Of a stretch of 64,000 nt of DNA, positions 1-64,000 are shown piece after piece. A model generated the notes under the pieces. It saw nothing but the letters and a program-made list of their open reading frames with translations. It did not search any database and had not been told where the DNA came from. Source of the DNA: Pedobacter gandavensis (GTDB lineage: Bacteria > Bacteroidota > Bacteroidia > Sphingobacteriales > Sphingobacteriaceae); the NCBI RefSeq assembly GCF_014172405.1, contig NZ_WNXC01000003.1, positions 248,001 through 312,000 of the forward strand, in the 5' to 3' direction. The translations under genes and the position numbers were made by a program. Position 1 is the first letter of the stretch. The number at the start of each line of letters is the position of its first letter.

Positions 1-575
1 CGACAAGATTTCCCGTAATACGCTTGTGAAGCTGCCTCGGCACCATAAATCCCATCCCCCATCTCTATTACATTGAGGTAAACTTCCAAAATACGTTCCT
101 TGCTCCAAAAGATTTCGATCAACAGTGTAAAATATGCTTCAAAACCTTTGCGAATCCAGGAACGACCTGGCCATAGAAATACATTTTTCGCGGTTTGCTG
201 GGAAATGGTACTTCCTCCTTTAATCTTATTCCCTTTCTGATTGGCGGCAAAGGCTTTTTCTATGGCCTTCACATCAAAGCCGATGTGTTTTAGGAAGAGC
301 TGATCTTCTGCGGACACCGCCGCTCTTTTCATATTGTCGGAAATCTCCTCAAAGTCTACCCATTTCTTTTCCATTTTATAAGGCTTACCATCAGCTTTAC
401 GCTCAATATTCCTTTGGACCATCAACAAGGTGATTGGAGGGTTCACGAAACGATAAAACAATACCCAAAGCACGGAAACCATCAAAAACCAAAGAAATAC
501 TTTGGTGACAATATTGGTAATTTTCTTAAATAAAGGGGTTTGAGTTTTTCGAGGGTTGCGTTTCTTTGTTGCCAT
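1..575 (-). CDS. mtgA: Monofunctional peptidoglycan glycosyltransferase MtgA (3' end cut by window edge)
   Basis: Family 51 glycosyltransferase that polymerises lipid II into glycan strands at the inner membrane. The first 191 codons are visible and run off the left edge, so the C-terminus is missing. A basic N-terminus is followed by one membrane segment (about residues 22-42). The family motifs come in order: AEDQLFLKH with catalytic Glu90, GGSTISQQTAKN (120-131), LWPGRSWIRKG and KERILEVYLN. No transpeptidase domain can be seen, but a bifunctional enzyme is not excluded by this fragment; the short N-terminus and the KNVFLWPGRSW motif favour the monofunctional type. The ATG at 573-575 is the only good start. 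The gene lies downstream of rplI on the same strand, with a terminator between them. Confidence 0.9.
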   Translation of the reverse strand, partial: MATKKRNPRKTQTPLFKKITNIVTKVFLWFLMVSVLWVLFYRFVNPPITLLMVQRNIERKADGKPYKMEKKWVDFEEISDNMKRAAVSAEDQLFLKHIGFDVKAIEKAFAANQKGNKIKGGSTISQQTAKNVFLWPGRSWIRKGFEAYFTLLIEIFWSKERILEVYLNVIEMGDGIYGAEAASQAYYGKSC

Positions 576-635
576 TACTCAAAGGTAAGAAGATTGAGGA
601 ATTCCATATCTGTTGAACGGCAAAAAAGGCAATAA

Positions 636-667
636 AAAAAGGGCTCTGATAAATCAGAACCCTTTTT
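636..667 (-). terminator. Rho-independent terminator after rplI
   Basis: An inverted repeat GGGCTCTGAT / ATCAGAACCC (one C-A mismatch) is flanked by A and T runs. On the minus strand the stem is followed by a T run, so it ends the rpsF-rpsR-rplI transcript before mtgA. Confidence 0.75.
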
Positions 668-685
668 TATATCGTGTAGATAAGA

Positions 686-1129
686 TTACTCAGCTACAAC
701 TTCGAAAGGAACTTTAACTTTCACTTCTTTGTGTAAGTTTAAGTTGGCTACGTATTCACCAACAAATTTAGGTTCAGTTTCGAAAGTGATACGGCGACGG
801 TCAACATCAAAACCTTGTTGTTTCAATGCGTCAGAAATCATAATAGTGTTTACTGCACCAAAAATCTTTCCTGTTTCACCAGCTTTAGCACCGATAGTTA
901 ACTTCACATCTACTAAACGTGCAGCGATACCATCAGCATCTTTCTTAATTTTATCTTGTTTAAAAGCAGCTTGTTTTAAGTTTTCTGCTAATACTTTTTT
1001 CGCTGAAGGAGTAGCCAACTGACCAAATCCTTGTGGGATTAAGTAGTTACGACCGTATCCTGGCTTTACATTAACGATATCGTCTTTCTCCCCTAGGGAT
1101 TTGATATCTTGTTTTAAAATAATTTCCAT
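686..1129 (-). CDS. rplI: 50S ribosomal protein L9
   Basis: L9 of the large subunit, 147 aa, the normal family length. The N-terminal domain (MEIILKQDIKSLGEKDDIVNVKPGYGRNYLIP) carries the L9 signature G-x2-VxVKPGYxRNYLIP, followed by the lysine-rich connecting helix (about 41-75) and a C-terminal domain ending VKVPFEVVAE. It is last in the rpsF-rpsR-rplI operon, 10 nt after rpsR. L9 binds 23S rRNA near the L1 stalk and helps maintain frame. Confidence 0.97.
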   Translation of the reverse strand: MEIILKQDIKSLGEKDDIVNVKPGYGRNYLIPQGFGQLATPSAKKVLAENLKQAAFKQDKIKKDADGIAARLVDVKLTIGAKAGETGKIFGAVNTIMISDALKQQGFDVDRRRITFETEPKFVGEYVANLNLHKEVKVKVPFEVVAE

Positions 1130-1139
1130 TTCTCAGCTC

Positions 1140-1403
1140 CTATTTTAATTGGTCAGCAACAAAAGGTAACAAACCAATATGACGTGAACGTTTTACCGCT
1201 TGTGCCACTTTGCGTTGGAATTTCAATGAAGTACCAGTTAAACGGCGAGGTAAAATTTTACCTTGATCATTGATGAACTTTAACAAAAAGTTTGCGTCTT
1301 TGTAATCAATATATTTAATTCCGTTCTTTTTGAAACGGCAATATTTTTTTCTGTTATCGTCCACTTTTGGAGCAGTAACATATTGTATTTGATCTTTAGC
1401 CAT
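1140..1403 (-). CDS. rpsR: 30S ribosomal protein S18
   Basis: S18 of the small-subunit platform, 87 aa, which pairs with S6 in the ribosome. The conserved core is visible: [35 protein letters not shown] and the end [20 protein letters not shown]. Its ATG overlaps the rpsF stop by one base (TAATG), so the two are translationally coupled, which suits proteins that assemble as a pair. Confidence 0.97.
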
Positions 1404-1765
1404 TATCCTGCAACCTCCTCTTTCTTAGGTTTTTTGTTAAAAGCACCACTGCGTTTCTTCTCATTATACGCAACCGCATGACGATCTAATCTAATGGTAA
1501 GGAAACGTAGAACACGCTCATCACGTTTTAGTTCTAATTCCAATTTACTTACTAATTCACCTGAAGATTTATACTCTGTAAGGTGGAAGAATCCGCTTGC
1601 TTTTTTCTCAATCGGATACGCTAATTTTCTCAAACCCCAATTGTCCTCTTGAACAATCTCGGCTCCGCTATCAGTGATGATTTTGCTGAATTTGGCTAAT
1701 GCCTCTTTAGCAACCTCTTCTGATAACAACGGGGTTAGAACGATAACAGTTTCGTACTGATTCAT
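1403..1765 (-). CDS. rpsF: 30S ribosomal protein S6
   Basis: S6, 120 aa, first gene of the operon. It starts [17 protein letters not shown] and contains the family motif [25 protein letters not shown]. It ends in a basic, flexible tail ([18 protein letters not shown]), common in this phylum. S6 and S18 bind 16S rRNA as a heterodimer. The start is fixed by homology and a clear promoter at 1812-1842; a hairpin lies in the leader. Confidence 0.97.
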
Positions 1766-1790
1766 TGTTATGATTAATTTATGTTTATTT

Positions 1791-1808
1791 CCCGCATTAA
1801 ATACGGGG
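1791..1808 (-). promoter_or_regulatory. Hairpin in the rpsF leader, possible S6:S18 autoregulatory site
   Basis: The presumed leader between the promoter and the rpsF ATG contains CCCGTATTTAATGCGGG (minus strand), which folds into a 7-8 bp stem with one G-U pair and a tiny loop. In many bacteria an S6:S18 complex represses its own operon by binding a leader hairpin with a CCG element. The location fits, but I cannot confirm the published consensus. Confidence 0.35.
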
Positions 1809-1811
1809 ATG

Positions 1812-1842
1812 CAAATGTAGCAATAAATTATTAAAAATCAAA
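1812..1842 (-). promoter_or_regulatory. Promoter of the rpsF operon
   Basis: On the minus strand TTTG (1842-1839) is followed after 19 nt by TACATTTG (1819-1812), a full match to the Bacteroidota -33/-7 consensus. Transcription would start about 40 nt before the rpsF ATG. Confidence 0.7.
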
Positions 1843-1847
1843 TCATC

Positions 1848-3083
1848 TTAGTGTTTACCAAACAGATAGTTAAGGCCTAAGCGGAATCTTTCCCGTTCTA
1901 CACTATAATAAACATAGCTGGTCATCGAAGTAGGAACAGTATAGCCGGCCAAGAGTTCGATTCTTTTATTCATTACTACCCCTACAGTAACAGGAATTGT
2001 CAGGTAAAATTTATTCAGTTCCATTGGTTCATCAACTTTTCTTAAATCATCCGTTAGGATTTCCTTTTCATATTTAAAATTCACCAGATTATTGATTTTC
2101 GAATAATTTAGTCCCGGTCCGGCGCTCAAAAAAACTTTAAATTGATCAGCATTATAAATATGATAAAGTAAGGAAGGTGTGAACACAGCATTCAATTGAT
2201 CAAAAGAATTTCCTCCTGCAGCACTAGTCACCTCACTTTTACTCTTAACAAAAGCCAGTTCAACACGCATGACCAATCTACGGATTGCAGGATTGATAAA
2301 TAAATCGACACCCCCACTAAACATTGGTGAAACGGACATTTTTGATTTTGCATCAGCTCCGGCAAGTGGATTTTTCCCACGAAACTTCGTATTAGCCATA
2401 TCCACACTAAGTCCGGCAAACCACCTGGATTGCTTAAACTTAGGCTTCAGCTTCTGCTGTCCATTAATTAATGCTACCACCTGGACAAGCTCATCTTCCT
2501 TATATTTTAGATTTGCCAGCCTTCTTTCATTTACGAGGTTTGATTTTTCATATTTTTTCATCAGGAAGGATAGCTGACGCGCATACTTGATATTTGTGAT
2601 TAACCTCCCTGATTCCCCTTCCTTATAATACAATTGCATCACTAATTCATCTGGAACCATAGCCTCCTTATCTAAGATGTAAAACCTATTTTTAATGCGA
2701 TCTGCATAGGAGTATAAAGTCACATTTGGCCCGGCCTCCAACACCTGTAGAAAGACAGCCTCTCTTTTTGAAGTCGTATCCACCTGAGTTGTCAGGTTAG
2801 AAATTTGATCTGAGCCCAAACTGATATTCACTAAAAAACGCTGGTAACTTGCCCTGTCATCAATATGGCAGGCTACACAATCATTTAAAGTATAAATTTT
2901 AGGTATTGAATTAGGTTCCGCTTTATAGACGAATGAACTGGGACTTTTCTGTCCTTCCCTATAATCAATGTATCCCTTAAGGGTATCTTTTGCATTGGTA
3001 ACTACATATCCTTTTTGGAAATTAGACTGAGCAATTGCAAAGGCAGGAGAAGCCATAAGCAAGAAAAGAAGAAAGCGTTTCAT
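1848..3083 (-). CDS. Outer-membrane beta-barrel protein of unknown role
   Basis: 411 aa with a Sec signal peptide (MKRFLLFLLMASPAFAIAQ). The first half holds a globular region with a repeated pattern seen in Bacteroidota proteins of unknown function (GYVVTNAKDTLKGYIDYREG). A lysine-rich stretch follows near 170-215. From about residue 218 the chain shows alternating hydrophobic strands with glycines (WFAGLSVDMANTKF, SVSPMFSGGVDLFIN, LLAGYTVPTSMTSYVYYSV) and ends RFRLGLNYLFGKH, as expected of a small porin-like barrel. It stands alone, with its own promoter at 3107-3114. I do not recognise a specific function. Confidence 0.75.
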   Translation of the reverse strand: MKRFLLFLLMASPAFAIAQSNFQKGYVVTNAKDTLKGYIDYREGQKSPSSFVYKAEPNSIPKIYTLNDCVACHIDDRASYQRFLVNISLGSDQISNLTTQVDTTSKREAVFLQVLEAGPNVTLYSYADRIKNRFYILDKEAMVPDELVMQLYYKEGESGRLITNIKYARQLSFLMKKYEKSNLVNERRLANLKYKEDELVQVVALINGQQKLKPKFKQSRWFAGLSVDMANTKFRGKNPLAGADAKSKMSVSPMFSGGVDLFINPAIRRLVMRVELAFVKSKSEVTSAAGGNSFDQLNAVFTPSLLYHIYNADQFKVFLSAGPGLNYSKINNLVNFKYEKEILTDDLRKVDEPMELNKFYLTIPVTVGVVMNKRIELLAGYTVPTSMTSYVYYSVERERFRLGLNYLFGKH

Positions 3084-3106
3084 TATTTTGGTTTATTTGA
3101 TTTGCG

Positions 3107-3114
3107 CAAAGCTA
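3107..3114 (-). promoter_or_regulatory. -7 element upstream of the 1848-3083 gene
   Basis: TAGCTTTG on the minus strand matches TAnnTTTG and lies 23 nt before the ATG. No clear -33 TTTG was seen at the usual distance. Confidence 0.4.
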
Positions 3115-3225
3115 TGATTAATCTCGATCTATGAAAATTCTAAAGATCTTAAAGTCAGAACCTCATCATTTTATTTTCCAACAAATCCCTTCTGCTCCAT
3201 AAAAAATTTATAATTTCGTTGGCGA

Positions 3226-5094
3226 ATGGAAAATTTTATAGTTTCAGCCCGTAAATACCGTCCGGCAACGTTTGAAACCGTTGTTGGCCAACATCACATT
3301 ACAGGTACACTTAAAAATGCCATCAAGAATAATCAATTGGCTCAGGCTTTTTTATTCTGTGGGCCAAGGGGAGTAGGTAAAACAACTTGCGCAAGGATTC
3401 TTGCCAAGACGATCAATTGTACCAATCTTACTCCTGAACAGGAAGCTTGCGGAACCTGTGATTCCTGCGTTTCTTTTCAAACCGGCCATTCTTTTAACTT
3501 TCATGAATTAGATGCGGCATCCAACAACTCTGTTGATGATATCCGAAGTCTGATTGAACAAGTACGTATTCCGCCACAGGCTGGAAAATATAAGATTTAT
3601 ATCATTGATGAGGTTCACATGCTTTCGGCAAATGCGTTTAACGCTTTCCTGAAAACATTAGAGGAGCCACCATCTTATGCTATATTTATATTAGCGACTA
3701 CAGAAAAACATAAAATCTTACCAACGATTCTCTCGCGTTGTCAAATCTTTGACTTCAATAGAATTCAGGTAGATGATATTTCCAGCTTACTGAATAAAAT
3801 CGCGGTACGTGAAAATATCAGTGTAGAAGCAGATGGCCTACACATTATTGCGCAAAAGGCAGACGGTGGTTTAAGGGATGCCCTTTCCATGTTTGACCAG
3901 ATTGTGAGTTATACCAATAAGAACCTAACTTATAAATCGGTAATTGATAACCTGAACATCCTGGATTATGATTACTATTTTAAGCTGACTCAATATTTGC
4001 TAAGTGCGGATGTGAGTAATGCATTGATTCTTTTTGACGAAATCCTGAACCATGGTTTCGATGGAAACAACTTCATTAATGGACTAGCCAGCCACCTTAG
4101 AAACCTACTGGTAGCAAAAGATCCACAAACCACAAAATTACTTGAGGTTAGTGAGAACATAAAACAAAAATACATCAGTCAAAGTCAGCAGACACCGGTT
4201 TCTTTTGTACTCACCGCATTAAACCTTGCCAATCAATGTGACCTGATTTACAAGAACAGCAAGAACCAACGGCTCCAGGTTGAACTGGCACTGATCAAAA
4301 TGTGTCATATTCCATCAGTCCTGCAACTTGCCCAACAACCTTTCCAAAACGCTGCAACTGATCAAAATCAGATTAAAAAAAAAACTAATGTAAGTTCGCC
4401 TCCAGCTCCAAATATTGCTGCAGCAGCTACAACGCCAAGCACTGGAACTGCAACAAATCATGTTGCCCCTGCCAGTATCTCTACTCCAGCAACGGACAGT
4501 CCAGCTGTGCTTACTGAAGCTCAGCCAAAACCAATCCCGGCGGCAGCGATAAGTTCACCAGTAAAGTCGACAACCGCCCCTACTGCAAAGATAGCCTTAA
4601 CACAAAAAATCAACCTGAATGGAAGCAACACTGCAGGAACATTCATCCCTTCTCTAACCGATCTGAATGCCAAATCTGGTGCTGCAGATAGTGATGAGCC
4701 AAAATATATCAGTGGAGATGCTAGGGATTCCTTTTCGCAGGAGCAGTTATTGAGCTTATGGAATCAGTATGCAGAAAGTGCAAAAGATGCAGGAAAGATC
4801 AACATCTATACACTGATGATTGGTGCAGAACCACAATTAGAAGGTACAGATCTAATCGTTGCCAAAGTAGAACATAAACTTCAGGAAGGACTTCTACAGG
4901 AAGAAATGGTTGATTTAATGAATTTCCTAAGACCTAGACTGAAAAACTTTAACGTTTCCGTGAAAACTATTCAGGCCGCAAGAGAAGTGGTTAACCGTCT
5001 TTATACCAGCACAGAAAAGTATCAGTTTTTACTCGATAAAAACCCTAAACTAGAAGAACTCCGTCGTAAGTTTAACCTTGACGTAAACCCTTAA
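3226..5094 (+). CDS. dnaX: DNA polymerase III subunit gamma/tau
   Basis: Clamp-loader ATPase, 622 aa. Visible landmarks are Walker A GPRGVGKT (46-53), the zinc module Cys65-Cys75-Cys78-Cys81, Walker B IYIIDE (124-129) and the sensor/arginine-finger SRC (170-172). Domain III follows to about residue 370. A Pro/Ala/Thr-rich linker (about 390-490) and a C-terminal tau-type domain (about 500-615, EQLLSLWNQYAESAKDAGK) complete the long form. Ten consecutive A residues at 4375-4384 encode Lys384-386 exactly at the end of domain III; both other frames stop immediately after, so slippage would give a gamma-like product of 387-388 aa. The 3' end overlaps the convergent gene at 5072-5494 by 23 nt. Confidence 0.96.
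   Translation: MENFIVSARKYRPATFETVVGQHHITGTLKNAIKNNQLAQAFLFCGPRGVGKTTCARILAKTINCTNLTPEQEACGTCDSCVSFQTGHSFNFHELDAASNNSVDDIRSLIEQVRIPPQAGKYKIYIIDEVHMLSANAFNAFLKTLEEPPSYAIFILATTEKHKILPTILSRCQIFDFNRIQVDDISSLLNKIAVRENISVEADGLHIIAQKADGGLRDALSMFDQIVSYTNKNLTYKSVIDNLNILDYDYYFKLTQYLLSADVSNALILFDEILNHGFDGNNFINGLASHLRNLLVAKDPQTTKLLEVSENIKQKYISQSQQTPVSFVLTALNLANQCDLIYKNSKNQRLQVELALIKMCHIPSVLQLAQQPFQNAATDQNQIKKKTNVSSPPAPNIAAAATTPSTGTATNHVAPASISTPATDSPAVLTEAQPKPIPAAAISSPVKSTTAPTAKIALTQKINLNGSNTAGTFIPSLTDLNAKSGAADSDEPKYISGDARDSFSQEQLLSLWNQYAESAKDAGKINIYTLMIGAEPQLEGTDLIVAKVEHKLQEGLLQEEMVDLMNFLRPRLKNFNVSVKTIQAAREVVNRLYTSTEKYQFLLDKNPKLEELRRKFNLDVNP
4375..4384 (+). promoter_or_regulatory. A10 slippage/frameshift tract in dnaX
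   Basis: The codons ATT AAA AAA AAA ACT contain ten A in a row. With one extra A the reading becomes AAA AAA AAA AAC TAA; with one A fewer it becomes AAA AAA AAA CTA ATG TAA. Both stop within two codons of the tract. This resembles the A9 slippery site in Thermus thermophilus dnaX and, in outcome, the -1 frameshift in E. coli dnaX. Confidence 0.6.
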
Positions 5095-5494
5095 TTTTCC
5101 TTGTTGTTTCTGGTGTATCATTGATGGGATAACCCTCTTCATCCAGATCTTCACGTTCATCTTCTGCGGTTCTTCCCAACAATTCGTCTTCGGCGGCAAG
5201 GGCAACGATATCCCCGTTATCGATGTGCATACCCGCTTCCTCCAGGTTTTCACCAATCTGTTCCTCGTCATTATACTCGCTTCCGATATAAGGATTGGCC
5301 TCATCATAAGAAGAAATACTATCTTCACCATTGGGTGCCGAAGTATCATATGGTAAAGGATGATCGTATTCTTTTTCTGGACTTTTCACATCAAACACAA
5401 AACTATTTTTGTCCTTATCGTAAGCTAAATTTTCAAAATCTTTGGTCTCGCCCAAATCTGTCGGATGAAGTTTATCCTTTTTCTCGGTACTCAT
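5072..5494 (-). CDS. Acidic hypothetical protein
   Basis: 140 aa, very rich in Asp and Glu, with no signal peptide or membrane segment, and probably largely disordered. It starts MSTEKKDKLHPTDLGETKDFENLAYD and ends with a short basic tail (TTRKIKGLRQG) inside the dnaX overlap. Repeated DNGD/EDE-type clusters (about 89-120) are its only obvious feature. The ATG at 5492-5494 is the only start giving the full open frame. Convergence and a 23-nt overlap with dnaX are unusual; the two transcripts must be partly antisense. I do not recognise the family. Confidence 0.7.
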   Translation of the reverse strand: MSTEKKDKLHPTDLGETKDFENLAYDKDKNSFVFDVKSPEKEYDHPLPYDTSAPNGEDSISSYDEANPYIGSEYNDEEQIGENLEEAGMHIDNGDIVALAAEDELLGRTAEDEREDLDEEGYPINDTPETTRKIKGLRQG

Positions 5495-5549
5495 AGTGAT
5501 CAGGTTATACCATCATAACGTTATAAAATCTTTAATTGTTTTTGGATAT

Positions 5550-5567
5550 TTCTATAATATTATAGAA
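5550..5567. repeat. Perfect 18-bp palindrome between divergent genes
   Basis: TTCTATAATATTATAGAA is its own reverse complement. It sits in the 171-bp region between the acidic-protein gene (minus) and the TonB receptor (plus), where a dimeric regulator could act on either promoter. Confidence 0.5.
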
Positions 5568-5651
5568 GAACCATCTTCAATTCTTTGGCTTGAGTGTCAA
5601 GATCGCATATAAATTAGCCATTGCCGCGTCGTTTTCTTTGGGGATAAATTA

Positions 5652-5659
5652 TAGCTTTG
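5652..5659 (+). promoter_or_regulatory. -7 element just before the TonB receptor start
   Basis: TAGCTTTG matches TAnnTTTG and ends 6 nt before the ATG at 5666, so the transcript would have almost no leader. Confidence 0.4.
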
Positions 5660-5665
5660 TTTAGG

Positions 5666-7729
5666 ATGAGAATACTTTTAACCGCATCGCTGATATTACT
5701 TTCTTTTTCTGTTATCGCACAACAGCCTGATACTGCAAACAGATTAAAAGAGGTAGAAATCAGACCTTATTTTTCTACACAACCTTTGCTCAGAGCCACA
5801 GGATCCATTGGTTTGATTGACCATTCTCTATTGGAAAAGCAAGCGGGAGGTGCTTTGGTATCTGCTATGAATACTGTTCCAGGAATACGTATGGAAGAAC
5901 GTTCTCCCGGTAGTTACCGTTTATCCATTCGCGGAAGTTTACTCCGCTCCCCTTTCGGAATCAGAAATGTAAAAATCTATTTTGACGAATTCCCTTTAAC
6001 AGATGCAGGAGGGAATAGTTACCTGAATGCCTTAGATGTTGCTGCACTAAATCGCATCCAAATTCTGAAAGGGCCACAAGGAAGTCTATTTGGTGCAAAC
6101 TCAGGAGGGGTGGTACTCATTCAATCACAAACACCTAGTACAGACAGCACCCTCGCAAAATTAAGACTGGAAGCTGGCTCCTATGGCGGCTTTCGACAAA
6201 GCCTTTCTGCCGGAAAACAATTCAAGAACTACAGTATCAACATTACCCAGGCTTACCAGCGCAGCGATGGTTACCGTGACCATAGCGCAATGGACCGCAA
6301 GTACTTCCAGGTATCACAACAACTTAACTACAGTAAGCAAAACAAGCTGAAAGCAATGATCTTCTACTCAGATCTTCATTACAACACCCCTGGAGGATTA
6401 AATTTACAACAATACCTGGATCGCCCGACTGCTTCCAGACCCGCTTCCGGGCCAATAAAAAGTGCTATTGAGCAAAAAGCAGGCATTTACAGCAATACCT
6501 TATTCGGTGGCATTTCCAACGACTGGGTTATCAATGATCATTTTAAACATATCGTTTCTGTTTTCTCTTCCTATACCGATTTCAAGAACCCTTTTATCAC
6601 CAATTACGAAAAAAGGAAAGAATTGACTTTAGGTATGCGCTCCTATTTGGAGTGCCAAAAAAAAACCAGCAAGCTTGATTACAGGTTCAACATCGGATTT
6701 GAAAGCACACAAACCGCATCAGACATTTTCAACTATAACAATAACCTAGGCCAAGCTACCGAGCTTAAAACCAGTGACAAGTTGAAAGCTGCTTCAAACT
6801 TTGCCTTTATTCATTTGAACATCGATTTTTTAAACAAATGGCTCCTGGAATTATCCAGCAGTGGAAATTTATACCAATACACTTATCAGCGCATTGCTCC
6901 AGTAGCTACAGGCAGACAGACCAACCGATTTGACTTCCAGTTGATGCCAAGAATTGCCTTATCCTACTTACTAAGCCCTGAGCTTTCTTTGCGTACGGCA
7001 ATCAGCAAAGGCTATTCTCCACCAACCATAGCAGAGATCAGGGCCTCCGACCAGGTTATCAATGTGAACTTACAGCCAGAGTCCGGATGGAATCATGAAA
7101 TAGGTATTCGTTATCAAAGTCCTGACCATCGATTCCAAATTGACCTGACTGGTTTTTATTACCGTCTTCAAAATGCGATCGTTAGGCGAATGGACGAAAA
7201 TGAGAATGAATATTTCATCAATGCCGGTGGAACTAAACAATGGGGATTAGAAAATTCCATTTCTTTTTGGATTGTTCCAGTAAACCCCTCTAAATTTATC
7301 CGTGGCTTACAATTTTATCATGCATTGACCTTAAGCAATTTCAAGTTTGACCATTATGCCGACAATACGGCTGACTATTCCGGAAATCAATTGACAGGGG
7401 TTCCAAAGCAGGTGTTGATCAACAGTATTGACCTACAATTTCCTGGAAAATGGTCTTTATTTGCACAGCACAATTACACTTCTAGTATCCCCTTAAATGA
7501 TGCCAATACGGCTTACGCAAAAAAATACCATTTAGTTCAAGCCAGACTAAGCTGGAAACCTTTAAAGTCTGTTCATGCTCCTATGGAGATATTTGTCGGA
7601 GTCGATAACCTTTTAAACGAAAAATACAGTCTTGGCAATGACTTAAATGCAGTAGCTGGACGTTACTATAATCCCGCAGCAGGCAGAAATTACAATATTG
7701 GACTTTCCCTGCAGTTGAGAAGAAAATAA
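5666..7729 (+). CDS. TonB-dependent outer-membrane receptor
   Basis: 687 aa ligand-gated porin powered by TonB. I place the start at the ATG at 5666 rather than the upstream TTG because it begins the signal peptide MRILLTASLILLSFSVIAQQ directly. The plug domain follows (about 25-150: LKEVEIRPYFSTQPLLRATGSIGLID, VPGIRMEERSPGSYRLSIRG, ILKGPQGSLFGANSGGVVLIQ). The rest is a 22-stranded barrel ending NIGLSLQLRRK. It has no CarboxypepD-like N-terminal domain and no SusD partner, so it is a classical receptor for a siderophore, vitamin or metal. No neighbouring gene points to the substrate. A hairpin follows the stop. Confidence 0.9.
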   Translation: MRILLTASLILLSFSVIAQQPDTANRLKEVEIRPYFSTQPLLRATGSIGLIDHSLLEKQAGGALVSAMNTVPGIRMEERSPGSYRLSIRGSLLRSPFGIRNVKIYFDEFPLTDAGGNSYLNALDVAALNRIQILKGPQGSLFGANSGGVVLIQSQTPSTDSTLAKLRLEAGSYGGFRQSLSAGKQFKNYSINITQAYQRSDGYRDHSAMDRKYFQVSQQLNYSKQNKLKAMIFYSDLHYNTPGGLNLQQYLDRPTASRPASGPIKSAIEQKAGIYSNTLFGGISNDWVINDHFKHIVSVFSSYTDFKNPFITNYEKRKELTLGMRSYLECQKKTSKLDYRFNIGFESTQTASDIFNYNNNLGQATELKTSDKLKAASNFAFIHLNIDFLNKWLLELSSSGNLYQYTYQRIAPVATGRQTNRFDFQLMPRIALSYLLSPELSLRTAISKGYSPPTIAEIRASDQVINVNLQPESGWNHEIGIRYQSPDHRFQIDLTGFYYRLQNAIVRRMDENENEYFINAGGTKQWGLENSISFWIVPVNPSKFIRGLQFYHALTLSNFKFDHYADNTADYSGNQLTGVPKQVLINSIDLQFPGKWSLFAQHNYTSSIPLNDANTAYAKKYHLVQARLSWKPLKSVHAPMEIFVGVDNLLNEKYSLGNDLNAVAGRYYNPAAGRNYNIGLSLQLRRK

Positions 7730-7766
7730 ACATTTCGAGCGATTGCCAGCCCTTGCCCGAAATGTT
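7729..7766. terminator. Hairpin between convergent TonB receptor and ssb genes
   Basis: AACATTTCG (7729-7737) pairs with CGAAATGTT (7758-7766) around a 20-nt loop. The T run is weak, but the position between two convergent stops suits a bidirectional terminator. Confidence 0.5.
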
Positions 7767-7774
7767 ATTTGTAA

Positions 7775-8116
7775 TTAAGCCTCTATTGGTGTGACCAGCT
7801 CCAAATGATTGACAAAGATCTCTGTACTGGACCGTTGGTCTCCCAATTTATCAGTGTAACTTTGCACTTTTAGGGTCCCTTCAATACTCAGACCTACCCC
7901 TTTCTTGATCAGTAATTCTGCAAGCTCTGCTTTCTTATTCCAAAAAACCAGGCTAAACCATTGTGTCTGGCAAACGGCCTCTCCACTTTGGTTCTTATAA
8001 AACTCATTAATGGCCATACTTACCTTTGCCACTTTTTTCTCTCCGGCAAAATTAACGACTACAGGATCTGCACCTGCAAGACCTGTAAGAAAAACACTGT
8101 TTTTAAAATTCTTCAT
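7775..8116 (-). CDS. ssb: Single-stranded DNA-binding protein (short form)
   Basis: 113 aa OB-fold protein that coats single-stranded DNA. The family pattern is clear: NSVFLTGLAGADPVV, VAKVSMAINEFYKN, TQWFSLVFWNKKAELAELLIKKGVGLSIEGTLKVQSY, then the closing strand. It stops right after the OB fold (LELVTPIEA) and lacks the long linker and acidic tip of the main replicative SSB that recruits partners. This may therefore be a second, specialised SSB (repair, competence or stress), with the full-length protein elsewhere. A near-palindrome lies at 8147-8163, upstream of the start. Confidence 0.88.
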   Translation of the reverse strand: MKNFKNSVFLTGLAGADPVVVNFAGEKKVAKVSMAINEFYKNQSGEAVCQTQWFSLVFWNKKAELAELLIKKGVGLSIEGTLKVQSYTDKLGDQRSSTEIFVNHLELVTPIEA

Positions 8117-8146
8117 CTTCTTCTGATTAAGCTATGTTAACGAACA

Positions 8147-8163
8147 GTAATCACGCTGATTAC
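8147..8163. promoter_or_regulatory. Inverted repeat upstream of ssb, possible operator
   Basis: GTAATCA-CGC-TGATTAC has perfect 7-bp arms around 3 nt and starts 31 nt before the ssb ATG. The rest of this 241-bp divergent region is AT-rich and holds a second short dyad, TCAC-AAC-GTGA at 8288-8298. Confidence 0.4.
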
Positions 8164-8357
8164 CGACATGACGAACTACCGTATTATTTAGAAGATAACC
8201 AAGTTTTCTTACTAAAATTTAAATCATTATTAATATATTCTCTTTTAAACACCAACAAAATACTAAAAATACGAGCAAAAACCCGGGTCACAACGTGATA
8301 TTCATACTTATAAATTCAAGAGATAAATGATATATTAGTCTACAAAGCGATTAATTT

Positions 8358-9086
8358 ATGTATAAACACCTCCTCCTTCTTCTCCTATTCGTATGCGCTT
8401 GTAGCTACAATACCTTTGCAAAGGAAAAAAAGATCCTGGTTTTCTCTAAAACCGCTGGTTTTCACCATTCTTCTATTAAAGAGGGAATTATAGCCATACA
8501 AAAACTTGCAGTAGCCAAGAAATTCAGCGCTGATACCACTACGGATGCGGAGAAATTCAACCTCAGTAATTTAAAACAATATGCTGCGGTAATATTTCTA
8601 AATACTACCGGAGATGTATTGAATCCCGAGCAAGAAAAAGCTTTTCAAGCTTACATCAGATCTGGTGGTGGTTTTGTAGGCGTACATGCGGCTACAGATA
8701 CAGAATTCGACTGGCCATGGTATGGAAAGCTGGTAGGCGCTTATTTTGTGAAACATCCTGCCCAACAGTTCGCGGACCTAAAAGTCATTGATTCTAACAC
8801 AATATCTACCCACCATTTGCCCAAAATATGGAATAGAAAGGATGAGTGGTATAATTTCAAAGACATTTCCCCGGATATCCATATCCTCCTAAATATTGAT
8901 GAAAACAGCTATCAGGGTGGCACCAATGGTGCAAAGCATCCCATGGCCTGGTACCAGGATTTTGAAGGCGGAAGGGCTTTTTATACCGGACTGGGACATA
9001 CTGAAGCTTCTTACACCGACCCTTTATTCTTAGAACATCTATGGGGTGGCCTACAATATGCCATGGGAATCAAAAAGATGAAATAA
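8358..9086 (+). CDS. Secreted ThuA-like protein
   Basis: 242 aa. An N-terminal export signal (MYKHLLLLLLFVCACSYNTFA) is followed by one ThuA domain: KKILVFSKTAGFHHSSIKEGI, VIFLNTTGDVLNPEQEKAFQAYIRSGGGFVGVHAATDTEFDW, MAWYQDFEGGRAFYTGLGHTEASY. ThuA proteins have a class-I glutamine-amidotransferase-like fold and are common among Bacteroidota sugar-processing genes, but their reaction is not firmly established. VCAC could be a lipobox, so the protein may be lipid-anchored or periplasmic. It stands alone between ssb and the HPP gene. Confidence 0.85.
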   Translation: MYKHLLLLLLFVCACSYNTFAKEKKILVFSKTAGFHHSSIKEGIIAIQKLAVAKKFSADTTTDAEKFNLSNLKQYAAVIFLNTTGDVLNPEQEKAFQAYIRSGGGFVGVHAATDTEFDWPWYGKLVGAYFVKHPAQQFADLKVIDSNTISTHHLPKIWNRKDEWYNFKDISPDIHILLNIDENSYQGGTNGAKHPMAWYQDFEGGRAFYTGLGHTEASYTDPLFLEHLWGGLQYAMGIKKMK

Positions 9087-9092
9087 GCACTC

Positions 9093-9692
9093 CTATTTTA
9101 AATTGACTGGCGCTGTATGTTTAGGATGCTTTCTTTTTCTAAAAAGTGGCTTTGCCGGATAATGGCGATGTCTCATATTATTGAAAACTAAAGCGACTAA
9201 AAACAAGATCATCACTCCGGTAAATACAGGAGACAAAACATATAGATACCCCATTTCCTTGATTTTCGCACCGCCGGTTACCGCGATTAGCGCAGTAGCT
9301 CCACCAGGGGGATGTAGCGTCTTGGTAATCTGCATGGCTACAATAGAAAGAGAAACCGCCAATGCACCTGCAATCCAAACCTCATTGGGAATAACTTTTA
9401 ACACGGTCACCCCTATAATTGCACAGATCACATGACCGCCAATTAAGTTTCTAGGCTGTGCAAGCGGGCTATTGATAATTCCGTAAATCAATACCGAAGA
9501 AGCGCCAAATGATCCAATCATAAATAAATTATCATTTGCAACCATATATTGGCTGTTCAATAGTCCAATTAAACCAATTCCTACAAAGGAGCCGATAAAA
9601 GTGAGTACATGCTCTTTCGCATCAATTAAAGTTTCGCGATACAGTACATATCTCGCTCTTCGATAATGTTTTCTTAAAATTTGTCTTGCCAT
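9093..9692 (-). CDS. HPP-family integral membrane protein
   Basis: 199 aa with four to five predicted membrane segments (about 28-47, 53-73, 83-100, 105-124, 150-170). The family signature TLHPPGGATALIAV follows segment four. Both ends are basic and cytosolic (HYRRARYVLYRE at the start, RKRKHPKHTAPVNLK at the end). HPP proteins are widespread in bacteria; a plant and cyanobacterial member has been linked to nitrite transport, but that cannot be assumed here. It converges on the ThuA-like gene with a 6-nt gap. Confidence 0.85.
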   Translation of the reverse strand: MARQILRKHYRRARYVLYRETLIDAKEHVLTFIGSFVGIGLIGLLNSQYMVANDNLFMIGSFGASSVLIYGIINSPLAQPRNLIGGHVICAIIGVTVLKVIPNEVWIAGALAVSLSIVAMQITKTLHPPGGATALIAVTGGAKIKEMGYLYVLSPVFTGVMILFLVALVFNNMRHRHYPAKPLFRKRKHPKHTAPVNLK

Positions 9693-9710
9693 CTTAATCT
9701 AAATTCGCCA

Positions 9711-9718
9711 CAAAAATA
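9711..9718 (-). promoter_or_regulatory. -7 element of the HPP gene
   Basis: TATTTTTG on the minus strand matches TAnnTTTG, 18 nt before the ATG. Confidence 0.4.
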
Positions 9719-9780
9719 CCACAATCTCATTTGAAAATCCAGTAATCGAATAGTCATCATTTCTTCCCTACTTATCAGCA

Positions 9781-9821
9781 AAAAAAATCCCTGACTCTAG
9801 CCAGAGCTAAAACCAGGGATT
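9781..9821 (-). terminator. Rho-independent terminator after the oxidoreductase gene
   Basis: AATCCCTG (9786-9793) pairs with CAGGGATT (9814-9821). Read on the minus strand the stem is followed by seven or more T residues. Confidence 0.75.
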
Positions 9822-9842
9822 AACAAAAAGAGTTATCTCAAC

Positions 9843-10493
9843 TTAATAAGCTGCCGTAAATCTTTGTTTCAAATATTTAGGTTGCTCTAATTCATCAACG
9901 ATTGCTACGGCCAAATCCTGTACAGAAAGTGAGCTTCTTCCAGCTTCATCAAATACTGGGTTTTCGTTACCTACCCGATAATGGCCTGTACGGCCAGTGG
10001 TAATCCCTGGGTGCATTTCAATGGCTGGACTAAAGAAGGTCCAGTCCAATTCCGTTTCATTTTTAATGGTATTCAGGTAATCTCTTGCTGCTGTTGCGCC
10101 GGCTTTATAATCTGCAGGAAAATCCGGTCCGTCTACCAGTTGCTGGCCGTTAATAAATAAGCTCCCTGCCCCACCGATCACAATTAAACGGGGTACACCG
10201 GCATCTTTTACTGCTTTCTGAATGGCTTCTGATCCAGCAATAAAATCATCATAAAGATTTGGGTTGGTCCAGCCCGCATTAAAAGCGCTGATCACTGCGT
10301 CAGATCCTTTGATTGCCTCCGCTAATTCAGTCGTATTTAATACATCCACTTCTTTCACTGTCAGCAGGGCATTGCTTTCTTTTACATGAGCCGCTGTCCT
10401 GACAATTCCTGTTACCTGGTGACCACGATTTAACAGTTCCGTTAACAAATGTGAGCCTACAAAACCGCTTGCTCCAATTAATGATACTTTCAT
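9843..10493 (-). CDS. NAD(P)H-binding atypical SDR oxidoreductase
   Basis: 216 aa with a Rossmann fold of the NmrA/atypical short-chain dehydrogenase type. The nucleotide-binding motif is MKVSLIGASGFVGSHLLTELLNRGHQVTGIVR, followed by VDVLNTTELAEAIKGSDAVISAFNAG and RLIVIGGAGSLFI. No YxxxK catalytic pair is obvious, as is usual for this subgroup. The gene next to it encodes an Rrf2 regulator, and both carry the same TGTAA-N9-TTACA site upstream. The Bacillus subtilis ywnA/ywnB pair has the same gene content, so a role in a redox or electrophile stress response is a fair inference. The substrate is unknown. Confidence 0.85.
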   Translation of the reverse strand: MKVSLIGASGFVGSHLLTELLNRGHQVTGIVRTAAHVKESNALLTVKEVDVLNTTELAEAIKGSDAVISAFNAGWTNPNLYDDFIAGSEAIQKAVKDAGVPRLIVIGGAGSLFINGQQLVDGPDFPADYKAGATAARDYLNTIKNETELDWTFFSPAIEMHPGITTGRTGHYRVGNENPVFDEAGRSSLSVQDLAVAIVDELEQPKYLKQRFTAAY

Positions 10494-10539
10494 GTTTTTC
10501 TATTTTATTTGATATATAATGTTATTTCTTTTTTAATAT

Positions 10540-10558
10540 TGTAATGTTATTTGTTACA
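10540..10558. promoter_or_regulatory. Rrf2-type operator before the oxidoreductase gene
   Basis: TGTAA-N9-TTACA. It matches 15 of 19 positions of the site upstream of the Rrf2 gene (10989-11007) and lies 47 nt before the oxidoreductase ATG. Confidence 0.55.
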
Positions 10559-10575
10559 GTTATGGTCAAAAAAAA

Positions 10576-10986
10576 TCAAATGAACTGTTTGCTGAAGTCA
10601 GCCAACGTTTTCTTAGCCAATTCCTGAATTAAAACCTGTTCTGTACTATCATATAAAGCATTCAAGTGATGGTTTATTTGTTTACCTACCGGGCAATGTG
10701 GATTAGGATCATTTTTAGAAGTCCCTAACAAGTTATTTTGCCTAACGGCAGTATAAACCTGATCTAAGGTAATGCTATCTGCGGATTTTGACAAGAAACT
10801 TCCGCCATTTTTACCTTCTTTACTTTCTACAAAACCTTGATTTCTAAGGTTAATTAATTCCTTTCTAACCAGAACAGGGTTGATATTGATGCTTCCCGCG
10901 ATATAATCCGACGACAACAACTCCCCCTTTGCTTTTTCCAGCAAAGTCAGGATGTGTAAAGAAATGGCGAATCTTGCGTTGTTCAT
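10576..10986 (-). CDS. Rrf2-family transcriptional regulator
   Basis: 136 aa from the ATG at 10984-10986; the frame extends further upstream but those codons run through the operator and have no family similarity. The N-terminal winged helix (MNNARFAISLHILTLLEK ... SININPVLVRKELINLRNQGFVESKEGKNGG) is followed by the dimerisation helix. There is a single cysteine, in HCPVG, so the three-cysteine Fe-S ligand set of IscR/NsrR is absent; a one-cysteine thiol switch as in YwnA-like members is more likely. A palindrome covers its own promoter, which suggests autorepression and control of the oxidoreductase gene. Confidence 0.88.
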   Translation of the reverse strand: MNNARFAISLHILTLLEKAKGELLSSDYIAGSININPVLVRKELINLRNQGFVESKEGKNGGSFLSKSADSITLDQVYTAVRQNNLLGTSKNDPNPHCPVGKQINHHLNALYDSTEQVLIQELAKKTLADFSKQFI

Positions 10987-10987
10987 T

Positions 10988-11008
10988 CTGTAATTATTTT
11001 TATTACAG
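10988..11008. promoter_or_regulatory. Rrf2 operator at its own start
   Basis: CTGTAAT-N7-ATTACAG, a perfect 7-bp inverted repeat ending one base before the Rrf2 ATG. It contains the TGTAA-N9-TTACA core shared with 10540-10558. Confidence 0.6.
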
Positions 11009-11047
11009 TACAAAGGTAACGGAATAATTGTTATTTCCAAAAAATAT

Positions 11048-11075
11048 TTTGGAACCATACATAAGTTTAACTTTG
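11048..11075 (+). promoter_or_regulatory. Promoter of the lipoprotein gene at 11097
   Basis: TTTG (11048-11051), a 16-nt spacer and TAACTTTG (11068-11075). The spacer is slightly short, but both elements are exact. The ATG follows 21 nt later. Confidence 0.5.
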
Positions 11076-11096
11076 CGGCATTCACCAGAACGAATC

Positions 11097-12143
11097 ATGA
11101 AACACCACTTTTCTCCGTTATATCTTTTACGTTTCTTCTTGCTATTGTTTAGTATGATCGTTTTCGCTGCTTGTCAAAAAGCAGGCAAGGCCGATACTGC
11201 ATTTTACTACTGGAAGCAAACTTTCTCCCTCAACAAACCACAACAGGAAATACTGGAAAAAGCAGCAGGACATAAATTGTACCTTCGTTTTTTTGATATA
11301 AAATGGGATACACGGTCAAACCGTGCTTACCCGGAGGCAGTCATTAATTACCAGCAAAAAACAAATACGGCGCAGATTACTCCGGTAATTTTCATTACCA
11401 ATCAGACTTTTGAAAAATTAAGTGTGCCGGGAGTCGACAGCTTGGCGCTGAATACGCACAAATTAATAAATCAGTTAGCCAACACACACAACATCCCTTA
11501 CCAAGGCTTACAATTTGACTGTGACTGGAACTTGAGTACAAAAGATAAGTACTTTCATTTTCTAAAAACTTTCAAAGCCATCAGCAACAAACGGCTGGAA
11601 GCTACCATTAGACTACATCAGATCAAATATCAGGTCAAAACGGGTGTTCCTCCTGTAGATCGCGGTATCCTGATGTTTTACAATATGGGCAAAATCTCTC
11701 CAAAACCAGAGGATCCAAACTCTATTTACAATGAGAAAGATGCGGACACCTATGTCAGTCACCTCTCTAAATACCTACTCCCCCTGGATATCGCCCTGCC
11801 CCTATTCTCCTGGTCAATCCACATTAGAAACGGTACCGTGATCCAGGTCTATGGAAAAATTGGGAAATCCATCCTGTCTGATCAAAGCAATTTCCAAGCT
11901 ACTGCCCATAAAAATGTCTTTAAGGCACGTAGAAGTTTCTTTACAGCGGGTGTTTATGTGAAGACTGATGATCTCTTCAAATTGGAAGAGACAGATAAAA
12001 ATCTTTTAGATCAAGCGGCAACACAATTGGCCAGACATTTGAGTAGGGATGAGAAACGAACGATCATCTACTATGAAATCGGAAACCTTGACCCCAGCGA
12101 GTTTAACATCAAAGATCTTCAAGAAATTTCTGGAAGATTTTAA
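11097..12143 (+). CDS. Lipoprotein of unknown function, possibly glycosidase-like barrel
   Basis: 348 aa from the ATG at 11097, chosen because it begins the lipoprotein signal MKHHFSPLYLLRFFLLLFSMIVFAAC directly after a promoter. After the lipid-anchored Cys comes a mixed alpha/beta domain with regular beta-strand patches: HKLYLRFFDIKWD, TPVIFITNQTF, YQGLQFDCDWN, RLEATIRLHQIKYQ, RGILMFYNMGKI, DIALPLFSWSI. That succession, with acidic residues at strand ends, looks like a TIM barrel related to glycoside hydrolases, but I cannot name a family or catalytic residues. The next gene (12356-14668) is another exported protein of unknown function, and the two may work together. Confidence 0.75.
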   Translation: MKHHFSPLYLLRFFLLLFSMIVFAACQKAGKADTAFYYWKQTFSLNKPQQEILEKAAGHKLYLRFFDIKWDTRSNRAYPEAVINYQQKTNTAQITPVIFITNQTFEKLSVPGVDSLALNTHKLINQLANTHNIPYQGLQFDCDWNLSTKDKYFHFLKTFKAISNKRLEATIRLHQIKYQVKTGVPPVDRGILMFYNMGKISPKPEDPNSIYNEKDADTYVSHLSKYLLPLDIALPLFSWSIHIRNGTVIQVYGKIGKSILSDQSNFQATAHKNVFKARRSFFTAGVYVKTDDLFKLEETDKNLLDQAATQLARHLSRDEKRTIIYYEIGNLDPSEFNIKDLQEISGRF

Positions 12144-12300
12144 GTGTGGTTTATCTTCCCTTCGTACCTTTATCCCAGTAGCTCTTAAAAAATAGTAACC
12201 GCTGAAGAACATGATGATTAAAAGCGAGCATTATCAACATTAACAACAACAGGATTCTACATTGAAGACAGAAAAACTTTTATAATCACAACACAACAGC

Positions 12301-12347
12301 ACTACACTACACTACACTACACTACACTACACTACACTACACTACAC
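12301..12347 (+). repeat. Pentanucleotide tandem repeat (ACTAC)9
   Basis: Nine perfect ACTAC units (12301-12345) plus AC, ending 8 nt before the ATG at 12356. The array is in the 5' region and not in a coding frame with a start. The following bases, ACGACCTCCTATG, include CCTCCT, which is the anti-Shine-Dalgarno sequence rather than a ribosome-binding site. Repeats of this kind change length by slippage. Confidence 0.95.
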
Positions 12348-12355
12348 GACCTCCT

Positions 12356-14668
12356 ATGAAATTGCTAAATTCCACAACCCAATTGTTAAAGCGCTACCTT
12401 CCAAAAAAGTTCTTAATCATTTTACTATCCAGTCTATCTCTTGCCGGGGTAGTATGGGCCTGTGCCGACTATGGTTATGACGACGATTATTCGAGCTTCA
12501 GCCCAGAATCCTTTGTTGACAAAGCGTATACCCCCTTTTTCTACTCAGATTTTTCTACTTATTACACAAAGGAGTATTCTTATGACAATGACAACTCCAA
12601 CACCCGTTTCAATGATCAAATTGTAAAAGAATGGTATGATTACTTCGGGCAAAAATTAAGCAGAGCTGACCTTCAATATTTATTATTACGTGCCTCTGAG
12701 AAAGGAGTTGATTCTGTTTACCAGCATTACAAAGGTAAAATTAAAGTCCTGCCCGATAGTCTGCCTCAATTGAAAGCCTTGAAAATAAATAAAAAGCAAT
12801 TGAATGCTTTCTTCGAATACCTACTGCTTGCTAAGAAAAGCGAGACCTATGCTGCTGGCTATAGAAGCTATTACTATTGGGATGAGAAACAGGAATTCAG
12901 TGTTCCCGAAGCTTTTGAAGCCGATTTACTTTTGGCTTTAAAGAAAGCGAAAGACCCTTTCATCAAGCAAAGATTATGGTTCCAATTGGTTCGTTATTAC
13001 TATTTTTCAGAAAGAAGTTCCGCTGAAAAATCCTTAAAAGATGCCGCTAGTATCCATTCATTTAACCAATATAAAGACGTTTTTCCGAAGAACATGATGT
13101 ACTACAGAACCTTGGGTTATGTAGCCGGAAGATATCATTTTGCGGGTGATTATGCCACTTCAAACTACCTATTCAGCCTTTGTTACAACTATTCTAATGA
13201 GATGAAGATTCCTGCAAAATGGTCTTTCCGTCCAAATGCGGATGCCGATTGGAAACAAAGTCTGGAAATGGCTAAGACAAAAGAGGAAAAAATCACGCTG
13301 TGGCAGCTAATGGGTATCTACTACGATACAGAAAGAGCCATTCCTGAAATTTACGCTTTAGATCCTAAATCAGAAAAGCTAGACCTATTACTCAGCAGAG
13401 CGATCAACATTACCGAAGCTGGATTCCGCAATTACTACGGTGCAAAAGAAGATTCTGCCTCTGTTTTAAAGAAAAACATCACCTTAATCAGCGGAATCGC
13501 TTTAAAAAATAATACCGGGAAACCTTATATCTGGAACCTTGCTGCAGGGTATCTGAACTTCATGGGTAAAAACTATGATGCCGCAGCTAAGTTCTACCAA
13601 ACTGCAAAAACGCAGATGCCGACAGACAACAAGCTCTTAATGGCCCAATATAAAATACTAGATTGGGGTCTGTATGTAAGACAACTTAAAAAAATTGACG
13701 CCGCGGCAGAAGCGAAAATGGTAGAGCCATTAAATTGGTTTGCTGATCTGAAAGAAGGTAAAGACACCATACCTGATCTTAGATTTTACCAATCGCTGAA
13801 CGAAAGTCTGGGTGTCATTTCCAACCTGTATAAAAAACAGGGGAATCCACTTAAAGCCACTATTTTCAGCAGTTACCATGAGTTTTATACCAAGAACCAA
13901 CAGGTAGAGCAATTGAAAAGCCTGTTATTGAAGGACAATCAGACGGCTTTTGAAAAAGCCATCTTGCGTTATTATCCTTATCAACTGGATGACCTTAATT
14001 TTTATCAGGCTACTGTTCTGGTTTTTCAAGACGATCCGGAAGCAGCCATTCCTTTTTTATCAAAAACGATTCATCAAAAAGATACGCTGCAGGCCAACCC
14101 ATTCAATATGCGTTTAAATGATTGCCATGATTGTGACCAGCAAATGGCTCAGTCTAAAAAATTCACTTCCATGGAATTACTGAGGATGATGAGAAACATG
14201 AAAGCCGAGATCAAAGCTGGCAGAAATGTATACAACAACGCTTATCTTTTGGCCAATGCTTATTATAACATCAGCTATTATGGCAATAACCGCGGTTTTT
14301 ATATTTCCAGCCTCACCGATACTTATGGTAGCAGTGCCTTCAGCATCCCAGCGCCATTCAGACCAGTATATCTGAACGGAAAACTCGCCGAAAAGTATTA
14401 CCTGATGGCAAGAATGGCAACAAAAAATAAAGAACAGCAAGCGCGTTGCACCTTTATGGCCAGCAAATGTGAACGCAATGAAAGTTATAATCGTTCTTAT
14501 GAGCTTCCGGAAAATAAAACAGCGAACTACTGGAGCGTAGAAACCAATCCGATCTATTACGGAAGGAACTTCTCCCTCCTGGAAAAACAATATGCCGACA
14601 CCAGATTTTATCAGGAAGTAATTGCAGAATGTGGTTATTTCCGCCAATACTTAAATTCGCAACACTAG
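12356..14668 (+). CDS. Large exported protein with TPR-like repeats, unknown function
   Basis: 770 aa. A basic start and one hydrophobic segment (FLIILLSSLSLAGVVWAC, about 20-37) lead to Cys in VVWACADYG, perhaps an atypical lipobox. A Tyr/Asp/Ser-rich stretch follows (about 37-90). From about 190 the chain is almost wholly helical, with paired amphipathic helices of TPR-like form (IWNLAAGYLNFMGKNYDAAAKFYQTAKTQMP near 395-425; YLLANAYYNIS near 630). A CHDC motif near 590 could bind a metal or haem. Part of the region 12144-12355 upstream holds the (ACTAC)9 repeat. A MarR-type gene follows after 17 nt and is probably cotranscribed. I do not recognise the family. Confidence 0.7.
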   Translation: MKLLNSTTQLLKRYLPKKFLIILLSSLSLAGVVWACADYGYDDDYSSFSPESFVDKAYTPFFYSDFSTYYTKEYSYDNDNSNTRFNDQIVKEWYDYFGQKLSRADLQYLLLRASEKGVDSVYQHYKGKIKVLPDSLPQLKALKINKKQLNAFFEYLLLAKKSETYAAGYRSYYYWDEKQEFSVPEAFEADLLLALKKAKDPFIKQRLWFQLVRYYYFSERSSAEKSLKDAASIHSFNQYKDVFPKNMMYYRTLGYVAGRYHFAGDYATSNYLFSLCYNYSNEMKIPAKWSFRPNADADWKQSLEMAKTKEEKITLWQLMGIYYDTERAIPEIYALDPKSEKLDLLLSRAINITEAGFRNYYGAKEDSASVLKKNITLISGIALKNNTGKPYIWNLAAGYLNFMGKNYDAAAKFYQTAKTQMPTDNKLLMAQYKILDWGLYVRQLKKIDAAAEAKMVEPLNWFADLKEGKDTIPDLRFYQSLNESLGVISNLYKKQGNPLKATIFSSYHEFYTKNQQVEQLKSLLLKDNQTAFEKAILRYYPYQLDDLNFYQATVLVFQDDPEAAIPFLSKTIHQKDTLQANPFNMRLNDCHDCDQQMAQSKKFTSMELLRMMRNMKAEIKAGRNVYNNAYLLANAYYNISYYGNNRGFYISSLTDTYGSSAFSIPAPFRPVYLNGKLAEKYYLMARMATKNKEQQARCTFMASKCERNESYNRSYELPENKTANYWSVETNPIYYGRNFSLLEKQYADTRFYQEVIAECGYFRQYLNSQH

Positions 14669-14685
14669 TTTTTTAAAGAAATTTG

Positions 14686-15324
14686 ATGGCTATAAAACCA
14701 ATTGTTGAACTGATCACGGCATGGGCCGATTATGAGAGCAAGAATCCCGCTGCCAATGCAGCGGAATTCTGCAGTCATTTCTTGATGGACCATAAAGGCC
14801 CGGACATTGCGAAAAAAACACCCGTTGCCGTACAAGATAAAGACGTCGACCAGGAGCTGGCCACCCTTATCGGACAACTCAATGCCATTCATGTCATCTA
14901 TGCCAAAGCCGTATTGAAAGAATTCCCAGGGATTGAGCTGGAATGGTTCTACTTCATGAAGGCAATAAACAGCCATCAGGAGGCCAGAAAATCTGATGTC
15001 ATTGCTGCGGTATTTTTTGAACAATCTACCGGCATTGACATCCTAAACAGGATCAAAAAAGCAGGTTTTCTGACCGAGAGAAGCGATCCTGCGGATAAAA
15101 GAGCCAAGCTGATCAGGTTGAGCACAAAAGGAGAAAAGCTATTGCAATTGTTGCAACAAAGCTTATTTAAGGCCGATCAATTGTTATTTCATGACCTTTC
15201 TGCCGCCAACAAAAAGCTCCTGATCAATCTGTTAAGTGATACTCAGAAAAAGCACCAGCTCTTAATTTCGGAAAACAAACATAAACAACTGGAAGAACTT
15301 AGTCTACCGGTTCCAGAAGCATAA
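14686..15324 (+). CDS. MarR-family transcriptional regulator
   Basis: 212 aa from the ATG at 14686; a TTG one codon earlier is less likely. The winged-helix region is near 100-165: SDVIAAVFFEQSTGIDILNRIKKAGFLTERSDPADKRAKLIRLSTKGEKLL, with the family wing motif DPADKRAKLIRLT-like. The protein is longer than a usual MarR (about 145 aa), with about 60 extra N-terminal residues. The short distance to the 770-aa gene suggests one operon, so it may control that envelope protein or its partner. The ligand is unknown. Confidence 0.85.
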   Translation: MAIKPIVELITAWADYESKNPAANAAEFCSHFLMDHKGPDIAKKTPVAVQDKDVDQELATLIGQLNAIHVIYAKAVLKEFPGIELEWFYFMKAINSHQEARKSDVIAAVFFEQSTGIDILNRIKKAGFLTERSDPADKRAKLIRLSTKGEKLLQLLQQSLFKADQLLFHDLSAANKKLLINLLSDTQKKHQLLISENKHKQLEELSLPVPEA

Positions 15325-15352
15325 TTGTAAAACCTGGAACAAAGATGAATAG

Positions 15353-15378
15353 CGCAAGTTTCGGGTTTTCTACTTGCG
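15353..15378. promoter_or_regulatory. Inverted repeat before the Ada-like gene
   Basis: CGCAAGT (15353-15359) and ACTTGCG (15372-15378) are exact inverted arms around 12 nt, directly upstream of the -7 element. The left arm lies in AATAGCGCAAG, which resembles the AAT/GCAA boxes of E. coli Ada promoters. It may be an operator or a weak terminator of the MarR transcript. Confidence 0.4.
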
Positions 15379-15388
15379 GTACAACTGG

Positions 15389-15396
15389 TAATTTTG
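15389..15396 (+). promoter_or_regulatory. -7 element of the Ada-like gene
   Basis: TAATTTTG matches TAnnTTTG, 18 nt before the ATG at 15415. Confidence 0.4.
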
Positions 15397-15414
15397 GGGT
15401 ATAAATTTCAAACC

Positions 15415-16260
15415 ATGGAAACATCAAGTCAAATCGATTACCAGAGAATTGAAAAGGCCATTGACTATTTAAAGACTAATTTTAAGCTACAGCCTTCCTT
15501 AGAAGAAATCGCTGATCATATCCATTTAAGTCCTTTCCACTTTCAGCGAATGTTTAGCGAATGGGCAGGTGTAAGTCCGAAACAATTCTTACAATACCTG
15601 AGCATAGAATATGCGAAGGAAATCTTAAAAAAACAAAACGGCAACTTAGCGGAGGCAGCCTATGAGACCGGTTTATCGGGAACGAGCAGACTGCACGATC
15701 TTTTCATCAAAATTGAAGGGATGACACCCGGAGAATATAAAAATGGTGGTCAGCAATTAGAGATTAATTATAGCTATGCAGAAAGCCCTTTTGGGCCAAT
15801 ATTGGTCGCATCTACCGCTAAAGGAATCTGCTACATGGCCTTTTCGGATGATCCGGATCAGGCATTCCTGGAATTACAACAGCTTTTCCCCAATGCCAGC
15901 TACCAACAGCTACTGGATCAGATTCAACAAAATGCGCTTTATATTTTTAATACAGACTGGAACAGGCTATCTGAAGTAAAGCTACATCTAAAAGGAACGG
16001 ATTTCCAGATCAAGGTATGGGAAACCTTATTAAAGGTACCTACAGGAAATCTGGCTTCCTACGCTGACATTGCAAATGCGATTGCACATCCAAAGGCCAA
16101 CCGTGCAGTGGGAACCGCAGTTGGCCACAACCCGATAGCATTTTTGATTCCTTGTCATAGGGTGATCAAATCTACAGGGGAATTGGGGCAATACCATTGG
16201 GGGATTGCTAGAAAAACGGCTATGATCGGCTGGGAAGCGGCGAGAAGAGAGACTAAGTAA
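15415..16260 (+). CDS. Ada-like AraC regulator fused to O6-alkylguanine-DNA methyltransferase
   Basis: 281 aa. Residues 8-110 form an AraC-type double helix-turn-helix (IADHIHLSPFHFQRMFSEWAGVSPKQFL ... GMTPGEYKNGG). Residues 118-280 form a methyltransferase of the Ogt/Ada type with the active-site PCHRV, Cys247, within IAFLIPCHRVIKSTGELGQYHWG. It removes O6-methyl groups from guanine by suicide transfer to Cys247. The N-terminal zinc domain of E. coli Ada, whose Cys38 repairs phosphotriesters and switches Ada into an activator, is absent, so any sensing must work differently. It converges with an AlkA-like gene separated by one base. The ATG at 15415 was chosen over an upstream start because it fits the AraC domain. 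Confidence 0.92.
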   Translation: METSSQIDYQRIEKAIDYLKTNFKLQPSLEEIADHIHLSPFHFQRMFSEWAGVSPKQFLQYLSIEYAKEILKKQNGNLAEAAYETGLSGTSRLHDLFIKIEGMTPGEYKNGGQQLEINYSYAESPFGPILVASTAKGICYMAFSDDPDQAFLELQQLFPNASYQQLLDQIQQNALYIFNTDWNRLSEVKLHLKGTDFQIKVWETLLKVPTGNLASYADIANAIAHPKANRAVGTAVGHNPIAFLIPCHRVIKSTGELGQYHWGIARKTAMIGWEAARRETK

Positions 16261-16261
16261 C

Positions 16262-17209
16262 CTATACCCGTTTAGAAAGTGTTCGCCAAAGGTAAAACAC
16301 CAGGTAACTTTCCCATCCTTCATAATCAGTAAAAAAAGCCTCGATTCCGGCAACATCCTTTTTATCCTTGATGATGTCCAAATTGATCAAGGCATTCAGG
16401 AGCCCGGCATCGCCATGAGGAATACAGGACCGTTCTTTCAAACTCTTCATTAAGGCATAGTTAGCGGTCCAAACCCCTACTCCTTTTATACTGATTAATG
16501 CTTTTTGACGGGCAGAAAGATCTGGCATCAAGCGTAATCCTTCTTTACTGAGGCGCTGATCAGCAAAAGCAGCTGCAATCTGCAACACATAATTGGCCTT
16601 ACTTCTGGAGAACTGCATGGCCTGTAAATCTGCTGTATCTGCCTTAGCCAGGACTGCAGGCTCTGGGAATATTAAATAGCGATTATCTTGGAAATCCATT
16701 TGCGATCCATATCGTTCCACCAGTTTTCTTTTTAGCTTATAAGCAAAGGTTAAATTGATCTGTTGTCCGATAATTGCCCAGCAGATGGCTTCAAACAAAT
16801 CTGGAATTCCGATCAGGCGAAGGCCAAAATAATCCGCTTTCATAAAAGATAATCGGGGATCTTGGATGATCCGAGCATAAAAAGGATTCAAATCCAGTTG
16901 CAGATCAAACCAGTCCGCTATATACTGCTTCAATTCTCTTTCTTCTTCGAGTGATAAAGCCCTGTTCACAGATACTTTTAAGCATTGCCCCTCTTGAATC
17001 AAATTTGACTCCCCAGCCTCCTCAACTACAGCATTTCCTCCTTTTTCAATTTGAACCACAGCGGGGCCTTCCTTTAACCGAATCGCTCTTTTTACCTTGC
17101 TGCGATCCACTTGATACAAGCAATCGTCAAAACCCCGGTCTAAAAACCAAAGGCATTCTCCGAAATTAAAATCATCGGGAACAGGAAGAAGGAAACACAC
17201 CGGCAGCAT
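16262..17209 (-). CDS. alkA: DNA-3-methyladenine glycosylase II (AlkA-like)
   Basis: 315 aa base-excision enzyme that removes 3-methyladenine and other alkylated purines. An N-terminal beta domain (about 1-105) precedes the helix-hairpin-helix region: FEAICWAIIGQQINLTFAYKLKRKL, then LISIKGVGVWTANYALM (238-254) and the catalytic Asp267 in CIPHGDAGL. Those features define the HhH-GPD superfamily, and the beta domain marks the AlkA branch. It is encoded opposite the Ada-like gene with one base between the stops, leaving no room for a separate terminator. Its -7 element overlaps an inverted repeat just upstream of the start, consistent with repression or Ada control. Confidence 0.93.
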   Translation of the reverse strand: MLPVCFLLPVPDDFNFGECLWFLDRGFDDCLYQVDRSKVKRAIRLKEGPAVVQIEKGGNAVVEEAGESNLIQEGQCLKVSVNRALSLEEERELKQYIADWFDLQLDLNPFYARIIQDPRLSFMKADYFGLRLIGIPDLFEAICWAIIGQQINLTFAYKLKRKLVERYGSQMDFQDNRYLIFPEPAVLAKADTADLQAMQFSRSKANYVLQIAAAFADQRLSKEGLRLMPDLSARQKALISIKGVGVWTANYALMKSLKERSCIPHGDAGLLNALINLDIIKDKKDVAGIEAFFTDYEGWESYLVFYLWRTLSKRV

Positions 17210-17213
17210 CTCA

Positions 17214-17234
17214 CAAAAATAGTCATTTGACTAT
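17214..17234 (-). promoter_or_regulatory. alkA promoter overlapped by an inverted repeat
   Basis: TATTTTTG (minus, 17221-17214) lies 4 nt before the alkA ATG. ATAGTCA-TT-TGACTAT (17219-17234) has perfect 7-bp arms and overlaps this element, which is a good place for a repressor. A second dyad, AACCTAC / GTAGGTT (17262-17303), lies further upstream, toward the 7TM gene. Confidence 0.5.
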
Positions 17235-17354
17235 AAAATTAAATCCGATTCTTGCTAAATCAACCTACTGAAACTGAGTAGAACAGCGTCTCTGTTGTAG
17301 GTTAAGATTATTAACCCCACCTTTGCGCCATAATTTAAATTGCGGTACTTAACC

Positions 17355-19259
17355 ATGTCTTCAAAATTCTTATTTCTGTATAAAGCGATTTTCCTGATTA
17401 CTGTTCTTTCCTTTTCGGTCAAAAATTTGAAGGCTCAGGAGGTCGTAGAAATAAACGATAAGATTGACCAGCATATCTTTTCTTTTAAACAGATTGAGCT
17501 GCTTTCGGACACTTCCGGAAAGCTCAGCTTTGATCAGATCCGTAGCAAAGTCATCTCTGAACAGTTTAAACCCAGTAAAACAAGTACCCCTCAAACCACT
17601 AAACTCAATTCCATTTACTGGTTCAGGATCAAGATTAAAAATAACAGCAAGGCAGAAAAATATTTCCTATTAGAATTTTTCGACCAGACACTTGACCATG
17701 TGACAGCTTATGTCCCGCAGAAAGACGGCAGCTATAAAGCATTAGAATTTGGCGACAAATTTCCTTTCCGCAACCGGGAATTGCAACATAAAAACTTCGA
17801 GCTCTACCTGTCCAATGACAATGATGCTGTACAAACCTATTATTTCAAGATCCAATCCTCACAGATTGGTGATGCCATTATCGTACTGCGCTCCGTTGAC
17901 TGGTTTATCTCTTATGCCCTGGATGAGTACTTTTACTTTGGTATTTTCTATGGAATGATCCTCGTGTTCAGTTTTTACAACCTGATCATGTTCATTGCCA
18001 TGCGCCAAAAGCAATACTTATACTACGTGCTATACAACCTGAGTGTAGGCTTCTTTGAGATGAGCACCGATGGCATAGCCTACCAATATTTATGGCCTAA
18101 CCAACCGGGATGGAACCAAACTGCCTACGCCGTAGCCTTATATGCCGTCAGTATTTTCGCGCTACTATTTACCCGAGAACTGCTATTTGTAAAATCCAAA
18201 GCACCAAAATTAAACCGCCTCATTATAGGGGTCATTATCCTAAGAACCCTCTGGTTTTTATACTGCTTACTGTTCAATCAAAACCTGTTCAGTTATAAAT
18301 TTATTGATGCCATCCCATTGTTGGTGGCTTTCTTTACGGGCATATACATCTACAGACAGGGTTACCTTCCTGCTCGATTCTTTGTACTGGGTTACAGTTT
18401 CTTGTTTTTAGGCTTCTTGCTCAAGTTCTTAATCATGCTCCACTTCTCCTTTTTAAACTTCGGAGCAATCAGTTATTACAGCCTCAGCTTCTGCTTTATC
18501 CTGGAGATGGTATTCCTCTCTTTTGCCATTGGTGATAAGGTGAGTATCCTGAGAAAGAAAAAAGACATTGTGCACCGGCAGATGATCCGTCAGATGGCGG
18601 AGAACGTAAAGCTTAAAGACACCTTAAATCAGGAACTAGAAGAAAAAGTAGAAGAGCGTACCAGAGAGGTTTACCATAAATCCCTGATCATTGAGGCTAA
18701 GAACGCGGAATTATCGGATGCAAATGATCGGTTAAAACAGCAGGCGGAAGAAATTTCGAGGATGAATACCTTATTGGAGCAAGACAATCAGGAGCTCCAA
18801 ACCAATGTAGAAAAGGTAACGAGAGACAGAGTCATGTCTACAGATGTAGATTTTGAGGAATTCAGTAAAATCTATCCAGATAAAGAAAGTTGTAATCTAT
18901 TCCTATCCGACTTGAAATGGAAAAATGGCTACCATTGTAGAAAATGTAAGAACGACCATTTCTATACCGGACATATTGCCTATAGCAGAAGATGTAGCAA
19001 ATGTGGCTATGAAGAATCCGTGACCAGTTTCACTATTTTCCACAATACACGCATCCCGATTATCAAAGCTTTTTATATGGTCTTCCTGGTTTATTCTTCG
19101 AAAGGAAAGATCTCTTCCCACAAGCTATCAGAGCTATTGGGCATCCGACAAAGTACCTGCTGGACTTATGGATCTGGCATTAAACAACGGATGGACGAAC
19201 GAAAATCACAACTCAAAAAAGCCAGTAAAAACGACTGGAGTCAGTTGGTTTTAGACTAA
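17355..19259 (+). CDS. 7TM-DISM receptor fused to a transposase-type zinc-ribbon/HTH domain
   Basis: 634 aa from the ATG at 17355, which begins the signal peptide (about 1-28, ending LKAQ). Residues about 35-180 form a 7TMR-DISM extracellular domain, and about 192-394 form seven membrane helices (FGIFYGMILVFSFYNLIMFI is typical). A long coiled coil (about 398-490, NQELEEKVEERTREV) is like the linker of DISM histidine kinases. Instead of a kinase, residues about 495-615 resemble the N-terminal part of IS1595-type transposases: a zinc ribbon with Cys528, Cys531, Cys547, Cys550 (CRKCKN ... RRCSKCGY), SVTSFTIFHNTRIPI, and an HTH-like SSHKLSELLGIRQSTCW. No DDE nuclease domain, no terminal repeats. 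The likely job is membrane-held DNA binding controlling the adjacent glucan operon; this is inference. Confidence 0.85.
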   Translation: MSSKFLFLYKAIFLITVLSFSVKNLKAQEVVEINDKIDQHIFSFKQIELLSDTSGKLSFDQIRSKVISEQFKPSKTSTPQTTKLNSIYWFRIKIKNNSKAEKYFLLEFFDQTLDHVTAYVPQKDGSYKALEFGDKFPFRNRELQHKNFELYLSNDNDAVQTYYFKIQSSQIGDAIIVLRSVDWFISYALDEYFYFGIFYGMILVFSFYNLIMFIAMRQKQYLYYVLYNLSVGFFEMSTDGIAYQYLWPNQPGWNQTAYAVALYAVSIFALLFTRELLFVKSKAPKLNRLIIGVIILRTLWFLYCLLFNQNLFSYKFIDAIPLLVAFFTGIYIYRQGYLPARFFVLGYSFLFLGFLLKFLIMLHFSFLNFGAISYYSLSFCFILEMVFLSFAIGDKVSILRKKKDIVHRQMIRQMAENVKLKDTLNQELEEKVEERTREVYHKSLIIEAKNAELSDANDRLKQQAEEISRMNTLLEQDNQELQTNVEKVTRDRVMSTDVDFEEFSKIYPDKESCNLFLSDLKWKNGYHCRKCKNDHFYTGHIAYSRRCSKCGYEESVTSFTIFHNTRIPIIKAFYMVFLVYSSKGKISSHKLSELLGIRQSTCWTYGSGIKQRMDERKSQLKKASKNDWSQLVLD

Positions 19260-19290
19260 ACACAGTCGATAATTCTGATTATTCACGCTT

Positions 19291-19329
19291 CCACAAGATA
19301 CAATCTTGTGATTTGACATTTTTTTTACT
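19291..19329 (+). terminator. Probable terminator after the 7TM gene
   Basis: CACAAGAT-ACA-ATCTTGTG (19292-19310) is a perfect 8-bp hairpin, followed 8 nt later by a run of nine or more T residues. The gap before the T run lowers confidence. Confidence 0.45.
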
Positions 19330-19340
19330 TGTTTAAGACA

Positions 19341-19362
19341 AGGGTACTCAAGCGTATCAGAC
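19341..19362 (+). repeat. 22-bp direct repeat, copy 1, upstream of susC
   Basis: The core AGGGTACTnAAGCGTATCA followed by nAC is repeated at 19433-19454 with 20 of 22 bases equal and a 92-bp offset. The short segment between contains nested dyads (CCAGG/CCTGG at 19373-19388, CCCTG/CAGGG at 19383-19412). Confidence 0.8.
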
Positions 19363-19432
19363 CGGGAAAAAGCCAGGACTGACCCTGGTTCCCTATGCAC
19401 TGTATATCAGGGATTAAGCCCATTTATACCTT

Positions 19433-19454
19433 AGGGTACTGAAGCGTATCAAAC
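19433..19454 (+). repeat. 22-bp direct repeat, copy 2, upstream of susC
   Basis: Second copy, differing from the first at two positions. It lies about 80 nt upstream of a weak -7 element TAACTTTA (19534-19541) and 119 nt before the susC ATG. No -33 TTTG is present at the normal distance, so the promoter may need an activator bound here. Confidence 0.8.
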
Positions 19455-19573
19455 TGAACACAACAATCTAATTATCAGTAGTTTAGGTAAAATAAAACAT
19501 TCCAAACACTAGGAATTAACATAAAATCAACCTTAACTTTATCACATCAAATTCATTAAACAAAGCAAAAATT

Positions 19574-22483
19574 ATGAGAAAAAAGTTTACTCTTTTTATC
19601 CTTAGCTTACTCTGTAGCATCTCTGTGAGTATGGCGCAGGAGCTTAACGTTAAGGGAGAGGTGAAAGACGAAAATGGTCTGCCACTTCCAGGTGTTTCTG
19701 TTAAGATCAAAGGAAGTACCAAGGGTGCAATGACTGCTGGAAATGGCAAGTACACACTGACTGCTCCAGGCAATGCCACTTTAGTTTTTTCCTTCATTGG
19801 CTATAAAACTATTGAACAGGCGATAAACAATAAAACTACTGTTAACGTCAACTTAACCGAAGACAATAATGAACTGAATGAAGTAGTCGTTATCGGTTAC
19901 GGTACCACTACAAAAAAAGACCTGACTACAGCGGTGACGACCATATCTTCTAAAGATTTGAAAAATCAGCCGATCACCAATCCTTTACAAGCGGTACAAG
20001 GTAGAGCAGCAGGTGTACAAGTAACATCAGAATCTGGTAAACCAGGTGCAGAGATTGCGATCAGCATTCGTGGAAATACTTCCATTACCGCATCTAACAG
20101 TCCACTGTATGTCATTGACGGAGTAACTTCAAGAAGTGCTGCTTTCTTAAACCCTAATGATATCGAGTCCCTAACCATTTTAAAGGACGCTTCAGCAGCA
20201 GCGATTTACGGATCAAGCGGTGCGAATGGTGTCGTTTTAATCACCACTAAAAAAGGGGTTTCCGGTCAGGTAAAAGTTGAATTCAATGCTTTTACAGGAA
20301 TTTCAAACTTCTGGCGCAAGCAAGATGTATTGTCAGCGGATCAATACATTGATCTAATGAAAGAATTGGGTTATACCTCATTTGGCGACGGTAGCAATAC
20401 CGATTGGCAGAAAGAAACTTTCGGCACAGGGACGCAGAACCAATATCAGGTATCCCTATCTGGTGGTGGCAAAGGTGGAAACTTTTACCTGTCTACCGGA
20501 TATCAACGCGACAAAGGAATTGTAGCTCCAGCAGAACTGGACAGATACACCGTTAACTTTAACGGTTCACAAGCTGCCACTTCCTGGTTAAAATTCACAA
20601 CGACTGCAGCTTTAACGGCAAGAAACTCTATTGATGTGAGTGACAATGCAGGTGTGGCACGTGGAGGTACCATTTTATCGGCCTTAACTACGCCTTCAAC
20701 GATTGGTATTTACAACCCTAATGGCAGTTATACTACGATTCCAAACTCTGGTGGATGGGACAACCCTATTGGTCAGGCTTTCGGTCCTAAAAACAAAACT
20801 AAAAACCTACGTTTTATCGGATCATTCGGTGGAGAAATCAAGTTTACTAAAGATTTAATCTTCAAATCTACCATCAGTACCAATATCAACAAAAACGACT
20901 ATAACTACGATCTTGATGCATTCAAGACAACTTACGGTCGCCAAGAAGGTGGTATCTATAGAAACAACATCACCAATGACAATGTATGGTTGAATGAAAA
21001 CATTTTGACTTACACCAAGAACGTTGGTAAAAATGCATTTTCAGCAACCGGTGGTTATACCCTACAATCTTCAGATTATAAACTGAATGAGTATGAAGAA
21101 AACAGATTCTACAAGCCACAAACAGATCAGAAAAATGATAAACCAGTTGTGGTTCCTAAAGTACCACAAAGAGCACAATGGTCAAAACAGTCTTACTTAA
21201 CCAGAGTGACTTATGCTTACGACAGCAAATATTTGTTCAGTGCAAACTTTAGAGCCGATGGTTCTTCCCGTTTCAGTGATGAACAACGTTTTGGTTATTT
21301 CCCTTCTGCTTCCGCAGGATGGAGAATCTCTGGAGAGAACTTTTTGAAAGACAGCAAAACTATCAATGATTTAAAAATCAGAGGTAGCTGGGGTAAAGTT
21401 GGTAACGACGAAGGAATTGGTGATTATGCCTGGAGAAAACTTTATCAGGAAAATGCACAAGGTGATTATAACCTAACCAACTTAAAAAATACTGGCTTAT
21501 CCTGGGAAACTACTACCCAGAGCAATATTGGTTTAGATTTAACCCTATTCAACAACAGAATAACTTTCACTGCTGATGCTTACCTGAAAAAAACGAACGA
21601 TCTATTGATCAAAGTACAATTGCCTCCAACTTCAGGATTTGCTGAACAAGCTTATAATGTAGGTTCGATGGAAAACAAAGGGATGGAATTCACGCTATCC
21701 ACTAAAAACATCGAAAGAGAGAAATTCAGCTGGTCTACAGACATGAACATCTCCTTCAATAGAAACAAAGTAACCAGCTTAGGTGCTTCTACCCCATCTC
21801 TTGATTTCGGTGGTATTTACTCCCGTACTTCAGCGGTACGCGTAGTAGAAGGCAAACCACTGGGTAGCTTTTATGGCTTCCAATATACCGGTGTAGATCC
21901 AACTACAGGTCTGGCTACCTATGCAGATCTAGATGGCAACAACAAGATTGACAATAACGACAGAACCTTTATCGGCTCTGCACAACCTGATTTCATCTAT
22001 GGAATGACCAATAACTTCCGTTATGGCAATTTCGGATTAAACATCTTCTTCCAGGGTGTTCAGGGTAACCAAATGTTCAATGCTTCGAGAATTGATTTAG
22101 AAGGTCTTTATGACTCAAAAAACCAAAGTGCAGCAGTATTAAACCGTTGGACGCCACAAAACACCAATACAGATATCCCAAGAGCAGTAAAAGGAAATAC
22201 CGACAATACCCGTACTTCCAGCAGATTTGTAGAGAATGCTTCTTACCTACGTTTAAAAACAGCGACCCTTTCTTACAACTTCGGAGAAGCTTTCTTAGGC
22301 CGTATGAAAATGAGCAAGCTGACTGTATTTGCAACTGGTTACAACATTCTAACCTTCACAAAATACAAAGGTTTAGATCCTGAAGTGAGCCAATATGGCG
22401 CAAACGGCCCTCAAATGGGTGTGGATTACGGTACCTACCCACAAAGCAGAAGCTTCCTATTAGGTGTAAACGTTGGATTTTAA
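19574..22483 (+). CDS. SusC/RagA-type TonB-linked outer-membrane transporter
   Basis: 969 aa glycan importer. The signal peptide (MRKKFTLFILSLLCSISVSMAQ) is followed by a CarboxypepD-regulatory-like domain (about 23-100, VKGEVKDENGLPLPGVSVKIKGS) and the TonB box/plug region (NELNEVVVIGYGTTTKKDLTTAV, SIRGNTSITASNSPLYVIDGV, ILKDASAAAIYGSSGANGVVLI). The remainder is a large barrel ending SFLLGVNVGF. The start lies at the first codon of the signal peptide. It forms the usual pedal-bin complex with the SusD protein encoded 12 nt downstream. Neighbouring GH3 and GH30 genes point to beta-glucan oligosaccharides as cargo. Confidence 0.95.
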   Translation: MRKKFTLFILSLLCSISVSMAQELNVKGEVKDENGLPLPGVSVKIKGSTKGAMTAGNGKYTLTAPGNATLVFSFIGYKTIEQAINNKTTVNVNLTEDNNELNEVVVIGYGTTTKKDLTTAVTTISSKDLKNQPITNPLQAVQGRAAGVQVTSESGKPGAEIAISIRGNTSITASNSPLYVIDGVTSRSAAFLNPNDIESLTILKDASAAAIYGSSGANGVVLITTKKGVSGQVKVEFNAFTGISNFWRKQDVLSADQYIDLMKELGYTSFGDGSNTDWQKETFGTGTQNQYQVSLSGGGKGGNFYLSTGYQRDKGIVAPAELDRYTVNFNGSQAATSWLKFTTTAALTARNSIDVSDNAGVARGGTILSALTTPSTIGIYNPNGSYTTIPNSGGWDNPIGQAFGPKNKTKNLRFIGSFGGEIKFTKDLIFKSTISTNINKNDYNYDLDAFKTTYGRQEGGIYRNNITNDNVWLNENILTYTKNVGKNAFSATGGYTLQSSDYKLNEYEENRFYKPQTDQKNDKPVVVPKVPQRAQWSKQSYLTRVTYAYDSKYLFSANFRADGSSRFSDEQRFGYFPSASAGWRISGENFLKDSKTINDLKIRGSWGKVGNDEGIGDYAWRKLYQENAQGDYNLTNLKNTGLSWETTTQSNIGLDLTLFNNRITFTADAYLKKTNDLLIKVQLPPTSGFAEQAYNVGSMENKGMEFTLSTKNIEREKFSWSTDMNISFNRNKVTSLGASTPSLDFGGIYSRTSAVRVVEGKPLGSFYGFQYTGVDPTTGLATYADLDGNNKIDNNDRTFIGSAQPDFIYGMTNNFRYGNFGLNIFFQGVQGNQMFNASRIDLEGLYDSKNQSAAVLNRWTPQNTNTDIPRAVKGNTDNTRTSSRFVENASYLRLKTATLSYNFGEAFLGRMKMSKLTVFATGYNILTFTKYKGLDPEVSQYGANGPQMGVDYGTYPQSRSFLLGVNVGF

Positions 22484-22495
22484 TAACAAAGAGAC

Positions 22496-23923
22496 ATGAG
22501 AATTAAATTATATTCAATTTTAGCAGCCGCAGCCCTTACCATGGGTTTACAAACCAGTTGCAAAAAAGATTTTTTAGATAAGAACCCATTTAATCAAGTA
22601 ACGCCAGAAGAAGCTTTTGTTGACCTTAAAGGAGCAGAAAAGTTACTTTCAGGTGCCTATGGAGGCATGTACAACAATACCCACATCTGGGATTTCATGT
22701 TGAATGGTGATGTGATCGCAGACAACTCCTATGCTGGTGGTGATAACCCTGCAATGTTCCAGATGGATGAATTTCGCGTAAACTCTACCAATGAAGTATT
22801 GGAAAGAGATTGGTCGGAGCTATATTCACAAATCAAAAATGCAAATGAGGTACTAGAAAATGTACCTAACATCCAAGATCCTGAATTGGATAAAGGCGAC
22901 AGAAGAAACCAGATTCTTGGCGAAGCGGCAGGGATCAGAGCCTACTTATATCTATACCTGGTACGCTTATGGGGTCCGGTACCAATCGTACTGAAATCTC
23001 CAGGAAAGCTGGAAGACATGCAAGTTCCAAGATCAAGTGTTGATGCTGTTTATGAGCAGATCATTAAAGACCTGGAATATGCACTGGCAAACACCAGAAC
23101 CACGGCTCCTAACAAAGGTATATTCACTAAAGGAGTAGCTAATGCTTTATTGGCTAAAGTATATGCGACTAAACCAAATCCAGATTGGAATAAAGTAAAC
23201 CAATATGCGGATGCGGTAATCGGAGGTGGATACTCACTTTTCGGTAGCTATGATGGCTTATTTTCTGGTAGCAACAAAAACAACTCAGAATCAATCTGGG
23301 AAATGCAGTTTGATGGTGGCAATGGCGCAAACAAACGCTCCAACTGGATGCCAAGTGTGATTGTAGGTGCAGGATGGAAAAAATTCTGTACGCCAACAAA
23401 TGATCTTGCAGCAGCATTTGATGCAGAAGGTGACCAGATCCGTAAAAATTCAAGCATCAAATTCCTAAATGTGGCAACTGAGGGCTGGAGCGATACTTTC
23501 TGGCCAAAAACACGGTATCCATACATCAACAAATATAGAAACGACGACCAGACCAATATCTATATCCTTCGTTTGGCGGATATCATTTTATTGAAAGCAG
23601 AAGCTTTAAATGAAATTAGTGCTGGAGGATGGGCCCAGGCAAAACCATTGGTAGAACGCATCAGAAACAGGGTAAACCTTGGGGCTACTCCTGCAGCGGA
23701 TCAGCCTGCAATGCGTTTAGCGATCGAAAAAGAACGTCGTCTGGAGCTTGCTTTTGAGGGGCATCGCTGGTATGACCTGGTACGTACTAACCGTGCGATC
23801 CCAGTAATGAACGCACAGAAAGACGGAAATGGCGCTTCATTAAACTACAACCTAAGCGCTGATAAGATCTTATTGCCAATGTCGCAGAAAGAGATCGATA
23901 GAAATACAAGTATCAACAAATAG
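22496..23923 (+). CDS. SusD/RagB-type surface glycan-binding lipoprotein
   Basis: 475 aa lid protein of the SusC/D importer. The lipobox is LQTSC with lipidated Cys22 (CKKDFLDKNPFNQVTPEEAF, the classical SusD start). TPR helices follow (NEVLENVPNIQD, GEAAGIRAYLYLYLVRLWGPVPI), then the RagB C-terminal signature (ILRLADIILLKAEALNEI ... IEKERRLELAFEGHRWYDLVRTNRA). It is translated 12 nt after susC. A stable hairpin after the stop probably sets the ratio of susCD to the glycosidase messages. It should bind the glucan at the cell surface; the exact ligand is inferred from the hydrolases. Confidence 0.95.
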   Translation: MRIKLYSILAAAALTMGLQTSCKKDFLDKNPFNQVTPEEAFVDLKGAEKLLSGAYGGMYNNTHIWDFMLNGDVIADNSYAGGDNPAMFQMDEFRVNSTNEVLERDWSELYSQIKNANEVLENVPNIQDPELDKGDRRNQILGEAAGIRAYLYLYLVRLWGPVPIVLKSPGKLEDMQVPRSSVDAVYEQIIKDLEYALANTRTTAPNKGIFTKGVANALLAKVYATKPNPDWNKVNQYADAVIGGGYSLFGSYDGLFSGSNKNNSESIWEMQFDGGNGANKRSNWMPSVIVGAGWKKFCTPTNDLAAAFDAEGDQIRKNSSIKFLNVATEGWSDTFWPKTRYPYINKYRNDDQTNIYILRLADIILLKAEALNEISAGGWAQAKPLVERIRNRVNLGATPAADQPAMRLAIEKERRLELAFEGHRWYDLVRTNRAIPVMNAQKDGNGASLNYNLSADKILLPMSQKEIDRNTSINK

Positions 23924-23932
23924 TTTTTTACC

Positions 23933-23959
23933 GGAAGTATCACCTCTGGTGGTACTTCC
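23933..23959 (+). promoter_or_regulatory. Intercistronic hairpin between susD and GH3 genes
   Basis: GGAAGTATCACC-TCT-GGTGGTACTTCC forms a 12-bp stem with one G-U pair and a 3-nt loop. No T run follows, so it is more likely an mRNA stabiliser or partial attenuator than a full terminator. Confidence 0.55.
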
Positions 23960-23975
23960 TATTTAAATACACCTA

Positions 23976-26276
23976 ATGACACTAAAAAGAACGCTATCCT
24001 TATTGCTGCTTTCCAGCACTTTCGGTACCGCTATCGCTCAGAATAATAACCAGGCAAAAGCAGAAGCATTGTTAAAAAAGATGACGATTGAAGAGAAAGT
24101 CGGACAAATGGCGCAAATCACACTTGACGTAATTGGTAAAGGAAAAGGCCGTTATGAGAGTGATGAACCATTCGGTTTAGACGAAAAAGAACTACAAAGA
24201 GTATTGGTAAAATACCATGTTGGTTCTGTACTAAACACCTCAAACAACAGAGCAAGAACCCCACAGGTTTGGTACAACATCATCAGCAAAATTCAGAATG
24301 TGGCGATGAAACAAACACCAAATAAAATCCCTGTGATTTATGGTGTGGATGAAATCCATGGTGCTACTTATACCGTAGGTGCAACGATGTTCCCACAGCA
24401 AATCGGTCAGGCTGCAACATTTAACCGTTCATTGGTGAAAAACGGCGCTTCGATCACTGCTTATGAAACCCGCGCAAGCTCTATTCCATGGAACTTTGCC
24501 CCACTATTGGATATCGGTTCAGATCCTCGTTTCCCTCGTCAGTGGGAGAGTTTTGGTGAAGATCCATACCTGATCAAAGAACTTGGTGTAGCCGCAGTAA
24601 AAGGTTACGAAGGTGAAGATGGTAAAGTGTCACATCCGGAAAAAGTAGCTTCTTCTATCAAGCACTTCCTGGGTTACCAGGTATCGGTTTCAGGAAAAGA
24701 CAGAACGCCAGCCTTCATTTCTGATCAAGCTTTAAGAGAGTATCATTTACCTCCTTTTAAAGCGGCAATTGATGCAGGTGCGAAAACCATTATGATCAAC
24801 TCTGGTATCATTAACGGTATCCCTGTACATGCCAATTACCATATCCTAACGGAATTATTGAAAGAAGAATTAAACTTCAAAGGTTTGGTAGTTACCGATT
24901 GGGGAGATATTGAGAACCTATACAAGAGAGATCGCATTGCAAAAGACGACAAAGAAGCCATCATGTTGGCCATCAATGCCGGTATTGATATGTCGATGAT
25001 CGCTTATAACTATGAGACTTTTTGCGATAACCTACTTGCTTTAGTGAAAGAAGGAAAAGTAAAAGAATCTCGTATTGATGATGCAGTAAGAAGAATTTTA
25101 TGGGTGAAATATGAATTGAACCTTTTTGAGAAACCGACAACAAATCCTAAAGACTACCCAAAATTTGGGAGCAAGGAATTTGAACATGCTGCTTATCAAA
25201 CCGCAGCAGAGTCGATCACCTTGTTAAAAAACACGGATCAAATTCTTCCATTGGCAAAAGGCACAAAAATTCTGGTTACAGGTCCAAATGCGAATTCTAT
25301 GAGAACCCTAAACGGTGCATGGACTTACTCTTGGCAAGGAGAAAAAGTAGAGGAATTTGCGGCTAAATACAATACGATCCTGGAAGCTTTACAAAATAAA
25401 GCAGGAAAAGATCAAGTAACCTACTTCCCTGGTGTGAGCTATAAAATGGATGGTAAGTATTATGATGACTATGCCGACAAAATGGACGAAACCATTGCTG
25501 CTGCAAAAGATGCAGACGTGATCGTACTTTGTCTTGGTGAGAACTCGTATACAGAATCTCCAGGAAATATGAACGATTTATACCTCTCGGATTTGCAAAC
25601 GGAATTGGCGCAAAAATTAGCGGCAACCGGTAAAAAAATAATCCTGGTATTAAACGAGGGTCGCCCACGTGTGATCAGCAAGTTTGAAAAGAAAATGACT
25701 GCAGTGGTACAAACGTACCTTCCAGGTAACTTCGGTGGTGATGCCCTTGCTGATGTGTTATATGGCGTGGTAAATCCTTCAGGAAAACTACCTTATACTT
25801 ACCCTCAGTACCCGAATGCCCTGTTTACTTATTACCATAAACCATCAGAAAATAAAGGCACTACAGAAGGTGTGTACAATTATGATGCGGACTACAACCC
25901 TCAATATGTATTCGGTGCAGGTTTAAGTTACACAACTTTCAAATATGATCAGCTAAAACTGAGCAGCAACACCCTGAAAAAAGGAGAAACGCTGACTGTT
26001 ACTGTCAACGTCAGTAACACTGGTAAAGTAGCTGGTAAAGAAAGTGTATTGCTATTTACTTCAGATTTATATGCTACCTTAATTACTCCGGATGTGAAAC
26101 GTTTGAGAGGATTTGAGAAAATTGACTTGAAATCTGGTGAGACAAAAACGGTAACGTTTAAAATCCAGCCGGAAGACCTTGCTTTCATTAATACGGAAAA
26201 CAAAGCGATCACTGAAGAAGGAGAATTTACCCTTCAGATTGCAGATCAAAAAATCAACTTTAACTACATCCCTTAG
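23976..26276 (+). CDS. GH3 beta-glucosidase
   Basis: 766 aa exo-acting glycosidase with a signal peptide (MTLKRTLSLLLLSSTFGTAIAQ). The N-terminal GH3 barrel holds KMTIEEKVGQMAQI, PVIYGVDEIHGA, SIKHFLGYQ and the nucleophile Asp308 in LVVTDWGDI. The alpha/beta sandwich domain follows (about 400-620: ESITLLKNTDQILPL, GENSYTESPG), then a fibronectin-like C-terminal domain (about 660-765). It probably releases glucose from beta-linked gluco-oligosaccharides in the periplasm. It is part of the SusC/D operon; the GH30 gene follows after 21 nt. GH3 plus GH30 is the combination in the beta-1,6-glucan locus of Bacteroides thetaiotaomicron. Confidence 0.93.
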   Translation: MTLKRTLSLLLLSSTFGTAIAQNNNQAKAEALLKKMTIEEKVGQMAQITLDVIGKGKGRYESDEPFGLDEKELQRVLVKYHVGSVLNTSNNRARTPQVWYNIISKIQNVAMKQTPNKIPVIYGVDEIHGATYTVGATMFPQQIGQAATFNRSLVKNGASITAYETRASSIPWNFAPLLDIGSDPRFPRQWESFGEDPYLIKELGVAAVKGYEGEDGKVSHPEKVASSIKHFLGYQVSVSGKDRTPAFISDQALREYHLPPFKAAIDAGAKTIMINSGIINGIPVHANYHILTELLKEELNFKGLVVTDWGDIENLYKRDRIAKDDKEAIMLAINAGIDMSMIAYNYETFCDNLLALVKEGKVKESRIDDAVRRILWVKYELNLFEKPTTNPKDYPKFGSKEFEHAAYQTAAESITLLKNTDQILPLAKGTKILVTGPNANSMRTLNGAWTYSWQGEKVEEFAAKYNTILEALQNKAGKDQVTYFPGVSYKMDGKYYDDYADKMDETIAAAKDADVIVLCLGENSYTESPGNMNDLYLSDLQTELAQKLAATGKKIILVLNEGRPRVISKFEKKMTAVVQTYLPGNFGGDALADVLYGVVNPSGKLPYTYPQYPNALFTYYHKPSENKGTTEGVYNYDADYNPQYVFGAGLSYTTFKYDQLKLSSNTLKKGETLTVTVNVSNTGKVAGKESVLLFTSDLYATLITPDVKRLRGFEKIDLKSGETKTVTFKIQPEDLAFINTENKAITEEGEFTLQIADQKINFNYIP

Positions 26277-26297
26277 AAGCCAGATATCCATTATCCT

Positions 26298-27728
26298 ATG
26301 AGATTACTAAATATAAGCGCGATAGCAGCCCTTGCCTTACTAGGTTCATGTGCAAGTCAGAAAGAAGTACCGGTAAGCACAGGCGTATCGGCATGGATTA
26401 CCAATGGTGATCGCTCTGCCCTATTGCAAAAGCAAAATACACCTTTACATTTTTCTACCGCAATGAACAACAATATCAATATTGTGGTGGATGACCAGAC
26501 AAGTTTTCAAACGATGGATGGTTTTGGCTATACTTTAACTGGTGGTAGTGCGAGTCTGATGAACGGACTTCCAACAGCAGAAAAAAAGGCGATGTTAAAA
26601 GAGATTTTCTCTACCGCCGGAAATGGCATTGGCATTAGCTACCTGCGTTTAAGTGTTGGTGCCTCAGATTTAAGTGCAGAAACCTTTACTTATAATGAAA
26701 TGCCTGCCGGACAAACGGATCCAGAACTAAAAAACTTCTCAATTGAAAAAGAGATGAAAGACTTGGTACCGATGTTAAAAGAAATCATTGCCATCAATCC
26801 AAAGATCAAGATCATGGGTTCTCCATGGACTGCTCCAACCTGGATGAAAGACAATCAGGCGTACCGTGGTGGTAGCTTAAAGCCAGAATATTATCAGGCA
26901 TATGCCAAATATTTTGTCAAATATATTGAGGCTATGAAAGCACAAGGTATCGTAATTGACGCAGTAACGATTCAAAATGAGCCCCTGCATCCTGGAAACA
27001 ATCCCAGTATGTATATGAAGCCTGAGGATCAGGCAAACTTCATCAAGACTGCTTTAGGCCCGGTATTTAAAGCTGCGGGCATCAAAACCAAGATCATTAT
27101 TTATGACCATAATGCTGACCGTCCGGATTACCCGATTACTATTTTGAATGATCCGGAAGCCAATCCATATATTGATGGTTCTGCATTCCATTTGTATGGC
27201 GGACAAATTTCTGCGTTATCAAAAGTACATGAAGCCTTCCCTAATAAAAACCTGTATTTTACAGAGCAATGGGTAGGTGGCCCAGGTAATTTCGCGGAGG
27301 ACTTAAAATGGCATGTGTCTACCTTAATGACTGGCGCGCCAAGAAATTGGAGTAAAACAGTATTGGAATGGAACCTGGCAGCAGATCCACAGTACCGTCC
27401 ATTTACACCCGATGGTGGCTGTACCAGCTGTTTAGGCGCAATTACGATCGATGGTAAAACATGGAGTAAGAACATCGCTTACTATTCAATCGGCCATACC
27501 TCGAAATTTGTAAGCCCGGGTTCTGTGCGCATCGCTTCAAATCAACATGATAAAATCCAGAATGTGGCTTATAAAACACCTGAAGGAAAGTTAGTATTGG
27601 TGACGATGAACAACAGTCCTGAAGCACAAACATTCAACATTAAATACAATGGTCAGGTGGTAACGACTACACTTGCCGCCGGATCTGCTGGAACTTATAC
27701 CTGGAACAGCAAAACAAGAGCTAAATAA
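26298..27728 (+). CDS. GH30 glucosylhydrolase, probable endo-beta-1,6-glucanase lipoprotein
   Basis: 476 aa. A lipobox (ALLGSCASQ) suggests anchoring, probably at the cell surface. The GH30 pattern is complete: QTMDGFGYTLTGGSASLMN, GIGISYLRLSVGASDLS, SPWTAPTWMK, acid/base Glu228 in TIQNEP, FHLYGG, and nucleophile Glu323 in LYFTEQWVG. The C-terminal beta-sandwich closes the protein (VAYKTPEGKLVLVTMNNS). Glucosylceramidase-like GH30 proteins in Bacteroidota glycan loci commonly cut beta-1,6-glucan; the subfamily is inferred. As last gene of the operon it would make the oligosaccharides taken up by SusC/D and finished by GH3. Terminator at 27772. Confidence 0.93.
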   Translation: MRLLNISAIAALALLGSCASQKEVPVSTGVSAWITNGDRSALLQKQNTPLHFSTAMNNNINIVVDDQTSFQTMDGFGYTLTGGSASLMNGLPTAEKKAMLKEIFSTAGNGIGISYLRLSVGASDLSAETFTYNEMPAGQTDPELKNFSIEKEMKDLVPMLKEIIAINPKIKIMGSPWTAPTWMKDNQAYRGGSLKPEYYQAYAKYFVKYIEAMKAQGIVIDAVTIQNEPLHPGNNPSMYMKPEDQANFIKTALGPVFKAAGIKTKIIIYDHNADRPDYPITILNDPEANPYIDGSAFHLYGGQISALSKVHEAFPNKNLYFTEQWVGGPGNFAEDLKWHVSTLMTGAPRNWSKTVLEWNLAADPQYRPFTPDGGCTSCLGAITIDGKTWSKNIAYYSIGHTSKFVSPGSVRIASNQHDKIQNVAYKTPEGKLVLVTMNNSPEAQTFNIKYNGQVVTTTLAAGSAGTYTWNSKTRAK

Positions 27729-27771
27729 TTTAGATGGTTGGCCTAAGGCCAGCGCAACAATAGCTAACTTT

Positions 27772-27812
27772 AGGGGCTGCATCATTTAATTATGGTCAGC
27801 CCCTTTCTGTTT
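27772..27812 (+). terminator. Terminator of the glucan operon
   Basis: AGGGGCTG (27772-27779) pairs with CAGCCCCT (27797-27804), followed by a T-rich stretch (TTCTGTTT). Confidence 0.65.
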
Positions 27813-27881
27813 CCCATCCTTTATACCTGGATTTTTTGGCAGGCCAATTGCAGTCTCCCAACCGAATCAATTTATAAAACA

Positions 27882-28370
27882 ATGAAAAAGCATCTTTTGC
27901 TATTTGCAGGATTGGCTGTTATGATGGCATCCTGTACCAGTAATCAGGCAGAAAAGAAAGGAAGAGACTCTTCGATGATCGCTGTTGACACCACTTTTAG
28001 CCCAACAAATAGGGCCCCAGAAAATTCGGTCAGCTGTTATCAATACGTTAAAAATAAAGATACCGCCAACATGCAATTGCGCATCAACGGGGAAGAAATC
28101 ACCGGAACTCTGGACTACTATATCCATGAAAAAGACGCCAATAAAGGGACATTTTCCGGAGAAATGAAAGGGGACACCTTAATTGCTGATTACACTTTTG
28201 ACTCAGAAGGTCTAAGGTCTGTCCGGGAAGTAGTGTTCCTGAAAAAGGACGGCAAATTTTACGAAGGCTATGGTCCGGTAAAAGAAGATAAAGGAAAGGT
28301 CATGTTTGAACACCGGGGTAGCTTGAAGTTCGATAATAACCTCATTTTTAGCCCTATCCCCTGTCCATAG
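27882..28370 (+). CDS. Small lipoprotein of unknown function
   Basis: 162 aa from the ATG at 27882, which starts a lipoprotein signal MKKHLLLFAGLAVMMASC with lipobox MASC; the longer open frame upstream passes through the terminator and is not coding. The mature protein is mainly beta: NSVSCYQYVKNKDTANMQLRINGEEITGTLDYYIHEKDANKGTFSGEMKGDTLIADYTF, then a KDGKFYEGYGPVKED hairpin. Short proteins of this pattern are frequent in Bacteroidota genomes without known role. It is monocistronic and not obviously part of the glucan locus. Confidence 0.78.
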   Translation: MKKHLLLFAGLAVMMASCTSNQAEKKGRDSSMIAVDTTFSPTNRAPENSVSCYQYVKNKDTANMQLRINGEEITGTLDYYIHEKDANKGTFSGEMKGDTLIADYTFDSEGLRSVREVVFLKKDGKFYEGYGPVKEDKGKVMFEHRGSLKFDNNLIFSPIPCP

Positions 28371-28422
28371 TCAGCATCCGGCTTAAATCCTGACACCGGC
28401 AATTGGTTCAGGCATCGGACAT

Positions 28423-28468
28423 AAAAAACCCCAATAAGCGGTTCTGAATAGAAACCAGCTTATTGGGG
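28423..28468 (-). terminator. Terminator after rluA-type gene
   Basis: CCCCAATAAGC (28429-28439) pairs perfectly with GCTTATTGGGG (28458-28468). On the minus strand the stem is followed by TTTTTT. Confidence 0.8.
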
Positions 28469-28492
28469 TCATATAATTGCTGAATACTCAGC

Positions 28493-29179
28493 TTACATAT
28501 TTTCGAATTTTTCCCAGAAGCCGTCCACAGGAAGCTTTGCGAAAATGTTTACCGGTTCTTTTTTTACCGGATGAATAAACTGCAGTCGGCGGGCATGTAA
28601 ACAAATACTGCCTTTTCTACTCCCCCTTGGGTAACCATATTTGTTATCCCCTACTATCGGACAACCTAAAGTAGAAAGTTGCACCCTTATCTGGTGGGAT
28701 CTGCCTGTAAGCGGATCTACTTCGATCAGGTAATAACCATTTAGTTCCCCAATCAGGCGATAGCTCAATTCTGCACGCTGACTGCCTGGTACTTCTACAT
28801 TGTGTGGCGTCACTACGTTCTTCTGTGGATTCTTGATCAACCAATGCACCAAAGTCCCTGAAGCCTTAGCTGGTTTATTTCTCACCACAGCCCAATAGGT
28901 TTTCTTTACTTCTCTATTTTTGAAAATCGCATTCATCCGCTCCAGCGCTTTACTCGTTTTTGCGAATAAAATTACGCCACTTACCGGACGGTCTAAACGA
29001 TGTACTACGCCCAAAAACGCAGTATTGGGCTTGTTGTAGGTTTTAGCCAGGTATTTCTTGACCTGTTCATCCAGAGGCTCATCCCCTGTTTCATCTACCT
29101 GTACAATATCACCTGCACGCTTACAAATCGCAATCAGGTGGTTGTCTTCATAAAGTATATCTTTTGCTGTTATTGGCAT
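28493..29179 (-). CDS. RluA-family RNA pseudouridine synthase
   Basis: 228 aa enzyme converting uridine to pseudouridine in rRNA or tRNA. The active site is in GVVHRLDRPVSGVILFAKTSKALERMN with catalytic Asp63. Other family blocks follow: NREVKKTYWAVV, PLTGRSHQIRVQLSTLGCPIVGDNKYG, ICLHARRLQFIHPVKKE. It lacks the N-terminal S4 domain of RluC/RluD, as in the shorter RluA/TruC-like subgroup; the target site is unknown. It follows panB by 56 nt on the same strand, an arrangement I recall as common in Bacteroidota, so the two are probably cotranscribed. Confidence 0.93.
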   Translation of the reverse strand: MPITAKDILYEDNHLIAICKRAGDIVQVDETGDEPLDEQVKKYLAKTYNKPNTAFLGVVHRLDRPVSGVILFAKTSKALERMNAIFKNREVKKTYWAVVRNKPAKASGTLVHWLIKNPQKNVVTPHNVEVPGSQRAELSYRLIGELNGYYLIEVDPLTGRSHQIRVQLSTLGCPIVGDNKYGYPRGSRKGSICLHARRLQFIHPVKKEPVNIFAKLPVDGFWEKFENM

Positions 29180-29235
29180 CTGTTGGTGTGGAGCTTGTTA
29201 AAGCCCTGCTTATAAAACTTAATCTTGTTCTAATC

Positions 29236-30051
29236 TTAATACTGCTCTTTTTCGTTCGGGAAATCACTCGACTTCACATCTTTAATATAAGATTGTGCCG
29301 CATTTAAAATACCATCGTACAAATTCACATACTGACGTAGGAAGCGAGGTTTAAAACCTTTTGTTAAACCAATCATGTCATTCACAACCAATACTTGTCC
29401 ATCACAATCCGGACCTGCACCGATTCCTATCGTAGGGATGATTAAAGATTCTGAGACCTCTTTACCCAATTTCGCAGGAATTTTTTCCAGTACCACTGCA
29501 AAACAACCCGCTTCCTGTAAGGCCAGCGCATCTGTTTTCAGTTTCAATGCTTCCGCTTCATCTTTAGCTCTTACCGTGTAAGTACCAAACTTATATATAG
29601 ACTGAGGAGTTAAACCCAAATGTCCCATCACAGGAATCCCTGCAGTAATGATTCTTTGTACCGATTCTACGATCTCTGTTCCACCTTCCAGTTTCACGGC
29701 ATGTGCGCCGGATTCTTTCATAATTCTGATGGCAGAAATTAAGGCTTCTTTAGAGTTGCCCTGGTAAGATCCAAAAGGAAGATCCACGACTACTAAAGCA
29801 CGTGATGCACCTCTAACTACCGATTGCGCATGATAGATCATTTGATCTAAAGTAATTGGCAAGGTGGTTTCATGACCTGCCATTACGTTGGAAGCTGAAT
29901 CTCCAACCAATAAAACATCTAAACCAGCATCATCAAGGATGGTTGCCATCGAGTAGTCGTAAGCAGTTAACATCGCGATCTTTTCTCCATTTTGCTTCAT
30001 TGCTTGCAAAATGTGGGTCGTGATCCGTTTTACTTCTTTATTTACAGACAT
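29236..30051 (-). CDS. panB: 3-methyl-2-oxobutanoate hydroxymethyltransferase
   Basis: 271 aa enzyme of pantothenate (coenzyme A precursor) synthesis that adds a hydroxymethyl group from methylenetetrahydrofolate to 2-oxoisovalerate. Family blocks are clear: [91 protein letters not shown]. The metal-binding Asp lies in VGDSASN. Its own -7 element precedes it. Other pan genes are not in the window. Confidence 0.96.
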
Positions 30052-30074
30052 CTTTTTTTATATTTTAGTTTGGG

Positions 30075-30082
30075 CAAAATTA
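30075..30082 (-). promoter_or_regulatory. -7 element of panB
   Basis: TAATTTTG on the minus strand matches TAnnTTTG, 23 nt before the panB ATG. Confidence 0.4.
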
Positions 30083-30185
30083 CTTTTTACATCCGAAATA
30101 AAGCGAGTTTTATTGTTTTTGTGACAGAATCCGGGAAGCTAGCGAGCCCTTAAAATCCCCTTACCTTAAATTCTAAAAAAAATCC

Positions 30186-30280
30186 TTGATTTAAAACCTC
30201 AAAAATGTATCTTTGTATCCCGAAATGAAGGGGTTACTTAACAGCACATTTGTTAACTACAGAAGTGATATCAATATCAC
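30186..30280 (+). promoter_or_regulatory. carA promoter and leader with hairpin
   Basis: TTG (30186-30188), 19 nt, TATCTTTG (30208-30215): a full Bacteroidota promoter. The transcript would carry a leader of about 115 nt. It contains GTGATA-TCAA-TATCAC (30265-30280), a perfect hairpin, and then a T/C-rich stretch near 30292-30306. No leader peptide is evident. Confidence 0.55.
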
Positions 30281-30336
30281 GCATGATCCATCGTTTTTCT
30301 CTTTTTTCACCATAATTTCTCATTTTTATACACACA

Positions 30337-31449
30337 ATGACTAACTACACCAAGTTACCTGCAATCTTGTTATTGGCTGATGGCACCGTTTACTACGGAA
30401 AAGCTGCGGGAAAAATCGGCACAACAACCGGAGAAATCTGTTTCAATACAGGAATGACTGGATATCAGGAAATTTTCACTGACCCTTCTTACTTCGGACA
30501 GATCATGGTTACCACCAATGCACATATTGGGAATTATGGAATCCACAAAGAAGAAATTGAGTCTGACAGCATCAAAATCGCTGGTTTAGTTTGTAAAAAC
30601 TACAGCGTCGGATATAGCCGTAAAGAAGCATCAGAGTCAATTCAGGACTATTTTCAAGATGAAAACATTGTAGGAATTTCGGATATTGACACCCGTTCAT
30701 TAGTACGTCACATCAGAAATAAAGGTGCAATGAATGGTATCATCTCTTCAGAGATCACTGATCTTGAAGAATTGAAAGCTAAATTAGCAGCAGTTCCATC
30801 TATGGACGGTTTAGAATTGTCTTCTCAGGTATCTACTAAAGAAGCTTACTTCTACGGAAACCCGGATGCAACTTATAAAGTTGCAGCTTTAGACCTTGGA
30901 ATTAAAAAGAACATCCTTCGCAATTTCGAAGCAAGAGATATGTATGTTCAGGTATTCCCAGCTAAAACCACCTTCGAAGAAATGAACAAATGGAATGCTG
31001 ACGGATACTTTATCTCTAATGGTCCTGGTGATCCATCGGCAATGCCTTACGCTATTGAAACTGTAAAACAAATTCTAGCTGCCGACAAACCATTGTTCGG
31101 AATCTGCTTAGGTCACCAGTTATTGGCGGAAGCCAATGGTATTGGTACCATGAAAATGTTTAATGGACACCGAGGATTAAACCACCCGGTTAAAAATATC
31201 ATCAAAAACCACTGTGAAGTAACTTCTCAGAACCATGGCTTCGGTGTGATTGCCGAAGAAGTAAAAAAATCTGATAAAGTAGAGATTACTCACCTTAACC
31301 TGAATGACCAGAGTATCGAAGGTATCCGTGTGAAAGGTAAAAAAGCATTCTCTGTACAATACCACCCGGAGTCTTCTCCAGGTCCACATGACTCACGTTA
31401 CTTATTTGATGATTTCATCGATATGATCAAAAACGATTTGGCTTGGTAA
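30337..31449 (+). CDS. carA: Carbamoyl-phosphate synthase small (glutaminase) subunit
   Basis: 370 aa. Provides ammonia from glutamine to the large subunit for carbamoyl phosphate, feeding pyrimidines and arginine. The N-terminal CPSase domain (LLLADGTVYYGKAAG, TGMTGYQEIFTDPSYFGQI) precedes a class-I amidotransferase domain: SNGPGDPS, nucleophile Cys257 in FGICLGHQ, and His343/Glu345 in QYHPESSPGPHD. Length is normal. carB is not adjacent. The about 115-nt leader holds a hairpin that may allow regulation. Confidence 0.97.
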   Translation: MTNYTKLPAILLLADGTVYYGKAAGKIGTTTGEICFNTGMTGYQEIFTDPSYFGQIMVTTNAHIGNYGIHKEEIESDSIKIAGLVCKNYSVGYSRKEASESIQDYFQDENIVGISDIDTRSLVRHIRNKGAMNGIISSEITDLEELKAKLAAVPSMDGLELSSQVSTKEAYFYGNPDATYKVAALDLGIKKNILRNFEARDMYVQVFPAKTTFEEMNKWNADGYFISNGPGDPSAMPYAIETVKQILAADKPLFGICLGHQLLAEANGIGTMKMFNGHRGLNHPVKNIIKNHCEVTSQNHGFGVIAEEVKKSDKVEITHLNLNDQSIEGIRVKGKKAFSVQYHPESSPGPHDSRYLFDDFIDMIKNDLAW

Positions 31450-31492
31450 TCAAGACCATTTATCTATAAAACATCATTTTACCGTTATATTC

Positions 31493-31534
31493 GAAGGTTT
31501 AGCAGCAATAGGTTTTCTATTCTTCTAAACCTTC
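31493..31534 (+). promoter_or_regulatory. Hairpin between carA and the ABC transporter genes
   Basis: GAAGGTTTAG (31493-31502) pairs with CTAAACCTTC (31525-31534) around 22 nt. A T-rich tail is lacking, and the right arm is only 13 nt before the ABC gene ATG, so it may be a terminator of carA or an operator. Confidence 0.4.
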
Positions 31535-31547
31535 TTACATTTATAGT

Positions 31548-32318
31548 ATGGACAACACCAATGCCATCATTAGTGTAAAGAACCTCGTAAAAAAATACGA
31601 CGACTTTACCGCAGTACAAGGCATCAGCTTTGATGTGTATGAAAACGAAATCTTCGGACTCTTAGGTCCGAATGGAGCCGGAAAAACCACCACTTTAGAA
31701 ATCATAGAAACCCTTCGCGAGAAAACCTCAGGAGAAATCCTGGTAGATGGTTATGATGTCGATAAAGATGCCAATAAGATCAAAAGAATCATTGGTGTAC
31801 AACTTCAGGCCGCAGGATACTATCCGAATTTAAACCTGGTAGAGTTAATGGAATTGTTCTCCGGACTTTATGGCGTAGACATCAATCCGATGGAAATGCT
31901 GGAAAAAGTAAACCTGCAAGATAAGGCGAAAGCCAAATATAAAGCACTTTCCGGCGGACAAAAACAGCGTTTTTCCATTGCAACCACACTGATCAATGCC
32001 CCAAAAATCATCTTTCTGGATGAGCCAACTACAGGTTTGGATCCTCAGGCCAGACGTAACCTTTGGGACCTGATCATTGAAATCAGAAAAAACGGGACTA
32101 CCGTAGTGATTACCACCCATTATATGGATGAAGCGGAGCAGCTTTGCGACCGTGTTGCCTTCGTAGAACGCGGAGAAATCATTGCACTGGACACGCCAGA
32201 CAATCTGATAGACCAGCTGATCAGCACTGGCTTTGAAAGAAAAAAAGAAGTTAAAAAAGCCAATCTGGAAGATGTTTTCATCCAACTGACCGGCAAAGAA
32301 TGGCGCGAGGATAATTAA
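31548..32318 (+). CDS. ABC transporter ATP-binding protein
   Basis: 256 aa nucleotide-binding subunit of an ABC-2 type exporter. Walker A GPNGAGKTT (40-48), signature LSGGQ (134-138), Walker B IIFLDEP (154-160) and the switch His in TTHYMDEAEQL are all present. A C-terminal extension (STGFERKKEVKKANLEDVFIQLTGKEW) is typical of drug or lipid exporters of the DrrA/CcmA kind. The permease gene follows after 9 nt. Substrate unknown. Confidence 0.94.
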   Translation: MDNTNAIISVKNLVKKYDDFTAVQGISFDVYENEIFGLLGPNGAGKTTTLEIIETLREKTSGEILVDGYDVDKDANKIKRIIGVQLQAAGYYPNLNLVELMELFSGLYGVDINPMEMLEKVNLQDKAKAKYKALSGGQKQRFSIATTLINAPKIIFLDEPTTGLDPQARRNLWDLIIEIRKNGTTVVITTHYMDEAEQLCDRVAFVERGEIIALDTPDNLIDQLISTGFERKKEVKKANLEDVFIQLTGKEWREDN

Positions 32319-32327
32319 TAGAAACAA

Positions 32328-33419
32328 ATGAACAAACCTTACAATCATACGAAAGCGACCATGGCACTTGCGAAAGCAAGTTTTCGATCCATCATGCGTA
32401 GCCCATCGGCCGTAGTATTTACACTGGCCTTCCCATTGGTATTTATCCTGGTATTTGGATTTCTAGGCAAAGGGGGATTAAAAGTGGACCTGGCTATTGC
32501 GCCTGGCTCTGACCTTCACAATCCAATCATCATGGCACTGGAAGAAAACCCAGTGGTACATTTGGTGAGGGACAAAGATGCAGCAGAAATAAAAACAGGA
32601 CTGGAGAAAGGAAATATTGACGGGCTCATCAATGTTCAAAAGAATACAACGGAAAAACCGGCTTACAAGGCCAATGTAGCATATACCTCCGCTTCTATGG
32701 ATAAAGGCAATGTCTTGAAATCGGTTATCCATAACCTGATGTACAGCTTAAATTCTAAAGATGTGATGCCTACCGTGGCTGAGCTGAATGAAAGTACTGT
32801 TCAAGGCCGGATTTACCGCACCATCGACTTTATCTTACCCGGACAGCTTGGGTTTTCCTTGCTAAGTACCGGCGTATTCGGAACCGCATTTGTCTTTTTT
32901 AATTTACGTCAAACCCTGGTGATTAAACGTTTCTTTGCTACACCAGTGAGGAAATCCAGCATTGTCTTCGGAGAAGGAATCGCAAGAATCGGCTTTGCCT
33001 TATTAGGTGCTGTCTTTATTATCCTGATTGGTCATTTCTTCTTCCATTTTACCTTGGTCCATGGTGCAGTTACCGTAATCAATATGTTATTACTGGCCAT
33101 CATCGGACTGATCGTGTTTATGGGTTTTGGATTCGTCGTTTCTGGTATTGCTAAAAGCGAGAGTACCATTCCTCCTATCTCCAACATCATCACCTTACCA
33201 CAATTTTTATTGTCTGGCACATTTTTCTCTATCGATGCTTTCCCTTCCTGGTTACAGCCAATTAGCCGAGCATTGCCACTTACGTATCTAAATGATGCGA
33301 TGAGGAAAGTTGCTTTTGAAGGTGCAGGATTATGGGATGTAAAACACCAAATCCTAATTATGGTGATCTGGGGCATCTGTATTTATGCAGTAGCCGTGAA
33401 AGTATTTAAATGGGAATAA
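32328..33419 (+). CDS. ABC-2 type transporter permease
   Basis: 363 aa membrane partner of the preceding ATPase. One N-terminal membrane helix (about 27-48) is followed by a large extracytoplasmic loop (about 49-170), then five or six helices (about 175-360). The motif SGIAKSESTIPPISNIITLPQFLLSGTFFSIDAFPSWLQPISRALPLTYLNDAMR is the family hallmark near the C-terminal half. A strong terminator follows, so the pair forms a two-gene operon. Confidence 0.93.
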   Translation: MNKPYNHTKATMALAKASFRSIMRSPSAVVFTLAFPLVFILVFGFLGKGGLKVDLAIAPGSDLHNPIIMALEENPVVHLVRDKDAAEIKTGLEKGNIDGLINVQKNTTEKPAYKANVAYTSASMDKGNVLKSVIHNLMYSLNSKDVMPTVAELNESTVQGRIYRTIDFILPGQLGFSLLSTGVFGTAFVFFNLRQTLVIKRFFATPVRKSSIVFGEGIARIGFALLGAVFIILIGHFFFHFTLVHGAVTVINMLLLAIIGLIVFMGFGFVVSGIAKSESTIPPISNIITLPQFLLSGTFFSIDAFPSWLQPISRALPLTYLNDAMRKVAFEGAGLWDVKHQILIMVIWGICIYAVAVKVFKWE

Positions 33420-33452
33420 CCTATTTTCCAATCAGCTTAAGATAGAATATTT

Positions 33453-33486
33453 AAAGCGTTCTTCCGAAAGGGGGAACGCTTTTTTA
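33453..33486 (+). terminator. Terminator after the ABC-2 transporter operon
   Basis: AAAGCGTTC (33453-33461) pairs with GAACGCTTT (33474-33482), extended by G-U pairs, then TTTT. Confidence 0.85.
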
Positions 33487-33524
33487 TTAAAACCAACCTT
33501 TCGATGCGAAAATCTCAACGAATA

Positions 33525-33551
33525 TCGGAGTCCTAATAGCTAGGACTCCGA
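33525..33551. repeat. Unexplained 11-bp perfect hairpin upstream of aqpZ
   Basis: TCGGAGTCCTA and TAGGACTCCGA flank a 5-nt loop (ATAGC). There is no T run on either side, so it is not a terminator. It lies about 190 nt before the aqpZ ATG in a 322-bp region in which I see nothing else beyond the terminator above. Confidence 0.6.
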
Positions 33552-33741
33552 GGTAAAACATTCCAAAATGCTCCGGTAAAAAAACGGTAACCAGCTAAAA
33601 AAACCGCCTTGTTTCCACAAAAAAACAAGTACCACAGTAGACTGACATTCAAGTAAATAGACCCAAATACCCACATTAGGAATATTAAAAATATCTTGGT
33701 AAATTTCAGTATACAACATCTAAAATCTAAACCTCTAGAAA

Positions 33742-34425
33742 ATGAAAAAACTTGCTGCAGAATTTATTGGAACCTTTTGGTTGGTTCTTGGCGGTTGCGG
33801 AAGCGCCGTATTGGCCTGTAATTTCCCAGGTGCGGGAATCGGCTTTCTGGGCGTTGCCCTTGCCTTTGGTCTAACGGTAGTCACGATGGCCTATGCTGTT
33901 GGACACATCTCTGGCGCCCACTTTAACCCGGCGGTATCTGTCGGACTTTGGATGGGCGGCCGTCTTGATGGCAAAGACCTTATCCCCTATATCATTTCCC
34001 AGGTTTTAGGTGGGATTTTAGCGGCGGCTGTACTCTATGTCATCGCTACAGGCAATGGCAGTGCCATAGGCAGTTTTGCCAGTAATGGCTATGGTGACCA
34101 CTCTCCCGGCAAGTACAGCATGACCGCAGCATTGGTTTGCGAAGTTGTGATGACCTTCATCTTTTTACTTGTTATTCTGGGTGCTACAGACGAAAGAGCC
34201 CCTAAAGGCTTTGCAGGTTTAGCCATTGGATTGAGCTTAACACTGATCCACCTGATCAGCATCCCGGTGACCAATACTTCCGTAAATCCAGCAAGAAGCA
34301 CCAGTCAGGCCTTATTTGCAGGCGGAGAAGCCATGGGTCAATTGTGGTTGTTCTGGGTAGCCCCAATTGCAGGTGCGATACTCGCCGGATTGGTCTACAA
34401 AGCAGTTTTCGCGAGTAAATCATAG
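33742..34425 (+). CDS. aqpZ: Aquaporin Z-type water channel
   Basis: 227 aa MIP-family channel with six membrane helices and both half-helix motifs: [13 protein letters not shown] and [11 protein letters not shown]. The start [25 protein letters not shown] is the family's first helix. The residues around the second NPA (SVNPARS, with the preceding Thr) and His in the fifth/second helix region are of the water-selective AqpZ type rather than glycerol facilitators. It stands alone, with its own terminator. Confidence 0.94.
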
Positions 34426-34470
34426 CAAGCCCCTTCTTTAAGTCGCTATAAACTAATTATATAACATTTA

Positions 34471-34505
34471 AAAAGTCGTAATTAAATTAATTACGACTTT
34501 TTTGT
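34471..34505 (+). terminator. Terminator after aqpZ
   Basis: AAAAGTCGTAATT pairs with AATTACGACTTTT, followed by more T residues. Confidence 0.85.
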
Positions 34506-34515
34506 GTTTAATTTT

Positions 34516-34523
34516 TAACTTTG
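34516..34523 (+). promoter_or_regulatory. -7 element of eno
   Basis: TAACTTTG matches TAnnTTTG. The transcript would have a leader of about 60 nt. Confidence 0.45.
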
Positions 34524-34575
34524 GATATCGCCATAGTAATTGTAAGATTTACACTAAGGCTGACTAACAAAATAA

Positions 34576-35883
<1,308 letters not shown>

Positions 35884-35980
35884 TTGATGCTTTGCTTCAC
35901 AAAATAAAGTCTTTTCGTCCTCAAATCTTTTGAAGAGAAGATTTACAGGTACTCAAATGACGTTTATTTTTGCGCATATA

Positions 35981-36017
35981 AAAAACATCCGGAGCTTAAA
36001 ACTTCGGATGTTTTTTG
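35981..36017 (+). terminator. Terminator after eno
   Basis: AAAAACATCCGGAG pairs with CTTCGGATGTTTTT (one mismatch) and is followed by T residues. Confidence 0.85.
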
Positions 36018-36076
36018 GTTTAAAGCAGACCTGTGTTGGTTTGCAATCCCTTGGTTTTTAAGTGTAAGTATTTCTC

Positions 36077-36094
36077 TTTGAACATATGTTCAAA
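36077..36094. promoter_or_regulatory. Perfect 18-bp palindrome upstream of the septum-formation gene
   Basis: TTTGAACATATGTTCAAA is fully self-complementary. It lies 30 nt upstream of the -7 element, a normal position for an operator of a dimeric regulator. Confidence 0.5.
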
Positions 36095-36124
36095 TTTTCA
36101 TAGGTTTATACTTTTATATGTTTA

Positions 36125-36132
36125 TATATTTG
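36125..36132 (+). promoter_or_regulatory. -7 element 4 nt before the septum-formation gene
   Basis: TATATTTG matches TAnnTTTG; only 4 nt separate it from the ATG, so a leaderless message is likely. Confidence 0.45.
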
Positions 36133-36136
36133 TAAC

Positions 36137-36436
36137 ATGGAACGTTTGCTGGAACTTATACGTAATAAATACTTTCTGTCTGTCGCAGCTTTCATTGTAT
36201 GGATGCTGTTTTTCGATAGAAATGACATGGTATCTCAATATGAATTTCGCTCTGAGGTGAACAAGCTTCAGGAGGAAAAGGATTTCTATGAAAAAGAAAC
36301 AGCGAAGGTAAAGAAAGACCTGAATGAGCTGAGTACCAATCTAAACATGGCGGAGAAATTCGCACGCGAGAAATACTTCATGAAAAAAGACAATGAGGAT
36401 GTTTTTGTGATAGTAAAGGAAGCACCTAAAAATTAA
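36137..36436 (+). CDS. Septum formation initiator (FtsB/DivIC family)
   Basis: 99 aa single-pass division protein. A short cytosolic start, one membrane helix (about 13-27, YFLSVAAFIVWMLFF), then a periplasmic coiled coil (about 38-75, FRSEVNKLQEEKDFYEKETAKVKKDLNEL) and the closing motif AEKFAREKYFMKKDNEDVFVI typical of DivIC. It links the divisome to peptidoglycan synthesis. The position after eno is as in other Bacteroidota and similar to E. coli. Its stop overlaps that of the next, convergent gene by 4 nt. Confidence 0.92.
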   Translation: MERLLELIRNKYFLSVAAFIVWMLFFDRNDMVSQYEFRSEVNKLQEEKDFYEKETAKVKKDLNELSTNLNMAEKFAREKYFMKKDNEDVFVIVKEAPKN

Positions 36437-37044
36437 TAACCAAACTTAGGTAGGGTCAGTCTATATTTGACCACCACAATTCTCAATACAAAGATAAAGG
36501 CGATTACTGCAATGTTAGCCATATCATCTCCCAGCTTATAATGTTTAAGTCCAAAATAAAGGGAGCCGCCAAGAATACAGGCAGTGGCATAGATCTCCTT
36601 CCGGAAGATCAATGGGATCGTGTTTAAGAGCGTATCTCTGATCACCCCACCAAAGCAACCGGTAATAGTCCCTAGTGCAATACAGATGCCCGGACTAAGT
36701 CCGAAATTAATTCCTTTCTGGATCCCCAACATGGTGAACAAGCCCAATCCGAGGGAGTCAAACAAGAACAGTGTGATTTTAAACTTTTTGATGTGTGTTT
36801 TAAAGAAAATGGTCGCGACTGAAGTCGCGAGGATCAGCAGGCAGTAGTTCACATCGCGCATCCAGGCCACTGGCGTATCCCCCAGCAACATATCCCTTAC
36901 CGTACCACCGCCAATGGAAGTCACAAATGCTATGATCAGCACGCCAAAAGGATCCAGCCTTCTTTGCATGGCGGCAAAAGAGCCTGAGATTGCAAAGGCA
37001 ACCGTACCCAATACCTCAATGGTTTCCATTGTACCAATCTGCAT
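36433..37044 (-). CDS. Trimeric intracellular cation channel (TRIC/UPF0126) family protein
   Basis: 203 aa from the ATG at 37042-37044 (MQIGTMETIEVLGTVAFAISGS); the longer frame begins inside the upstream gene and is unlikely, and a start five codons later is also possible. Seven short membrane segments with internal duplication: IEVLGTVAFAISGSFAAMQRRLDPFGVLIIAFVTSIGGGTVRDMLLGD and a matching second half MLGIQKGINFGLSPGICIALGTITGCFGGVIRDTLL. The GGGTxRD motif is diagnostic. Bacterial members act as cation channels or glycine-linked transporters; which applies here is unknown. It starts 11 nt after the preceding gene, so they are probably cotranscribed. Confidence 0.9.
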   Translation of the reverse strand: MQIGTMETIEVLGTVAFAISGSFAAMQRRLDPFGVLIIAFVTSIGGGTVRDMLLGDTPVAWMRDVNYCLLILATSVATIFFKTHIKKFKITLFLFDSLGLGLFTMLGIQKGINFGLSPGICIALGTITGCFGGVIRDTLLNTIPLIFRKEIYATACILGGSLYFGLKHYKLGDDMANIAVIAFIFVLRIVVVKYRLTLPKFGY

Positions 37045-37055
37045 GTGTTTGAGAA

Positions 37056-39140
37056 TTAAATTTCGCCGTTTCTCTTTCTGAAAAACCACTCCAAGCTAAG
37101 CAATAAGATGATCATCGCAAACAACCATTTAAAATTTATCAGCGCTTCATATTTCAGGTCTTCATAACTTAGCGTTTTGACATTTTCATTCTTTTCAATA
37201 TCCTCTTGAATTTTCAACAAGTTGGCAGGCATATATAGCTTACCATTAGTCTGTAAAGCCATATTATGGAGCAATTGATGGTTCGCAATGGTTTGCTGAT
37301 ACTCTGCAATCATCGCATTCACGTAGAATGCGCCTTGTGCCTGATACTTTTTATCACCAAGTGTGGTATTTGCTGTAAATGTATAATTCCCAGCAGGCAA
37401 CATTCCGGCATCTAGTTGATAAGTAGTACCTGTTCTTGAGAAAAGAAAATTGTACAATTTTCCAGCTTCATTTTTGAGTTGCAAACTCACATCCGGAGTG
37501 TTTACAGCTACATAGCTATCATTATACAACACTGCATTGATCAATACATTTTCATTTTCCTCGAAAGTGTTCTTGGAAGGCGCAGCCTTAAACTTACGCT
37601 TATCATCCTTTACGGCGAGATATTGCACTGTTTTAGCAATCAGGTCATGCAATACTGGATTGCTCAGGCCATCTTTTGCTTCCGACAATTTCCAGCGCCA
37701 TAACCCCTCTCCAATCAGATAACCAGATTTCCGACCATTGTCATTCACAAAAAACAATTGTGCGGCATCCGTCTTAACCTTTCCGATCCGCTGCTTCAGT
37801 GCGACAAAACCCGGTCCATTAACCACTACCTTTCCAAAAGGAGCCAGGAGCGGATCAAAATCATTGATAATTTTTGCTGCTGCAGGATCGATATCAAAAG
37901 CGGTAAAATCGGTATTCACTGTCGGAAAAGCTTCTTGAATATTGCTGCTTGCGCCATTTATACTGACCATTTTTTGCAGGGCATTGAACCGGTTCACATC
38001 CGTTTGAGCGCCAACAATATACCAAACCGGAACATTTACCTGCCCCAGTTTCCCCATAAAGGCTGCACCGGTCCGCTGTAAGTCCGGCAATTGATATAAA
38101 ATAAGCAAGCCATAATCATTCAGGTTCAGGGCATTTAACTCTTCCCCTAAAACCACCTTTAAATCATAATTTTTATTGGCACTCAGGGCTTGTTTGATCA
38201 CCGAAATGTCCGGGTGTGGCCCTCCGGCAGCAATTAACACTTGCTGACGGGCATCAATCACCTCTATAAAAACCTCCTGTGTATTGTTTTTTTCCGACAC
38301 CTCATTGGCCATAGGAACTAATTGTACGGTATATTTTTGCAGACCGATCTTGTTCGCCTTTAATTTCACAGGAATTGTAGCCGAAAAAGCATGGCTGTTG
38401 ACCGGAATTAAATGTTCAGCCATGACCTTCCCATTTTCAAATACCTTCAATTTAGCCTGCTCCCCTTTACTTTCAAAAGCTTCTACCTGCACTTCAATTG
38501 TAAAATCATTATTCAGGTATACGAGATTATTATGGTTTACATTGACCACCCTCAGGTCGCGCTTGGGAATGGTATCCCCTAATGCAATGGTATATACTGG
38601 CGCCTTTAATTTGTTTAAATCATACAAGGGACTTCCACCACGGTTAAAGATGCCATCTGAGGCCATAATAACCGCACCGATATTCCTATTCAGGTATTCG
38701 TCATTTAAGCGATTAAACAGCGCCGTAGCATTACTCAGCTTGCCCTGATTGCTAAAATCAAAGCCTTTGTTTACACTATCACTAAAATGATAAACTTTTA
38801 AATCATATTTATCAGAAAGCTGAGCGCTTAATTGCTGTAGATCCGCTTCATATTTTTTCTGGTCAAAACCCGCCGGATGTACATGCCCAATAGACAAAGA
38901 ATTGTCCTGCGCAATAATGATCACTGGCTTCTCCAGCTGATAGCTTAAATTTTTCACCAGCGGAAAGCAAAGTAAACCAGCAATCACCGCCACTACTAAG
39001 GCCCTCAATGAGGCTAAAAACCATCGAAGTTTAGGCGTTAAATGTGAGGTTTTACGATAAGCAACATAGGCAAAAAGTAGCCCTAATAGCAGACAACCAA
39101 TCAAAGTCATTATCGTATAAAAATTAAAAGAGTTGTCCAT
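37056..39140 (-). CDS. Large VWA-like membrane protein of unknown function
   Basis: 694 aa. Two N-terminal membrane helices (about 9-27 and 38-58) lead to a long extracytoplasmic region, closed by a C-terminal helix near 672-688 and a basic tail (LLLSLEWFFRKRNGEI). Residues about 72-215 look like a von Willebrand A-type fold (PVIIIAQDNSLSIG, with a degenerate metal site, then AVIMASDGIFNRGGSPLYDL and YTIALGDT). Ig-like and glutamine-amidotransferase-like portions follow (VLIAAGGPHPDISVIKQAL). This overall plan is common in Bacteroidota membrane proteins related to the BatA/B or DUF families. Role unknown. The TRIC-like gene follows. Confidence 0.8.
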   Translation of the reverse strand: MDNSFNFYTIMTLIGCLLLGLLFAYVAYRKTSHLTPKLRWFLASLRALVVAVIAGLLCFPLVKNLSYQLEKPVIIIAQDNSLSIGHVHPAGFDQKKYEADLQQLSAQLSDKYDLKVYHFSDSVNKGFDFSNQGKLSNATALFNRLNDEYLNRNIGAVIMASDGIFNRGGSPLYDLNKLKAPVYTIALGDTIPKRDLRVVNVNHNNLVYLNNDFTIEVQVEAFESKGEQAKLKVFENGKVMAEHLIPVNSHAFSATIPVKLKANKIGLQKYTVQLVPMANEVSEKNNTQEVFIEVIDARQQVLIAAGGPHPDISVIKQALSANKNYDLKVVLGEELNALNLNDYGLLILYQLPDLQRTGAAFMGKLGQVNVPVWYIVGAQTDVNRFNALQKMVSINGASSNIQEAFPTVNTDFTAFDIDPAAAKIINDFDPLLAPFGKVVVNGPGFVALKQRIGKVKTDAAQLFFVNDNGRKSGYLIGEGLWRWKLSEAKDGLSNPVLHDLIAKTVQYLAVKDDKRKFKAAPSKNTFEENENVLINAVLYNDSYVAVNTPDVSLQLKNEAGKLYNFLFSRTGTTYQLDAGMLPAGNYTFTANTTLGDKKYQAQGAFYVNAMIAEYQQTIANHQLLHNMALQTNGKLYMPANLLKIQEDIEKNENVKTLSYEDLKYEALINFKWLFAMIILLLSLEWFFRKRNGEI

Positions 39141-39275
39141 ATGTACATGGCTAAGATGCTAAATTTTAAAAAATAAAATCAAATTATTTCGATAAAACCC
39201 GCGAGAACCCATATTGCGCATCGACATATTCGGTAAGCAGCAATAAAATCAGCCCCTTGTCCTTTTTTACGCATA

Positions 39276-39356
39276 AAAAAGGAGTACCTGTGTGAAGACC
39301 TAGGAAATTTGCCCCTTCAGGCAAAGATTCCAGTCTGAACACCGATACTCCTTTTT
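39276..39356. ncRNA. Candidate structured RNA of about 80 nt (strand undecided)
   Basis: Five nested helices can be drawn: 39276-39286 with 39346-39356 (11 bp, GGAGTA core), GTGT 39290-39293 with ACAC 39339-39342, GAC 39297-39299 with GTC 39333-39335, GGAA 39303-39306 with TTCC 39328-39331, and TTTGCC 39308-39313 with GGCAAA 39320-39325. A symmetric GAA/TGA internal loop allows sheared G-A pairs. The outer stem ends in a T run on both strands. It sits in the 287-bp gap between fabG and the VWA-like gene. It could be a free small RNA, a structured 3' UTR or only an elaborate terminator. I do not recognise it as SRP, 6S or tmRNA. Confidence 0.4.
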
Positions 39357-39427
39357 AAAAGTATTTATTTTAAAGCGGTTCTAAAAGTTTCAATATACTT
39401 CAAAAACGCTTCTTTACTTTTAGAATG

Positions 39428-40171
39428 TTACAACATACCTCCGCAAACTGACAATACCTGTCCAGTCACATAAGCACTCATATCAGAAGCTAAAAACACA
39501 CAAACATTTGCCACATCTTCCGGCTCTCCTGCCCTTTTCAAAGGAATTCCTTCTTCCCATCCTTTAACCACTTTCGGATCTAACACATCTGTCATTTCAG
39601 TACGGATAAAACCTGGTGCTACCACATTCGTACGAATGTTACGAGAACCCAATTCTTTCGCTAAAGACTTAGAAAAACCAATGATACCTGCTTTAGACGC
39701 AGCATAATTCGCTTGTCCGGCGTTTCCTTGAACACCTACAACTGAACTCATATTGATGATAGAACCTTTACGGGCTTTCATCATTACTTTAGAAGCAGCT
39801 TTAGAAATGTTAAACACGGATTTAAGGTTCACATTGATTACATCATCCCAGTTTTCTTCGCTCATACGCATTAGCAAACCGTCTTTAGTAATCCCTGCAT
39901 TGTTCACTACGATATCCAGTGTACCGAAATCAGCAACGATGTCATTGATCAATTGATCTGCCTGATCGAATTTCGAAGCATCTGAGCGGTAACCTTTAAC
40001 TTTGGTACCAAAGCTTTGCAGCTCTTGCTCTAATGCCTCTCCTTTTTCAACAGAAGACAGGTAAGTAAAAGCAACGTTAGCACCTTGCTCCGCAAATTTC
40101 TCTGCAATCTTACGGCCGATTCCTTTTGAAGCACCGGTGATCAATGCTGTTTTTCCTTCTAATAATTTCAT
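39428..40171 (-). CDS. fabG: 3-oxoacyl-[acyl-carrier-protein] reductase
   Basis: 247 aa short-chain dehydrogenase of fatty-acid elongation, using NADPH. The cofactor motif is TGASKGIGR (12-20), NNAG (90-93) is present, and the catalytic set is Ser142/143, Tyr156 and Lys160 in QANYAASKAGIIGFSKSLAKELGSRNIR. The last segment VTGQVLSVCGGML is typical FabG. It lies 33 nt after aguA on the same strand, so it may share that transcript although the functions differ. A relative with another substrate is possible but less likely. Confidence 0.93.
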   Translation of the reverse strand: MKLLEGKTALITGASKGIGRKIAEKFAEQGANVAFTYLSSVEKGEALEQELQSFGTKVKGYRSDASKFDQADQLINDIVADFGTLDIVVNNAGITKDGLLMRMSEENWDDVINVNLKSVFNISKAASKVMMKARKGSIINMSSVVGVQGNAGQANYAASKAGIIGFSKSLAKELGSRNIRTNVVAPGFIRTEMTDVLDPKVVKGWEEGIPLKRAGEPEDVANVCVFLASDMSAYVTGQVLSVCGGML

Positions 40172-40204
40172 TATAAATATGTTTGGTTAATATTTTGTAC
40201 TTAA

Positions 40205-41257
40205 TTAAATCGCTGGTTCCTGCTGACTCAAGCAATGGAAGCTACCCAATCCCCAGATGATATCTGTAGAATCGATACCTACCACTTTTCTATCCGGGAA
40301 TACCTCTTGAATAATTTTCAATGCTTTCTCATCATTCACATCTCTGAAAGTCGGAACGATCACTGCGGCATTGGCAATATAAAAGTTAGCATAAGAAGCC
40401 GGCAAGCGCGTATCCTCATGAATCACTGGCGAAGGCATCGGTAATTTCACAATGTTCAACGGTCTGCCGTCTAACAATCGCATCTCTTTTAATGCTTCCA
40501 GGTTTTCCTGTAAAAGGATATAATTTTCATCCAATGGATTACTTTCTACCACTGTAAGCACGGTATCTTCATTTACAAAGCGGGTAATATCATCGATATG
40601 ACCATCGGTATCATCACCAACAATACCATCGCCTAACCAAAGGATTTGTTCCGCACCATAGAACTCCATTAAATATTGTTCTATTTGTTCTTTCGTCAAA
40701 TGCGGGTTTCTGTTCTCATTTAACAAGCAAGCAGTGGTCGTTAAAATTGTTCCTGCACCATTAAATTCTACCGATCCACCCTCCATTACTATTTCAGGAA
40801 GATAAAGTGGTAAGTCAAAATGCTTGGCAATCTTGGTTGGAATCACATCATCCAGGTCAAATGGCGGATATTTACCACCCCAGGCGTTATAGCCCCAATC
40901 CACTACCACTTTTTGATCTTTTGCTTCGTTCAATAAAAAAGCCGGGCCATGATCTCTGCACCAGGCATCGTTAGTTGGGTTCATAAAAAACTCCACCTGA
41001 CTTAAGTCTGCGCCTACTTTTTCCAGTTCAGCAATGGCAAAAGCTTTAGTTTCTTCATCGTTGATGTTGATTCTTACCTTTTCGCCTGTGGCTACTATTT
41101 TGATAAACTCGCAATACGGACGGTAAATGGTTTCCAGTTTACCTGGCCAGGAGGCTTCCTTATGTGGCCAGCTCAACCAGGTTGCTTCGTGTTTTGCCCA
41201 TTCTGCAGGAAAACTGAATCCTGCTTTTTTCGGGCTATTGTTAAATAGATTCGTCAT
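40205..41257 (-). CDS. aguA: Agmatine deiminase
   Basis: 350 aa enzyme converting agmatine to N-carbamoylputrescine and ammonia. Family blocks: FSFPAEWAKHEATWLSWPHKEASWPG, NDAWCRDHGPAFLL, VMEGGSVEFNGAGTILTTTACLLNENRNP, GDDTDGHIDD, and the catalytic Cys342 near the end in GLGSFHCLSQQEPA. It overlaps the aguB reading frame by 17 nt and follows it in the same operon, so the two steps from agmatine to putrescine are made together. Confidence 0.96.
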   Translation of the reverse strand: MTNLFNNSPKKAGFSFPAEWAKHEATWLSWPHKEASWPGKLETIYRPYCEFIKIVATGEKVRININDEETKAFAIAELEKVGADLSQVEFFMNPTNDAWCRDHGPAFLLNEAKDQKVVVDWGYNAWGGKYPPFDLDDVIPTKIAKHFDLPLYLPEIVMEGGSVEFNGAGTILTTTACLLNENRNPHLTKEQIEQYLMEFYGAEQILWLGDGIVGDDTDGHIDDITRFVNEDTVLTVVESNPLDENYILLQENLEALKEMRLLDGRPLNIVKLPMPSPVIHEDTRLPASYANFYIANAAVIVPTFRDVNDEKALKIIQEVFPDRKVVGIDSTDIIWGLGSFHCLSQQEPAI

Positions 41258-42116
41258 CTATATATCTTTTGGTGATTTGTGAATAACTATCGATACGTCT
41301 GTCGCGTAAAAACGGCCAATGCGTCCTGTAGCTGTCAGATTTTGACAAGTCAAGTTCAACAACTTTCAGTTCTTCTTTACTATGGTCTGCCTGATACAAC
41401 AAGGTTCCGAAAGGGTTGGATACGAATGATCCGCCCCAGAAAGCAACGCCTGCCTCTTCACCTACGCGGTTGATGCTCACTACAGGAACACCGTTTGCGA
41501 TCGCATGAGAACGCTGAATCATTTGCCATGCATTGTATTGTTCTACATTGGTGGCTTCATCCTGTGTGGTTGCCCATCCGATTGCCGTTGGGTAAACCAG
41601 GAAGTCTGCACCCATTAACGCAGTTAAGCGGGCAGCTTCAGGATACCATTGATCCCAACAGATCAATACCCCAATTTTAGCAAATTTAGTTTTGAATACT
41701 TTATAGCCTAAATCACCAGGCGTAAAATAGAACTTCTCATAAAATCCTGGATCATCCGGGATGTGCATTTTGCGATATTTACCCAGGTAAGCACCATCTG
41801 CATCTAATACTGCAGTGGTATTGTGGTAAAGGCCTTCTGCTCTTTTCTCGAATAAAGAGGCAACGATGACTACATTTAACTCTGCAGCTACTTTCGAGAG
41901 CACATCTGTTGATGGGCCTGGAATAGCCTCTGCAAGCTTAAAGTTCTCATAATTCTCTTCATCGCAGAAATACAATGAAGTAAATAATTCCTGTAGACAC
42001 ACAACCTGTGCACCCATAGCGGCGATTTCCCTGATCTTAACGATCGCCTTATCTAAATTCTCTTGTTTATTACCGGTACAACTCATCTGCACCAATCCAA
42101 CCTGTACTTTAGCCAT
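41241..42116 (-). CDS. aguB: N-carbamoylputrescine amidase
   Basis: 291 aa nitrilase-superfamily hydrolase releasing putrescine, CO2 and ammonia. The catalytic triad is visible: Glu43 in VCLQELF, Lys116 in KYRKMHIPDD and Cys153 in GVLICWDQWYPEAAR. The length and the block GSFVSNPFGTLLY fit AguB. Located first in the aguB-aguA pair, with a -7 element at 42136. Confidence 0.95.
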   Translation of the reverse strand: MAKVQVGLVQMSCTGNKQENLDKAIVKIREIAAMGAQVVCLQELFTSLYFCDEENYENFKLAEAIPGPSTDVLSKVAAELNVVIVASLFEKRAEGLYHNTTAVLDADGAYLGKYRKMHIPDDPGFYEKFYFTPGDLGYKVFKTKFAKIGVLICWDQWYPEAARLTALMGADFLVYPTAIGWATTQDEATNVEQYNAWQMIQRSHAIANGVPVVSINRVGEEAGVAFWGGSFVSNPFGTLLYQADHSKEELKVVELDLSKSDSYRTHWPFLRDRRIDSYSQITKRYIDDESI

Positions 42117-42135
42117 TCTATGAAATTTTGTGATA

Positions 42136-42143
42136 CAAAGTTA
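42136..42143 (-). promoter_or_regulatory. -7 element of aguB
   Basis: TAACTTTG on the minus strand, 19 nt before the ATG. Confidence 0.4.
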
Positions 42144-42197
42144 ACAGAAAATAATTTCTGCTCTAATTGTTATTTGAAAGATATGTGGGCCATGAAA

Positions 42198-42401
42198 TTA
42201 AGCAGATACGATCTCCTTATATTCCTGCTGAAGTTCGAATAAACATTTGGCGCAAAGACAGCTTTCAAACTGTTCGCTGATGTATTGTACTTCATTCAGG
42301 TTCAATTGCACCACGCTACACTGACATTTTGTGTAGGAGTTGGCCTTACACTCTATAGGTGTACCGCAACGCTCGCATGGAATTATTTCGTGTTTGGCCA
42401 T
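42198..42401 (-). CDS. Cysteine-rich CWC-family protein
   Basis: 67 aa. Seven cysteines in three clusters, CERCGTPIEC (9-18), KCQCS (25-29) and CLCAKC (48-53), match the small cysteine-rich CWC family, which probably binds zinc. The start MAKHEIIPCERCG is certain. A -7 element (42409-42416) lies 7 nt upstream, so the message would be nearly leaderless. The function of the family is unknown. The DnaA-box-like array starts 84 nt upstream. Confidence 0.85.
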   Translation of the reverse strand: MAKHEIIPCERCGTPIECKANSYTKCQCSVVQLNLNEVQYISEQFESCLCAKCLFELQQEYKEIVSA

Positions 42402-42408
42402 TATTTGA

Positions 42409-42416
42409 CAAAGATA
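42409..42416 (-). promoter_or_regulatory. -7 element of the CWC gene
   Basis: TATCTTTG on the minus strand, 7 nt before the ATG. Confidence 0.4.
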
Positions 42417-42485
42417 CGAGATCGTATATTAAGGTGTATAAACGTTAATAAATATGACAAATGACTTATTTACAAGCAAAAAGCA

Positions 42486-42856
42486 TGTGGATAACCCTGT
42501 GTAGAACCTGTGGGAAACCCGTTAGTAACCTGTTAATAGACCGTGGAAAAGCTGTTTGTAACCCATAGCACTGCTGTGGGAAACCTGTGAGCAACTTTTT
42601 ATCTTGGTGGATAAGTTGGCATCAGCTGTGGGAAACACGTGGATAACTAAGCATACAAACCTCCATGCCTACCCTCTTTTATGTGGATAACCCTGTGTAA
42701 AACCTGTTGGTAAGCTGTGGGTAACACGTTAGGAACCTGTGGGAAATCGATCAGAAAACGTGGACAACAGTGGATAATGGCGGTTCAAATGTGTAAAACA
42801 ACGTCATAACCTGTGGACAAGCTGTGCAGAACCACAAATAAAAATGTGGATAACCC
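42486..42856. other. Array of about 25 DnaA-box-like units (possible origin or DnaA-binding locus)
   Basis: Head-to-tail units of 10-12 bp with consensus [T/C]GTGGgtAAC[C/A] fill this gene-free stretch. Three are exact TGTGGATAA boxes (42486-42494, 42682-42690, 42845-42853), the reverse complement of the DnaA box TTATCCACA. GGTGGATAA (42606), CGTGGATAA (42638), AGTGGATAA (42769) and TGTGGACAA (42812) differ by one base. All point the same way and many are spaced 11 bp, about one helical turn. An AT-rich segment (42421-42485) borders the array and could unwind. nrdA lies on one side, the CWC gene on the other. This may be oriC or a DnaA-titration site; the sequence alone does not decide. Confidence 0.7.
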
Positions 42857-42872
42857 TACAAAAAAGGGCATT

Positions 42873-42903
42873 AAAAAAGGGGCAGGAATGAACCTTACCC
42901 CTT
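42873..42903 (-). terminator. Terminator after nrdA
   Basis: AAGGGG and CCCCTT (42877-42882 / 42898-42903) pair, with a T run on the minus strand. Confidence 0.7.
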
Positions 42904-42927
42904 ATGGTTTATGCGTTTAGATTGGAA

Positions 42928-45306
42928 TTAACCAGAGCAACTAATGCAACCTTCTTCCATTGAACAAACCGGACCATCAGTAATTTCTTCTACAACCTGA
43001 TCGATATGCTCAGGAATTACTGGCTCCATGTTTTTACCGGCTTGATTCTCTACTGTAAATTTAACCGCTTGAGAAGCAGCTTGTGTACGTAAGTAGTACA
43101 TACCGGTTTTCAATCCTTTTTTCCATGCATAGAAGTGCATTGAAGTAAGTTTCGAAGTATTTGGTGCATTGATAAACAAGTTTAGGGATTGCGATTGACA
43201 GATGTAAGCACCTCTATCGGCAGCCATATCAATGATGCTACGCATTTTGATCTCCCAAACTGTTTTGTACAATTCTTTGATATAATCAGGAATCTCAGCG
43301 ATGTCCTGAATCGAACCATTCGCTAGAATAATTCTGTCTTTCATTGCTGGAGTCCATAGTCCTAAAGCAACAAGGTCTTTCAATAAGTGTTTGTTTACCA
43401 CAACGAACTCACCACTCAATACCCTTCTGGTGTAGATGTTAGAAGTATAAGGCTCAAAGCACTCATTGTTTCCTAAGATCTGAGAAGTAGAGGCCGTAGG
43501 CATTGGAGCTACTAAAAGCGAGTTATATGCCCCATTTTTAACTACATTCTTACGTAGTGATTCCCAATCCCAACGGTTGCTGTCTGGTTTCACATTCCAT
43601 AGGTCGAACTGGAACTTACCTTTAGACAAAGGAGAACCTTTGAAAGTCTCGTAAGGACCATTCACTACCGCAAGATCATGAGAAGCAGTCATGGCCGCGA
43701 AATAAATCGTTTCGAAGATTTCTTTATTCAATTGACGAGCACCCTCACTTTCGAAAGGTAAACGCATTAAGATAAAGGCATCTGCTAATCCCTGAACACC
43801 CAGTCCAATTGGTCTGTGACGCATATTAGAGTTCTGAGCTTCAATTACAGGGTAATAGTTATAATCGATGATCTTGTTCAGGTTTAAAGTTGCCTGATAA
43901 GTAACATCATATAATTTCTGGTGGTCAAACTCACCATTAATCACGTATCTAGGTAATGCTAAGGAAGCTAAGTTACATACGGCAACCTCATCTTTAGAAG
44001 TATACTCAATGATCTCTGTACACAGGTTAGAACTCTTAATCGTTCCCAGATTTTGCTGGTTAGATTTGCTGTTTGCAGCATCCTTATACAAAAGGTAAGG
44101 CGTACCTGTTTCGATTTGTGAATCCAGGATGGCGAACCATAGTTCCTGAGCTTTGATCGTTTTACGTGCTTTTCCTTCTCTTTCATAACGCTCATAAAGC
44201 GCATTAAATTCTTCGCCAAAGCAATCTGCTAAACCTGGTGCTTCATGTGGACAGAATAAACTCCATTCCCCATCTTCTTCCACACGTTTCATGAATAAAT
44301 CACAAATCCATAGTGCATAGAACAAATCACGCGCACGCAACTCTTCTTTACCATGGTTTTTACGCAGGTCAAGGAAGCTGAATACATCTGCATGCCAAGG
44401 CTCTAAATAAATCGCAAAGGCACCTTTACGTTTACCTCCACCCTGATCTACATAACGTGCAGTATCATTGAATACTTTTAGCATTGGAACGATACCATTA
44501 CTTGTACCGTTTGTACCACCGATATAAGAACCTGTAGCACGTATATTGTGAATGCTTAGTCCAATACCACCAGCACTTTGAGAAATTTTAGCCGTTTGTT
44601 TCAACGTATCATAAATTCCTTCAATACTATCATCCTGCATCGTTAATAAGAAACAAGAAGACATCTGAGGTTTTGGTGTAGCGGCATTAAACAAGGTTGG
44701 TGTAGCATGTGTAAACCAACGCTCACTCATTAGGTTATATGTTTTGATCACACTGTCGATATCCCCTTTATGAATACCAACAGAAACGCGCATGAACAAA
44801 TGCTGAGGACGTTCCACGATCTGACCTTCGATTTTCAACAGGTATGATTTTTCCAGTGTTTTAAAACCGAAGTAATCGAAACCAAAATCTCTGTCATAGA
44901 TAATGGTGCTATCCAGGATATCAGCGTGTTCTTGAATCACTTCCCACACATCATCTGCGATCAGGGAAGCGGATTTTCCAGTTTTAGCATCGATATACAA
45001 GTATAAACTTTCCATCGTTTTTGAGAACGACTTCGTCGTGTTTTTATGTAGGTTCGATACCGCAATACGAGAAGCTAGCAAAGCATAATCAGGATGTTTC
45101 GTAGTTAAAGATGCGGCGGTTTCTGCTGCAAGATTATCCAGTTCAGAGGTAGTTACCCCATCATATAAACCTTCAATTACCTTTTTGGCAACATCAATCG
45201 GATCTACCAGTTCGACATTAAAACCATAACATAACTTCTCAATCCGAGCCGTTATCTTATCAAATCTAACCGCTTCTTTACGGCCATCTCTTTTTATTAC
45301 AAACAT
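42928..45306 (-). CDS. nrdA: Ribonucleoside-diphosphate reductase alpha subunit
   Basis: 792 aa class Ia catalytic subunit that makes deoxyribonucleotides. An N-terminal ATP-cone ([28 protein letters not shown], about 1-90) gives overall activity control. The barrel carries the catalytic cysteines: [20 protein letters not shown] and the thiyl region with [29 protein letters not shown]. The C-terminal redox pair lies in EEGCISCSG. It follows nrdB by about 110 nt in the order nrdB-nrdA. The DnaA-like array starts just beyond its terminator. Confidence 0.97.
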
Positions 45307-45414
45307 ATTTTTCAGCTTTTTAAAGGTGCTGATCGGGAGGTGGTAAAGATCCCGGCAAAGGCACCGAATTTCAATTATTTATTTAGGTCACTTTCTGTAA
45401 AAAGCAGAAAGTAT

Positions 45415-46389
45415 TTAAAAGTCGTCATCTAAAGAGAAAGCTGCTGCTTTATCTTCTGCTGAAGTCAGGACACCGCTCTTTTGGTAATCACCTACTCTTT
45501 TTTCAAAGAAATTGGTTTTTCCCTGTAGAGAGATCATCTCCATAAAATCGAATGGGTTAGTGGCATTATAGATTTTGGTATAACCCAATTCCTGCAACCA
45601 TCTATCTGCAACGAATTCTATGTATTGAGACATCAGTTTGGCATTCATTCCGATCAGTGCTACCGGCAAAGCATCCGTTACGAATTCTTTCTCGATTTCT
45701 ACTGCATCACGAATAATCCCATGTACCTGTTCTTCGCTTAATCTGTTTTTCAACATACCGTACAACAGACAGGCAAACTCACAATGCGATCCTTCATCCC
45801 TGGAAATCAACTCATTACTGAAAGTCAACCCTGGCATCAGGCCACGTTTCTTTAACCAGAAGATCGAACAGAAGCTACCACTGAAGAAGATACCTTCTAC
45901 TGCTGCGAAAGCAACTAAACGCTCTGCAAAGCTACCATTTTCGATCCACCTTAACGCCCACTCTGCTTTTTTCTTCACACAAGGAACGGTATCAATGGCA
46001 TGGAATAACCTGTCTTTTTCTTCAGGATCCTTGATATAAGTATCGATTAGAAGCGCATAGGTTTCGGAGTGAATGTTTTCCATCATGATCTGAAAACCAT
46101 AGAAGCAACGTGCTTCCGGAAGTTGCACTTCACTCATGAAGTTTACAGCAAGGTTTTCATTAACAATACCATCACTGGCGGAGAAGAAGGCTAAAATATG
46201 AGAGATGAAATGTCTTTCGCCATCATTGAGGTTGTCCCAGTGTTTCTGGTCATCAGAAAGATCGATCTCTTCCGCAGTCCAGAAGCTGGCTTCACTCTTC
46301 TTATACATTTCCCAGATTTCAGGATATTTAATCGGCAAAAGAACAAAACGATCTTTGTTTTCTCTTAATAATACTTCTTCTTCTTGCAT
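45415..46389 (-). CDS. nrdB: Ribonucleoside-diphosphate reductase beta subunit
   Basis: 324 aa radical-generating subunit. I chose the ATG at 46387-46389 ([15 protein letters not shown]); an ATG two codons upstream (46395) is equally possible, and the longer frame is unlikely. Di-iron ligands lie in [25 protein letters not shown] and [11 protein letters not shown]; the tyrosyl-radical helix is [15 protein letters not shown]. The C-terminal tail ends in ...AAFSLDDDF, the acidic peptide that docks into NrdA. The putative promoter at 46578 gives a leader of about 185 nt. Confidence 0.96.
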
Positions 46390-46577
46390 GAGCATCTTTT
46401 TAATAAGGATAAATGTATAGAATAATTTAAAAGCGTTCCTAGGCTCCAACCGCCAGATAATCCATACTTAGTTAAAGAAAGATGAAAAAGAAAAATAATC
46501 CTAACAACCTTAAACTACTAAATATTAAACATTTAACTGAAAATTCGGATGTGATTCACTAAAGAACTCTGCGTTAA

Positions 46578-46585
46578 CAAATATA
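46578..46585 (-). promoter_or_regulatory. -7 element upstream of nrdB
   Basis: TATATTTG on the minus strand. I see no canonical NrdR box and no other clear signal in the 385-bp region between nrdB and rlpA. Confidence 0.35.
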
Positions 46586-46773
46586 AAGTTTGGCGCTAGG
46601 ATTTGGTTACAATAGTTGTTAACAAGCGGTCATATTTATCAACACGCGGAGAAGAAATTGACACACTAATTACCTTGAATTTTGATTTTAATTTCTTTTT
46701 ATCGATTAATAAGTTAGCTGACTATGTTAATAAATAGACCTGAACTTATTTCAATCGGGAGATTTTACTTGCT

Positions 46774-47172
46774 TTATTCTGAGTACAACTGATAGCTGAT
46801 TTCTACTTTTGAATGTCCTTTGCTGTAAAAGCCTAATTTTTTGGCTGCGCCGGCGGAAAGATCGATGATGTATTTTTTACTGTGAGGACCTCTGTCGTTG
46901 ACCTTCACATCTACAGTTTTACCGTTAGATAGGTTTTTTACTGTGACAATTGTACCGAAGGGTAAGGAAAGGTGGGCTGCTGTCATTTTATGTGCCCGGT
47001 ACCTGGTACCACTGGTGGTACGGCGTCCTTCAAATCTCCTGGCATAATACGTAGCATAACCTGTTTTTGTGCGTACCGTTGTATCCGCTTTTATTGTTTC
47101 GTTGGGGTTATCTACCTCGGCAGAAATGCCTGTGAAAGACAACATCAAACATAAAAATAAGCAATACTTCAT
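46774..47172 (-). CDS. RlpA-like DPBB-fold septal ring protein
   Basis: 132 aa from the ATG at 47170-47172, which begins the signal peptide MKYCLFLCLMLSFTGISA; the longer open frame is not supported. The double-psi beta-barrel is complete: KTGYATYYARRFEGRRTTSGTRYRAHKMTAAHLSLPFGTIVTVKNLSNGKTVDVKVNDRGPHSKKYIIDLSAGAAKKLGF, including the family TSG and NDRGP motifs. RlpA proteins are exported; some cleave denuded peptidoglycan. No SPOR domain is present. The gene is downstream of msrB. Confidence 0.9.
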   Translation of the reverse strand: MKYCLFLCLMLSFTGISAEVDNPNETIKADTTVRTKTGYATYYARRFEGRRTTSGTRYRAHKMTAAHLSLPFGTIVTVKNLSNGKTVDVKVNDRGPHSKKYIIDLSAGAAKKLGFYSKGHSKVEISYQLYSE

Positions 47173-47195
47173 ATTTACAATTGTTGGTGAAGCGA

Positions 47196-47203
47196 CAAAC
47201 ATA
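47196..47203 (-). promoter_or_regulatory. -7 element of the RlpA-like gene
   Basis: TATGTTTG on the minus strand, 23 nt before the ATG. Confidence 0.4.
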
Positions 47204-47281
47204 AGCAAACTCTTTCCGGATAAACAAGAAATGCCCAGCAAGTTATCACTGAGCATTATAGTAATTTCCAAAAAAATTCGA

Positions 47282-47767
47282 TTATTTCTTATCAGGAACA
47301 AAGGCCATAGAAATTGAGTTCACACAGTTCCTGGTATTTTTGCTGGTGAAGCCTTCGCCAATAAACACGTGACCTAAATGTGCCTTACAATTTGCACATA
47401 CAATTTCGGTACGCATTCCATCTGCATCAGGAATTCGCTCTACCGCTCCTTTGATTTCATCATCAAAACTTGGCCAGCCACATTCTGATTCAAATTTATT
47501 CTCCGACCGGAACAAAGGGGCACCACAACGCCTACATACATAGGTTCCTTTTTCTTTATTATTCAGCAGTTTTCCAGTCCCCGGATATTCCGTTCCTTTA
47601 CGAACGATCACATCTTCTTCTTCTTTGGTTAATTTGTTCCACTCCATAGGATTTTTGCTTGTTTTTGGGAATACTTGTTCTTTTTTATCTTTTTGCGCGC
47701 AGGCGGCTAAGCTAGTGATCACTAACAAGCCTGCCAATATAAATGTTTTATTGATCAGGGCTTTCAT
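47282..47767 (-). CDS. msrB: Peptide-methionine (R)-S-oxide reductase, lipoprotein form
   Basis: 161 aa from the ATG at 47765-47767, starting a lipoprotein signal [23 protein letters not shown]. MsrB repairs R-methionine sulfoxide. The motifs are complete: zinc ligands CRRC and [23 protein letters not shown] and the catalytic Cys in RNCVNSISM. Lipid anchoring puts it in the periplasm or outer membrane, where it would repair oxidised envelope proteins. Electrons must come from a trans-membrane reductant that is not in the window. Confidence 0.94.
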
Positions 47768-47850
47768 ATGCATCTCCTCTATTTTATACAATATACGGCT
47801 AAATGCATTTTAAAGTTTTCCTTTAATGCCATAATACGGTCATTGTTAAA

Positions 47851-47888
47851 TAAAAAAAGCTCCGATGAAAAATTCACCAGAGCTTTTG
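47851..47888 (-). terminator. Terminator after sucD
   Basis: AAAAGCTC (47855-47862) pairs with GAGCTTTT (47880-47887), with an inner TGAA/TTCA stem and a T run on the minus strand. Confidence 0.8.
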
Positions 47889-47908
47889 ATTTATACAAGA
47901 AGATCTTA

Positions 47909-48781
47909 TTATTTCTTCAATAAAGCAGCCATTGCTTCACCGATTTCAGCAGGACTTTCTACTACACGGATACCGCATTCAGCCATAATTTTCATCTTTG
48001 CAGCAGCAGTGTCATCTTCACCACCAACGATTGCACCAGCATGCCCCATTCTACGTCCCGGAGGCGCAGTTTGACCAGCGATGAAACCAACAACAGGCTT
48101 AGTACCATGTTCTTTGATCCATAGCGCAGCTTCAGCTTCCATACCACCACCAATTTCACCAATCATGATGATACCTTCAGTTTCTGGATCGTTCATTAAC
48201 AATTCAACCGCTTCTTTAGTAGTTGTTCCGATGATTGGGTCACCACCGATACCAATAGCAGTAGTAATACCTAAACCTGCTTTCACTACCTGGTCAACTG
48301 CTTCATAAGTTAAAGTACCAGATTTTGAAACCACACCTACTGTACCTTTTTTGAAGATAAAGCCTGGCATGATACCGATTTTTGCCTCATCAGCGGTAAT
48401 GATACCTGGACAGTTTGGACCGATTAAACGGCAATCTCTGTCAGAAATATATTCTTTTACCTGAATCATATCCTTTGTAGGGATACCTTCAGTAATACAA
48501 ACGATCACTTTAATACCTGCTTCAGCAGCTTCCATAATGGCATCTGCAGCGAAAGCTGGCGGAACAAAAATGATAGATACATTAGCACCGGCTTTATCAA
48601 CCGCATCCTTTACCGTATTAAATACGGGCCTTTCCAAATGAGTCTGGCCACCTTTGCCTGGGGTTACACCACCAACAACGTTAGTTCCGTAATCTATCAT
48701 TTGAGAGGCATGATAAGTACCCTCATTTCCAGTAAAACCCTGAACAATAACTTTTGAATCCTTATTTACTAAAACACTCAT
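47909..48781 (-). CDS. sucD: Succinate-CoA ligase alpha subunit
   Basis: 290 aa TCA-cycle subunit that binds CoA and carries the phosphohistidine. Visible blocks: [74 protein letters not shown], and the phospho-His segment [10 protein letters not shown]. It is monocistronic here, with a good promoter at 48801; sucC is elsewhere. Confidence 0.97.
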
Positions 48782-48800
48782 GTATCTAATTTTTTTTGTG

Positions 48801-48832
48801 CAAATCTAAGCTAATTGAAATGGATTGTCAAA
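48801..48832 (-). promoter_or_regulatory. Promoter of sucD
   Basis: On the minus strand TTTG (48832-48829), a 20-nt spacer, and TAGATTTG (48808-48801): a full match to the Bacteroidota consensus. Confidence 0.65.
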
Positions 48833-49019
48833 TTCATTACCATATTTATTACAATCGTTTTTGATTTTATCTGACAATCTATTTTCTTTTCTTTTGAAAC
48901 ATCAAATAAACAACATTTCATAGCTAATAAACGACAATTAATCCCAGAAACTCATCATTGTCACAAATTTTTTGTTAGTCATCACAATTACCCCTTTCTT
49001 TACAAAAAACAATCAGTTC

Positions 49020-49451
49020 ATGAAGCCACTTAGTATCATTTTCAAAATCACAAACATCGGAAATGGAAAATTCCAGACCAGCAAAAACGAAGTAAGCAAC
49101 CTGATTGTCGACCTGATCAATAGAAATCCCACGCAGCCTTCTTCTATCTTAAGGCAACTGGCCATTAAAGAATTCCAAGAGGCACCTGCAGCAAAAAAGG
49201 TATTGACCAGCAATGCATATTTTTTCATTGACCGGATCAGTGATGTAGAAATTGCGATTACCTATTTACCTCAGGAAAAAGAGCTTGCAGAGCAATTTTA
49301 CACCCAATGGAGATTTGTGCAATGTTCAGAACCCTACAGGCTCATCCAATACTTAGACGAGAATAAAGTAGTGGTATACAGCGAGAGGACAAAAGTAATC
49401 CATACCATTAAACTGGATAAGACCATTAGTGTGGTCGTAAACGAAGATTAA
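49020..49451 (+). CDS. Hypothetical cytosolic protein
   Basis: 143 aa from the ATG at 49020. It looks soluble: no signal peptide or membrane helix. It begins MKPLSIIFKITNIGNGKFQTSKNEVSNLIVDLINRNPTQPSS and has mixed alpha/beta character with two apparent beta hairpins near the end (VVVYSERTKVIHTIKLDKTISVVVNED). I do not recognise a family. The upstream start at 48972 gives a hydrophobic leader without a proper signal motif and was rejected. It stands alone between divergent sucD and a convergent ABC exporter. Confidence 0.6.
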   Translation: MKPLSIIFKITNIGNGKFQTSKNEVSNLIVDLINRNPTQPSSILRQLAIKEFQEAPAAKKVLTSNAYFFIDRISDVEIAITYLPQEKELAEQFYTQWRFVQCSEPYRLIQYLDENKVVVYSERTKVIHTIKLDKTISVVVNED

Positions 49452-49646
49452 CAACGCTTCAAAAACGCCTGAATGATCGCTCGTACTCCTCAGCCTTATC
49501 GGTAATTTTATAAAGCTCTGCTCAACCCTTTAGGGGCTTCCCCTTGGGCACCAAAGCGAACCAGGGGCCTAGATGAGCCCTAGCAAGGCCCTAGCAATGC
49601 TGCTGCACCCTACTTCAGAATAGAACCTATTACATTTTATTTCAAC
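49452..49646. other. GC-richer intergenic region with short tandem repeats
   Basis: A 195-bp gap between convergent genes. It holds two copies of GCCCTAGCAA (49577-49586 and 49588-49597) and a small AGGGG/CCCCT dyad. I see no gene or clear terminator in it. Confidence 0.4.
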
Positions 49647-51419
49647 TTAAGCGGATACAATTCCGCCGGAGTTGAATTGAAGATCGTACAGGCGTTTATA
49701 ATAGCCATCTAATTTCAATAATTCCTGATGCGTTCCCATCTCTTTAATCTCCCCTTTATCCAGCACCAGAATCTGATCTGCTTTTTGGATGGTAGACAAA
49801 CGATGCGCAATCACGATAGAAGTTCTTCCTTTCATCAGGTTCTCTATGGCGCGCTGGATCAGCATTTCTGTTTCTGTATCTACAGAAGAGGTGGCTTCAT
49901 CCAACACCAAAATTGAGGGGTTATAAACTAATGCGCGGATAAATGAAATCAATTGTGCTTGTCCGGCAGAAAGCGTTGCTCCCCTTTCCATTACATTATA
50001 TTGATAACCACCTGGCAGTCGTTCGATGAAATCATGGGCGCCTACTTTTTTAGCTGCATCAATCACTTCATCCATTCCGATTTCGGGATTGTTTAAAGTG
50101 ATGTTGTTAAAGATCGTATCGGAAAACAGGAAGACATCCTGTAATACCGTAGCAATATTCTTCCTTAGGAAATCCAGTTTATAATCCTGAATCCTTCTCC
50201 CATCAATTTTAATTTCGCCTTTTTGAATCTCATAAAACCGATTCAGAATATTAATCGTAGAAGATTTTCCAGCACCGGTAGCCCCCACAAGTGCAATGGT
50301 TTTTCCTGCTTTTACTTCAAAAGAGATGTCTTTCAACACATAGTTTTCATCCGTATAGGCAAACCACACCTTTTCAAAAGAAATAGCTCCAGACATTTTT
50401 GCTGGTGCATAAGTCCCTTTGTCCTCGGTTACTTCATCTGTATCTAAAACTTTAAATACCCTCTCTGCACCTACCATTCCCATTTGCAGGGTATTGAATT
50501 TATCAGCAAGCTCTCTGATCGGGCGGAACAACATACTTATATACAGAATAAATTCCGCAATGGTACCCGGAGTGACATCCATTGGTTTCGCCAAAATACT
50601 CTTAGAGCCATACCAAACGAGTAAACCTAATGACATGGCGGAAATGATCTCCACCACTGGAAAAAATATAGAATAATACCAGTTAGAACGAATGTTGGCA
50701 TCACGGTAACGTGCATTAATCTTAATGAATTTTTTATACTCTTGTTGTTCTCTGGCAAAATACTGGATGATAGAAACACCGGAAATGTGCTCTTGCAAAT
50801 ACGTATTCAGGTTTGAAACTTCTGTTCTGATTTCTTGAAATGCAGATTTGATTGCTTTTTGAAAAACTGAAGTTGCAATCATCAGCAAAGGCATCGGTAG
50901 CAGCACCACAAAAGTAAGCGACCAGTCCCTGTAAATCATGACAGCAATAATTACGATCACCATCAGGATATCGCCAATGATGACAATTAATCCTTCGGAA
51001 AAAATCTCAGCAATGGTTTCCAGGTCGGATACCGTACGGGTGATGAGCTGTCCGATTGGGGTATTGTCGAAATATTTTAACCGCAATTTAGTAATGTGGT
51101 TGAACACATTGATCCTTAAATCTCGGATCGCCGATTGCCCCAATGTATTTGTCAGTAGCGTTTGGGAAAACTGAATCCCAGCCTGTACCACCAGCAACAC
51201 CAACATCAGAATGGTCATATTGAGCAAACCACCGTACTCCCCTTTCATGATGTAATGGTCTAGGGTATATTGGATCAGAAAAGGTCTTGCCGGCGCAATT
51301 AAGGCTAGTAATATCGTGAGTATAATTGCCCAGATAAAGATATTGCGGTAAGGTTTTACATATTGAAAAACTCTTTTCAACAGGCCAACATTTAACGCAT
51401 CACCACTTATTTTAGACAT
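49647..51419 (-). CDS. ABC exporter, fused membrane and ATPase domains (MsbA-like)
   Basis: 590 aa half-transporter. Six membrane helices (about 22-320) are followed by an ATP-binding domain: Walker A GATGAGKSS, signature LSAGQ (a variant of LSGGQ), Walker B SILVLDEATSSVD and the His of IVIAHRLSTIQKAD. Such exporters move lipids, drugs or peptides. The start MSKISGDALNVGLLKRVFQYVKPY fits the family. truA ends one base before this start codon, so the two genes are coupled. Substrate unknown. Confidence 0.94.
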   Translation of the reverse strand: MSKISGDALNVGLLKRVFQYVKPYRNIFIWAIILTILLALIAPARPFLIQYTLDHYIMKGEYGGLLNMTILMLVLLVVQAGIQFSQTLLTNTLGQSAIRDLRINVFNHITKLRLKYFDNTPIGQLITRTVSDLETIAEIFSEGLIVIIGDILMVIVIIAVMIYRDWSLTFVVLLPMPLLMIATSVFQKAIKSAFQEIRTEVSNLNTYLQEHISGVSIIQYFAREQQEYKKFIKINARYRDANIRSNWYYSIFFPVVEIISAMSLGLLVWYGSKSILAKPMDVTPGTIAEFILYISMLFRPIRELADKFNTLQMGMVGAERVFKVLDTDEVTEDKGTYAPAKMSGAISFEKVWFAYTDENYVLKDISFEVKAGKTIALVGATGAGKSSTINILNRFYEIQKGEIKIDGRRIQDYKLDFLRKNIATVLQDVFLFSDTIFNNITLNNPEIGMDEVIDAAKKVGAHDFIERLPGGYQYNVMERGATLSAGQAQLISFIRALVYNPSILVLDEATSSVDTETEMLIQRAIENLMKGRTSIVIAHRLSTIQKADQILVLDKGEIKEMGTHQELLKLDGYYKRLYDLQFNSGGIVSA

Positions 51420-51420
51420 A

Positions 51421-52188
51421 TCAATAGGTTACATAAGGATAAACAACACTGACGAGGTATAAGCCACAGGCAGGAACCGACTGCCCGGCATTACTTCTAC
51501 TTTTTTGTTCCATAATTTCCTGAAAATCTTGCTTGTTAATTTCTTTCTTTCCCACTCTGATTAAAGTACCAACTACTGCACGCACCATATTTCGGAGAAA
51601 ACGATCTGCAGAAATGGTAAATTTCAGTCCCCCTGGTATTTCTTCAAAATAAGCAGCAGTTACTTTACAATTGTTGGTAAAGGTTTGGGTATTCGATTTA
51701 CTGAAGCAAGAAAAATCAGTATGTTCCAGAATCAGCTTTGCGGCATCATTCATAGCAGCAACATCCAATTCGCCTTTAAACAACCAGGAACGATCCAATT
51801 TAAACGGATCTTTATGAAAATGGAGGTAATAATGATAAGCTCTTTGAGTTGCGTCGAAACGGGCATGTGCGTCCGCTGCAACCGCAAAAACCCTTTTAAC
51901 TGCGATTTGATAAGGCAGTAAAGAATTGATTCCGGCTATGGATTTTTCCACATTGACAGGTTTCTCCGGAAGGATTTCCAGGTCAAAATGAGCAAAAAAT
52001 TCCGTTGCATGAACGCCTGCATCGGTACGTCCGCAGCCTAAAGAAGCAATCGGCTGTCGGAAATACACGGATAATGCTTTATCCAGTCGTTCCTGTACAG
52101 TGATGGCATTCGGTTGGATCTGCCAACCGTGAAATGCGGTCCCGTTATAGGACAGTTCAATAAAATATCGTTGTATGTTCGGTTTCAA
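51421..52188 (-). CDS. truA: tRNA pseudouridine synthase A
   Basis: 255 aa enzyme that modifies U38-40 in tRNA anticodon stems. Family blocks: RYFIELSYNGTAFHGWQIQPNAITVQE, the catalytic Asp in GCGRTDAGVHA, FDATQRAYHYYL, and FLRNMVRAVVGTLIRVGKKE. No ATG exists in the conserved part of the frame. I set the start at TTG (52186-52188), which gives MKPNIQRYFIEL; ATA three codons on is the only other candidate near the family start. The TTG lies 5 nt after a TAAATTTG element. The gene is followed directly by the ABC exporter. Confidence 0.9.
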   Translation of the reverse strand: MKPNIQRYFIELSYNGTAFHGWQIQPNAITVQERLDKALSVYFRQPIASLGCGRTDAGVHATEFFAHFDLEILPEKPVNVEKSIAGINSLLPYQIAVKRVFAVAADAHARFDATQRAYHYYLHFHKDPFKLDRSWLFKGELDVAAMNDAAKLILEHTDFSCFSKSNTQTFTNNCKVTAAYFEEIPGGLKFTISADRFLRNMVRAVVGTLIRVGKKEINKQDFQEIMEQKSRSNAGQSVPACGLYLVSVVYPYVTY

Positions 52189-52193
52189 TAGGG

Positions 52194-52201
52194 CAAATTT
52201 A
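52194..52201 (-). promoter_or_regulatory. -7 element just before truA
   Basis: TAAATTTG on the minus strand, 5 nt before the proposed TTG start. Confidence 0.4.
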
Positions 52202-52272
52202 ATCTTTTGAATCAAGATATTGATTGGTAAGTATAGCCCTTTTAATATATTTGTTGAAATTATTGAACTGAT

Positions 52273-52734
52273 ATGATACAAAGAGTACAATCTATCTGGC
52301 TCCTATTAGCGAGCTTAACTATATTACTTTTATTGTTTGTGCCAATTGTGAACAGCCACCAGCCTGATGGTTCGGAATATTGGGTCCTTGCGACTGGCTT
52401 ATACTTGAAATCGGATAGTCTTTCCGGAAAAGTAACTTACTTCCAACCTTTATTTCTAAATACAGTGGCGGTATGTATGTTGTTATTTGCGACGATATTC
52501 ACTTTTAAAAAGAGATCGGGACAAAAGCGATTAATTATTTTCGCGATGATTTCGACGCTTTTTTTGGGCTTCTGGATCTTCGATGCAGCTAAAAATATAC
52601 CTGGTGGAATTGCTTCGGTAAACCTAGGTGTTGGTGCATTCCTTCCCCTTATCAGCCTAATATTTTGCGCATTAGCACTCCGTGGAATCCAAAAAGATGA
52701 GCAATTACTGAGGTCTGCCGACAGGCTCCGATAA
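52273..52734 (+). CDS. DUF4293-type membrane protein
   Basis: 153 aa with four membrane helices (about 8-27, 57-76, 85-103, 112-132). The start MIQRVQSIWLLLASLTILLLLFVPI and the C-terminal RGIQKDEQLLRSADRLR match the Bacteroidota DUF4293 family. The role is unknown. It is divergent from truA, with 84 bp between starts. Confidence 0.85.
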   Translation: MIQRVQSIWLLLASLTILLLLFVPIVNSHQPDGSEYWVLATGLYLKSDSLSGKVTYFQPLFLNTVAVCMLLFATIFTFKKRSGQKRLIIFAMISTLFLGFWIFDAAKNIPGGIASVNLGVGAFLPLISLIFCALALRGIQKDEQLLRSADRLR

Positions 52735-52818
52735 TTAATTACCTGATTATTATTTGGTTACACACCTGTGAAATGCCAATAATTAACTGTATCTTTGCGG
52801 CTTAATTAATATATATAC

Positions 52819-54726
52819 ATGATAAACCCATTTAAATTATTGGGGATAAGTGATGACGTTGTTAATGCTGTAAAGGATTTAGGTTTCGAAAATCCAACAC
52901 CTATTCAGGAACAAAGTATTCCTGTACTGTTAGAGGGCAATAACGATTTTGTTGGTTTGGCCCAAACAGGAACAGGGAAAACAGCCGCATTCGGCTTGCC
53001 GCTGTTAGAATTGATAGACTTTAAAAGCAATAAGCCTCAGGCATTGATTTTATGCCCTACGAGAGAGCTTTGCTTGCAGATTACTAATGACATCAAGAAT
53101 TTCTCAAAAAACATCTCTGGTGCTAGTGTAGTTGCCGTTTACGGTGGCGCTAACATTATGCAACAGTTGCGTGAGATTAGAAACGGTGTACAAATTGTTG
53201 TGGCTACACCTGGTCGTATGTTGGACATTATTGGCAGAAAAGCTATTGATTTCACGAATGTGAAATACGTAGTTTTAGATGAAGCTGATGAGATGTTGAA
53301 CATGGGTTTCCAGGAAGACATCAACGACATTTTGTCTACCACTCCTGACGACAAAAAAACTTGGTTATTCTCCGCTACTATGCCTCCTGAGGTTAGAAGA
53401 ATAGCGAAAAACTACATGGACTCTCCAGTAGAGTTAACCATGGGTACCAAAAACACAGGTAACGTAAATATTGAGCACGAGTACTATATTGTACGTGCTA
53501 GAGATAAATACGCTGCTTTAAAACGTATCGTAGATTTTAACCCTGAGATCTTTGCGGTAGTGTTCTGTAAAACCAAAATGGATACACAGGACGTTGCTGA
53601 GCACTTGATCAAAGATGGTTACAATGCGGATGCTTTACACGGAGATTTATCTCAACAACAACGTGATAAAGTAATGCAGCGTTTCCGTGAACGTAACATG
53701 CAATTGTTAATTGCTACTGACGTTGCGGCACGTGGTATTGATGTTCAGAACGTGACACACGTAATCAACTATTCATTACCTGACGAAATTGAAAGTTACA
53801 CCCACCGTTCTGGTCGTACTGGCCGTGCTGGTAAAACAGGTGTTTCTATCTGTATCGTTAACTCTAAAGAACTTGGAAAAATCCGTCAGATTGAAAGAAT
53901 CATTGGTAAGCAATTTACTAAAGCTTCTTTACCTACAGGTTTTGACGTTTGTGAGAAGCAATTATTTGCTTTGGTACACAAGGTTCACAATGTAGAGGTT
54001 AACGAATCACAAATTGAGCAATACATCCCTAGAATTATGGATGAGTTCGCTGAATTGAGCAAAGAAGAAGTGATCAAACGTTTTGCATCTTTAGAGTTTA
54101 ACCGCTTTTTAGAGTACTACAAAAACGCTCCAGATCTGAATTCTTCGGCTGATGATCGCGGTGAGAGAGGTGAACGTGGCGAGCGCGGTGAAAGAGGTCC
54201 TAGAAACAGTGAAGGTTACACACGTTTGTTTATCAACTTAGGTTCGGTAGATGACTTTACAAGAGGTGATTTATTATCTTTTGTTTGTAACAACGGTAAA
54301 ATCAGTGGAAAAAGCATTGGCAAAATCGACTTAAAAGGTGTGTATTCATTCTTTGAAGTAGAAGATGCAACTGTAGAATCTTTATTCAGTAACTTCAAAG
54401 GTGTTGAATTCAACAACCGTGGTGTTAGAATCGAGAAAACTGCTGATGGAGACGGTGGCGGCGAACGTCGTGGTGGCGGTGAGCGTCGTGGCGGATTCGG
54501 TGGCGGTGGCAGACGCGAAGGCGGAAGTTACGGTGGCGGAAGAAGCGGCGGTGGCGATAGAAGAAGCAGCGGTGGTGGCGGCAGACGCGAAGGCGGAAGC
54601 GGCGGCGGTGGTTTCAGAGATTTCTCTGGAAGAAGTCGTGACGATCGTGGTGGAAGCGCTGGTGGTGCAGGCAGACGCGAAGGCGGAAGCGGTGCTGGTA
54701 GCGGCGACAGAAGACGTAGATCTTAA
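52819..54726 (+). CDS. DEAD-box RNA helicase with Gly/Arg-rich tail
   Basis: 635 aa. The helicase core is complete: Q motif, AQTGTGKT (48-55), PTRELCLQ, DEAD (154-157), SAT (185-187) and HRSGRTGRAGKTG near 335. A small charged repeat GERGERGERGERG (near 450) leads to a DbpA-type RNA-binding domain (about 465-545). Residues about 550-635 form an Arg/Gly-rich disordered tail (RRGG/RREGG repeats), typical of cold-shock or ribosome-assembly helicases of the CsdA/DeaD type. The DNA of the tail contains three identical 20-bp copies. A strong terminator follows. Confidence 0.95.
   Translation: MINPFKLLGISDDVVNAVKDLGFENPTPIQEQSIPVLLEGNNDFVGLAQTGTGKTAAFGLPLLELIDFKSNKPQALILCPTRELCLQITNDIKNFSKNISGASVVAVYGGANIMQQLREIRNGVQIVVATPGRMLDIIGRKAIDFTNVKYVVLDEADEMLNMGFQEDINDILSTTPDDKKTWLFSATMPPEVRRIAKNYMDSPVELTMGTKNTGNVNIEHEYYIVRARDKYAALKRIVDFNPEIFAVVFCKTKMDTQDVAEHLIKDGYNADALHGDLSQQQRDKVMQRFRERNMQLLIATDVAARGIDVQNVTHVINYSLPDEIESYTHRSGRTGRAGKTGVSICIVNSKELGKIRQIERIIGKQFTKASLPTGFDVCEKQLFALVHKVHNVEVNESQIEQYIPRIMDEFAELSKEEVIKRFASLEFNRFLEYYKNAPDLNSSADDRGERGERGERGERGPRNSEGYTRLFINLGSVDDFTRGDLLSFVCNNGKISGKSIGKIDLKGVYSFFEVEDATVESLFSNFKGVEFNNRGVRIEKTADGDGGGERRGGGERRGGFGGGGRREGGSYGGGRSGGGDRRSSGGGGRREGGSGGGGFRDFSGRSRDDRGGSAGGAGRREGGSGAGSGDRRRRS
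54508..54689 (+). repeat. Three exact 20-bp repeats in the helicase tail
   Basis: GGCAGACGCGAAGGCGGAAG occurs at 54508-54527, 54580-54599 and 54670-54689, encoding the RREGGS motif. The conserved nucleotides, not only residues, indicate recent duplication or gene conversion. Confidence 0.85.
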
Positions 54727-54740
54727 TCCCATATCATACG

Positions 54741-54778
54741 AAAAAGGCGGTTTCTATATAGAAACCGCCTTTTTTTTT
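54741..54778. terminator. Strong bidirectional terminator after the helicase gene
   Basis: AAAAAGGCGGTTTCTAT pairs with ATAGAAACCGCCTTTTT, a nearly perfect palindrome ending in eight or more T residues. It also lies beyond the stop of the convergent gene at 54808. Confidence 0.9.
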
Positions 54779-54807
54779 GAACAGGTTTTTCAACCTTTAT
54801 CTTTAGC

Positions 54808-55131
54808 CTATTTGTGTTTCTTTTCAGGTCTGTTTCTGATTTGTGATTCTTTCAGATAAATCCTATTTCCTTTTTTATTAATATAGTATTTTTTGTTTTC
54901 ACCATTGATGTATACATCAGTACCATCTGGTGCTATCTTTCCTTTGTAGGTCTTATCTGCAACCTTTGAAGCTCCTTTTACAGCTACCTCTGCTGTTTTA
55001 TTACCTACTTTTTTTGCGGTTTTACCAATGGCCTGTCCAACGGATTCCTTTTTTTCCTGTGCCCCGGCATTAAACGCGAATGCAGTGAAGCATGCCAATG
55101 CAAACCCGGCAACTAAAATTTGTTTTCTCAT
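54808..55131 (-). CDS. Small exported basic protein with PBCV-type adaptor motif
   Basis: 107 aa with a signal peptide (MRKQILVAGFALACFTAFAFNAGAQ). The mature part is Lys-rich and starts with helical repeats (SVGQAIGKTAKKVGNKTAEVAVKGASKVADKTYKG). The C-terminus KKYYINKKGNRIYLKESQI resembles the PBCV-specific basic adaptor motif. A periplasmic or surface binding role is possible; the family function is not established. It is convergent with the helicase gene and shares its terminator. Confidence 0.75.
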   Translation of the reverse strand: MRKQILVAGFALACFTAFAFNAGAQEKKESVGQAIGKTAKKVGNKTAEVAVKGASKVADKTYKGKIAPDGTDVYINGENKKYYINKKGNRIYLKESQIRNRPEKKHK

Positions 55132-55182
55132 AGCGCTATATAGTTGTTATAAACTGATAACAAGCGTTTTGAAAAATTGTTT

Positions 55183-56181
55183 TTAATTGAGATGTTCAGT
55201 CAGTAAGGCCATTTCCTGCTGTGGAGAATGCTGTTCATAAAGAATCGCATATACTGCCCTGCTGATTGGCATATCCACTTTATACTTTAGGTTGATGTGG
55301 TGCATACATTTCACCGCATAGTAACCTTCAGCAACCATGTTCATTTCCAGCTGCGCTGACTTAACGGTATATCCTTTCCCTACCATATTCCCAAAAGTCC
55401 GGTTTCTACTGAACTGTGAATAGGCCGTGACTAATAAATCACCCAGATAGGCAGATTCTTTAATATCACGATCTATAGGATGTACGGCATCTACAAACCT
55501 TTTGATCTCTCTGATCGCATTAGAGATCAATACAGCCTGAAAGTTATCCCCATAACCTACGCCATGACATATGCCACTGGCTACTGCATAAATATTTTTC
55601 AATACCGCAGCATACTCCGTTCCGAAAATATCGTCAGACACATTGGTTTTGATATATCTATTTCGAAGTAATCCAGCAAAATAGGCAGATAGCTCCTCCT
55701 CTAAACAGGCAATCGTCAGGTAAGATAATTTTTCCAGTGCCACTTCTTCTGCATGACAAGGCCCGCTAATCACGACGATATCCTTCAATGGCACCTGATA
55801 TTTCTGTTGCAAGAATTCCCCTATAATCTGATTCTCATCCGGAACAATCCCTTTGATGGCAGAAATCACCTTCTTTCCTTTTAAAAGTTCTGGTGTAACC
55901 TCTTTCAGCGTTTCTTTTAAAAATGCCGCAGGTACGTTTAAAATGATATAATCTGATTGTTGAATGATATGTACGATATCATTTGAGATATGACTATCCG
56001 GAAGTCTGATTTCTACAGAACTCAGGTAGTTTGGATTGTGTTTGTATTTTTTTAAGTGATCGATGGCTTCCTCATTGCGCATCCACCAATAGATTTCTTT
56101 TGGTGTCTCATTGTCTGAAAGCATTTTTACAATAGCAGTAGCCCAACTACCCCCACCAATCATTGCAACTTTAGGTATCAT
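55183..56181 (-). CDS. gpsA: Glycerol-3-phosphate dehydrogenase [NAD(P)+]
   Basis: 332 aa enzyme making sn-glycerol-3-phosphate for phospholipid synthesis. NAD motif VAMIGGGSWATAIVKML at the start; then SAIKGIVPDENQIIGEFLQ, VVISGPCHAEEV, the catalytic Lys/helix block EYAAVLKNIYAVASGICHGVGYGDNFQAVLI and SAYLGDLLVTAYSQFSRNRTFG. Length is usual. A terminator separates it from the upstream efflux genes. Confidence 0.96.
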   Translation of the reverse strand: MIPKVAMIGGGSWATAIVKMLSDNETPKEIYWWMRNEEAIDHLKKYKHNPNYLSSVEIRLPDSHISNDIVHIIQQSDYIILNVPAAFLKETLKEVTPELLKGKKVISAIKGIVPDENQIIGEFLQQKYQVPLKDIVVISGPCHAEEVALEKLSYLTIACLEEELSAYFAGLLRNRYIKTNVSDDIFGTEYAAVLKNIYAVASGICHGVGYGDNFQAVLISNAIREIKRFVDAVHPIDRDIKESAYLGDLLVTAYSQFSRNRTFGNMVGKGYTVKSAQLEMNMVAEGYYAVKCMHHINLKYKVDMPISRAVYAILYEQHSPQQEMALLTEHLN

Positions 56182-56192
56182 ACAGTATTAAA

Positions 56193-56224
56193 TAAAAAAA
56201 CCCCGGTTATTGTTTTAACCGGGG
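56193..56224 (-). terminator. Terminator after the efflux adaptor gene
   Basis: CCCCGGTTA (56201-56209) pairs with TAACCGGGG (56216-56224), followed by eight T residues on the minus strand. Confidence 0.9.
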
Positions 56225-56256
56225 CAATTTACTCATTTAAAAATGATTGAAAAAGT

Positions 56257-57603
56257 TTACTTTTTATCAGGGTTGACAAACAATTGATCTTTAGTCGTTT
56301 TCTCTACTTTCATGCCATCTTTCAGTTTATTCTGAATGGCAGAGTATGGACCAGACACCACTTCTTGTCCAGCTTTAAGACCCGTTTTAATAATGATATA
56401 CTGATCATCTTGAATTCCGGTAGTTACTGCTACCTTTTTCACGGTTCCATTATTGAAAATATAAACGAATTGTTTAACCGTTTTATCCGTCAATTTAGTT
56501 TTCTGTTTATCAGTACTCTCTTCATTGCCACTGGTTTTATCATCGGACTTTTTGCTTTCTGTAAATACCGACTGGATTGGAACGGCCAGGCCTTTTTCCG
56601 ACTGACTTTGAATATCTACTGTAGCCGATAAACCTGGTCTGAATGGAGAAGGAAGGTCTTTCGCCCCACCTTTAACACCTTCATAAGAATCCGCAAGAAT
56701 TCTGATTTTCACGACGAAATTGGTTACCTGGTCTACAGAGGTAGTGGTAGATCCTATATCTTTAGAAGAACTGGCGATTTCTGTAACTACTCCTTTGAAT
56801 TTTTTATCTGCAAAAGCGTCTACTTCAATTTTAGCGCTATCGCCAACATTTACTCTGTTAATGTCGTTCTCATTTACATCTACGTTTACTTCCATAGTTG
56901 TCAGGTTGGAGATCCTCATGATTTCCGTTCCTGCCATTTGTGCAGTACCTAAAATACGATCGCCCAACTCTACAGATAATTTCGAGATCACGCCATTAAC
57001 CGGTGCGTAAATCGTTGCTTTAGCTAGGTTGGCATTAGCTTCCTGCACGTTTGCTCCGGATTGTTCCAATTGGAATTTAGCCGCAGTATAGTCTTCTTTA
57101 GACCTGGCAAGGTTTGTTTTTGCAGTTAAGTAAGCAGCTTTAGCGGCGTCAAATTCTGAAGCAGAAATTACTTTCTTTTTGAAAAGTTCTACATTACGTT
57201 TATAAGTTGCATCTGCATTTACAAAATTACCTTCATTCTGTTTCATCACCTGCAAGGCAGAAGCCACACTTGCTTTTTGTGAGCTGTAAGAAGCTACGGC
57301 TCTATCATAACCCGATTTCAATACATCCGGACGAACTTTAATCAACAACTGGCCTTTTTTAACCACGTCGCCTTCTTTCACTAATAGTTCAGTCACCTCA
57401 CCGGAAACCTCAGAACTTAATTTCACTTCGGTTTCAGGCTGCACCTTTCCACTGGCTGTTACCGTTTCTGTTACGGTACGTTCTGCAGCTTTCTCGATCG
57501 TCACTTTTTCAATCTTCTCACCACCAATAACGCCCGTAAGCTTTAAAATAACTACAACAGCAATCAGGATGCCTAATGTAATGAGTATGGGTTTTAGTTT
57601 CAT
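56257..57603 (-). CDS. Periplasmic adaptor (membrane fusion protein) of an efflux pump
   Basis: 448 aa HlyD/MacA-type adaptor. An N-terminal signal anchor (KPILITLGILIAVVVILKLTGVIGG) precedes a barrel/lipoyl region (TETVTASGKVQPETEVKLSSEVSGEVTELLVKEGDVVKKGQLL), a long coiled coil (about 95-200), the second lipoyl half (ATIYAPVNGVISKLSVELGDRI) and membrane-proximal domains. An Asp/Lys-rich insert (about 350-380) is unusual. It lies 44 nt after the TolC gene, but a strong terminator follows and no inner-membrane pump is encoded next door. Confidence 0.92.
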   Translation of the reverse strand: MKLKPILITLGILIAVVVILKLTGVIGGEKIEKVTIEKAAERTVTETVTASGKVQPETEVKLSSEVSGEVTELLVKEGDVVKKGQLLIKVRPDVLKSGYDRAVASYSSQKASVASALQVMKQNEGNFVNADATYKRNVELFKKKVISASEFDAAKAAYLTAKTNLARSKEDYTAAKFQLEQSGANVQEANANLAKATIYAPVNGVISKLSVELGDRILGTAQMAGTEIMRISNLTTMEVNVDVNENDINRVNVGDSAKIEVDAFADKKFKGVVTEIASSSKDIGSTTTSVDQVTNFVVKIRILADSYEGVKGGAKDLPSPFRPGLSATVDIQSQSEKGLAVPIQSVFTESKKSDDKTSGNEESTDKQKTKLTDKTVKQFVYIFNNGTVKKVAVTTGIQDDQYIIIKTGLKAGQEVVSGPYSAIQNKLKDGMKVEKTTKDQLFVNPDKK

Positions 57604-57647
57604 TTGTTTTTGTTTATATATTTATATCAATCGGGTCTTGTGATGGT

Positions 57648-59102
57648 CTAAAAAACGATCTGTTTTCCCAGGTAGTAATCAATTACTTTGGCTCTGAATA
57701 TTAAGTCATATTTCGCCTGGATCATGTCGACCTCAGCTTTATTCATATTGGATTGCGAGGTACTGAAATCTAAAGAATTCACCAAGCCAACTGCATAACG
57801 TTGTTCAATTACATGAAAGGCATCTTTTTGAGCAAGGAAAGTATTGGTTGTCGCACTTAAACGGCCTTCCGCAGCTTTCAAATCGGCCACAGCCTGATAA
57901 ATCACTTTGTTCAGGTTATTTTTTGCCAATTGCTCGGTAGCAAGGCTTTGTAAATGGCTAATCTTTGCTTTTCTTACAGATGATCTCGCCTGGAAGCCAT
58001 TAAAGATTGGTATTTGAAGAGAAACACCAACATATTGACCAAAGTTATCACGAAGCTGATCACCAAAATGATATTTCTCTGTGATATTTCGGTATATCGG
58101 TGTATTTACGATCGCACCAGTACCTTCCACTACCCCAACTGGCAACAGTCCAATCACTTCACTAGTACGCGTGGATTGCAGTCTACCACTTGACCAGTTT
58201 GTATTCAAACCCGCTCCAAAAGACAGGGTAGGAAAGTAGTTTCCTTTAGCCACCTCAATACTTCTCGCTGCAGCCTCGGCGCGTAAAGTTGCCAGTTTAA
58301 TATCTGGAAAAAGCTTCATTGAAGACTCATAAATTTCCTCGGCATTGCCATTTGAGGCAGCAGGGGTAATCATATTAGACAATGGCGCCTGGACTTCATA
58401 TTGTGTTGCAGAAGGCACATCCATCAATTGAGCCAGCGTTAAGTAAGAAATACTAAGCGCATTAACAGCATTAGTCACCGTCAAATCAGCGGTAGCCAAT
58501 TGAGATTTTGCCTGGGAAAGATCTGCAAGGGTTTTATTCCCTACATCCAATAATTGTTGTTCTCTATCCAACTGTATTTTAGCTACTGATTGTTGCTCTT
58601 TTGCGGCCTTTAAGAGGTCTTTGTTGTATAGAATCTGAAGATAACCAGTGACTACTTGTAGAACCAGGTCATTTTTAATTTTTTCGGTATTGGTTTGATC
58701 AGCACTTAGCAATAGTTTATTTTGCTTGATCTGATTCAACTTCTGAAAGCCTTGAAAAACATTCACTCCTGCGGATACCCCTCCATTTAAAGAAGAGAAC
58801 TGGGAGCTATTGAAAGCGTTTGTGGATGGATCCACGCTACGTCCGAAGTTGATATTGTAACTGCTATTACTATTTAAAGTAGGCAGTAAAGCATATTTAG
58901 ATTGCTTCAAATTCTCTTCAGATAAACTCTCACTAAATTTAGATTGTTTTACTTGAAGGTTGTTATTCAAAGTCTTTTCAATCGCATCCTGAATGGTGAT
59001 CACTTCCTGCGCATCAGAGTTTTGCACGAAACCTGTAATCAATGCTAATGAAAAAACTAAGCTGAGCTTGGGTAACGCATTAAAAGTGGTAAACTTTCTC
59101 AT
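57648..59102 (-). CDS. TolC-family outer-membrane efflux protein
   Basis: 484 aa channel with signal peptide (ending VQNSDAQE). Two TolC repeats are visible: AIEKTLNNNLQVKQSKFSESLSEENLKQSKYALLPTLNSNSSYN and VAKGNYFPTLSFGAGLNTNW, each followed by long helices and coiled coil. With the adaptor it forms the outer part of a tripartite pump. The inner-membrane ABC or RND component must lie elsewhere. Confidence 0.93.
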   Translation of the reverse strand: MRKFTTFNALPKLSLVFSLALITGFVQNSDAQEVITIQDAIEKTLNNNLQVKQSKFSESLSEENLKQSKYALLPTLNSNSSYNINFGRSVDPSTNAFNSSQFSSLNGGVSAGVNVFQGFQKLNQIKQNKLLLSADQTNTEKIKNDLVLQVVTGYLQILYNKDLLKAAKEQQSVAKIQLDREQQLLDVGNKTLADLSQAKSQLATADLTVTNAVNALSISYLTLAQLMDVPSATQYEVQAPLSNMITPAASNGNAEEIYESSMKLFPDIKLATLRAEAAARSIEVAKGNYFPTLSFGAGLNTNWSSGRLQSTRTSEVIGLLPVGVVEGTGAIVNTPIYRNITEKYHFGDQLRDNFGQYVGVSLQIPIFNGFQARSSVRKAKISHLQSLATEQLAKNNLNKVIYQAVADLKAAEGRLSATTNTFLAQKDAFHVIEQRYAVGLVNSLDFSTSQSNMNKAEVDMIQAKYDLIFRAKVIDYYLGKQIVF

Positions 59103-59176
59103 AATTTTAATTTCACAATAATAATATAAACAACTAACTGATTTTGCAAAAAATCAGATACAACAAAGTATTTTTC

Positions 59177-59184
59177 TACTTTTG
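59177..59184 (+). promoter_or_regulatory. -7 element 3 nt before the deacetylase gene
   Basis: TACTTTTG matches TAnnTTTG and leaves only 3 nt before the ATG at 59188. Confidence 0.45.
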
Positions 59185-59187
59185 GGC

Positions 59188-59805
59188 ATGTATCTGGTTA
59201 AATCTCCGTTATTATTGAAATGGTATTATCCATCTCTGGTTTGGCACAAAACCCGAGCTCAAAGTGTTGTTTATTTAACCTTTGACGACGGACCCATACC
59301 GGATGTTACAGACTTCGTACTAAAAACTTTAAAAAGCTTCAATGCGAAAGCCACCTTTTTTTGTATTGGTGACAATATTCAAAAGCATCCAGCGATCTTC
59401 GATCAGTTGAAAGCGGATGGGCATCGCATCGGCAACCACACCTTTAACCACTTAAAGGGTTGGAAAACGGATGATGAGACTTACCTTGAAAATTTCCGAC
59501 AATGTCAGAAACTCACCAATACCAATTTATTTCGCCCACCTTACGGCAGGATTAAAAAATCACAAATCGCGAGCCTTCGGGCGGAGTTCCCTGAGCTTGA
59601 GATTATCATGTGGGATGTGCTGAGCGGCGATTTCGACGTCCAGCTCGCTCCCGAAAAATGTTACGAGAATGTGATTAAACACACCCGTAACGGGGCCATT
59701 ATTGTTTTTCATGATAGCCTGAAGGCTTTTGACCGCCTGAAATATACTTTACCTCGTGCTTTACAATATTTCAGCGAACAGGGCTATCATTTTGCAACTT
59801 TATAA
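59188..59805 (+). CDS. Polysaccharide deacetylase (NodB-homology) protein
   Basis: 205 aa carbohydrate esterase family 4-like enzyme. The ATG at 59188 is preferred over an upstream TTG. Motifs: TFDDGP (31-36) with metal Asp34, GNHTFNHL with His84 and His88, and RPPYGR (116-121). Later LSGDFDVQL and IIVFHDSL carry further active-site positions. It probably removes acetyl groups from peptidoglycan or another glycan. No N-terminal signal is obvious, only a hydrophobic start, so location is unsure. Confidence 0.9.
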   Translation: MYLVKSPLLLKWYYPSLVWHKTRAQSVVYLTFDDGPIPDVTDFVLKTLKSFNAKATFFCIGDNIQKHPAIFDQLKADGHRIGNHTFNHLKGWKTDDETYLENFRQCQKLTNTNLFRPPYGRIKKSQIASLRAEFPELEIIMWDVLSGDFDVQLAPEKCYENVIKHTRNGAIIVFHDSLKAFDRLKYTLPRALQYFSEQGYHFATL

Positions 59806-59931
59806 TGCTTGCTCCTTATTAAGCCAAGCTTAGGCCAAGAATAAAATCTGGAGTATTTCGCTGTTTATCTGCAACTTATTAAAGATTTTATTTTTTCTAC
59901 TGTTCATTACCGAACAGCGTTGTTCATAAAT

Positions 59932-59952
59932 GACCAGTATCGGGTATTGGTC
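59932..59952. promoter_or_regulatory. Dyad and short direct repeats upstream of aconitase
   Basis: GACCAGTA (59932-59939) and TATTGGTC (59945-59952) form an 8-bp stem with one G-U pair. TGTTCAT occurs at 59901 and 59921, exactly 20 bp apart. These are the only features I see in the 276-bp gap 59806-60081. Confidence 0.35.
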
Positions 59953-60081
59953 GGATCGCTTTACATTATTTAGAATATGTATAAATAATATAATGATCCA
60001 CAGATGATGACTAGCACCTGTTTTTTTTCGTAAATTCGCTACAAATAATAAAAATACTTACCCTTTTAACACATATTATCA

Positions 60082-62358
60082 ATGGCTTTTGATATAGAAA
60101 TGATCAAAAAGGTGTATGCAAACTTTGGCCCCCGTGTAGAGGCGGCTCGTAAATTAGTAGGCAGACCTTTAACACTTTCAGAAAAAATTCTTTACACCCA
60201 CCTTTGGGATGGTAATACAAATACTTCTTACGTAAGAGGTACTGATTATGTAGATTTTGCTCCTGACCGTGTGGCCATGCAAGATGCTACTGCACAAATG
60301 GCTTTATTGCAATTTATGCAAGCGGGAAGACCAAGAGTAGCTGTTCCTTCAACAGTTCATTGCGATCACTTAATTACTGCAAAATATGGTGCTGAGGTCG
60401 ATTTACCAGCAGCAAATACAGAAAGTAAAGAGGTTTTTGACTTCCTTGCTTCAGTTTCAAACAAATATGGTATTGGCTTCTGGAAACCAGGTGCTGGTAT
60501 TATTCACCAGGTTGTATTAGAAAACTATGCTTTCCCAGGTGGTATGATGATCGGTACTGACTCTCACACTGTAAACGCAGGTGGTTTAGGTATGGTGGCG
60601 ATTGGTGTAGGTGGTGCTGATGCATGTGATGTAATGGCAGGCTTACCATGGGAGCTTAAATTCCCTAAATTAATCGGTATCAAATTAACCGGTAAATTGA
60701 GTGGATGGGTTTCTGCGAAAGATGTTATCCTTAAAGTTGCGGGTATCCTTACTGTAAAAGGTGGTACTGGTGCAATTGTAGAATATTTTGGTGAAGGTGC
60801 CAGCAGCATGAGCTGTACTGGTAAAGGAACCATTTGTAATATGGGTGCTGAAATTGGCGCAACAACCTCTACATTCGGTTATGATGAGAGCATGGAGCGT
60901 TATTTACGTGCAACCAACAGAGCAGATGTTGCTGATGCAGCAAATGCAATTAAAGAACATTTAACAGGTGATGCAGAAGTTTATGCAGAGCCGGAAAAAT
61001 ATTTCGACCAGATCATTGAGATCAATTTATCAGAACTTGAGCCTTATTTGAACGGCCCTTTCACTCCGGATTTGGCTACACCAATTTCTAAAATGAAAGA
61101 AGTGGCTGCTGCAAACGGATGGCCAATGAAAATTGATGTTGGTTTGATCGGTTCTTGTACGAACTCTTCATATGAAGATATTTCTCGTGCAGTGAGTATC
61201 GCGAAACAGGTTGATGAAAAAGGCTTAACAGCAAAATCAGAATACTGTATCAATCCAGGATCTGAGCAAATTCGTTTCACAATTCAACGTGATGGTTTCT
61301 TAGACGTATTCGAGAAAATCGGCGCTAAGGTATTCACGAATGCTTGTGGACCATGTATTGGTATGTGGGACAGAGTTGGTGCTGACAAACAAGAGAAAAA
61401 CACAATTGTTCACTCTTTCAACAGAAACTTTGCGAAACGTGCAGATGGTAACCCAAACACTTTTGCTTTTGTAGGTTCTCCTGAATTGGTAACTGCATTG
61501 GCTATCGCTGGTGATTTGAGCTTTAACCCATTAACAGATACATTAACGAATGCGAATGGTGAACAAGTTAAATTAGATCCACCACAAGGATTTGAATTGC
61601 CTCCAAGAGGATTTGATGTGGATGATGCAGGTTACCAAGAGCCAGCTGCCGATGGTAGTGGTGTTGAGGTATTGGTTTCTCCAACTTCTCACAGGTTGCA
61701 ATTGCTTGATCCATTCAAAGCTTGGGAAGGTACAGACCTTAAAGGCTTGAAGTTATTGATCAAAGCAAAAGGCAAGTGTACAACGGATCACATCTCTATG
61801 GCTGGTCCATGGTTGAAGTTCCGTGGTCACCTGGATAACATTTCTAACAATATGTTGATCGGTGCGGTGAACTATTTCAACGAGAAAACTGACAACGTTA
61901 AGAATGAATTGACAGGCGAATACGGTCCTGTTCCAGCAACTCAACGTGCTTATAAAGCAGCAGGTATCGGTACTATTGTGGTTGGTGATGAAAACTATGG
62001 TGAAGGATCTAGTCGTGAGCACGCGGCAATGGAACCTCGTCACTTAGGTGTTCGCGCGGTATTGGTGAAATCTTTTGCCCGTATCCATGAAACCAACCTT
62101 AAAAAACAAGGTATGCTTGGTTTGACTTTCGCAAACAAAGAAGACTACGATAAAATTCAGGAAGATGATACTATTGATATCGTTGGATTGACAACTTTCA
62201 GTCCTGATGTTCCATTGACATTGGTATTAAACCATGCAGATGGCACTAAAGAAGAAATCGTTGTTAACCATAGCTACAATGCTCAACAGATTGAATGGTT
62301 CAAAGCAGGTGGTGCATTAAACATCATCCGTAAGGAAGCAGCAGAGAAAAACGCTTAG
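60082..62358 (+). CDS. acnA: Aconitate hydratase
   Basis: 758 aa TCA-cycle enzyme isomerising citrate to isocitrate with a 4Fe-4S cluster. Blocks: [52 protein letters not shown], cluster Cys in [10 protein letters not shown] and [11 protein letters not shown], and the swivelling domain [17 protein letters not shown]. The length and sequence resemble the mitochondrial aconitase type common in Bacteroidota. The symbol acnA follows common usage in the phylum. Strong terminator downstream. Confidence 0.95.
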
Positions 62359-62375
62359 TTTTCTAGCTTAATATA

Positions 62376-62413
62376 AAACGGGCTGGTCATTTCAAATGAT
62401 CAGCCCGTTTTTT
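62376..62413 (+). terminator. Terminator after aconitase
   Basis: AAACGGGCTG and CAGCCCGTTT form the outer stem, with an inner TCATTT/AAATGA stem, followed by T residues. Confidence 0.9.
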
Positions 62414-62529
62414 TATATGTTAATTTTATGGTTTTATACTTCTTGGTTGTTATTCATCAAGTTCATGCCCACAGTCTAAACCATGATCGATTTAATACCA
62501 TGAAAATAAGTTAAGGACAATTTGAGGTT

Positions 62530-63867
62530 TTAACAAGTTAAGAATTGCTGCCACCAATAGCCAGAATCTTTTATCGTTCTGGTTTGTGTTTTAAAATCAT
62601 TGTGAACGAGTCCAAACCGGGCATTAAAGCCTTCAGCCCATTCGAAGTTATCCATTAATGTCCAGGCCATATAACCACTGATGTTCAGTCCTTCATTTTT
62701 AGCTTTGAGTACAGCCGCCAGATATTCCTGAAAATAAGCGATACGTTCGGGATCATGTACTGCTCCGTCCGTAATTTTATCTGCAAAAGCAGCCCCATTT
62801 TCCGTGATCACTATGCTTTTAATCTTTGAATAAGCTGCAAATTGCTTGAGAATTTGATATAGCCCATTTCCATTGATCTCCCAGCCCATCGCTGTATAAG
62901 GTACTTTACGGCTTTTGGCTTTTACCTCCCAGGCTTGTATCACCGGAATAAATGCGTTGTATTTAATGGTGAGGGGAAAGTAATTCTGAATTCCGATAAA
63001 GTCGAAATCGAAACTTAGGCGTTCAGTATGTCGCCAGGTGGAGTGTTGAATAGAGAATTTCTCCATGACTTCCCAATCGGTGCCAGGATAGCCCATCCCT
63101 AAAGTTGGTTCTATAAACAAACGGTTCATCAGGCAGTCTACACGCTGTGCGGCCAGTAAATCGGATTCACTTTGGGTATAGGGGATAACTTCGCAACAGG
63201 AAAAACTAGTTCCGATATTGGCATTGCTCACTTCTGCCCTCAATATCCTTCCGCCATCGGCTTGTGCAATAGCCGCATGGTGAACAGCAGAAAAGAAGTT
63301 GGTTAGTCCGGTTTTACCGGGCGCATGGATACCCAGCATATAGCCCAAAGAAGTAAAGCCGAAAGGTTCGTTGAGTACGATCCAATTTTTCACTTTATCT
63401 CCATAAGTTTTCGCGCAGATATGGACAAAGGCATTAAAGGCGCTATTGATTCCAAAGGCTGTCCAGCCTCCCTCCGCTTCCAATGCTTCAGGAAGGTCCC
63501 AATGATATAAGGTGATGTATGGCGTAATCCCCTGTCTCAGGCATTCGTCAATCACTTCATGGTAAAAACGAATACCTTCTTCATTGACCAGGCCTTCCCC
63601 GTAAGGTAAAATTCTTGGCCAGGAAATAGAAAAGCGAAACACAGAAAAGCCCAGTAGTTTAACCAATGCAATATCCGTTTTATACTGATGATAAAAATCA
63701 CAGGCAATGGCTGGTGTATGTCCTTTTTTTATTTTACCTGAACGAAGAGAAAAGGTATCCCAAATGGAGGGTCCTTTACCATAGGTGTCTGCTGCACCTT
63801 CTATTTGAGCCGCAGCGGTTGCCACACCCCAGGAAAAATCTGGTCCAAAATCTGATGCTTTAATCAT
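62530..63867 (-). CDS. GH1 beta-glucosidase
   Basis: 445 aa cytosolic family 1 glycosidase; no signal peptide. Motifs: FSWGVATAAAQIEGA, FRFSISWPRILPYG, TLYHWDLPEALE, acid/base Glu167 in LNEPFG, nucleophile Glu356 in ITENGAAF, and GYMAWTLMDNFEWAEGFNARFGLV. It hydrolyses beta-linked disaccharides or glycosides after uptake. A link to the glucan operon 35 kb away is possible but not shown. A terminator hairpin upstream separates it from a gene outside the window. Confidence 0.95.
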   Translation of the reverse strand: MIKASDFGPDFSWGVATAAAQIEGAADTYGKGPSIWDTFSLRSGKIKKGHTPAIACDFYHQYKTDIALVKLLGFSVFRFSISWPRILPYGEGLVNEEGIRFYHEVIDECLRQGITPYITLYHWDLPEALEAEGGWTAFGINSAFNAFVHICAKTYGDKVKNWIVLNEPFGFTSLGYMLGIHAPGKTGLTNFFSAVHHAAIAQADGGRILRAEVSNANIGTSFSCCEVIPYTQSESDLLAAQRVDCLMNRLFIEPTLGMGYPGTDWEVMEKFSIQHSTWRHTERLSFDFDFIGIQNYFPLTIKYNAFIPVIQAWEVKAKSRKVPYTAMGWEINGNGLYQILKQFAAYSKIKSIVITENGAAFADKITDGAVHDPERIAYFQEYLAAVLKAKNEGLNISGYMAWTLMDNFEWAEGFNARFGLVHNDFKTQTRTIKDSGYWWQQFLTC

Positions 63868-63913
63868 AGTTTTCCTTTAAGAGGTTCTCCGTATTTCCAT
63901 TGAAACAAGAAAT

Positions 63914-63943
63914 AAATAAGGATTTCAGTTGAAATCCTTATTT
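63914..63943 (-). terminator. Hairpin after the gene at the right edge
   Basis: AAATAAGGATTTC and GAAATCCTTATTT form a perfect 13-bp stem with loop AGTT, 28 nt after the stop at 63971. Confidence 0.6.
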
Positions 63944-63970
63944 AATAAAGGCTAATATGGTGATAAGCTA

Positions 63971-64000
63971 TTAATTTAACGTTAAGCCTATCTGCTTTAA
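63971..64000 (-). CDS. Possible last codons of an upstream gene (cut by window edge)
   Basis: On the minus strand a frame ends ...LKQIGLTLN then TAA at 63971-63973. The alternating hydrophobic pattern is typical of the last beta-strand of an outer-membrane protein, and a terminator follows. Only nine codons are visible. Confidence 0.3.
   Translation of the reverse strand, partial: LKQIGLTLN

Follow-up and report, generated by a model that had tools for sequence, protein, structure and literature searches.

Seven-helix receptors of the 7TMR-DISM type, such as NicD, RetS and SagS, share with the receptor described here a DISMED2 sensor, a 7TM core and a cytoplasmic output that follows a helical linker. 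The DISMED2 domain of NicD has been reported as carbohydrate-binding (PMC8544897). The output is where the present receptor departs from them, being a zinc ribbon and helix-turn-helix (HTH) of the IS1595 transposase type and not a GGDEF, kinase or LuxR domain. ChiS, which controls chitin use, is likewise a membrane sensor with a C-terminal DNA-binding domain, although its DNA-binding fold is a different one, it is a protein of Proteobacteria and it has kinase and receiver domains itself. A DNA-binding output on a seven-helix DISM receptor is not new in principle, as the ChiS-type DNA-binding domain is also found on 7TMR-DISM (PMC8092284) and the genome studied here encodes a 7TM-DISM protein whose C-terminus is of the LuxR type (L187, G000:C11, ~706-708 kb), with a susC gene starting ~2 kb further on.

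Regulators of the SusR type and hybrid two-component regulators resemble the receptor in that their genes lie before susC and a membrane sensor controls the locus, but their sensors are made of Reg_prop and Y_Y_Y domains and their outputs are unrelated, the hybrids having kinase and receiver domains as well; no Reg_prop, Y_Y_Y, kinase or receiver domain was found in the receptor with Pfam. The fourth point of comparison is the IS1595-family transposases, which have the zinc ribbon and HTH at their N-terminus and within which the receptor domains branch, whereas the receptor has no DDE domain, is a fusion and appears not to be part of a mobile element. There is good documentation in eukaryotes of transposases being captured as transcription factors but, to our knowledge, hardly any in bacteria.

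The analysis reported here suggests that part of a transposase was captured as the output of a seven-helix receptor, and that the fusion spread across the Bacteroidota as an apparent family of glycan-locus regulators. It is very probable that the receptor regulates the adjoining glycan operon as a one-component protein embedded in the membrane, acting through its transposase-derived zinc ribbon and HTH at a pair of sites upstream of susC. This predicted operator would allow loci under such a receptor to be read from sequence, even where they lie elsewhere in the genome. A description of a transposase-type receptor output, or of this operator, was not found in the open literature, subscription papers being mostly outside the search, which suggests, within the literature covered, a previously undescribed route from bacterial sensor to gene.

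Architecture of the receptor

The receptor gene lies in a window of 64,000 nucleotides, the whole stretch of Pedobacter gandavensis DNA that was analysed (Table 1). Its product runs from a signal peptide through a DISMED2 sensor, the 7TM-DISM core and a coiled coil (residues ~396-495) to a zinc ribbon and HTH (~499-622). The DISM sensor and seven helices proposed in an earlier, sequence-only reading both score above curated Pfam cut-offs, with 7TMR-DISMED2 at residues 45-171 (108 bits, 4.6e-31, cut-off 22) and 7TMR-DISM_7TM at residues 191-395 (149.8 bits, 1.3e-43, curated cut-off 29). The same reading had placed four cysteines at 528, 531, 547 and 550, positions that are exact in the translation, and had taken them for a transposase-type zinc ribbon; the Zn_ribbon_IS1595 profile (PF12760) does match significantly, at 26.5 bits against a gathering cut-off of 25.4 with the full-length protein and at 29.5 bits (7.4e-7) when the C-terminus is searched alone.

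The C-terminus alone also matches the first 57 of the 215 positions of the NCBIfam IS1595 transposase model (2e-5) and the chain stops after the HTH, without a DDE catalytic domain, just as had been claimed of an IS1595 N-terminal region lacking its DDE part. It is because of this absence that the match falls below the full-length cut-off of that model. The structure predicted with AlphaFold2 agrees, with a beta-sandwich sensor, seven helices and a coiled coil continuous with TM7, then a zinc-ribbon region and a three-helix HTH. The modelled sensor resembles the periplasmic domain of RetS (3jyb, E 5.9e-6) and, more weakly, carbohydrate-binding modules and beta-sandwich parts of glycosidases. 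A Foldseek comparison of the C-terminal model with the PDB gave no significant match, and a PDB sequence search gave weak matches only, mostly to coiled coils.

Table 1. Features of the receptor locus, in window positions
Feature	Position	Strand	Details
Receptor gene	17355..19259	+	ATG at 17355, stop codon ends at 19259; 634 aa
Zn_ribbon_IS1595 coding stretch (aa 509-552)	18879..19010	+	Pfam; genome search G000:C15:266879-267010
Stretch coding IS1595 transposase model positions 1-57, including HTH (aa 564-619)	19044..19211	+	NCBIfam, AlphaFold2
A1, putative operator site GGGTACTCAAGCGTATCA	19342..19359	+	Conserved in 53/53 Pedobacter orthologous gaps
B1, conserved element CTGTATATCAGGGATTAAG	19400..19418	+	Gap alignment
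A2, putative operator site GGGTACTGAAGCGTATCA	19434..19451	+	92 bp after A1
B2, conserved element CTAATTATCAGTAGTTTAGG	19468..19487	+	Fixed distance from A2
Probable susC promoter, CTAG/CTTG block then TTAACTTTA	19507..19543	+	Conserved block in gap alignments
susC, probable first target gene	19574..22483	+	TIGR04056, 875 bits
susD	22496..23923	+	PF07980, PF14322
GH3 beta-glucosidase	23976..26276	+	Profile matches
GH30, related to endo-1,6-beta-glucanase BT3312	26298..27728	+	411 bits, model cut-off 700 bits

The receptor family and its neighbours

Once duplicates were removed there were 107 distinct receptor loci, falling into 33 similarity groups and found in Pedobacter, Mucilaginibacter, Chitinophaga, Persicobacter, Flammeovirga and other genera. 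The gene is present in 22 of 36 Pedobacter genomes and, judged by reading-frame length, in 16 of the 395 genomes of an even sample of the class; among 84,980 species genomes scanned, related sequence turned up at 347 places, the best 79 loci being from Bacteroidota without exception. The receptor gene is also found on plasmids of Persicobacter, Flammeovirga and Aureibacter, either within a glycan or sugar locus or adjoining one. Across 38 aligned full-length receptors (that of the window and 37 homologues, 54-83% identical) the four cysteines never vary, nor does much of the HTH, and the genome of the window has a second receptor copy, 52% identical, that is again followed by susC and susD. 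Given this invariance and the setting of the second copy, the architecture is not a matter of chance.

Two of the loci, L128 and L136, have two receptor-family genes each, those of L136 probably in tandem. L064 encodes on its minus strand (9785-10750) a shortened relative of 321 aa that lacks both sensor and 7TM core, next to a divergent susC that has a site pair; the relative apparently consists of one membrane helix, a coiled coil and the zinc ribbon and HTH.

Within the window the receptor, susC, susD, GH3 and GH30 genes follow one another on the same strand. It is apparent that the link to susC extends to the homologues, as had been supposed, with susC the next co-directional gene in 80 of the 107 loci. 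Since many of these loci are orthologues the receptors were also counted by similarity group, susC being next in 19 of the 33 groups and not in the other 14. As the genome of the window has 56 susC genes, or ~1% of an estimated 4,700 or so genes, chance falls far short of explaining the linkage. The exceptions include a Mucilaginibacter locus in which GH30 is next (L146), a genome with two GH30 genes (G017) and Flammeovirga with a ribokinase and sugar transporter.

The operon of the window resembles bt3309-bt3314 of Bacteroides thetaiotaomicron, a locus that 1,6-beta-glucan induces and that has a regulator of the SusR type among its genes (PMC5481569). The locus of the window is probably one for beta-1,6-glucan, although its GH30 scores below the cut-off of the endo-1,6-beta-glucanase model. 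In several other Pedobacter loci with a similar GH30 the gene preceding susC is regulator-like and encodes ~970 aa, and the paired site is absent; the two of these genes that were scanned encode Reg_prop and Y_Y_Y domains. Upstream of the receptor are a gene for an AraC-type HTH fused to an O6-methylguanine methyltransferase (Ada-like, 15394-16260, plus strand) and one for an AlkA/OGG-type glycosylase (16262-17209, minus strand), an ordinary alkylation-repair pair.

The paired site and the proposed mechanism

The gap between the receptor gene and susC contains two copies, on the same strand, of a 17-bp site with the core AAGCGTATCA. The 53 aligned Pedobacter gaps share GGTAYTNAAGCGTATCA twice on one strand, the copies in the window carrying an extra leading G. 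Both copies are present in all 53 gaps, compared with 0.019 sites per gap in shuffles. Downstream of them is a conserved block that we take to be a Bacteroidota-type promoter. Of the 27 susC gaps in other clades, 26 gave a pair at a spacing of 76-93 bp when searched with a matrix built from the 53 Pedobacter gaps alone, four of the 26 having a weak second copy, so that overall 79 of 80 receptor-susC gaps have a pair at this spacing; one locus that adjoins susC (L066) has no pair recognisable by the matrix. Flank and spacing go with the clade of the receptor, with GGTA at 90-93 bp, GTTT and related flanks at 76-79 bp, and GTG and related flanks at 86-89 bp. The distance from B2 to A2 is constant in 65 of the 69 operators with a recognisable B2.

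The single site has just two perfect matches in the 5.6-Mb genome, both in the window, and the exact pair pattern is found in this genome at two places, each following one of the two receptor genes. Across 59 genomes the exact pattern occurs 31 times, with 22 of these within ~3.5 kb of a receptor gene by coordinate comparison. Four of the other nine were read in detail and are receptor-free and not linked to insertion sequences, in genomes that do bear a receptor: the pair lies ~195-200 bp before susC in L226 and L228 and before a GH3 gene in L227, whilst the pair of L229 has neither susC nor GH3 after it. A pair with a slightly looser core lies 205 bp upstream of a lone GH30 gene in G016 (L231). 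Where susC is displaced by two genes (L047) the pair lies 200 bp before that susC, and where susC is divergent (L064) the pair is on the susC strand; L047 and L230 have an additional pair before the receptor gene itself. The pairs near displaced or divergent susC genes and remote glycan genes imply that the sites are markers of target promoters rather than simply of the region 3' to the receptor gene. The pair was not found at several of the receptor loci without susC next, for example L071-L074, L129 and L155. Within outlying families variants of the pair are seen in L158, L162, L164 and L167, with no clear pair in L066, L071-L074, L155, L166, L168 and L170.

The proposal that the receptor regulates the susC/D operon is strengthened by these operator-like pairs beside receptors and likely targets, which suggest that it may turn on the glucan-use genes directly. 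The periplasmic DISMED2 domain would sense an oligosaccharide freed from the substrate of the locus, its ligand being probably a sugar and here probably beta-1,6-gluco-oligosaccharides, and the 7TM core and coiled coil would relay the signal inwards. The cytoplasmic zinc ribbon and HTH, presumably while still tethered to the membrane, would then bind the two sites just upstream of the susC promoter and so raise transcription of susC-susD-GH3-GH30. Activation is preferred to repression because the sites are upstream of the probable promoter and because of the behaviour of such loci.

The same regulator could use the same sites if cleavage near the coiled coil freed a soluble zinc-ribbon/HTH factor, and residues 463-498, between the coiled coil and the DNA-binding domain, are indeed weakly predicted by AlphaFold2 (pLDDT under 50). 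This is nevertheless unlikely, as the coiled coil and linker are conserved in sequence among receptors, as for a rigid signal path, and no protease gene was seen adjoining the receptor. Less likely again is that another regulator binds the paired sites and that the zinc ribbon and HTH contact that protein or RNA polymerase and not DNA. Zinc ribbons can bind proteins, but the presence, flank and spacing of the pair go with the receptor and its clade, three of the four receptor-free pairs read in receptor-bearing genomes are upstream of glycan genes, the HTH is retained and highly conserved, and the neighbourhood comparison found no second regulator gene conserved beside the receptor. A chance or decaying fusion without function, for which it can be said that the full-length zinc-ribbon score barely passes its cut-off, is rejected as extremely improbable given the same architecture across many genera, the invariant cysteines, the one-clade origin and the conserved neighbourhood and sites.

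Origin of the DNA-binding module

If the receptor does bind the pair directly, as preferred here, it would do so with a module taken from a transposon, and the domestication supposed in the sequence-only reading finds support in a tree of 41 receptor DNA-binding domains and 24 IS1595 transposases. The receptor domains form one clade (100/97) that is nested within the transposases and adjoins a Bacteroidota IS1595 group, which fits a single capture from an IS1595 transposase with later loss of the catalytic domain. The direction of capture is taken from the midpoint root, placed between the receptors' side and more distant transposases, together with the wider spread of IS1595 elements. Neighbours on both sides of the receptor gene are conserved in orthologues, which argues against the gene being a mobile unit.

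It is possible, though somewhat doubtful, that the captured domain kept its recognition of transposon ends, in which case the operator would be transposon-end-like and both output and operator would come from one mobile element. The pattern GCGTATYR-N21-TATYAG occurs at 26 distinct places in the 3.03 Mb searched, 25 of them in receptor operators, whilst the 26th precedes, by ~60 bp, the start codon of a transposase gene from the IS1595 group that is sister to the receptor clade; the DDE residues of this transposase appear intact. Since the cases are few and this pattern was noticed after the fact, the idea stays a lead. The right end of a Persicobacter IS1595 element, GGTACCTAAGTGCATAA, resembles the single site with a single-test p of 0.001 that is weak after correction for the ends tried. 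The terminal repeats of Bacteroidota IS1595 elements beside L026, L027, L177 and L179 gave no convincing operator-site score, and no further copies of the L169-type element, by which its ends could be defined, were found among 149 genomes.

In a separate genome (G377; L171, L189-L196) nine diverged IS1595-like genes retain the zinc ribbon and HTH and have lost the first two catalytic Asp residues (VEVDE to VEIMT or similar; TD to TT or TN), apparently a second, separate domestication, in this case of whole transposases.
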